Below are positions 1 to 12,139 of a DNA stretch of 12,139 bases, piece after piece (positions within the stretch are counted from its first letter, which is position 1; the number at the start of each line of letters is the position of its first letter). Where the stretch lies: the NCBI GenBank assembly GCA_945632055.1, contig CALZCU010000004.1:1-12139 (forward strand), read 5' to 3'. The notes beneath the pieces were generated by a model. That model worked only from the letters and a program-made list of their open reading frames with translations, did not search any database and was not told the origin of the DNA. The translations under genes and the position numbers were made by a program. The stretch comes from an uncultured Ruminococcus sp. Lineage in GTDB: Bacteria; Bacillota; Clostridia; Oscillospirales; Acutalibacteraceae.

Positions 1-1
1 G

Positions 2-286
2 GCGCAGGAATTTCCTACCTACAAGGGCAGACCGCTTGTGCGCTGTAAGGATGAAATTTATTACGGCAATATGGAAGAGCCGTATGTAATAAGAATGCAG
101 ATTAAATCCAAAAAGGAAGTCAACGGGCTGGAGCTTCCCGACAAGGTGACTGTTCAGCTTATGGCTACAGACCCAAGCCTTTCTCCGAGAAAACAGCTTG
201 TCAAGTCAAGCGAAAAAAAGGGACTTTTCCTTGCAATGGATATTGCGGATATCTGGCTTGAAAGAGCGCTTGCAAACAAGATGTAA
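2..286 (+). CDS. conserved small protein of unknown function, 5' end outside window
   Basis: The reading frame is open from base 2 to the TAA at 284-286, and the upstream residues (AQEFPTYKGRPLV) read as normal protein. The gene therefore starts at or just before the window edge, and the in-frame GTG at 38 is probably internal. The visible part is 94 residues. It has no signal peptide or membrane helix and contains recognisable short blocks: YKGRPLVRC, IYYGNM, and a C-terminal MDIADIWLERAL helix. It resembles a family of about 100-aa hypothetical proteins I recall from Clostridia; no function is known to me. It converges on the zinc-ribbon operon and shares a terminator with it, so it belongs to a different transcription unit. 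Confidence is high that it is coding and low for any role. Confidence 0.8.
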   Translation, partial: AQEFPTYKGRPLVRCKDEIYYGNMEEPYVIRMQIKSKKEVNGLELPDKVTVQLMATDPSLSPRKQLVKSSEKKGLFLAMDIADIWLERALANKM

Positions 287-311
287 GCGTAATAAAACTT
301 AATATGAGCTT

Positions 312-344
312 AAAAAACCGACTTCGTTTGAAGCCGGTTTTTTT
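312..344. terminator. bidirectional Rho-independent terminator
   Basis: An A-run, a stem built from ACCG-A-CTTC and GAAG-C-CGGT (one A/C mismatch) around a GTTT loop, and a T-run lie between two converging genes. Read on + it gives a GC stem followed by seven T after the small conserved gene. Read on - it gives the same stem followed by six T, 11 bp beyond the stop of the PASTA protein. It therefore can end both transcripts, including the whole five-gene operon. Confidence 0.9.
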
Positions 345-354
345 AATAAAAACA

Positions 355-1599
355 TTAATACGGTGCAATAAATGAAATGCAGGTGTCATCGTACACACTG
401 CCCTCGCAGGCGGACACAATGGTCATTTTTATATAGGTGGTGTTTATAGACCTGCCGAATGATATATTTTGCAGATCTATAGTATCGGATATGCCTTTGG
501 TGAATGAAGTTCCGTCTGAAAACTCAAACTTCATTTCAATCACTCTGCCGTTTTCGTCAAAAGCAAGCTTGCTTTTTGAATATCCGTTCACAATGCTTAA
601 TCCCTTAACAGTCTGCACCTTGCTGTCAGAAAACAGGATATATTCGCCTGCGCCTGTTCCCGTCACACCCTCGCACCAGCAGGTGTTGTCGTTGTGCAGA
701 AGATTTGTGCTGTCATAGCGGTCGTTTCCGATGGGTGGAAGCGTTGAAGAAACCTCCAGCTTGCTGAATTCAGGCTTTCTGCTCGCCGTACTGCTTTCTG
801 CTCTTGAAGATGAGCTGTTGCTCGAGCTGTTTGAACCTGAGCCTTTTGAAACATATACTGTAATTGTATCGTTTTCATTGGCTGTTCTTCCTGCAACAGG
901 CGATTGGCTCACAACATAATCGCTTTGCACAATCTTGTCGGGAACAAGAATGATGTTTACCTCCAAGCCTGAGTCACGCAGTTTTTTTGTTGCGTCACTG
1001 CTTCTCAACCCAACAACATCGGGAACTGTAACCTCCCTCACCGTAGTCGGCTCAGTTGTCGGCACAGCCGTTGTGGGAGCCTTTGTTGCAGGCTCGGTCA
1101 CAGTGGTAGGCTCAGTAGTCGGCTCAACAGAAGCAGAGGTTGTTTCTTCGGGCAATAAGATTGTTCCGTTATCCTGATTTGCGAAGAAGATAAAATAAAC
1201 TGCAATTCCTGCCGCCAGAAGTGCAACGGCAACAGATACAATTATAATAATCCATTTTTTACTTGAATGAGGCTCATTGTATTGGAAATTACCTTCGTTC
1301 ATATCATAATCGAACGGCGAATCGAAGTTATCGTCGGAAAAACCGTCATGATAGCTGTTTCTGCCACTTTTCTGATATACGCCTGATTCATCAAAGGTAT
1401 CAATATTTCCGAACTCATCGGTGTTGCTTTCAACTGCGTTTGCGCCGTATTGACCATTGACTGCACTATCATTGCCGAGGTCAGTTGATTCTGATAAGAC
1501 ATTTTCAGCCGCTGTCGACTCCTCTGCAAATTTGCTTCCGCATTTTTTGCAGAACTTAACACCGTCATTATTTTCAGCTCCGCACTTAGGACATATCAC
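355..1599 (-). CDS. zinc ribbon-TM-PASTA-NADase-type glycan-binding membrane protein
   Basis: Predicted single-pass envelope protein of 414 aa. In order: zinc ribbon with C3, C6, C17, C20; an acidic, Asn/Asp-rich cytosolic linker; a membrane helix at about 115-139 preceded by KK; a Thr/Glu/Pro-rich spacer (about 153-187); a PASTA domain (about 189-253, with VPDVVG and SQSPVAG); a Ser-rich spacer; and a C-terminal domain (about 284-413) with CWCEG, INGY-like and YDDTCIS motifs. I assign the last to the NADase-type glycan-binding (NADase translocation) family, from memory of its pattern. PASTA domains typically bind peptidoglycan or muropeptides, so both outer domains suggest contact with wall or surface glycan. 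Start: GTG at 1599, because GGGGAG at 1608-1613 lies 8 bp before it; the in-frame GTG at 1608 overlaps that Shine-Dalgarno. It is the last gene of the operon, 15 bp after the S8-vWA gene. Confidence 0.88.
   Translation of the reverse strand: MICPKCGAENNDGVKFCKKCGSKFAEESTAAENVLSESTDLGNDSAVNGQYGANAVESNTDEFGNIDTFDESGVYQKSGRNSYHDGFSDDNFDSPFDYDMNEGNFQYNEPHSSKKWIIIIVSVAVALLAAGIAVYFIFFANQDNGTILLPEETTSASVEPTTEPTTVTEPATKAPTTAVPTTEPTTVREVTVPDVVGLRSSDATKKLRDSGLEVNIILVPDKIVQSDYVVSQSPVAGRTANENDTITVYVSKGSGSNSSSNSSSSRAESSTASRKPEFSKLEVSSTLPPIGNDRYDSTNLLHNDNTCWCEGVTGTGAGEYILFSDSKVQTVKGLSIVNGYSKSKLAFDENGRVIEMKFEFSDGTSFTKGISDTIDLQNISFGRSINTTYIKMTIVSACEGSVYDDTCISFIAPY
1039..1143 (-). repeat. imperfect repeat encoding the Thr/Glu/Pro spacer of the PASTA protein
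   Basis: This segment encodes reiterated TTEPTT / TEPAT / TTAVP units between the membrane helix and the PASTA domain. The DNA shows recurring GTCGGCTCA and GTAGGCTCA words. It looks like a flexible, wall-spanning low-complexity stalk. Copy number could vary between strains. Confidence 0.6.
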
Positions 1600-1607
1600 A
1601 ATAATCA

Positions 1608-1613
1608 CTCCCC
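1608..1613 (-). promoter_or_regulatory. Shine-Dalgarno that sets the start of the PASTA gene
   Basis: On the - strand this reads GGGGAG, 8 bases before GTG at 1599. It overlaps the alternative GTG at 1608, which excludes the longer start. It sits within the 15-bp gap after the stop of the upstream S8-vWA gene. Confidence 0.75.
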
Positions 1614-1614
1614 A

Positions 1615-4600
1615 TTACTTTTGGTTTTGCACAGCAGGAACGCTTCTCCTGCGCTTTTTGACTTTGATTCTGATAATCAGAATGAGAATCAGAATAACAA
1701 CAACTGCAACTGCACCGATTATTATGTAGACAACATATGAATAATCAACAATTTCACCGTAGCTGTTCGCCTTTGCTTCATAGGTAACATCATACTTTCC
1801 GTCACCGTTTTCATCAACATTCAGTACCGTCTTGTCAGACACCTTTGCAACTGTATCGATTCTGGTCAGGCTGTTGATACTTATGTTGTTAAAGCGTCTG
1901 AAATCACTGTAATCACCGTTTTCATTCATAAAACCGATGCTGTAATTCATTGTACCAAAGCCGTTGCCATTGATTTTAATATCGTAGTCCTCGCCCTCCT
2001 TAAGTCGGAGAATCTTGACTCTGTTGTCTGTTTCCGAGCCTGTCAGGCTTGACGAGCCGCTGCTGCCGTTCTGTCCCCAGATGCCTCCGCTATTATAACT
2101 ATTACCGCTATCCTGATAATATGAGCCGTTCTCGGACTGACTGTCTGTTTCTTCAAAGGTCAGTGTGCCGAAGGAGGTTCTTGTGTTTTGATTGTAATTG
2201 GAGGAGTTGAGCGTTTCGCCGTTGTGGGTTACCGAAACATCAACAGGGCAGGCAATTCTGACATAGATATACTTCTGACCGCTAATCTGGTCGGCAATAT
2301 CTCCAAAGAAGAACACCAGACTGTCGGCGTCGGATACCTCATAGTGACAGCCCTCGCTTGCGATTTTCTCCATAAGTGCCTGCGGCTCGGTTTTGTCAGA
2401 TGTCTTTTCAAAGAAACCGAGGGTGTATATGTAAATTCCCTTTTCCTTAAGCTCCTCTGCATAGTTAACCAGATTGTCGCCTGTGCGGCCTTCATTCGGC
2501 ATACCATCGCTCATAAGAACAATTATCTTCTTTTTTGCAGAGCTTTGTGAGAGCTTTTCGTCAGCCTTGCAAAGTCCGTCATCAATATTTGTCGAGCCTC
2601 CGCAGTCTAAATCATTAATAACGCTTTCAAGATAGCTTTTATTGTTCGAGAAATCCGATTTAAGCTTTGCACTGCCGTTGTATGTGACAATTCCTATGTT
2701 TGCGTTTGAATCAAGAATTGTGTCGACAAACTTTACAGCAGCTTTCCTCGTTTCAGAAATAGGCGTACCGCTCATACTTCCCGAGGCGTCAAGAACGAGC
2801 ATAATATCACGGTCACTTGATGAGGATTTATTTGTATTGGAAGGGTTACTTGGCTTATTTGAACTCTGATTTTTATTCTTTAAAGCAGCTTTAATTGAAA
2901 GCTCTGCATTTATCAGTCTGTAACTGTTTGATAAAGGGTGATTTGTACTTGTATTATCTGCAACATTATAACGGGTATTTGCTCTGTCACAGATAATTTT
3001 CTTTACTTCGGCACCTGTTAGTGAAGAATTAGCCGCCCAAGTTAACGAGGCTACTCCCGTAACAACAGGAGCCGCCATAGATGTACCGCTGAGTTTTTCA
3101 TATTCGCCAGAAAGTCCGCCCGGAACAGTACTGTAAACATCTACACCCGGAGCACAAATATCAACTCTTGAACCTGCGTTAGACCATTCAGGCTGTGAGT
3201 ACCTATTATTTTTATCGTTTTGAGCAGCACCCACTACAACAACTCTGTTAATAATATCTGCTTTTGATACTTTATCTCCGGACACACAGTTACTTTCATT
3301 AATTGAGCAATATAAGCCATTGTAAACAGCATCTAATGACACACCGGAAGAATTTCCGTTACCTGCACTTTGAACAATTAAGAAATCATAATTTCTGCAC
3401 AACAAAGAGTACAAATATAATGACGCATTATGGCCCTGAGCATTTACATCTTCATCTGACCTTGTTGTTCCTGTCAGTGAAGAAGTTTGACCTGCTGAAA
3501 GATTAATTACTTTTGAACCGTTTTCTACTAAATTAACTGTACCGCCCAATATCTGATTTGATGTACTCCACTGCAGATTAAACATATTATTTACAAGGTT
3601 CTGAATACCGTTCAACTGCCAATCCCAAGTATTCATTTCGCAGTTCCACACAAGACCCGAAATGCCTTTATTATTGTTTGCCTCAGCACATATAATGCCT
3701 GCAACATGAGTTCCGTGCTTTGCTTTATCGTTAACAGGCGAGGTTGACTTTATTACATTTTTCAAATCCTCATGACCTGTGTCAAATCCATTGTCAACTA
3801 CACCTATATTGATCTTTTCGAGCTTATCGTTTAAGTCCCAAGCAGACACAGCACCAACAGCTTCTACCCACCAATTAGATTCATCAGGATTCGCCTCTGA
3901 CCAAGAGGAATTATCCCAAGTGTCATTAGGAATAGCATTTTTATCCATAAACGAAGCAACATCATAGGTAGCGTCAAAAACAAACTCGTTTTTCTTTATC
4001 TCCTGACATATGACTTTAAGCTCGTCCAATGTGCTTGTTTTAATTTTCACCTGATACTGATCAATAGCAGGAATACTTCCGACAATTTCACCGTTAATCG
4101 ATGAAACAACTTCGTTTACCTGTTGCTGAGTTATTCCCTCTTTGAAAAATATCAACACGATATTGTTAATATACATAATACCCGTTTTTTCATCCATAGC
4201 CAAGGTATTGTCATCGGGCACATATAGTGAGCTTTTACTGTCACCAGCACCATTATTTTTACTGTTATGATTGTTCTTAAATCCAAAAACCTGCATAATT
4301 TCTGATGCTACCGGTACATCAGCAACGCCAAAATAAACAAGCAGACAGGATACTGTACTCACAAGAATAATCAAAGCGAGCACTATTGATACCAGCTTGA
4401 TAAGGAAAGCCTTTGCCTTTTGTCTTGGTGACCTTGCCGCCTTCTTTGCCTTTTTGTCGGCTTTTTTGGCTCTTTTTGACGCAAGCTTATCAGCCTTTTT
4501 CTTTGCCGATTTTTTCTGCTTTTCACTCGTCTGCTTAGCAGGCAGACTTTTATTTGCAGGTCTGTTCTGCTGTGCATTATTTATTATTTTATTTTTCGGC

Positions 4601-4704
4601 TTTTCGGCTTCTTTCTGCTTGGCAATTTCTGTTGCGTCGCACTTGGGACACAAATTTGTCTTTTCATCAAGCTTTGAGCCGCATTTTCCGCAGAATTTCG
4701 GCAT
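1615..4704 (-). CDS. zinc ribbon-TM-subtilisin (S8)-vWA-TM membrane protein
   Basis: 1029-aa predicted membrane-anchored serine protease fused to an adhesion/scaffold domain. In order: zinc ribbon (C5, C8, C19, C22); a very Lys-rich cytosolic linker (about 60-98); membrane helix 1 (about 100-126); a propeptide-like region (about 165-250); an S8 subtilase domain (about 275-605) with catalytic D304 (VVDNG), H330 (HGTHVAG), oxyanion N449 (SAGNG) and S542 (GTSMAAP); a Ser/Asn linker; a vWA domain (about 632-805) with an intact MIDAS (D639-S641-S643, T705, D733); a beta-rich region (about 808-985); membrane helix 2 (about 989-1012); and a basic C-terminus. All catalytic and metal-binding residues are present, so both domains should be active. 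The helices place protease and vWA outside the cell and both tails inside. Start ATG at 4704 follows GAGGG by 6 bp. Substrates are unknown. S8 proteases often process surface proteins, and vWA domains mediate metal-dependent protein contacts. Confidence 0.93.
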   Translation of the reverse strand: MPKFCGKCGSKLDEKTNLCPKCDATEIAKQKEAEKPKNKIINNAQQNRPANKSLPAKQTSEKQKKSAKKKADKLASKRAKKADKKAKKAARSPRQKAKAFLIKLVSIVLALIILVSTVSCLLVYFGVADVPVASEIMQVFGFKNNHNSKNNGAGDSKSSLYVPDDNTLAMDEKTGIMYINNIVLIFFKEGITQQQVNEVVSSINGEIVGSIPAIDQYQVKIKTSTLDELKVICQEIKKNEFVFDATYDVASFMDKNAIPNDTWDNSSWSEANPDESNWWVEAVGAVSAWDLNDKLEKINIGVVDNGFDTGHEDLKNVIKSTSPVNDKAKHGTHVAGIICAEANNNKGISGLVWNCEMNTWDWQLNGIQNLVNNMFNLQWSTSNQILGGTVNLVENGSKVINLSAGQTSSLTGTTRSDEDVNAQGHNASLYLYSLLCRNYDFLIVQSAGNGNSSGVSLDAVYNGLYCSINESNCVSGDKVSKADIINRVVVVGAAQNDKNNRYSQPEWSNAGSRVDICAPGVDVYSTVPGGLSGEYEKLSGTSMAAPVVTGVASLTWAANSSLTGAEVKKIICDRANTRYNVADNTSTNHPLSNSYRLINAELSIKAALKNKNQSSNKPSNPSNTNKSSSSDRDIMLVLDASGSMSGTPISETRKAAVKFVDTILDSNANIGIVTYNGSAKLKSDFSNNKSYLESVINDLDCGGSTNIDDGLCKADEKLSQSSAKKKIIVLMSDGMPNEGRTGDNLVNYAEELKEKGIYIYTLGFFEKTSDKTEPQALMEKIASEGCHYEVSDADSLVFFFGDIADQISGQKYIYVRIACPVDVSVTHNGETLNSSNYNQNTRTSFGTLTFEETDSQSENGSYYQDSGNSYNSGGIWGQNGSSGSSSLTGSETDNRVKILRLKEGEDYDIKINGNGFGTMNYSIGFMNENGDYSDFRRFNNISINSLTRIDTVAKVSDKTVLNVDENGDGKYDVTYEAKANSYGEIVDYSYVVYIIIGAVAVVVILILILIIRIKVKKRRRSVPAVQNQK

Positions 4705-4753
4705 AACAATCCCTCTTTCAAAATGATTTATTGAATTTTAGTCTTTTTAATTA

Positions 4754-6301
4754 TCATTCAGCAGCTTTCCAATAGTAATCTTCGCCTACGAACACTTTTC
4801 TTGGCATACCCAATTCATTGTAGTTTGTGGTGTATTCAACATATCCCTTTAAATCCTCTTTTTTCCTCTCAGCTATATTATACCTCTTTCCGCAGGTAAG
4901 AGCAGATTTGCTGCTATCACCGATATTATAATTTCCTGTATTCATAAAGTACAAATATCCGTCAGAATATCTGAATTCTATTTCATTGGAAATCACTTTG
5001 AATAATTCTATTTCGGTTTTATCGGCAATACCAACCTCGTAAACATTTCTCTTTTCAAGTGATGGTTTTTCGTACTCCCCTGATATATAGTACAGCTTAT
5101 TATTATCCGTATCCAAGGTGTAGCTGCAAGCACTGCCCTGAGTAATGTATGTTCGGTCTGAGCCGTCAGTCTTTATTCTTGCAACACGACTCTTACCGTT
5201 TTCAGAACAATCAAGATAATAAATATAATCTCCAGCGATTGTCAGGTTATTGCAAAGGTTGTTTACATAATAATCTTTATTCTGAGTAAAGCCGCCTAAA
5301 AGCAACTGTTTCTGACTGCCGTCAGTTTTCATCTTATATATTCCTGCTCTGGCATAATCAATCCGAGTATTAGAAACGGACTCACTCTCGCCGATAGGAT
5401 TAATACTGATGTCATTATATCCGTTATCAAAGAAATAAATCCAGCCGTCTCTGACCGCAAATGAAGACGCTCTGGTATCCCCGATAAATTCAATTGAGGT
5501 ACCGTCCTTCTTTATTCTTCCCATTCGGTAATTTATATCTCTTTCTGTCATATAGTATTCTATGCTCGGCAGACACAAAAAGTAAATATACTCACCGTCT
5601 GCCTGAAAACACTTCATAGTTCCGGTATATCTATTGTTGTTCTCTTTTTTACCCGCAACAACACCGCTGTTTTTCAAAGTTGCTTCATCTACCCATACGG
5701 TTTTGCTTGCAGTGCCGTCTGAGTTCAGCTCAAACTTATACAGCTGTGACAAATCATCTCCGTTCTGTGCGTAAATATATTTGCCGTCGTATGCACTTTT
5801 TTTCGCATATAAAGATAATCTTTTTTCCTCGGGAGCGTATTTTATCGGCTTAAGAGAACCGTCGCTCTCCATTTTTACTGTCGGATAAGAGCCAAGATAG
5901 AATTCACCGTTTCCGTTCTTAATAACGGCAGGAGTTTCTGAAGTTTTTGGAGTGTATTTTGACAGTCCTACGGAATTTAAAACCGTATCAATAATCGGAA
6001 TTTTCACAATATTAAAGCAATTAATAACACACAAAGCTCCGCTTACAACAATAACTGCAGCGAGGATAATCGCCGTTATTTTTATTGCCTTTCTGCTCTT
6101 TTTCTTTGGCTTTTGCTCTTTCTGCTCCGATTGATATGTATTGTCCTGAAATACTGCTTCGGTTTGATTATCATTTTCACTGTCAGACCTTAACTCAGCA
6201 GTTGCATCTTCTCTTTCTTTTATCGGAGAAGAATCGCAATTGGGACATAGTCCTGTCCTTTCGTCAAGCCTTGTGCCGCATTTTCCGCAAAAATTTGCCA
6301 T
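4754..6301 (-). CDS. zinc ribbon-TM-beta-propeller (DUF5050-like) membrane protein
   Basis: 515-aa predicted single-pass protein. It begins with a zinc ribbon (C5, C8, C19, C22), followed by an acidic then Lys-rich linker, a membrane helix at about 73-97, and an outward region of about 400 aa. That region repeats a blade motif: a G-x-Y/W-I/L-Y-F/Y strand followed, in several blades, by RIKTDGS-like turns. Such strands start near residues 173, 235, 285, 357, 400 and 447, so about six blades. This matches DUF5050/LRP-type beta-propellers, which usually bind proteins or glycans; I see no catalytic motif. ATG at 6301 is preferred over the in-frame GTG at 6313, because AAGGTGG at 6311-6317 lies 9 bp upstream of the ATG and overlaps that GTG. 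The N-terminal anchor is closely similar to that of the next gene (S8-vWA), suggesting duplication. Confidence 0.87.
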   Translation of the reverse strand: MANFCGKCGTRLDERTGLCPNCDSSPIKEREDATAELRSDSENDNQTEAVFQDNTYQSEQKEQKPKKKSRKAIKITAIILAAVIVVSGALCVINCFNIVKIPIIDTVLNSVGLSKYTPKTSETPAVIKNGNGEFYLGSYPTVKMESDGSLKPIKYAPEEKRLSLYAKKSAYDGKYIYAQNGDDLSQLYKFELNSDGTASKTVWVDEATLKNSGVVAGKKENNNRYTGTMKCFQADGEYIYFLCLPSIEYYMTERDINYRMGRIKKDGTSIEFIGDTRASSFAVRDGWIYFFDNGYNDISINPIGESESVSNTRIDYARAGIYKMKTDGSQKQLLLGGFTQNKDYYVNNLCNNLTIAGDYIYYLDCSENGKSRVARIKTDGSDRTYITQGSACSYTLDTDNNKLYYISGEYEKPSLEKRNVYEVGIADKTEIELFKVISNEIEFRYSDGYLYFMNTGNYNIGDSSKSALTCGKRYNIAERKKEDLKGYVEYTTNYNELGMPRKVFVGEDYYWKAAE

Positions 6302-6310
6302 AATCTCTAC

Positions 6311-6317
6311 CACCTTA
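6311..6317 (-). promoter_or_regulatory. Shine-Dalgarno that sets the start of the propeller gene
   Basis: The - strand reads AAGGTGG, 9 bases before ATG at 6301. The GTG at 6313-6311 is part of this element and so is unlikely to be the start. Confidence 0.65.
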
Positions 6318-6345
6318 TCCGTAAAATTCTTCTTGTAATTTTATA

Positions 6346-7677
6346 CTAAATCAGCCTTGAGCCGCACTCTGTGCAGAAAAGCATATCTTGATTTGTTGTG
6401 GTATAGGAGCAATTGGGACATCTTCTGACAGTTTCCGAAGATTTACTGTTATCTCCTGACATTTTCGCTCCGCAGTTATTGCAGAATAATGCGTCCTCAT
6501 CTGTAGTTTCAAAGCCGCAGACAGCGCATCTGCAAAGCTGTTTTTTCTCCTTTGCAGGAACAGATGTATTGTTTACATCAAGCCTTGTTCCGCAATTTGT
6601 GCAGAACATCATATCGGGATTTGTCATTTCAGCACCGCATCCCGGGCATTTTCTCACATTTGCCTTTTCCTCTTTTTCGGGAGTGCTTGTGCTTGAAATA
6701 TCCTCATATTCCTGCTTTGGCTGTTCAGAAGCAAGCTTTGCTCCGCAGTTAGTGCAGAACAGCATATCGGGATTTGCCGTCACTGTACCGCAGGCAGGAC
6801 ATTTTCTTCCAATCATATTTTCTGTTATCGGTTCTGCTTCTTCCGCCAGTTCAGCTACAGACTCGACCTCAGGCTCAACTATAGGCTCTACTATCGGTTC
6901 AACTGCCGGTTCTGCCATAGGTTCAGCTAAAGGCTCTTCGACAGGAACAGTATCTGTATTTTCTGCTGTCTGCTCAACAGGCCTTTCAACTCTTTTTTCA
7001 ATCATTCTTGCACCGCAGGAAACGCAGAATACTGTGTCAATTTCGGGGGTTTCAAAGCCGCAGGCAGGACAAGACTTAATTTTCATCATTGTATCTATCA
7101 TTCTTGCGCCGCAGGAAACACAGAACACCATATCCTCATCATCGGTTTCAAAGCCGCAGATTGGACACACCTTTGCAGGCTTTGTCGGTGTAACGCTCTC
7201 AGCTTCATTTTCAGCGTTTTCGGTTATCTGCTCATCTGCTTCGCTTTGCTGTTCAACAGGACTTCCGCAGGTGGTGCAGAATTTTGAGCCTTTCTTTAAA
7301 TATTCTCCGCAGTTACTGCACCTTACAAATTCATCGCCGTTTGCCTGTTCGGGTGCGCTCTTCGGCATAGGCGCTCCGCAGGAGTTGCAGAATGCCGCCT
7401 TTGCAGAAACCTCTTCGCCGCATTTCTCACACCTTACAACACCTTTTAGCTCTCTGAGCTTTTCATTATATTCCTCAATTTTTTTCTCAGACTGACGGAT
7501 TGAAGCTATCATTTCCTTAAAAGCGTCCTCGCAGTCGTCTGCGTGAAGCTTAAAATAAAGCCTTCCCAGCTCAACGCACTCGGCTTTTACAGCCTCTTCC
7601 TCCTCGGCAATCATTGAATTAATTTTTGTCGCTTCATCATTTTCAATTACAGCATTTCCAAATTCTTTATTTTCCAT
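6346..7677 (-). CDS. soluble protein with eight zinc ribbons and N-terminal coiled coil
   Basis: 443 aa, no signal peptide and no membrane helix, so predicted cytosolic. Residues about 10-80 are charged and helical (probable coiled coil, EEEEAVKAE to EKLRELKG). Eight four-cysteine ribbons follow: C83-C100, C120-C137, C171-C189, C203-C221, C293-C311, C344-C362, C384-C402 and C420-C438. The first two have CxxC-x10-CxxC spacing; the other six have x11 and share the pattern CPxCGFxTxxxDxxFCxxCGAxM. Ribbons 4 and 5 are separated by an EP-repeat linker (about 247-282). It would bind eight structural zinc ions if folded as expected. Zinc ribbons bind nucleic acid or protein; since its operon partners expose similar ribbons to the cytoplasm, a scaffold role is a plausible inference, but no function is established. 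Start ATG at 7677 follows AAAGGAA by about 9 bp. Confidence 0.88.
   Translation of the reverse strand: MENKEFGNAVIENDEATKINSMIAEEEEAVKAECVELGRLYFKLHADDCEDAFKEMIASIRQSEKKIEEYNEKLRELKGVVRCEKCGEEVSAKAAFCNSCGAPMPKSAPEQANGDEFVRCSNCGEYLKKGSKFCTTCGSPVEQQSEADEQITENAENEAESVTPTKPAKVCPICGFETDDEDMVFCVSCGARMIDTMMKIKSCPACGFETPEIDTVFCVSCGARMIEKRVERPVEQTAENTDTVPVEEPLAEPMAEPAVEPIVEPIVEPEVESVAELAEEAEPITENMIGRKCPACGTVTANPDMLFCTNCGAKLASEQPKQEYEDISSTSTPEKEEKANVRKCPGCGAEMTNPDMMFCTNCGTRLDVNNTSVPAKEKKQLCRCAVCGFETTDEDALFCNNCGAKMSGDNSKSSETVRRCPNCSYTTTNQDMLFCTECGSRLI
6872..6937 (-). repeat. 12-bp tandem repeat encoding an EP linker
   Basis: On + the units read GGCTCAACTATA, GGCTCTACTATC, GGTTCAACTGCC, GGTTCTGCCATA, GGTTCAGCTAAA and the start of a sixth, giving an exact 12-bp period with substitutions. 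On the coding strand each unit gives EP plus two hydrophobic or small residues (AEPM, VEPI). It forms an in-frame spacer between ribbons 4 and 5 of the multi-ribbon protein and could expand or contract without shifting the frame. Confidence 0.85.
7001..7171 (-). repeat. two tandem copies of a 96-bp zinc-ribbon unit
   Basis: The + strand word ATCATTCTTGC(A/G)CCGCAGGAAAC begins at 7001 and again at 7097. It is followed in both copies by GTTTCAAAGCCGCAG, so the period is 96 bp (32 codons). The copies encode ribbons 3 and 4 of the multi-ribbon protein, which share FCVSCGARMI exactly. They look like the most recent duplication in the array. Confidence 0.75.
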
Positions 7678-7729
7678 AATCGCATATTCCTTTCAGAAAT
7701 ATTAATATCATAAATCAGACAATCACTAA

Positions 7730-8857
7730 TTAAACTGCCTGTGCAGTCCTGCTCTTTCTTTTAAACACCTTGAGGTAAAGCAGGAACATAATCATTCCGA
7801 TTGCAAAAGCTGCTGAGCCGAGTATAAGGAACTTGAAAATCAAAGCGTTTCTCAGCACCTCAAGCAGATAGAAGCCGAACACAATCGGCAATATCAGCAA
7901 TGCCAAGGCAACCAGAAGGAGCATTGCACCCAGAACAGAAAGCGTAATTCCGCAATATGCAAACAGATATTTTACTCTCATATTGTTGCAGATGAGCAAA
8001 AGCGCAAGCATACTTACAGACAGAACAATCAGAATAATCAGAACGGGAATCGAGAAAACTGCGCTGATTATCGAAGGGCTGAAGCCTATTAGTCTTTCAA
8101 TTCCGATTGCAGTCAGAAATTCCATTGAGCCGTTGTTTATCTCATTCTCAAGCGATCTGAAATCACTGTCGGTAAAGACATAGCCTGTCATATTGTAAAT
8201 TATGTCGGCGCTGTCCTTTATCAGTCCGATAATCTCTGAAGTATACATAAGCTTGGGGGCTTTGCCGAATGCAACATACTGAACATACTCATTAACAAAA
8301 TTTCCAAGATATTTTTTGATTGTGGCATTGTTCAGAACATTTACTACATCCTGCCTTGTGATTCCGTATTCATTAATTGCCTTTTCATCGACAATGCTCA
8401 AAACCAAATCAGGAACGGCAATATTAACTCCGTTCTGCCTTATCTGAACCTTACTCAAATCGATATCGGTGCAGATTTTTTTGACGCCGTCCTCACTGAG
8501 AACAGACCTTGCAATTCCCACACCCATAGCTGATAGGGTGAACAAAAAGAAGAACACGCACAGCACAATCGACAATGTTTTTGATAATGTGCTTGTGCCC
8601 TGCTCGCTGACCGCTTCATCTCTGCCGGCAGGATAATTATAATTGTCGCTGTATTGCGGCACACCTGCTTTCTGATGATATGTATAGGCTGTTTCCGTCT
8701 GAGAAAAATCCGCTCCGTTGCTGTTTGTCGGCTCAGCCGTATTTTCTGCAACGGTAGTGTTCACAGGCGCATTGTCTGTATTCTCCATTCTGAAGCCGCA
8801 ATATTCACAGAAGCGAGCTCCGTCTTCAATTTTATTTCCGCATTTTCCGCAAAACAT
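7730..8857 (-). CDS. zinc ribbon membrane protein with four helices and an extracytoplasmic domain
   Basis: 375-aa predicted multi-pass membrane protein, first gene of the operon. It has a zinc ribbon (C3, C6, C17, C20), a polar Asn/Thr/Tyr-rich cytosolic linker, TM1 at about 95-117, a region of about 145 aa outside the membrane (about 118-260), and three close helices (about 263-290, 297-328 and 341-365) before a basic tail FKRKSR. The outer region is mixed helical/beta and contains short blocks such as NEYGITRQDVV and IKDSADIIYNMTGYVF; I do not recognise a family. No catalytic motif is visible. ATG at 8857 is chosen because GGAG at 8865-8868 lies 7 bp upstream and the ribbon then starts MFCGKCG; an in-frame TTG at 8875 would precede that site. 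It is followed after 52 bp by the multi-ribbon gene. It might be a membrane hub or transducer for its operon partners; this is inference only. Confidence 0.87.
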   Translation of the reverse strand: MFCGKCGNKIEDGARFCEYCGFRMENTDNAPVNTTVAENTAEPTNSNGADFSQTETAYTYHQKAGVPQYSDNYNYPAGRDEAVSEQGTSTLSKTLSIVLCVFFFLFTLSAMGVGIARSVLSEDGVKKICTDIDLSKVQIRQNGVNIAVPDLVLSIVDEKAINEYGITRQDVVNVLNNATIKKYLGNFVNEYVQYVAFGKAPKLMYTSEIIGLIKDSADIIYNMTGYVFTDSDFRSLENEINNGSMEFLTAIGIERLIGFSPSIISAVFSIPVLIILIVLSVSMLALLLICNNMRVKYLFAYCGITLSVLGAMLLLVALALLILPIVFGFYLLEVLRNALIFKFLILGSAAFAIGMIMFLLYLKVFKRKSRTAQAV

Positions 8858-8864
8858 ATTAATT

Positions 8865-8868
8865 CTCC
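8865..8868 (-). promoter_or_regulatory. Shine-Dalgarno core that sets the start of the first operon gene
   Basis: The - strand reads ACGGAGAA, with the GGAG core 7 bp before ATG at 8857. It excludes the TTG at 8875 as the start, since that codon lies upstream of the site. Confidence 0.7.
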
Positions 8869-8916
8869 GTTTCAATATATAATTATGATATAATTTCCGA
8901 CAATATCACATATAAA

Positions 8917-8945
8917 ATTTTAATACTTTATGTCAAAAAAGTCAA
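8917..8945 (-). promoter_or_regulatory. sigma-A-type promoter of the zinc-ribbon operon
   Basis: On the - strand TTGACT (8940-8945) is followed by exactly 17 bp and then TAAAAT (8917-8922); each hexamer matches the sigma-A consensus at five of six positions. Transcription would start near 8910, leaving a leader of about 50 nt before ATG at 8857. A second TTGACA overlaps the spacer but has no good -10 at 16-18 bp. No other convincing promoter was seen in the four short gaps of the operon, which supports one transcript for all five genes. Confidence 0.7.
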
Positions 8946-8986
8946 CATTTTCACCTGAAATTCTATCTATTTTTCTCCAATATAAG

Positions 8987-9020
8987 TTGTAAGTTATATA
9001 ATTTTATTGTAAAATTACAA
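8987..9020. promoter_or_regulatory. TTGTAA repeats, candidate response-regulator site, with possible + strand -10
   Basis: TTGTAA occurs at 8987-8992 and 9007-9012, exactly 20 bp apart (about two helical turns), and an inverted TTACAA follows at 9015-9020. TTGTAAAATTACAA is therefore also an inverted repeat with a 2-bp centre. OmpR-family regulators bind such spaced repeats, so this may be the site of the adjacent regulator. A TATAAT at 8997-9002 could be the -10 of the regulator gene, but no good -35 lies 16-19 bp upstream, as in promoters that depend on an activator. All of this is sequence inference in an AT-rich stretch. Confidence 0.35.
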
Positions 9021-9056
9021 CAGACAAAATACAGATTTATCTGATATGCTCATTAT

Positions 9057-9062
9057 GAGGTG
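9057..9062 (+). promoter_or_regulatory. Shine-Dalgarno that sets the start of the response regulator
   Basis: GAGGTG lies 6 bp before ATG at 9069. The in-frame GTG at 9060 is part of this element, so the longer start is unlikely. Confidence 0.75.
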
Positions 9063-9068
9063 AACGGT

Positions 9069-9752
9069 ATGTATAAAATTCTTCTTGCTGAGGACGACAG
9101 GAATATTAGTGAAATGCTGTGCGACTATTTTTCCGAGAAAAGCCGAGGTAACATTCGGATTGATGTTGTCAGAAACGGCGAAAAGGGAGTTGAAAGGGCA
9201 TATGAAGAGCCGTACGATTTGCTTTTGCTCGACATAATGCTCCCCAAGCTTGACGGCTTTGAGATTTGCCGTGAGGTAAGGCGGTTCAGCGATGTTCCGA
9301 TAATGTTCATCACTGCAAGGTGCGGTCAGGACGATGTACTCACCGGCTACGCACTCGGCTGTGACGATTATATTGTAAAGCCGTTTTCCCTGCCGATTTT
9401 CTACAACAAGGTGCTTGCTCTGATTAAGCGTTCCAAAGGCTTGGTGCGCTCTTCCCTGCTCACCTGCGGTACGCTTTCGCTCAACCCGAACAACGGCATT
9501 GTAGTTTCCGACGGAGTTGAGGTCAGGCTAGCCGCTAAGGAGTATGCTATTCTTAAAGCTCTCCTTGAAAACAAGGGCAGCGTTGTCAGCAGAGATACAC
9601 TTATTAACAGAGCGTGGGATTATGACTCCTGCACCGATGACCGTGCGCTTGACACACATATAAAAAATCTGCGCAAGGCTCTCGGCGAAAATTCAAAGCT
9701 TATCAAAACCGTAATCAAACGAGGCTACAGAATGGAGGAAAACAATGGATAA
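9069..9752 (+). CDS. OmpR-family response regulator
   Basis: 227-aa two-component transcription factor. The receiver domain (about 1-120) has the acidic pocket E8-D9-D10, phosphoacceptor D55 in LLLLDIMLPKLDG, T82 and K104 in the VKPF motif, so it is complete. The C-terminal winged-helix DNA-binding domain (about 132-222) carries the usual LAAKEYAIL, DTHIKNLRKAL and IKRGYRM blocks. Total length is typical of the OmpR/PhoB family. It is phosphorylated by the kinase encoded next to it: the two genes overlap by 8 bp and are translationally coupled. It is transcribed away from the zinc-ribbon operon across a 211-bp shared control region, so control of that operon and of its own gene is likely but not shown. 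Which signal it answers cannot be read from the sequence. Confidence 0.96.
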   Translation: MYKILLAEDDRNISEMLCDYFSEKSRGNIRIDVVRNGEKGVERAYEEPYDLLLLDIMLPKLDGFEICREVRRFSDVPIMFITARCGQDDVLTGYALGCDDYIVKPFSLPIFYNKVLALIKRSKGLVRSSLLTCGTLSLNPNNGIVVSDGVEVRLAAKEYAILKALLENKGSVVSRDTLINRAWDYDSCTDDRALDTHIKNLRKALGENSKLIKTVIKRGYRMEENNG

Positions 9753-11559
9753 GCAGTCGAGTAAAAAGGCTGACAATGCAAAGCCTGTTTTGCATAATCA
9801 TATTTCCAATAAGCTGAAAAAGCAGAAGCGCAGGCTTTTTGTCAGAATTGCTCTGTCACTGCTGATTGTCACAGTTATTGTATTTTCGGCTTTTGCAGTA
9901 ACCACCTACTACTCCGAGCTTGACATACTGACGAGCCGAGCTAACAGCAATCTTCAGCGCATAGCACTCAACGATTCCTTTTATTACGACCGAGGCTATG
10001 GCTATTACACGCTGAACAAGGAAAACAATGAAAATATACAGGTTATCGTAACCAATCTGGAAAACGGTGCAGTTGCATATCAAACTGAGGACGCAGTTGC
10101 AGTTGAGTTCTCGGACGACACAAGGAGCTATCATCACGGCTGTATAGAATTTGAACAATTCAGAAGCTCTATGACCGACGAGCAGTACAGGGAGATTACC
10201 GATTATCTGACAAAGAAAACAGCGGAAAATGATGAATATTACGAGCTTGTTTGTACGGAATTTTATCCCGCAAACGGTCATATTCTGCCTAAAACCGTAG
10301 AAATTGTGCAGACAAGCAAGGAAAACGAGTGGTATGCTCAGGACAAAACAATCACACGCTACGAGCTAAATCCAAAGCTAAAGAGTAAGTCAGAAAAGGC
10401 TTATAAATGCGATGATATGAAAAGGAATGTCATTGAGGACGATTTTGTTTTAGGAAAATACAAGCAGAGCAATGTTATTAACGAATACAACGAAGCACTG
10501 AAAAATCAGCTTAAAGATATTTCCAATGACGAGTATACATATTCGGACTCTGTAGTTCATATTCAAAGAGTCGAAAATGTTGTTGAAAGCTCAAATGATG
10601 AACCGATAGTTATCAGAATCATTGATGAAGTTCCGGTTGTAAGTTCAGATGTCAATTCACTCGACAACATTTCTCTCGGAAGAGTTAAGGTTGCACCGTT
10701 TACATATATTTTTGAAAATTCCGAACAGCTACTTGCAATTCCGATTAACACAAATGAACCCAAAAATCTGTCCGTTACCTATGCGGAGAAATTCAATGTG
10801 CTTGAAAGCTGCGGCAGCAGACTGTTGTTTATGCTTTTCTTTACAATCGCCTTGTTTCTGACAACAGGAATAATCATCGGCGCAATCACCTGGAGAACGC
10901 TTAAAAAGCAGATTGAGCAGGAAAACCGACTGCGCACCGTTACAAATGCAATGGCTCACGAGCTTAAGACGCCCCTGTTTATCATCAGCGGATTTTCCGA
11001 AAATCTCGCCGAGAACATTCACCCCGAAAAAAGGGAGCATTACTCAGAGCTTATCGGCGAACAGATTGAATCTATGAACGGTCTTGTGACGAAAATGATT
11101 GATTATTCAAAGCTCGATTCTCTCGCCTTTACACCAAGCCTTGAGCAGTTCAGCCTGTCGGATATGACAAAGGAAATAATCGACCGATTTGATACGGACG
11201 AAATAGTATTCTACTGCAACGATGAGGTTGAGATTAACGCTGACAAAAAACTGCTCGACTCCGCAATAGAAAATCTAATTGACAATGCGCTGAAATACTC
11301 CGTTGACAGCCGACCTGTAACCGTTATGCTCAACAATGGTATGCTATCGGTCAGCAATCCCTGCAAAGCAGTCACAAAGGCAGAAATAGCCGATATGTGG
11401 CAACCGTATCACCGTCTTGCAGAAAGCAGTCAGAAGGAAGGGCACGGGCTTGGACTTGCAATTGTCAAGAGCATTTTTGAGCTGCATAAATTCAGCTGCG
11501 GCGCTGATTACTCCGACGGAATAATTACCTTCTGGTTCAGATTTAAAAAGAGCAATTAA
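9745..11559 (+). CDS. sensor histidine kinase with large extracytoplasmic domain
   Basis: 604-aa membrane sensor kinase. A basic N-tail (1-31) leads to TM1 (about 32-55), an extracytoplasmic region of about 300 aa (about 56-355), TM2 (about 357-381), a HisKA domain with phosphorylated H405 (AHELKTP), and a HATPase domain with N box ENLIDNALKYS (about 509-519) and G2 box GHGLGLAI (566-573). The usual DxGxG of the G1 box is replaced by VSNPCK (about 536-541), a degenerate form also known from some VanS/BceS-like kinases; activity is still expected. The outer region is acidic, rich in Tyr, Glu and Asn, and shows no domain I recognise. It is about twice the size of most sensor domains in this class. 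ATG at 9745 has GGAGG at 9734-9738 and overlaps the regulator gene by 8 bp. It partners that regulator. Confidence 0.95.
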   Translation: MDKQSSKKADNAKPVLHNHISNKLKKQKRRLFVRIALSLLIVTVIVFSAFAVTTYYSELDILTSRANSNLQRIALNDSFYYDRGYGYYTLNKENNENIQVIVTNLENGAVAYQTEDAVAVEFSDDTRSYHHGCIEFEQFRSSMTDEQYREITDYLTKKTAENDEYYELVCTEFYPANGHILPKTVEIVQTSKENEWYAQDKTITRYELNPKLKSKSEKAYKCDDMKRNVIEDDFVLGKYKQSNVINEYNEALKNQLKDISNDEYTYSDSVVHIQRVENVVESSNDEPIVIRIIDEVPVVSSDVNSLDNISLGRVKVAPFTYIFENSEQLLAIPINTNEPKNLSVTYAEKFNVLESCGSRLLFMLFFTIALFLTTGIIIGAITWRTLKKQIEQENRLRTVTNAMAHELKTPLFIISGFSENLAENIHPEKREHYSELIGEQIESMNGLVTKMIDYSKLDSLAFTPSLEQFSLSDMTKEIIDRFDTDEIVFYCNDEVEINADKKLLDSAIENLIDNALKYSVDSRPVTVMLNNGMLSVSNPCKAVTKAEIADMWQPYHRLAESSQKEGHGLGLAIVKSIFELHKFSCGADYSDGIITFWFRFKKSN

Positions 11560-11561
11560 AA

Positions 11562-11576
11562 GTCGAGTGTCTCGAC
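11562..11576. terminator. small hairpin after the kinase gene, possible - strand terminator
   Basis: GTCGAG-TGT-CTCGAC forms a perfect 6-bp stem with a 3-nt loop, 3 bp after the kinase stop. On the - strand it is followed at once by TTTTAATT, so it could end transcription arriving from the Nudix gene. On + there is no T-run after it. A weak terminator or 3'-end stabiliser is possible either way. Confidence 0.4.
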
Positions 11577-11595
11577 ACCCAATTCAAGCAGACAT

Positions 11596-11610
11596 CTTGA
11601 TGTTATCAAG
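11596..11610. repeat. small inverted repeat CTTGAT-GTT-ATCAAG
   Basis: A perfect 6-bp inverted repeat with a 3-nt centre, of the same size and geometry as the hairpin at 11562-11576. It has no T-run on either strand. Its role is unknown; it is listed as part of the content of the 135-bp gap between the kinase and Nudix genes. Confidence 0.4.
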
Positions 11611-11655
11611 CCTAATTTGCTCGACCGTTTCCGAGTAATTTTCTATAAACGAATA

Positions 11656-11689
11656 AAGGCAACACCACAAATTCCTGCGGTGTTGCCTT
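11656..11689. terminator. strong hairpin between converging kinase and Nudix genes
   Basis: AAGGCAACACC and GGTGTTGCCTT form a perfect 11-bp stem around a 12-nt loop. It lies 5 bp beyond the Nudix stop on -, where the stem continues into TTTATT, and it lies between the ends of converging genes. It most likely terminates the Nudix transcript and may also stop read-through from the kinase. The T-run is short on both strands. Confidence 0.7.
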
Positions 11690-11694
11690 AGTTG

Positions 11695-12139
11695 CTAACA
11701 TTCTCTTGTAATGATATGCTCAATTTTATTTCCGATACAGTTTATTTTATCCTGTAAAAATGTAGGAAAGGCTTTATAATAACCAAGTCTGTCAACAGGA
11801 ATCCAATGCAAACTTTCTCTCGCACCTGTTTGCGTAATACTGTTGCAGGTCAGATTTCGGTTCCCGTTCGGTTTCATCAGAAAGTAAAATGATATTTCGT
11901 GACAATCAAGTCCGTCAAGGCTTTCACTGCCCTTAAAGAAGTTTTCGTGAATAAAAGCCATTCTGTCAATCTCATAATGAGTGCCTGTTTCCTCAAAAAT
12001 CTCTCTTCTGACAGCGTCCTCGGCTGTTTCGCCCATATGAACTGCACCTCCGACGGAATATAAATAATTGTCACAATCATTCCCCATAAGAAGCACATAT
12101 CCGTCCTCAATAATTATCGCTGCGGCTCTGTAACGAAAC
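11695..12139 (-). CDS. Nudix hydrolase, 5' end outside window
   Basis: Predicted hydrolase of nucleoside diphosphates linked to another moiety (substrate unknown), cytosolic. The frame is open to the window edge and the extra residues (FRYRAAAIIIEDGY) match a normal Nudix first strand, so the gene is truncated on its 5' side and the GTG at 12096 is internal. The visible part is 147 residues. The Nudix box is complete: GAVHMGE, TAEDAVR, REIFEETGT fits GX5EX7REUXEEXGU, with the metal-binding EE pair present. The C-terminal part contains SFYFLM and HWIPVDRL, typical of the fold. It converges on the two-component genes and ends before a strong hairpin, so it is probably unrelated to the zinc-ribbon operon. 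Confidence 0.9.
   Translation of the reverse strand, partial: FRYRAAAIIIEDGYVLLMGNDCDNYLYSVGGAVHMGETAEDAVRREIFEETGTHYEIDRMAFIHENFFKGSESLDGLDCHEISFYFLMKPNGNRNLTCNSITQTGARESLHWIPVDRLGYYKAFPTFLQDKINCIGNKIEHIITREC

Follow-up and report, generated by a model that had tools for sequence, protein, structure and literature searches.

A five-gene operon of zinc-ribbon proteins

The window, that is the whole stretch of 12,139 nucleotides that was analysed, belongs to a relative of Ruminococcus bromii. It carries five consecutive minus-strand genes, long and closely spaced, named here P_A to P_E, together with a divergent gene pair:

8917..8945, minus strand: promoter-like match TTGACT-17-TAAAAT upstream of P_A (10/12, consensus scan only)
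7730..8857, minus strand: P_A, 375 aa; ribbon (8798-8851), TM helix, outside domain of ~145 aa, three more TM helices
6346..7677, minus strand: P_B, 443 aa, the proposed hub; eight zinc ribbons, no TM helix
4754..6301, minus strand: P_C, 515 aa; ribbon tail, TM helix, DUF5050 propeller
1615..4704, minus strand: P_D, 1029 aa; ribbon tail (4639-4692), TM helix (4336-4392), S8 subtilase (2971-3816), vWA (2317-2808), C-terminal TM helix (1672-1728)
355..1599, minus strand: P_E, 414 aa; ribbon (1540-1593), TM helix, PASTA (844-1032), discoid domain (367-765)
9060-9752, plus strand: OmpR-type response regulator, divergent from the operon
9745-11559, plus strand: histidine kinase, divergent from the operon

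The initial annotation had described five genes with gaps of 15-52 bp behind one promoter. The gaps were measured at 52, 44, 49 and 15 bp, with starts chosen by ribosome-binding sites and homologue starts (ATG for P_A, ATG preceded by AAGGTGG for P_C, GTG preceded by GGGGAG for P_E). The promoter scan of the window, which used the consensus only and gave 41 sites against 26.0 in shuffles, placed a match ahead of P_A, and the four gaps contain no match on the minus strand; several promoter-like matches lie within the operon genes, so internal promoters are possible. Two weak terminator-like matches were found at junctions, at 7741-7716 (P_A/P_B) and at 6364-6352 (P_B end). The two-component system diverging from the operon (9060-11559), absent from the initial annotation, is possibly its local regulator.

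Ribbons were called by the pattern CxxC-x8..22-CxxC, TM helices by hydropathy and ORFs by a simple in-house caller. P_A, P_C, P_D and P_E each carry one N-terminal C-x2-C-x10-C-x2-C ribbon, that of P_C being MANFCGKCGTRLDERTGLCPNC at 6236-6289, and P_B carries eight of x10 or x11 spacing (about 6364-7431) behind a ribbon-free N-terminal segment (about 7438-7677) that looks helical by eye. All five products thus hold the CxxC-x10/11-CxxC pattern previously assigned to them, and one operon encodes twelve ribbons; those of P_C and P_D are under the Pfam cut-offs, yet all four cysteines are present. By hydropathy P_A has four TM helices, P_B none, P_C one, P_D two and P_E one. Together with the domain matches this agrees with the earlier description of four membrane proteins, predicted to have the ribbon inside and differing modules outside, and of a soluble eight-ribbon fifth product. 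The orientation is a hydropathy and charge prediction; for the propeller it is backed by six other genomes in which a homologue has a lipobox.

The S8 domain of P_D matched Pfam with an E of 1.5e-36 and has the Asp, His and Ser motifs of a predicted active triad (DNG 304, HGTH 330 and GTSMA 540, start residues). In an eight-sequence alignment of the vWA domain (A1), D15, S17, S19, T81 and D109 are invariant, and we take these metal-site residues to be the MIDAS motif (DxSxS, T, D). The discoid domain of P_E is a NADase-type discoid glycan-binding domain, and no family was matched by the outside domain of P_A in the domain scan.

The ribbons are concentrated at this locus. With PF13240 at E <= 0.1, they were found in five window ORFs and in seven in the rest of the 1.41-Mb assembly; at E <= 1e-5 the counts were three and six. 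All six outside ORFs of the stricter set were inspected, and two are proteins with an N-terminal ribbon and a TM helix. The tail consensus is MAKFCGKCGxKLDExTGLCPNCD, and across 97 tails the residues K3, F4, K7, L12, D13, E14, T16, G17, L18 and P20 show 82-100% conservation each. Used as a DNA pattern, which is very strict, the exact tail was found in 3 of 295 genomes of the order, one of them the window's own; all three have a P_B match, which in the two others lies on a separate contig from the tail.

Twelve ribbons per operon would suit a role in zinc sensing, storage or redox, in which the surface enzymes are switched by ribbons that react to zinc or to oxidants. We consider such a role very improbable: the tail consensus exceeds the metal-binding residues, no zinc transporter or regulator was found among the nine window proteins scanned, and an Rfam scan of the window was empty at gathering scores.

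Gene neighbourhood in related genomes

R. bromii has four of the five families with the order kept, inside a larger ribbon operon (in ATCC 27255: P_B, P_C, a split P_D-like pair, P_E). P_A-P_B pairs were found in G023, G058 and G415, P_B-P_D in G027 and A-B-D in L095, the P_A-like neighbours of P_B in G023, G058, G415 and L095 being distant relatives. The expectation that the five genes would be neighbours elsewhere was therefore largely borne out for parts of the set, but all five genes together were found in the window alone. A chromosomal site shared with R. bromii was rejected, the left-edge gene being unmatched among the four contig-end ORFs compared.

A survey anchored on the vWA gene covered loci from Clostridia, Erysipelotrichaceae and Coriobacteriaceae; 49 of 55 were used and the six weakest matches (L142-L147) were left out. 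Proteins with an N-terminal ribbon and a TM helix made up 65/191 operon neighbours of the vWA gene against 12/503 other genes of the same 49 loci, and the contrast held among TM proteins alone (65/123 against 12/180). P_B homologues lay within eight genes of the vWA gene in 21 of the 49 loci, all 22 such genes on the same strand; by the pattern, 17 have at least two ribbons and five have fewer. The two-component system was rejected as a conserved part, a response-regulator match being present in 1/49 vWA loci.

An ordinary operon, in which unrelated membrane proteins share a common small domain by chance, would fit the fact that all modules belong to known domain families save the P_A ectodomain. 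The enrichment of ribbon proteins beside the vWA gene and the order conserved in R. bromii both speak against it, and because of the neighbour counts we hold it to be highly unlikely.

Co-occurrence of the ribbon tail and the multi-ribbon gene

Gain or loss of the ribbon tail tends to go with that of the multi-ribbon gene. A multi-ribbon gene was present at 15/33 ribbon-tagged vWA loci and at 1/16 untagged ones (p 0.008, Fisher). A number of loci lie on short contigs; without the nine whose vWA gene begins less than 4 kb from the locus start, the counts were 14/29 against 1/11 (p 0.03). Because the loci are mutually related, these Fisher values cannot be read as if the events were independent. 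The single untagged exception carries a ribbon missed by the motif, which gives 16/34 against 0/15 by a reclassification made after the result was known. At 18 of the 34 tagged loci there is no hub gene within seven genes.

A propeller census in one genus (18 of 161 genomes) gave a similar picture. The propeller has a ribbon tail in 10 genomes, with a multi-ribbon gene in the operon in 9/10, and a lipobox or plain TM anchor in 8, with such a gene in the operon in 0/8; this contrast overstates independence, because the propeller tree holds only about three independent changes of anchor. In L242 the lipobox shows once the propeller's own frame is followed further upstream. In five of the eight genomes whose propeller lacks a ribbon, a hub gene lies elsewhere in the genome. 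The multi-ribbon gene of G043 matches the P_B profile and has one hydropathy segment, and that of G119 matches the profile with no match to the short N-terminal probe.

An obligate partnership of P_B with ribbon-TM genes was rejected. From other genera of the order, 20 of the best-scoring hub matches were fetched and three dropped (two without a P_B ORF, one a ribbon-TM protein); among the 17 remaining hub loci, three of them with a single ribbon, 5/17 have a same-strand ribbon-TM gene within three genes. Eight further hub places in the genus comprise three with an adjacent ribbon-TM gene, one without, two at a contig end and two without a hub ORF in the caller. Ten loci of the genus that encode P_E-like ribbon proteins, chosen among the matches, lack a hub gene within four genes.

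Exchange of the enzyme in the P_D family

Proteins of the P_D type are modular: the tag and vWA ends are kept, and the middle is a subtilase, an M4 or SGNH enzyme, or an unnamed domain. P0019 is identical to P_D at 108/118 N-terminal and 393/403 C-terminal positions, with an unrelated middle, and P0026, an SGNH protein, is identical to it at 396/402 positions of the C-terminus. Searches of Pfam and of PDB sequences gave no name for the P0019 middle domain, which has a clan-CD look, judged by eye.

At the 20 SGNH-vWA loci (one also with M4), none has a fused ribbon, and a separate ribbon-TM gene lies directly upstream in 12. The other eight have no ribbon gene directly upstream, some contigs ending there. 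In the homologue families of the vWA survey, six of 20 upstream subunits show no ribbon by the pattern, some starts being cut or misplaced. An extra ribbon past the last TM helix of the vWA part was found in 10/118 P_D homologues, two of which are fusions with a further ribbon-TM stretch.

The ribbon might instead serve as a small knob whose fold holds the N-terminus inside the cell, without any partner, the clustering arising from domain duplication. The two other membrane proteins of the genome with N-terminal ribbons and the hub-free P_E-like proteins are what such a knob would lead one to expect. We nevertheless think it improbable, as many non-cysteine tail residues are conserved, ribbon status correlates with a soluble multi-ribbon gene, enzymes without a fused ribbon are often preceded by a separate ribbon subunit, and P_B has no membrane helix needing orientation.

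Proposed ribbon-tagged surface complex

Our preferred reading, which we hold tentatively and as just short of probable, is that the five products form a ribbon-tagged surface complex, in which the cytosolic multi-ribbon hub P_B docks the tails and so gathers surface enzymes and receptors. P_A, P_C, P_D and P_E would sit in the membrane with the short N-terminal zinc ribbon in the cytosol, carried in P_D on a basic linker. Outside the cell they would present the subtilase with the metal-site vWA, the propeller, the PASTA and discoid glycan-binding modules, and the P_A domain without a family. Soluble P_B, with its helical N-terminal segment and eight ribbons, would dock the tails and bring the ectodomains into one patch; this patch may bind cell-wall or glycan material, and the vWA may hold protein substrates or partners while the protease cuts. 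The docking, its stoichiometry, the substrate and the benefit are what we infer here, and it is from the domain names that the complex may be thought to sense or process surface material. This looks like a means, undescribed so far, of bringing surface enzymes and receptors together in a single complex.

A broader reading, conceivable though rather doubtful in our view, extends this to a ribbon code in gut Firmicutes and Coriobacteriia. The short ribbon tag in the cytosol would serve as an address by which hydrolases, receptors and glycan binders of the surface, all exchangeable, plug into a soluble scaffold of many ribbons. This would be the dockerin-cohesin principle transferred to the cytosol, and the surface would be refitted by swapping the enzyme between constant ribbon-TM and vWA-TM stems. 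If true, this would be a conserved surface machine of gut commensals and a general way to organise the envelope from inside, with R. bromii, Mediterraneibacter massiliensis, Pseudoflavonifractor phocaeensis and Collinsella massiliensis among its named carriers.

Comparison with known systems

Cohesin-dockerin scaffolds (cellulosome, amylosome) have repeated receiver modules on one protein and a small tag on many enzymes. On paper the proposed hub would work alike, but these scaffolds are extracellular and built of unrelated domains, whereas in this operon zinc ribbons, predicted to be cytosolic, would be both the tag and the receiver.

TcaA/YvbJ-type membrane proteins of Firmicutes have an N-terminal ribbon, one TM helix and outside domains, a layout that the operon proteins resemble; we know of no hub for them. 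N-terminal zinc ribbons recur on Firmicutes membrane proteins, and we found no job assigned to them. The present locus offers a testable one, as an address for a soluble ribbon hub; short constructs would be enough to test it, given the tail consensus, the enzyme exchange and the lipid-anchored homologues as natural controls. TcaA is presented as a ribbon-domain protein in an excerpt of PMC10611510. P_E was rejected as a TcaA (NF053815, 11.8 bits against a cut-off of 550, E 0.074).

That a ribbon of the same spacing can dock two proteins is indicated by ArnA-ArnB of Sulfolobus acidocaldarius (8S05), where, in the excerpted text, a lone N-terminal C-x2-C-x10-C-x2-C ribbon docks ArnA on the vWA-containing ArnB (PMC12852372). 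Our profiles matched the ArnA chain weakly (P_A, E 3e-4; P_B, E 1e-3) and the P_D vWA matched the ArnB chain with an E of 1.6e-8, the better-scoring chains for the P_B and vWA profiles being DZANK1 and Mfa5. ArnA-ArnB is a cytosolic two-protein regulator with FHA, without membrane proteins or a multi-ribbon hub, whereas in this operon the vWA is predicted outside and the ribbons inside. Exchangeable effectors combined with vWA and zinc ribbons in multi-gene arrays are also described, in an excerpt of PMC7159879, for MoxR-vWA ternary and GTPase-ZnR systems, which the operon resembles in these respects. The Pfam scan found neither a MoxR ATPase nor a GTPase encoded in the operon, and the vWA is here predicted outside the cell.

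In the PspA-YdjGHI system of Bacillus subtilis, as the cited excerpts present it, a membrane protein with ribbons assists in recruiting a soluble partner to the membrane, and a ribbon is described for one of the soluble partners. YdjG combines two ribbons with an NTF2-like domain and a TM helix, and a partner from its operon is described as a band-7 protein whose C-terminus carries a ribbon (PMC11237479, excerpt); soluble YdjI and PspA require YdjG and YdjH to reach the membrane (PMC8581546, excerpt). P_A, P_C, P_D and P_E with P_B show the same pairing of an N-terminal-ribbon membrane protein and a soluble ribbon partner. The operon could thus serve envelope-stress surveillance, the ectodomains sensing wall or membrane damage, the tails signalling by recruitment or release of P_B and further ribbon proteins of the cytosol, and the protease being part of the response. 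The adjoining two-component system would fit, as would the P_E-type ectodomains found in the genus on ribbon-bearing Ser/Thr kinases, one adjoining an M15 D-Ala-D-Ala peptidase. We regard this as unlikely: the Pfam scan of the window proteins found no PspA, SPFH (band-7) or TPM domain in the five products, a response-regulator match is present at only 1/49 related loci, and signalling alone leaves the enzyme exchange between constant ends unexplained. PspA-YdjGHI also has no counterpart to the hydrolase-vWA proteins or to the multi-ribbon hub.

P_D was rejected as a type VII secretion mycosin (88.6 bits against a cut-off of 278.75, with no secretion component among the scanned window proteins). 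PADLOC, run on seven proteins for anti-phage defence systems, returned partial domain matches only (subtilase on P_D, PD-T4-6 on P_E, LmuB on P_B). A protein combining SPFH and a ribbon is encoded on another contig, C73.

Organization of the five-gene operon

The window corresponds to contig C4 in an assembly of 1.41 Mb (285 contigs, 76.6% complete), and its source is a member of the Ruminococcus bromii group; contig 48 of R. bromii ATCC 27255 (G032:C48), a genome of the same genus, was among the loci returned by the related-locus scan. The operon runs from 8857 to 355 on the minus strand.

Genes of the operon (ribbon, CxxC-x10/11-CxxC zinc ribbon)
8857-7730, minus strand: P_A, ribbon, TM, family-less outside domain, then three TM
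7677-6346, minus strand: P_B, helical-looking N-terminus, then eight ribbons, without TM
6301-4754, minus strand: P_C, ribbon, TM, DUF5050 propeller
4704-1615, minus strand: P_D, ribbon, TM, S8 subtilase, vWA, TM
1599-355, minus strand: P_E, ribbon, TM, PASTA, NADase-type discoid glycan-binding domain

Gene calls and domain annotation bore out the initial annotation of five genes with 15-52 bp gaps (52, 44, 49 and 15 bp from P_A to P_E), every product bearing one or more ribbons, and P_D has the S8 motifs as well as the residues of the vWA metal site. The single transcript that it had proposed would fit the sequence, because the gaps are short and the promoter scan of the window found no promoter-like site in the four of them. 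It is possible rather than established, as promoter-like sites also occur within genes and two gene junctions have weak terminator-like matches (7741-7716 and 6364-6352). An OmpR-type response regulator and a histidine kinase, encoded divergently at 9060-11559, form a candidate local regulator of the operon; the kinase part of about 300 residues between its two TM helices has no Pfam match. PF13240 detected five ribbon ORFs in the window versus seven in the rest of the assembly at E <= 0.1, and three versus six at E <= 1e-5, two of these last six having the layout of an N-terminal ribbon followed by a TM.

Constant ends and differing enzymes in the P_D family

The ribbon lies within the first 60 residues in 108 of the 120 P_D homologues listed from 1194 found. 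This N-terminal tail, predicted to be cytosolic, reads MAKFCGKCGxKLDExTGLCPNCD in most of them, with ten non-cysteine positions 82-100% conserved over 97 tails, and a basic linker of 52-73 residues (middle half) leads to the membrane. The enzyme between the constant ends varies: it is S8, M4 or SGNH, or else a domain that has no Pfam name. The database homologue P0019 is identical to P_D at 108/118 N-terminal and 393/403 C-terminal positions with an unrelated middle, and the SGNH homologue P0026 matches its C-terminus at 396/402 positions; such constant ends with differing middles are read, from these alignments, as probable recent enzyme exchange. A second P_D copy was not found in the window's own assembly. 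At 20 loci with an SGNH match (one also M4) the enzyme itself is ribbon-free, and a ribbon gene lies directly upstream in 12 and not in 8; the ribbon can therefore be supplied in trans. In 10/118 homologues one more ribbon comes after the final TM of the vWA part, and two of these proteins are fused to another ribbon-TM stretch.

Association of ribbon tails with multi-ribbon genes

A multi-ribbon gene (called a hub gene after the proposed role of P_B) occurs within seven genes of 15/33 ribbon-tagged vWA loci versus 1/16 untagged ones (p 0.008). The sole untagged exception carries a ribbon of odd spacing missed by the motif, and its reclassification, made after the result was seen, gives 16/34 versus 0/15 (p 8e-4); a hub is thus not nearby in 18 of the 34 tagged loci.

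The propeller census covered all 18 genomes with a P_C propeller match among 161 searched in the genus. A ribbon-tailed propeller shares its operon with a hub gene in nine (window, G032, G006, G121, G013, G070, G119, G043 and G412); the G407 propeller carries a different type of ribbon and lacks a neighbouring hub, and the hub gene of that genome adjoins a ribbon-TM gene on a separate contig. In eight genomes the propeller is ribbonless, with a lipobox in six and a plain TM anchor in two, and none has a hub nearby. The six relatives with a lipobox also support a predicted location of the propeller outside the membrane. An operon hub gene is thus present in 9/10 genomes with a ribbon-tailed propeller versus 0/8 with a ribbonless one (p 4e-4), but about three changes suffice on the propeller tree, and the contrast represents only about three independent events. 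Somewhere in the genome, a hub gene exists in 10/10 and 5/8, respectively.

A cluster recurring in the genus (L233, L234, L236, L238, L255) combines a multi-ribbon gene, a ribbon-tailed propeller and a protein of 571-575 residues with 8-11 TM, which by eye resembles a GT-C glycosyltransferase, the L236 copy having no Pfam match. At L236, a CotH, dockerin and CBM26 protein precedes the cluster and a patatin phospholipase follows it.

Recurrent partners and gene order

Of 55 returned vWA-anchored loci, 49 were used and the six weakest matches left out; by record title they come from Clostridia, Erysipelotrichaceae and Coriobacteriaceae. Proteins with an N-terminal ribbon and TM make up 65/191 same-run neighbours of the vWA gene versus 12/503 other genes (65/123 versus 12/180 among TM proteins alone), with at least one in 27/49 loci and three or more in 12/49.

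At a distance of up to eight genes from the vWA gene, P_B homologues were present at 21/49 loci (22 genes, every one on the same strand; at least two pattern-matched ribbons in 17), a 211-aa type ribbon-TM protein at 17 (23 genes, 22 with the ribbon), and TM138, a 138-aa protein for which three TM helices are predicted in most cases, at 10. A subunit of about 286 residues, found at 20 loci (ribbon by pattern in 14, TM in 17), directly precedes the vWA gene in 18.

Gene orders in related loci
R. bromii: P_B, TM138, 926-aa ribbon protein, P_C, 376-aa ribbon subunit, lectin-vWA, 211-aa type protein, P_E
L095: P_A, P_B, TM138, subunit, SGNH-vWA, two 211-aa type proteins
G415: P_A, P_B, two ribbon-TM genes

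The expectation that the five families would be neighbours in related genomes was thus confirmed for partial sets, but the exact P_A-P_E set occurred, among the loci examined, in the window only. TM138 is absent from the window operon; at L185, L192 and L194 it is paired with P_B-family genes of one to two ribbons, with no vWA gene nearby, and may be a separate partner of that family. At L095, the ribbon operon is followed by two more TM-helix proteins (12636-16857), one giving BspA-type leucine-rich repeats in a Pfam scan.

Proposed docking of ribbon tails

P_B would be the putative cytosolic receiver of the ribbon tails, whose docking would gather the ectodomains. Judging from their families, the PASTA and discoid domains would bind wall or glycan, the vWA would offer a partner site and the S8 domain would cleave. 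The main rival is a signalling role for the ribbon-tailed proteins and the hub. Several counts speak against the docking proposal, besides the 18 tagged vWA loci above. A ribbon-TM gene stands within three genes in only 5/17 hub loci from other genera of the order. Of another eight hub sites within the genus, three had an adjacent ribbon-TM gene and one had none, the other four not being judgeable. No hub was found within four genes of P_E-like ribbon proteins at ten loci in the genus, some of them encoding Ser/Thr kinases that share the discoid domain of P_E. L245 and L246 hold tandem ribbon-tailed Ser/Thr kinases, one with P_E's NADase-type discoid ectodomain, then an M15 D-Ala-D-Ala peptidase; this shared ectodomain points to P_E as a kinase receptor minus the kinase.

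By analogy, the tail-hub system may be a variant of ribbon-mediated docking, for which there is a precedent. In 8S05, the ArnA ribbon (C21, C24, C35, C38), with cysteine spacing equal to that of the ribbons here, is described as sufficient to bind ArnB (PMC12852372), and the P_A and P_B profiles match ArnA weakly. The stronger reading, a 'ribbon code' in which the cytosolic tag is an address plugging exchangeable surface hydrolases, receptors and glycan binders into a soluble multi-ribbon scaffold, is put forward tentatively, at somewhat less than even chances. Every domain but one is already known. Their arrangement and a link between tail and hub seem to be undescribed, since the open-access full-text matches listed, from searches on the locus or its parts, included no paper whose title or opening abstract lines describe it.

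A second precedent is offered by YdjG/YdjH, whose domains are described in PMC11237479 and which are needed for bringing YdjI and PspA to the membrane, the relevant passages of PMC8581546 not stating that ribbons mediate this. In the window's genome, L087 (contig C73, 3671-5659) encodes an SPFH/band-7 protein with C-terminal ribbons adjoining a Tim44-like protein (match just under the cut-off) with a C-terminal ribbon, a pair resembling the YdjI type.
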